Shown here one piece after another: positions 1 through 10,134 of a stretch of 10,134 nucleotides of DNA. Under the pieces are notes generated by a model, which was given only the letters and a program-made list of their open reading frames with translations, was not told where the DNA came from and did no database searches. The DNA lies in contig JAEYYJ010000408.1 of assembly GCA_023430845.1 (NCBI GenBank), positions 1-10,134 of the forward strand. The letters are read 5' to 3'. The stretch is from Pseudomonadota bacterium (GTDB lineage Bacteria; Pseudomonadota; Alphaproteobacteria; Rhizobiales; Hyphomicrobiaceae). Position numbers and translations under genes: made by a program. Each line of letters opens with the position of its first letter. Positions within the stretch are counted from its first letter, which is position 1.

Positions 1-41
1 GCAGAGGGCAGTTCATTGAAGAAGTGACATGAGGTGGTGAC

Positions 42-2150
42 ATGCGTGCCAGGCTGCCGAACCACGAGGCGTATGTCGAACGCGATAGCGTGAAGATCCA
101 CTATGAAGTTTACGGCGATGGCGCGGATACAATGATCTTTCCGCCGCCATGGAGCATCGTCCATGCTCGCGTGTACAAGGCGCAGATTCCGTATTTCAGC
201 GAGCGGTTCCGTTGCGTGACATACGATCCGCGCGGCAATGGCAAGTCCGATCGCCCCGATGAAGTCGCCGCTTACGCGCTCGAGAACTACGTCGGCGACG
301 TGCTTTCCGTCATGGACGCGACGGGCACAGAGAAGGCCATACTCATCGGACTTTCCTTTGCCGGAATGCTGACGGCGATTGTGGCGGCACACCATCCGCA
401 GCGCGTCAAAGCTGCTGTTCTTGTCGGCACATCGGCGACGGTCGGTGTCGGCTATTCATATATGACGCCGCAGCACTTCCTGACTGAGCAGAAACGCTAC
501 GAGGGGTGGAACAAATACAATCGTGACTACTGGCTCTCGAACTATCCGGAGTTTGCCGAGCACTTCATCCGTCACATATGCTCCGAACCGCACTCGACCA
601 AGCAGATCGAGGATGGGCTCGAGTGGGCCGCGGAAACATCCGGCGCCACATTGGCGAAGAGCGTGGAGGCGCGCGCCATCCCGCCATCATTCGACGTTGG
701 CGAGGACATGTATCGCCGCATCCGATGCCCGACGCTTGTCATTCATGGTGACAGTGATCAGATCCAGCCGCACGCTCGTGCGCTGCACGTCGCGGAGCTG
801 ATAGGCGCCGAGACGGTGGTCTTCCGTGGTGGCGGTCACAATCTCCTCGCACGCTACCCTGCCAAGTGCAACGAGATCATCAATGAATTTCTCGATCGCA
901 GGCTCGGCATTCGCGCGCCGGGGCGGAGAGCGGTTGCGCGCACGTCGCGATCGAAGCGAGCGCTCTATCTGTCCTCTCCCATCGGCCTCGGCCATGGGCG
1001 CCGCGACATTGCCATCGCGCAGGAGCTGCGCAAGATTCATCCGGATTTGCAAGTCGACTGGCTGGCGCAGGATCCGGTGACGCGCTTGCTCGATGCGCAT
1101 CGCGAGCGCATCCATCCTTTCAGTTCGCGACTGGCGAGTGAGACGAAGCATATCGAACTCGAATCCGGCGAGCATGACCTCAATGCATTCCAGGCCATTC
1201 GCCGGATGGACGAGGTGCTGATCGCGAACTTCATGATCTTCCAGGATGCGGTGCACGAGGGCAGCTACGATCTCGTGATCGCCGATGAAGCCTGGGACAT
1301 CGACCACTACTGGCATGAGCATCCCGAGCTGAAGAAGGCCAAGCTCGCCTGGCTCACTGATTTCGTCGGTTATGTGCCGATGCCGGAGAACGGCGCGCGC
1401 GAAGCCTTTCTCACGGCGGACTACAACGCCGAGATGATCGGACACGTCGAGCGCCATCCGCAGGTGCGTGACCGTGCGATCTTCGTTGGCGAGCCCGAGG
1501 ACATCGTGCCGCTGTCATTCGGCCAGGATCTGCCGACGATGCGTGAGTGGGTGCCGAAGCACTTCGACTTCGCGGGTTATGTCATCGGGGACCATCCGCA
1601 AGCCTTCGGCCCACGCGCGGAACTGCGCGAGAAGCTCGGTTACCGGGCGGACGAACGTGTCTGTATCGTCACCGTCGGCGGATCGGGCGTCGGCACGCAT
1701 CTGATCAGGCGAATACTGCAGAGCTACCCGATGGCGCGAGCCAGGATGCCCGACTTGCGGATGATTCTCGTCGCGGGGCCGCGCATCGATCCCGCGTCTC
1801 TGAGTGCGCCGGCTGGTGTGGAGGTCCGTGCATTCGTGCCGAACCTCGATCGTCATCTCGCAGCGTGCGATCTCGCGCTCGTACAGGGAGGTCTCACGAC
1901 CTGCATGGAGCTGACGGCTGCCGGTACGCCGTTCCTCTACTTCCCGCTCCGCAATCATTTCGAGCAGAACTTCCACGTCGCTCATCGCCTCGATCGCTAC
2001 GGCGCGGGGCGGCGCATGGACTACGCAACCTCGACCCCGGACATGATCGCCAGCGCCATGGTCGAGGCACTCAAGTCTTCGACGCATTTCAAATCCGTCG
2101 AAGCCGGCGGCGCCGCGCGAGCCGCACGAATGCTGGCGGAGTTGATCTGA
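42..2150 (+). CDS. Alpha/beta hydrolase - GT-B glycosyltransferase fusion protein
   Basis: A 702-residue two-domain protein. Residues about 10-288 are an alpha/beta hydrolase: a YDPRGNGKSDRP segment near 61-72, the nucleophile elbow GLSFAG with Ser105, the acid in HGDSD (Asp239) and His266 in GGGHN, so the triad is intact. A basic linker (about 289-306) leads to a GT-B glycosyltransferase of the UDP-glucuronosyltransferase/MurG-like kind: an N-terminal GLGHGRRD loop (315-322), a second Rossmann half starting near VTVGGSG (543-549), and a donor-binding stretch from about 614 to 656 (QGG, GTPF, HFEQN). No signal peptide or membrane segment is evident, so it is probably cytoplasmic. The start is supported by GAGGTGGTG at 31-39. 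The substrates of both halves are unknown. The gene is probably co-transcribed with the methyltransferase 31 bases downstream. The domain calls rest on visible motifs; a role in modifying a lipid or secondary metabolite is inference. Confidence 0.85.
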   Translation: MRARLPNHEAYVERDSVKIHYEVYGDGADTMIFPPPWSIVHARVYKAQIPYFSERFRCVTYDPRGNGKSDRPDEVAAYALENYVGDVLSVMDATGTEKAILIGLSFAGMLTAIVAAHHPQRVKAAVLVGTSATVGVGYSYMTPQHFLTEQKRYEGWNKYNRDYWLSNYPEFAEHFIRHICSEPHSTKQIEDGLEWAAETSGATLAKSVEARAIPPSFDVGEDMYRRIRCPTLVIHGDSDQIQPHARALHVAELIGAETVVFRGGGHNLLARYPAKCNEIINEFLDRRLGIRAPGRRAVARTSRSKRALYLSSPIGLGHGRRDIAIAQELRKIHPDLQVDWLAQDPVTRLLDAHRERIHPFSSRLASETKHIELESGEHDLNAFQAIRRMDEVLIANFMIFQDAVHEGSYDLVIADEAWDIDHYWHEHPELKKAKLAWLTDFVGYVPMPENGAREAFLTADYNAEMIGHVERHPQVRDRAIFVGEPEDIVPLSFGQDLPTMREWVPKHFDFAGYVIGDHPQAFGPRAELREKLGYRADERVCIVTVGGSGVGTHLIRRILQSYPMARARMPDLRMILVAGPRIDPASLSAPAGVEVRAFVPNLDRHLAACDLALVQGGLTTCMELTAAGTPFLYFPLRNHFEQNFHVAHRLDRYGAGRRMDYATSTPDMIASAMVEALKSSTHFKSVEAGGAARAARMLAELI

Positions 2151-2181
2151 GATCTCAATAGTTCTCTGAGGAGTACGCGTC

Positions 2182-3255
2182 ATGTCACAGGCAATTACCT
2201 CTGTCGATGAGAACAAGCTCAACGCATTCATCGGTCAAATGCTCGCCGATCTTGGAGGCGCATCGAGCGTCGCGATGGTCCGCATGGGCGACGCGCTCGG
2301 ATTCTACAAGACACTCGCAGCGAAAGGTCCGATGACATCGTCTGAGCTTGCAGCGGCTGCAAAAGCAGATGAGCGATACGTGCGCGAGTGGCTGTCCAAT
2401 CAGGCCGCGTCGAACTACCTAACCTATGATGCAGCGTCGGCCCGCTTCTCGTTGCCGCCGGAGCAGGCCATGATATTCGTCAATGAGGAAAGCCCGGTCT
2501 ATATGATGGGCGCCTTCGACCTGATGGCCGCTCTGCAGGAGAACCAGTCGAAGGTGCAAGCCGCATTCAAATCCGGCGGCGGCGTCGCCTGGGGTGATCA
2601 GGCCGGCTGCATGTTCTGCGCTGTGGCGCGATTCTTCCGGCCGGGCTACCTCAACAATCTCGTGTCTTCGTGGCTTCCCGCGCTCGAAGGCGTGACGGCG
2701 AAGCTCGAGCGCGGTGCGAAAGTCGCGGACATCGGCTGCGGACATGGCTGGTCAACGGTGCTCATGGCCAAGGCATTCCCGAAGTCGCAGTTCATCGGCT
2801 TTGATTTTCATCCCGGCTCGATCGAGGACGCGCAGGCACACGCTCAATCGCACGGCGTATCCGCAAATGCGCGGTTCGAGGTCGGCTTGGCGAAGGATTA
2901 TCCGGGTAAGGATTTCGATCTGGTGACGTGCTTCGATTGCCTGCACGATATGGGCGATCCGGCGGGCGCCGCGACGCATATTCGCCAGTCGCTGAAGCCC
3001 GACGGGACGTGGATGATCGTTGAGCCGATGGCCGGCAACAGCCTCAATGAAAACCTCAATCCGGTCGGTCGTCTGTATTACGCAGCTTCGACGATGATCT
3101 GCGTTCCCACCTCGTTGTCGCAGGAGGTCGGGGCAGCGCTCGGCGCACAGGCAGGCGAAGCGAAATTGCGGGAAATTATCAAGGCCGGCGGGTTCTCGAG
3201 CGTCCGCCGGGCGACTGAAACGCCCTTCAATATGATCCTTGAAGCAAGGCCGTAG
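2182..3255 (+). CDS. Class I SAM-dependent methyltransferase with N-terminal winged helix
   Basis: A 357-residue protein. Residues about 13-95 resemble the winged-helix dimerisation domain of small-molecule O-/C-methyltransferases of the Rv2258c-like type (MGDALGFYKTLAAKGPMTSSELA, then DERYVREWL). The Rossmann domain starts at about 178 with SAM motif I, VADIGCGHG (181-189), an acidic strand-2 residue in GFDFH (Asp208) and a motif IV region FDLVTCFDCLHDMGDP. A later segment, KPDGTWMIVEP, is a typical post-motif strand. GAGGAG at 2168-2173, eight bases before the ATG, sets the start. The gene follows the hydrolase-glycosyltransferase fusion closely and probably shares its transcript. It would transfer a methyl group from SAM to an unknown substrate; the pathway cannot be named from this window. 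Confidence 0.88.
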   Translation: MSQAITSVDENKLNAFIGQMLADLGGASSVAMVRMGDALGFYKTLAAKGPMTSSELAAAAKADERYVREWLSNQAASNYLTYDAASARFSLPPEQAMIFVNEESPVYMMGAFDLMAALQENQSKVQAAFKSGGGVAWGDQAGCMFCAVARFFRPGYLNNLVSSWLPALEGVTAKLERGAKVADIGCGHGWSTVLMAKAFPKSQFIGFDFHPGSIEDAQAHAQSHGVSANARFEVGLAKDYPGKDFDLVTCFDCLHDMGDPAGAATHIRQSLKPDGTWMIVEPMAGNSLNENLNPVGRLYYAASTMICVPTSLSQEVGAALGAQAGEAKLREIIKAGGFSSVRRATETPFNMILEARP

Positions 3256-3348
3256 ATAGCGGCGGTGATTGCTGCCGTGGTCGGCATATCCCACGCGCCC
3301 AGCGTCGTGACCATTGATCAATTGGATTTTGCGATCGCAGCATTGGGC

Positions 3349-3372
3349 GTGCCACCTTGATGGGGGTGGCGC
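3349..3372 (+). promoter_or_regulatory. Hairpin in the leader before the formate dehydrogenase operon
   Basis: Arms GTGCCACC (3349-3356) and GGTGGCGC (3365-3372) pair over eight positions with one G-U wobble around an eight-base loop. No T-run follows, so it is not a typical intrinsic terminator. It lies between the methyltransferase stop and the formate dehydrogenase start. It could help end the upstream transcript or act in the 5' leader or operator of the fdn operon. The rest of the 174-base gap holds a weaker hairpin (3260-3277) and two 10-base palindromes (3313-3322 and 3330-3339). I see no promoter that I can place with confidence, and no sigma-54 type -24/-12 element. Confidence 0.4.
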
Positions 3373-3412
3373 ACTGCAGTCTTCTCCTTAGAAGGTAAAT
3401 AAGAATATTTGC

Positions 3413-3420
3413 AAGGAGGT
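3413..3420 (+). promoter_or_regulatory. Strong Shine-Dalgarno of the formate dehydrogenase alpha gene
   Basis: AAGGAGGT is a near-complete match to the 16S rRNA 3' end and ends nine bases before the ATG at 3430. It fixes that ATG as the start and implies high translation initiation. The upstream CTCCTT (3384-3389) can pair with AAGGAG (3413-3418), and alternatively CTTC/GAAG (3381-3384 with 3391-3394) can form a small competing hairpin. A switchable leader is therefore possible but unproven. Confidence 0.75.
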
Positions 3421-3429
3421 GGCTGACCC

Positions 3430-6400
3430 ATGAACATCGAAGTCTCTCGCCGAAGGTTCATGCAGCTGGCTGGCGCCGGCGCAGCAGGAACCGCCATCGG
3501 CGCGCTCGGCTTTGGAGAGGCGGAGGCGCAAGTCTCGGCTCTCGTCAAGCCCTTCAGGCTTGTTCAGACCAAGGAAGCGCGTACGACGTGCCCTTATTGC
3601 GCCGTGAGCTGCGGAATGCTGGCTTACGCGGCACCGAGCAAGGCCAACAAGGGCAAGCTCGAGGTCGTCCACATCGAGGGCGATGCCGACCATCCTGTCA
3701 ACCGCGGAACGCTGTGCCCGAAGGGTGCTGCCGCGATTGATTACATCCATTCCGCGACGCGCGTGAAAACGCCGATGTATCGGAAGCCCGGCACGGCGAA
3801 GTTCGAGCCCGTGACCTGGGATTTCGCGATGGAGCGGATCGCGAAACTCATGAAGGAAGATCGCGACGCGAACTTCGTCGAGAAGAACGCGGCGGGCGTC
3901 ACGGTCAACCGCTGGACGACGACGGGTTTCCTCTCCGGCAGCTCGGTCACGAACGAGACCGGCTGGGCGACTTACAAGGTCGCGCGTGGTCTCGGTCTTC
4001 TCCAGATTGAAAATCAGGCGAGGATCTGACACGGACCGACGGTGTCCAGTCTGGGCCCGACATTCGGTCGCGGTGCGATGACCAACAGTTGGACGGATAT
4101 CCGCAACACGGATCTCGTCCTCGTTATGGGCGGCAATGCCGCCGAAGCACATCCTTGCGGATTCAAGTGGGTCACCGAGGCGAAAGCCGAGCGTGGCGCC
4201 AAGCTCATGGTGGTCGATCCGCGGTTTACGCGATCGGCGGCTGTTGCCGATCACTATGCGCCGCTCCGTCCAGGATCCGACGTTGCGTTCCTGTCAGGTA
4301 TCGTCAATTACCTGCTCAGCAACGACAAGATCCACAAGGAGTACGTCCGCCACTACACGAACGCGGCCTATCTGGTGAAGGAAGGCTACGCCTTCGACGA
4401 AGGCTTCTTCTCCGGGTACGACGAGTCGAAGGCGACGTACGATCGCAGCTCGTGGGAATACGAGATCGGTGCGGACGGCTATGCCGTGCGCGATATGACA
4501 CTCGAGCACCCACGTTCTGTGTTCCAGCTCATGAAGAAGCATTTCGCGGTCTATACGCCCGAGATGGTCAATCGCGTGAGCGGGACGCCGCAGGACAAGT
4601 TCCTGAAGGTCGCTGAGTGGATCGCCTCGACTGCCAATGGCGAGCGGGCGATGACGATCATGTACGCGCTCGGATGGACGCAGCACTCGCACGGTGCGCA
4701 GAACATCCGTACCGCAGCCATGATCCAGCTTCTGTGCGGCAACATCGGCGTTCCTGGTGGTGGCGTGAACGCACTTCGCGGGCACTCCAACGTCCAGGGC
4801 ATCACTGATGTCGGCACGCTCACGGCAGCCATTCCCGGCTACCTTGCGTTGCCGACCGAGCAGGAGCCGACGCTCGAATCGCACTTGAGCAAGCGGACGT
4901 TCAAGCCGCTCCAGGCCAACCAGACGAGCTACTGGCAGAACTACCGGAAGTTCTATGTGAGCTTCCTGAAGTCGTACTTCGGCGCCAAGGCAACGCCGGA
5001 GAACAACTTCGGCTACGACTGGCTGCCGAAGCTCGACGTGGCCTACGACTGCCTGCGGATGTTCGATCTGATCAACCAGGGCAAGACGAACGGACTGATC
5101 TGCCAGGGCTTCAACCCGCTCATGGCCATCGCGGACTCGAACAAGAGCGCCGCTGGTCTGGCGAAGCTGAAATTCCTCGTCAGCATCGATCCGATCGAGA
5201 CCGACACGGCGCGGTTCTGGGAGAATCACGGCGAGTTCAACAACGTCGATCCCGCCAAGATTCAAACGGAAGTGTTCATGCTGCCCGTCACCTCGTTCGC
5301 CGAGGAAGCGGGAAGCCTGACCAACTCGAGCCGCTGCATCTCGTGGAAATGGCAGGCGGCGGATCCCTATCATGACTCACGCACCGACGTGGTCATCCTG
5401 GCGGATCTGTTCAATCGCATTCGCAAGCTCTACGAGACGCAGGGTGGCAAGGGAGCAGAGCCGCTGCTCGCCGTCGACTGGTCGTACAAGAATCCGGCAG
5501 AGCCGAGCGCCGACGAGCTTTTGAAGGAGCTCAATGGCAAGGCACTGGTGGATTTGAAGGACGCCAGCGGCAAGGTCACGCGTCAAGCCGGGCAGCAGCT
5601 CGCGAGCTTCGGCGAGATGCGCGACGACGGCTCGACCGACGGCGCCATGTGGATCTACACCGGCGTTTATGGCCCTGCGGGTAATCTCTCGCAGCGTCGT
5701 GACAACGCTGATCCATCGGGCCTCGGCGTCTACGGTAATTGGGGCTTCTCATGGCCCGCCAATCGCCGCATCCAGTACAATCGCGCCTCGGCCGATCCGG
5801 AAGGTAAGCCGTGGAGTGAGCGTAAGAAGTACATGTTCTGGAACGGCGAGCGCTGGACTGGACCGGATGTGCCGGACTACGTGCCGACCATCCCGCCGTC
5901 TCAGGCCACTGGCCCCTTCATCATGAACCCCGAAGGCGTCTCCCGCCTCTGGGTGCGCGGGCTGATGGCGGACGGGCCGTTCCCGGTCCACTACGAGCCA
6001 TTCGAGTCGCCGGTGACGAACCCGGTCTTCCCGAAGCTGAAGGGCAATCCGGCTGCGCGCGTGTTCGAGCGTGACCGGCCGTCATTCGGCACATCGAAGG
6101 AGTTCCCGATCGTCGCCACCACCTATCGCCTCGTCGAGCATTTCCATTACTGGACGAAGGGCGTGCACATGAATGCTGTCGTGCAGCCCGAGTTCTTCGT
6201 GGAGATGTCCGAGCAGCTTGCGGCCGAGAAAGGCATCAAGCATGGCGGCTGGGTGCGTGTGTGGTCCAAGCGTGGCTCGGTCAAGGGCAAGGCTGTCGTG
6301 ACGAAGCGGCTGAAGCCTCTGACGGTCGACGGGAAGACCGTGCATTACGTCGGACTGCCACTCAACTTCGGCTTCATCGGTGTGGCCCGCAAGGCCAATC

Positions 6401-6504
6401 CGATCAACGGGCTGACGCCGCCGGTCGGTGACGCCAACTCGCAGACGCCGGAGTACAAGGCATTTCTCGTCAACGTCGAGCCCATCGTCGGGCCGGTGGC
6501 ATAA
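3430..6504 (+). CDS. fdnG: Formate dehydrogenase-N type catalytic (alpha) subunit, selenoprotein; UGA at 4027-4029 read as Sec200
   Basis: The molybdopterin-containing, periplasm-facing subunit that oxidises formate to CO2. It is read as one 1024-residue protein with in-frame TGA as selenocysteine 200. The size is close to that of E. coli FdnG (about 1015 residues). It begins with a Tat signal, SRRRFM at 6-11 followed by a small-residue hydrophobic stretch and likely cleavage after AEA (31-33). A [4Fe-4S] site follows, with Cys54, Cys57, Cys61 and Cys96, and CPKG giving the conserved Lys98. The active site reads NQARI-Sec-HGPT, matching the family context of Sec followed by His. After the TGA the protein continues without a break into VMGGNAAEAHP, VVDPRFTR, ALGWTQH, GVNALRGHSN and the C-terminal GDANSQTPEYKAFLVN, all characteristic of FDH-N/O. 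The AAGGAGGT site sets the start. The beta subunit gene follows after 15 bases. It requires SelA/B/C/D and a bis-MGD cofactor, none encoded here. Confidence 0.95.
4027..4068 (+). promoter_or_regulatory. Bacterial SECIS element with selenocysteine UGA codon
   Basis: The TGA (4027-4029) is followed at the expected distance by a hairpin with bacterial SECIS features. The apical stem pairs 4040-4042 (CGG) with 4057-4059 (CCG), leaves U4043 bulged, then pairs 4044-4047 (GUCC) with 4053-4056 (GGGC, one G-U). The loop AGUCU (4048-4052) contains the GU expected to contact SelB. A lower stem ACCGA (4035-4039) pairs with UCGGU (4064-4068) across an asymmetric internal loop. The bulged U and the G in the loop are the known determinants of SelB recognition. 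The pairing was done by hand from the sequence. The same bases also encode the conserved HGPT...GPTFGRG stretch. Confidence 0.9.
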
Positions 6505-6519
6505 GGGGAGAGCAACAAC

Positions 6520-7458
6520 ATGTTTCCAGCAATCCCCAATCCCACCACGGAGAAGTCCTCAGCCAAGTTCGGCGAGAAGGACATGATCCGCCGCTCGGCC
6601 TCCACGATCACGCCGCCCGCAAAGCGGCAGACCGAGGTGGCCAAGCTGATCGACGTGTCGAAGTGCATCGGCTGCAAGGCATGCCAGACGGCTTGCCTCG
6701 AGTGGAACCAGCTCACGGAAGAGGTCGGCGTGAATGTCGGTGTCTACGACAATCCGCACGACCTCACGCCCAACAGCTGGACGCTGATGCGCTATACCGA
6801 ATACGAGAATCCGGAGAGCGGCAATCTCGAGTGGCTGATCCGCAAGGACGGCTGCATGCATTGCGAGGATCCGGGCTGTCTCAAAGCGTGCCCCTCACCG
6901 GGTGCGATCGTGCAGTACTCCAACGGTATCGTCGATTTTATCAAGGAGAACTGCATCGGCTGCGGGTATTGCGTGAAGGGCTGTCCCTTCAACATTCCGC
7001 GCATCTCGAATGCCGATCACAAAGCCTACAAGTGCACGCTCTGCTCGGATCGTGTGGCTGTCGGCCAGGGGCCTGCTTGCCAGAAGGCTTGCCCGACCCA
7101 GGCGATCGTGTTCGGCACGAAGGACGAGATGAAGACCTGGGCGGCAAAGCGCATCGCTGACTTGAAGTCTCGCGGCTTCGACAAAGCGGGGCTCTATGAT
7201 CCGCCAGGTGTGCAGGGCACGCACGTCATGTACGTGCTCCATCACGCCGACAAGCCGCAGCTCTATGCCGGTCTTGCCGAGAACCCGCGGATCAGTCCTC
7301 TCGTCGAGGCCTGGAAGGGTGTCGGAAAGTACGCTGGTTTGGCGTTGATCGGCCTGACGGCTGCTGCTGGCGTGATCCACCACATCCTGCAAGGCCCCAA
7401 TCGCGTCTCCAAGGAAGACGAGGAGAATGCCGAGAAGCTGGCGGGAGGTAAGTCGTGA
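6520..7458 (+). CDS. fdnH: Formate dehydrogenase iron-sulfur (beta) subunit
   Basis: A 312-residue electron-transfer subunit that carries electrons from the catalytic subunit to cytochrome b. Sixteen cysteines form four ferredoxin-type [4Fe-4S] motifs: Cys49/52/55/59 ([11 protein letters not shown]), Cys112/115/120/124, Cys145/148/151/155 ([11 protein letters not shown]) and Cys172/175/187/191. A single hydrophobic segment near 268-290 followed by a charged tail fits the C-terminal membrane anchor of FdnH/FdxH, with the cluster domain on the periplasmic side. There is no signal peptide of its own, and by analogy it is exported with the Tat-bearing alpha subunit. GGGGAG at 6505-6510, directly after the alpha stop, supports the ATG at 6520. 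The ATG at 6583 (Met22), just before the conserved RRSAS-ITPP segment, is a possible shorter start. The gene overlaps the next one by four bases, indicating translational coupling. Confidence 0.95.
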
Positions 7459-8156
7459 GCATACATGATCAGGACAGCGGGGCGCACACGCGTGTGCCCC
7501 GCTACTCGGGAAGTGCTCGCATCAACCATTGGATCGTCGCGATCAGCTTCGTTCTCTTGCTGTTGAGCGGGCTTTCGCTCTTCCATCCGAGCCTCTTCTG
7601 GCTGAGCGGGCTCTTCGGTGGCGGGGCCACGGTGCGCTGGCTCCATCCTTGGATCGGTGTTGTGCTCGTCGTCGGCTTCATCGGGCTTTTTATCCGCTTC
7701 TTCGCGCAGAATTTGCCCGAGCGCACGGACTGGGTGTGGCTCGCGCGCATCCGCCATGTGTTGAGCGGCAACGATGAGTATCTACCGGAAGTCGGCAAGT
7801 ACAATGCCGGGCAGAAGTTCGTCTTCTGGTCGCAGTCCGTGCTCGTGGCGGTGATGTTCGTGACGGGCGTCGGGCTATGGGAGCCGGGGCTTGCGTACTT
7901 CGAGGGCCTTTTCGGGTTCAAGGCGACGATCGACCAGCTTCGCGCGGCAGCTCTCATCCATGCCTCCGCCGCGGTGCTCACGATCACGATCTGGATCGTC
8001 CATGTCTACGCGGCGATTTGGGTGCGCGGTACGTTCAGCGCCATGACGCGCGGTTTCGTCACCGGCGGTTGGGGCTGGCGGCATCACCGCAAGTGGCTGC
8101 GCAAGGAAGTCGACGAAGGCAAGGTCGAGCGGCAGCACGTGACACCTGCCGAATAG
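7455..8156 (+). CDS. fdnI: Formate dehydrogenase cytochrome b556 (gamma) subunit
   Basis: A 233-residue integral membrane di-heme cytochrome b that passes electrons from the iron-sulfur subunit to the quinone pool. There are four hydrophobic helices, near 25-45, 62-83, 124-143 and 166-190. Candidate heme ligands are His25 (RINHW), His64 (WLHPW), His169 (LIHAS) and His183 (IVHVY). The 14-residue spacing of the last two is that of the FdnI family. The basic tail [13 protein letters not shown] is also typical of the family. The start is a GTG that overlaps the beta stop (GTGA, 7455-7458), which is why a start further downstream is less likely. A strong terminator begins ten bases after the stop, so this is the last gene of the structural operon. 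Confidence 0.93.
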
Positions 8157-8165
8157 GCAATCTAA

Positions 8166-8207
8166 GGCTCTTTCGGCATTCGAGATTTGCCGGAAGAGCC
8201 GCTTTTT
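8166..8207 (+). terminator. Rho-independent terminator after the formate dehydrogenase structural genes
   Basis: Arms GGCTCTTTCGGCA (8166-8178) and TGCCGGAAGAGCC (8188-8200) pair over 13 positions with a single G-U wobble around a nine-base loop. They are followed within two bases by TTTTT (8203-8207). This is a textbook intrinsic terminator on the + strand. It separates the three structural genes from fdhE, so fdhE depends either on read-through or on its own promoter in the short stretch that follows. Confidence 0.88.
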
Positions 8208-8221
8208 GCCGCTTGATATTT

Positions 8222-8239
8222 CACGCCGCGCATGGCGTG
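8222..8239. repeat. Short inverted repeat upstream of fdhE
   Basis: CACGCC (8222-8227) and GGCGTG (8234-8239) form a perfect six-base inverted repeat around GCGCAT. It lies between the terminator and the fdhE start and has no T-run. It could be an operator or a leader hairpin for fdhE, or chance in GC-rich DNA. Confidence 0.35.
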
Positions 8240-8288
8240 ACTGAGTGCGCTCTACATGAGCGCCCGATAATCGATGACAGAGGTGACA

Positions 8289-9209
8289 ATGCCCGGCGGA
8301 CGCCGCATCGTCGGCGACATGAGCAATATCGGAGAGCAGGCGAAACCACCCTTCGCGGTGCTCCCCGATCCATCCGCGCTGTTCCTGAGCCGCGCCGAGC
8401 GCCTCGCGGAGCTGGCGCGCTCCGGTCACAAGCTCAGCCCCTATCTCGAGTTTCTCGCAAGACTCGCATCTGCGCAGCATGATATCGCGGCCACGCTGCC
8501 GCCCGTATCACTGCCGTCCGCGGATCTTATTGCGCGGGCCCAGCAGAACGGCATGCCACCGATCGCACGTGGAACGCTCGAGCCGGATGGTGCCATGATG
8601 GCGGCCGTCGAAGGACTTGCTGTCCGGCTGCGCGCGATGACCTTGCCCCCTGCGACGGCGGCGGCTGTCGATGCGCTCATCGAGGCTCTTCCATCGCGAG
8701 GGCGCGAGCTCGTGACGGCTGCGCTGAAGGAACCGGCATCCACCGACGACATGGCGCAGCGCGTTCTGATTCTGGCAGGGCTTCAGGTGCATTTCACGCG
8801 ACTGGCGGCGATGCTCGATGCCGAGGCGTTGACACCTGTCGCCCATGCGGCGTGTCCCTCGTGCGGCAGTGCGCCCGTGGCAAGCAGCGTAGTCGGTTGG
8901 CCGAAAGCGTACAACACGCGCTACTGCACGTGCAGTCTCTGCGGGACCATGTGGAACGTGATCCGCGTCATGTGCGTGCTGTGTGGGGCGACGGATGGCG
9001 TGAGCTTCCGCGGCATCGAGGGGCAGCCCGACACGGTCAAGGCGGAGACGTGCGAGACATGCCGCGGCTACGTGAAGATCGTCTACCAGGTCAATGATGT
9101 CGCGCTCGAACCTCTCAGCGACGACTTGGCGAGCGTCGGCCTCGACATGCTGCTCGCCGAGGAAGGCTGGAAGCGTGGCAGCCAGAATCCCTTCCTGCTG
9201 GGATACTGA
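8289..9209 (+). CDS. fdhE: Formate dehydrogenase accessory protein FdhE
   Basis: A cytoplasmic assembly factor for respiratory formate dehydrogenases. In E. coli FdhE is a rubredoxin-like protein that binds the catalytic subunit before Tat export. From the ATG at 8289 it is 306 residues, close to the roughly 309 of E. coli FdhE. The C-terminal half carries the family's paired cysteines: Cys189/192 (CPSCGS), Cys213/215/218 (CTCSLCGTMW), Cys229/232 (CVLCGA) and Cys255/258 (CETCRGY). It ends in a short segment, NPFLLGY. The 8289 start has AGAGGTGA at 8279-8286. The in-frame ATG at 8274 would add five residues but has no visible ribosome site, and an ATG at 8319 is a third possibility. It lies downstream of the structural genes but behind a strong terminator, so it is probably expressed at a lower level or separately. 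Its stop is 11 bases from the convergent upp stop. Confidence 0.92.
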   Translation: MPGGRRIVGDMSNIGEQAKPPFAVLPDPSALFLSRAERLAELARSGHKLSPYLEFLARLASAQHDIAATLPPVSLPSADLIARAQQNGMPPIARGTLEPDGAMMAAVEGLAVRLRAMTLPPATAAAVDALIEALPSRGRELVTAALKEPASTDDMAQRVLILAGLQVHFTRLAAMLDAEALTPVAHAACPSCGSAPVASSVVGWPKAYNTRYCTCSLCGTMWNVIRVMCVLCGATDGVSFRGIEGQPDTVKAETCETCRGYVKIVYQVNDVALEPLSDDLASVGLDMLLAEEGWKRGSQNPFLLGY

Positions 9210-9220
9210 GCGGGCCCTCG

Positions 9221-9862
9221 CTACTTCGTGCCGTACATCCTGTCGCCGGCATCGCCTAGGCCCGGAACGATATAGCCGTGCTCATTGAGTCGCTCGTCGA
9301 TCGACGCGGTCCAGCTCGGAACGTCGGGATGGGCGGCTCGCAGCCGTGCTATGCCCTCGGGCGCCGCGAGCAGGCAGACGAAGCGGAGGTTGTTGGCGCC
9401 GCGCTCCTTCAGGCGGTCGATCGCCGCGACCGCAGAGTTCGCCGTGGCCAGCATCGGGTCCATCACCACGATCATGCGGTCGGCAATGTCCGAGGGCGCC
9501 TTGAAGTAGTACTCGACCGCCTGCAGCGTCTCGGGATCGCGATAGAGGCCGATATGGGCGACGCGGGCGGCCGGAACGAGCTCGAGCATGCCGTCGAGGA
9601 AGCCGACGCCGGCGCGCAGGATCGGCGCGAAGACCAGCTTCTTGCCGGAGATCACCGGCTGCATCGAGGTCTGCAGCGGCGTCTCGATCTCGATCATCTC
9701 GGTCGGCAGGTCGCGCGTGACCTCGTAGCAGAGCAGCATGCCGATCTCGTTCAGCAGCTGGCGGAAGCTCTTGGTCGAGCGGTCCTTCTCGCGCATCAGC
9801 GTCAGCTTGTGCTGCACCAGCGGGTGGTCGACGACGGTGACGCCGTTAGCGCTCGTGGCCAT
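9221..9862 (-). CDS. upp: Uracil phosphoribosyltransferase
   Basis: Converts uracil and PRPP to UMP and pyrophosphate in the cytoplasm. At 213 residues it is close to the usual size of about 208. Family signatures: [12 protein letters not shown] at 80-91, the PRPP-binding loop [10 protein letters not shown] at 134-143 (most homologues have GG or GN where this has AN), and the uracil-binding C-terminus [18 protein letters not shown] at 196-213. The ATG at 9862-9860 is preceded by AGGA (9870-9867 on this strand) and a further AAGGGGA. It lies 34 bases downstream of the DUF1688 gene on the same strand, so the two are probably co-transcribed. Next to DUF1688 it likely plays the Urc6-type role of making UMP from uracil as the first step of URC uracil catabolism. 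Salvage alone is the alternative. Confidence 0.95.
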
Positions 9863-9896
9863 GCAATCCTGATCCCCTTCGTCTTCTTGTCTTTGT

Positions 9897-10134
9897 CTAG
9901 AATACCGTGCCGTCGCTGACGATGGTCAAGGGCGGACCGCCGCCTTCGCGCTTCTCGCGGGCGATGCGGCGGCCGGCGGCCCAGCTGCCGCCCTCCAGCA
10001 CCTTGGCGAGCGGCAGCTGCTCGGCGCTCAGGCCGAGCTCGGCCCGCACCAGCTCGCCGATCCGATCGCGCAGCGCCACCGTCAGCGCCCGCCCCTCCAC
10101 GACGAGTTGCGCGCCGCCCTCATGGGCGCGCGCG
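9897..10134 (-). CDS. DUF1688 family protein (URC4/Urg3-like), C-terminal part, truncated by the window edge
   Basis: The last 78 residues of a protein whose reading frame stays open to the end of the window, so its true start is outside. The visible part reads [15 protein letters not shown], then [19 protein letters not shown], and ends [15 protein letters not shown] followed by TAG. I recognise this tail as that of the DUF1688 family. Fungal Urc4 belongs to this family and is required for the URC uracil catabolic pathway, but the reaction it catalyses is not settled. An internal GTG at 10100 could mimic a start but is only Val in the middle of the domain. The downstream partner is upp, 34 bases away. 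A GTP cyclohydrolase II-like URC1 gene would be expected further upstream, beyond the window. The family call rests on recall of the conserved C-terminus only. Confidence 0.82.

Follow-up and report, generated by a model that had tools for sequence, protein, structure and literature searches.

An in-frame TGA codon followed by a SECIS element in fdoG, the gene for a respiratory formate dehydrogenase catalytic subunit

Results

The window analysed here is a stretch of DNA of 10,134 nucleotides. With a probability of about 0.97, an in-frame TGA in it and the SECIS hairpin at this codon are the selenocysteine (Sec) signal of a single gene, fdoG, which encodes the catalytic subunit of a respiratory formate dehydrogenase bound to the membrane (fdoGHI, together with the maturation factor fdhE). 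A sequence-only reading had proposed one selenoprotein gene in place of two open reading frames. This proposal was borne out by the SECIS match, the conservation of the TGA, covariation, codon constraint and dN/dS, and by the co-occurrence of selA and selB in relatives; the reading frame, the protein family and the Sec machinery of related genomes agreed with it. The features are listed in Table 1.

Table 1. Features of the fdoG region and their positions in the window
Feature	Position	Strand	Evidence or remark
Shine-Dalgarno-like AAGGAGG 5' of fdoG	3413..3419	+	Sequence read by eye
fdoG, formate dehydrogenase-N/O alpha subunit, 1024 aa	3430..6504	+	Sec at residue 200; TIGR01553
SECIS element, Rfam SECIS_3 (RF01989)	4024..4082	+	80.1 bits, gathering threshold 63, E 3.9e-18
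In-frame TGA (UGA) codon, selenocysteine U200, then His201	4027..4029	+	Same column in relatives
SECIS apical stem-loop	4041..4058	+	Stem 4041-4048 with 4052-4058, bulged U4043, loop GUC 4049-4051
fdoH, beta subunit, iron-sulfur, Form-deh_trans anchor	6520..7458	+	TIGR01582, 459.5 bits, cut-off 334.7
fdoI, gamma subunit, cytochrome b	7455..8156	+	TIGR01583, 168.8 bits, cut-off 115.85
fdhE, formate dehydrogenase accessory protein	8274..9209	+	TIGR01562, 235.8 bits, cut-off 187.65; 2fiy, E 3.6e-35

Reading Frame and Protein Family

The frame of fdoG started with ATG 3430 and closed with a TAA stop at 6502-6504, and the TGA was its sole interruption. Mechanical ORF calling gave two frames, 3430-4029 (199 aa) and 4042-6504 (820 aa, from a GTG start), exactly the split that had been described before. 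When the TGA was read as U, a protein of 1024 aa was obtained, in which U200 is followed by HGPT. The sequence AAGGAGG was found by eye upstream of ATG 3430, and no Shine-Dalgarno-like sequence was seen within the 25 bases preceding GTG 4042, in line with the earlier view that this GTG is a false start.

FdoG, scored with C substituted for U, matched TIGR01553 over residues 5-1017 with 1371.2 bits against a curated cut-off of 814.2; as the sequence-only reading had held, the family sequence does continue past the TGA. The protein is a near full-length homologue of E. coli FdnG/FdoG. Its residues 4-1017 aligned to FdnG (1kqf) with 1341 bits, and U200-H201 fell on the X-His of that structure, which places the TGA at the Sec-His active-site position, again as claimed. 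In E. coli the residue X is Sec. The domains of FdoG comprise an Fe4S4 domain at residues 48-108 and molybdopterin domains, and SRRRF at residues 6-10 is a Tat-like motif. Set beside the formate dehydrogenase family as described in a 2026 review (PMC13188914), the motif UHGP makes the window protein a standard member of that family.

The SECIS Element

SECIS_3 was the top match in the window among 4227 Rfam families, with all 59 model positions aligned, and its covariance-model score was far above chance (Table 1). The Rfam alignment gave a hairpin at 4030-4072 with U4043 unpaired and GUC in the loop, so the bulged U and the GU-containing loop named before were both recovered. The span of 4027-4068 given for the signal was right in location but slightly shorter than the element. 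A bulged U and an apical loop are likewise part of the SECIS_3 model; at one pair the window has U-G instead of the model's G-C, as do 15 of the 37 distinct sequences compared below. The apical stem-loop begins 11 bases 3' of the UGA. Thermodynamic folding led to a similar hairpin (-19.7 kcal/mol, z -1.89), and 9 of 200 shuffled sequences were equally low or lower, so that folding energy alone is modest evidence for a SECIS. An ilvB-OMG match at 4213-4238 (13.3 bits, E 3.5) was rejected as chance.

Conservation, Covariation, and Codon Constraint

A scan of named genomes yielded 591 confirmed loci. The best 80 of them were chosen by similarity to FdoG, which makes the sample a biased one, and all 80 carried TGA at the Sec column. 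Pairing was counted in 40 of the resulting 81 sequences (the window and 39 loci, thinned by hand), 37 of which were distinct; their alignment was gap-free and had been built without the structure. Across the 37 distinct sequences, the Rfam structure was paired in 90.2% of cells compared with 85.1% in shuffles, and compensatory changes were seen in 28 cells changed on both sides compared with 10.8. None of 500 shuffles, which ignore relatedness, reached the observed value for pairing or for both-side changes. When the structure was slid by 1 to 3 columns, pairing fell to 27-50%. The apical helix was paired in 97.7% of cells and the lower helix in 84.4%; in the latter, columns 8-48, 12-44, and 15-42 were unpaired in 21, 12, and 13 of the 37 distinct sequences, respectively.

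Taken as a block, codons 201-217 gave no signal of synonymous constraint in 76 thinned sequences (conservation 0.62, with 0.61 as the mean; rank 466 of 1007), and the codons were inspected one by one after this result. The codon of Ser207 (4048-4050) consists of the last stem base and the first two loop bases. It was AGT in 81 of 81 sequences (the window and the best 80 of 591 loci), compared with 74 AGT among the remaining 4156 serine codons of these genes. In the same 81 sequences His201 was always CAC, and Thr204 was ACG in 80, the remaining one having Ser. These results indicated that the synonymous constraint is local, with only single bulge and loop codons standing out.

Sec Machinery in Related Genomes

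For 14 of the 80 loci, the sel genes of the corresponding genomes were counted. SECIS_3 was present in all 14, selA and selB were over their cut-offs in 12 each, and selD was found in 13. SelB matches under the cut-off, presumably other elongation factors, were left out of the counts. At the default threshold all 14 control genomes gave a tRNA-Sec match, 5 of them over the cut-off, and therefore only matches of at least 64 bits were counted as selC; these occurred in 11 of the 14 locus genomes, and matches over the family cut-off at any strength in 13. Profile search of the genomes found neither selB over the cut-off nor a strong tRNA-Sec in G006 and G010, and selA gave no match in G006 and a fragment below the cut-off in G010. 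G001 had a partial selB (profile positions 1-302) and yielded no strong tRNA-Sec, and G007 no selD match. The SelD match of G002 (C11:37667-38584) lay inside an open frame of 788 residues, and a second SelD-like match of G008 in one of 796 residues, both possibly fusions; the other SelD matches lay in frames of 326-413 residues.

A wider survey covered 103 genomes of the family to which G011 belongs, with the gene called at E <= 1e-150. The gene was present in 25 genomes at 34 places; residue 200 is covered at 31 of these and not at 3, and one TGA was seen at each of the 31. A selA match was found in 29 of the 103 genomes (28 over the cut-off), and selB occurred in exactly these genomes. Among genomes with the gene, 23 of 25 had selA, compared with 6 of 78 without it (Fisher p 2e-15, kinship ignored). 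The two remaining gene-bearing genomes (G018 and G085) gave no selA or selB match, and tRNA-Sec and selD were found in both, which would fit incomplete assemblies. Six genomes (G022, G024, G040, G041, G042, and G112) had selA and selB with no FdoG match at E <= 1e-150. Copies per genome are lower bounds, taken from the best 7 candidates in the family survey, the best 2 in the class sample described below (which shows 2 of the 3 copies of G011), and the best 150 for tRNA-Sec and SECIS_3.

The nearest syntenic genome, G039, has selA, selB, selC (tRNA-Sec), and selD. In its neighbourhood the identities to the window were 92% (over a part) for a hydrolase-glycosyltransferase fusion gene and 90% for a methyltransferase; an insert of about 4.7 kb follows, and then FdoG (97%), FdoH (98%), FdoI (97%), FdhE (90%), and Upp (66%). 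The insert (L147:2325-7011, absent from the window) holds regulator-like and sugar ABC transporter-like frames, the latter named by eye as ATPase, permease, and binding protein. Judged by such close relatives, the source of the window is a probable Sec-decoding organism and would carry selA, selB, selC, and selD.

It is very improbable that the codon and the SECIS are intact in a source without working Sec machinery, for instance one that acquired the operon horizontally, with the truncated product as the only one made. This view could draw on a profile search in which none of the seven annotated genes of the window was a sel gene, on the position of the matching copy away from selA and selB in G011 and G039, and on the differing histories of FdoG and FdoI described below. 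However, G039, with the same neighbourhood bar one insert and the closest FdoG, has the complete set of sel genes, and dN/dS against its copy was 0.05-0.06.

Selective Pressure 5' and 3' of the TGA

With L147 (of G039), the nearest relative, as reference, dN/dS was 0.050 before the TGA and 0.061 after it. The corresponding values were 0.040-0.048 and 0.051-0.092 against L148, L002, and L001, and 0.203 and 0.155 against the more distant L003. Protein-level selection acts on the region 3' of the TGA.

These values bear on the possibility that translation truly ends at the TGA, with fdoG being either a pseudogene or a pair of split proteins of 199 and 820 residues, the second starting at GTG 4042. 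Such a stop would match the mechanical ORF calls, and a damaged fdoG copy does exist in G038 (L150, G038:C320): it is without the UGA region, its two parts are out of frame with each other, and its SECIS_3 score is 28 bits. Natural loss and assembly error cannot be told apart for that copy. The similar purifying selection on both sides, the TGA kept at every one of the best 80 of 591 loci, the GTG without a Shine-Dalgarno-like sequence, and a SECIS kept with covariation all argue against a true stop, which we regard as even less probable than the loss of Sec machinery.

A Cys-Containing Relative

In a sample of 385 genomes from the class, 15 gave a match at E <= 1e-250, of which 14 had TGA and 1 had Cys. 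The statement in the sequence-only reading that many alphaproteobacterial formate dehydrogenases use Cys thus did not hold for this subfamily at that threshold. Counted by places, 15 of 16 had one TGA. The exception, G370, has no TGA; its protein (50% identity) has Cys (TGC) at the Sec column and Ala (GCG) at the Ser207 column, its SECIS_3 score of 26 bits is under the threshold, and no selA match was found in the genome. selA was present in all 13 other class-sample genomes tested beside it, and in G011. On this single case, the family offers a clean contrast between UGA, SECIS, and selA together and TGC without them.

TGA was the terminal stop in 3 of the 7 window genes checked (the hydrolase fusion, fdoH, and fdhE), which makes a general reassignment of TGA unlikely. 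A reading of the codon as another amino acid, such as Trp under an altered genetic code or Cys through misreading, would keep the frame open and would be in keeping with the Cys of G370, but it is the least probable of all in view of these terminal TGA codons, the family's Sec position with a SECIS directly 3' of it, and the sel genes of close relatives.

The Operon and Its Copies

FdoH, FdoI, and FdhE adjoin FdoG, all over their curated cut-offs, and upp follows the operon. The window gene is thus the fdoG of such an operon (fdoGHI-fdhE), and its source is probably a relative of Hyphomicrobium. Upstream lie a frame at 42-2150, in which an alpha/beta hydrolase is joined to a glycosyltransferase-like domain, and a methyltransferase at 2182-3255 with an Rv2258c-like winged-helix domain; this pair is kept in G039. 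In the window fdoG is succeeded by the genes of the beta and gamma subunits and by fdhE; the genes on either side, the methyltransferase (upstream) and upp (downstream), are not those found in E. coli.

In G001, G002, and G011, three SECIS_3 elements and three Sec-formate dehydrogenase alpha genes were found per genome, and one copy shares a contig with selA, within about 5 kb. The second fdoG copy of G039 (64% identity) adjoins selA, and tRNA-Sec (L149, 15299-15393) lies there wholly inside a selB frame of 691 residues (13341-15416). Each of these four genomes has two or three copies, and the one nearest to that of the window stands apart from selA. Among plasmid records, 1298 had a match, with a best identity of 62%, and 149 covered at least 80% of the query; these matches shed no light on where the window comes from.

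Quick trees were built from the window and 32 to 36 loci chosen by hand, and the groups for the clade tests were named after the trees had been seen. The window-type FdoG clustered with a Xanthobacteraceae-type group with support 100. This group includes Afipia and Pseudorhodoplanes, and also a Paracoccus and a Caulobacteraceae-labelled MAG. The grouping of FdoG with the Hyphomicrobium-type sel-linked copy was rejected (p 1.4e-30). FdoI rejected the Xanthobacteraceae-type grouping (p 3e-6), and the window type sat with Hyphomicrobium-type copies with support 68, which is not firm. For FdhE the Xanthobacteraceae-type grouping was rejected (p 4e-4) and the Hyphomicrobium-type one was not (p 0.39), while FdoH was undecided (Hyphomicrobium-type support 94; Xanthobacteraceae-type not rejected, p 0.51). 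The DNA identity to L002 was 87% over 3317-8158 and 72% at fdhE.

Compared with L011, L147-L149, L151, and L152, the operon at 3317-9209 is probably a mosaic. At slightly less than even odds, Sec-formate dehydrogenases may have expanded to two or three copies in each genome of the Hyphomicrobium group and the window copy may be a chimera, with FdoG from a Xanthobacteraceae-type sel-linked operon and FdoI, perhaps also FdhE, of the host lineage.

Discussion

By analogy with the E. coli enzyme family, SelB carrying Sec-tRNA-Sec would bind the apical stem-loop of the SECIS, and the ribosome would put selenocysteine at residue 200 in place of termination. The selenium would ligate the active-site Mo or W, and the folded enzyme would be exported via the Tat route. 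Formate would then be oxidised to CO2, with the electrons passing via FdoH and FdoI to quinone.

According to Zhang et al. (2006; PMC1794560), Sec-decoding Alphaproteobacteria, Betaproteobacteria, and Pseudomonadales share similar selA-selB-selC operons, fdhA neighbours these operons and is their only selenoprotein, and Sec-to-Cys changes occur mostly in formate dehydrogenase and selenophosphate synthetase. Mukai (2021; PMC8124441) describes tRNA-Sec nested in the selB frame in diverse Alphaproteobacteria, and the sel-linked copy of G039 resembles these species in this respect. As far as these two sources go, the alphaproteobacterial fdoGHI-sel cluster is of the same family and has the same order, fdoG-fdoH-fdoI-fdhE, as the window; the window operon differs in being followed by upp and not by selA, and is a non-linked copy. 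Our literature search found no paper joining selenoprotein, formate dehydrogenase, and Hyphomicrobiaceae.

The recoding itself is textbook, and the arrangement is genuine but well known. The analysis corrects a gene model, fdoG being split in two by mechanical ORF calling. Of modest extra value are the contrast between the UGA genes and the single TGC case, G370, and the multiple, apparently mosaic Sec-formate dehydrogenase operons in the Hyphomicrobium group. If the window copy is indeed a chimera, a host that already decoded Sec would have received a Sec-dependent catalytic subunit by a swap within an operon it already had.
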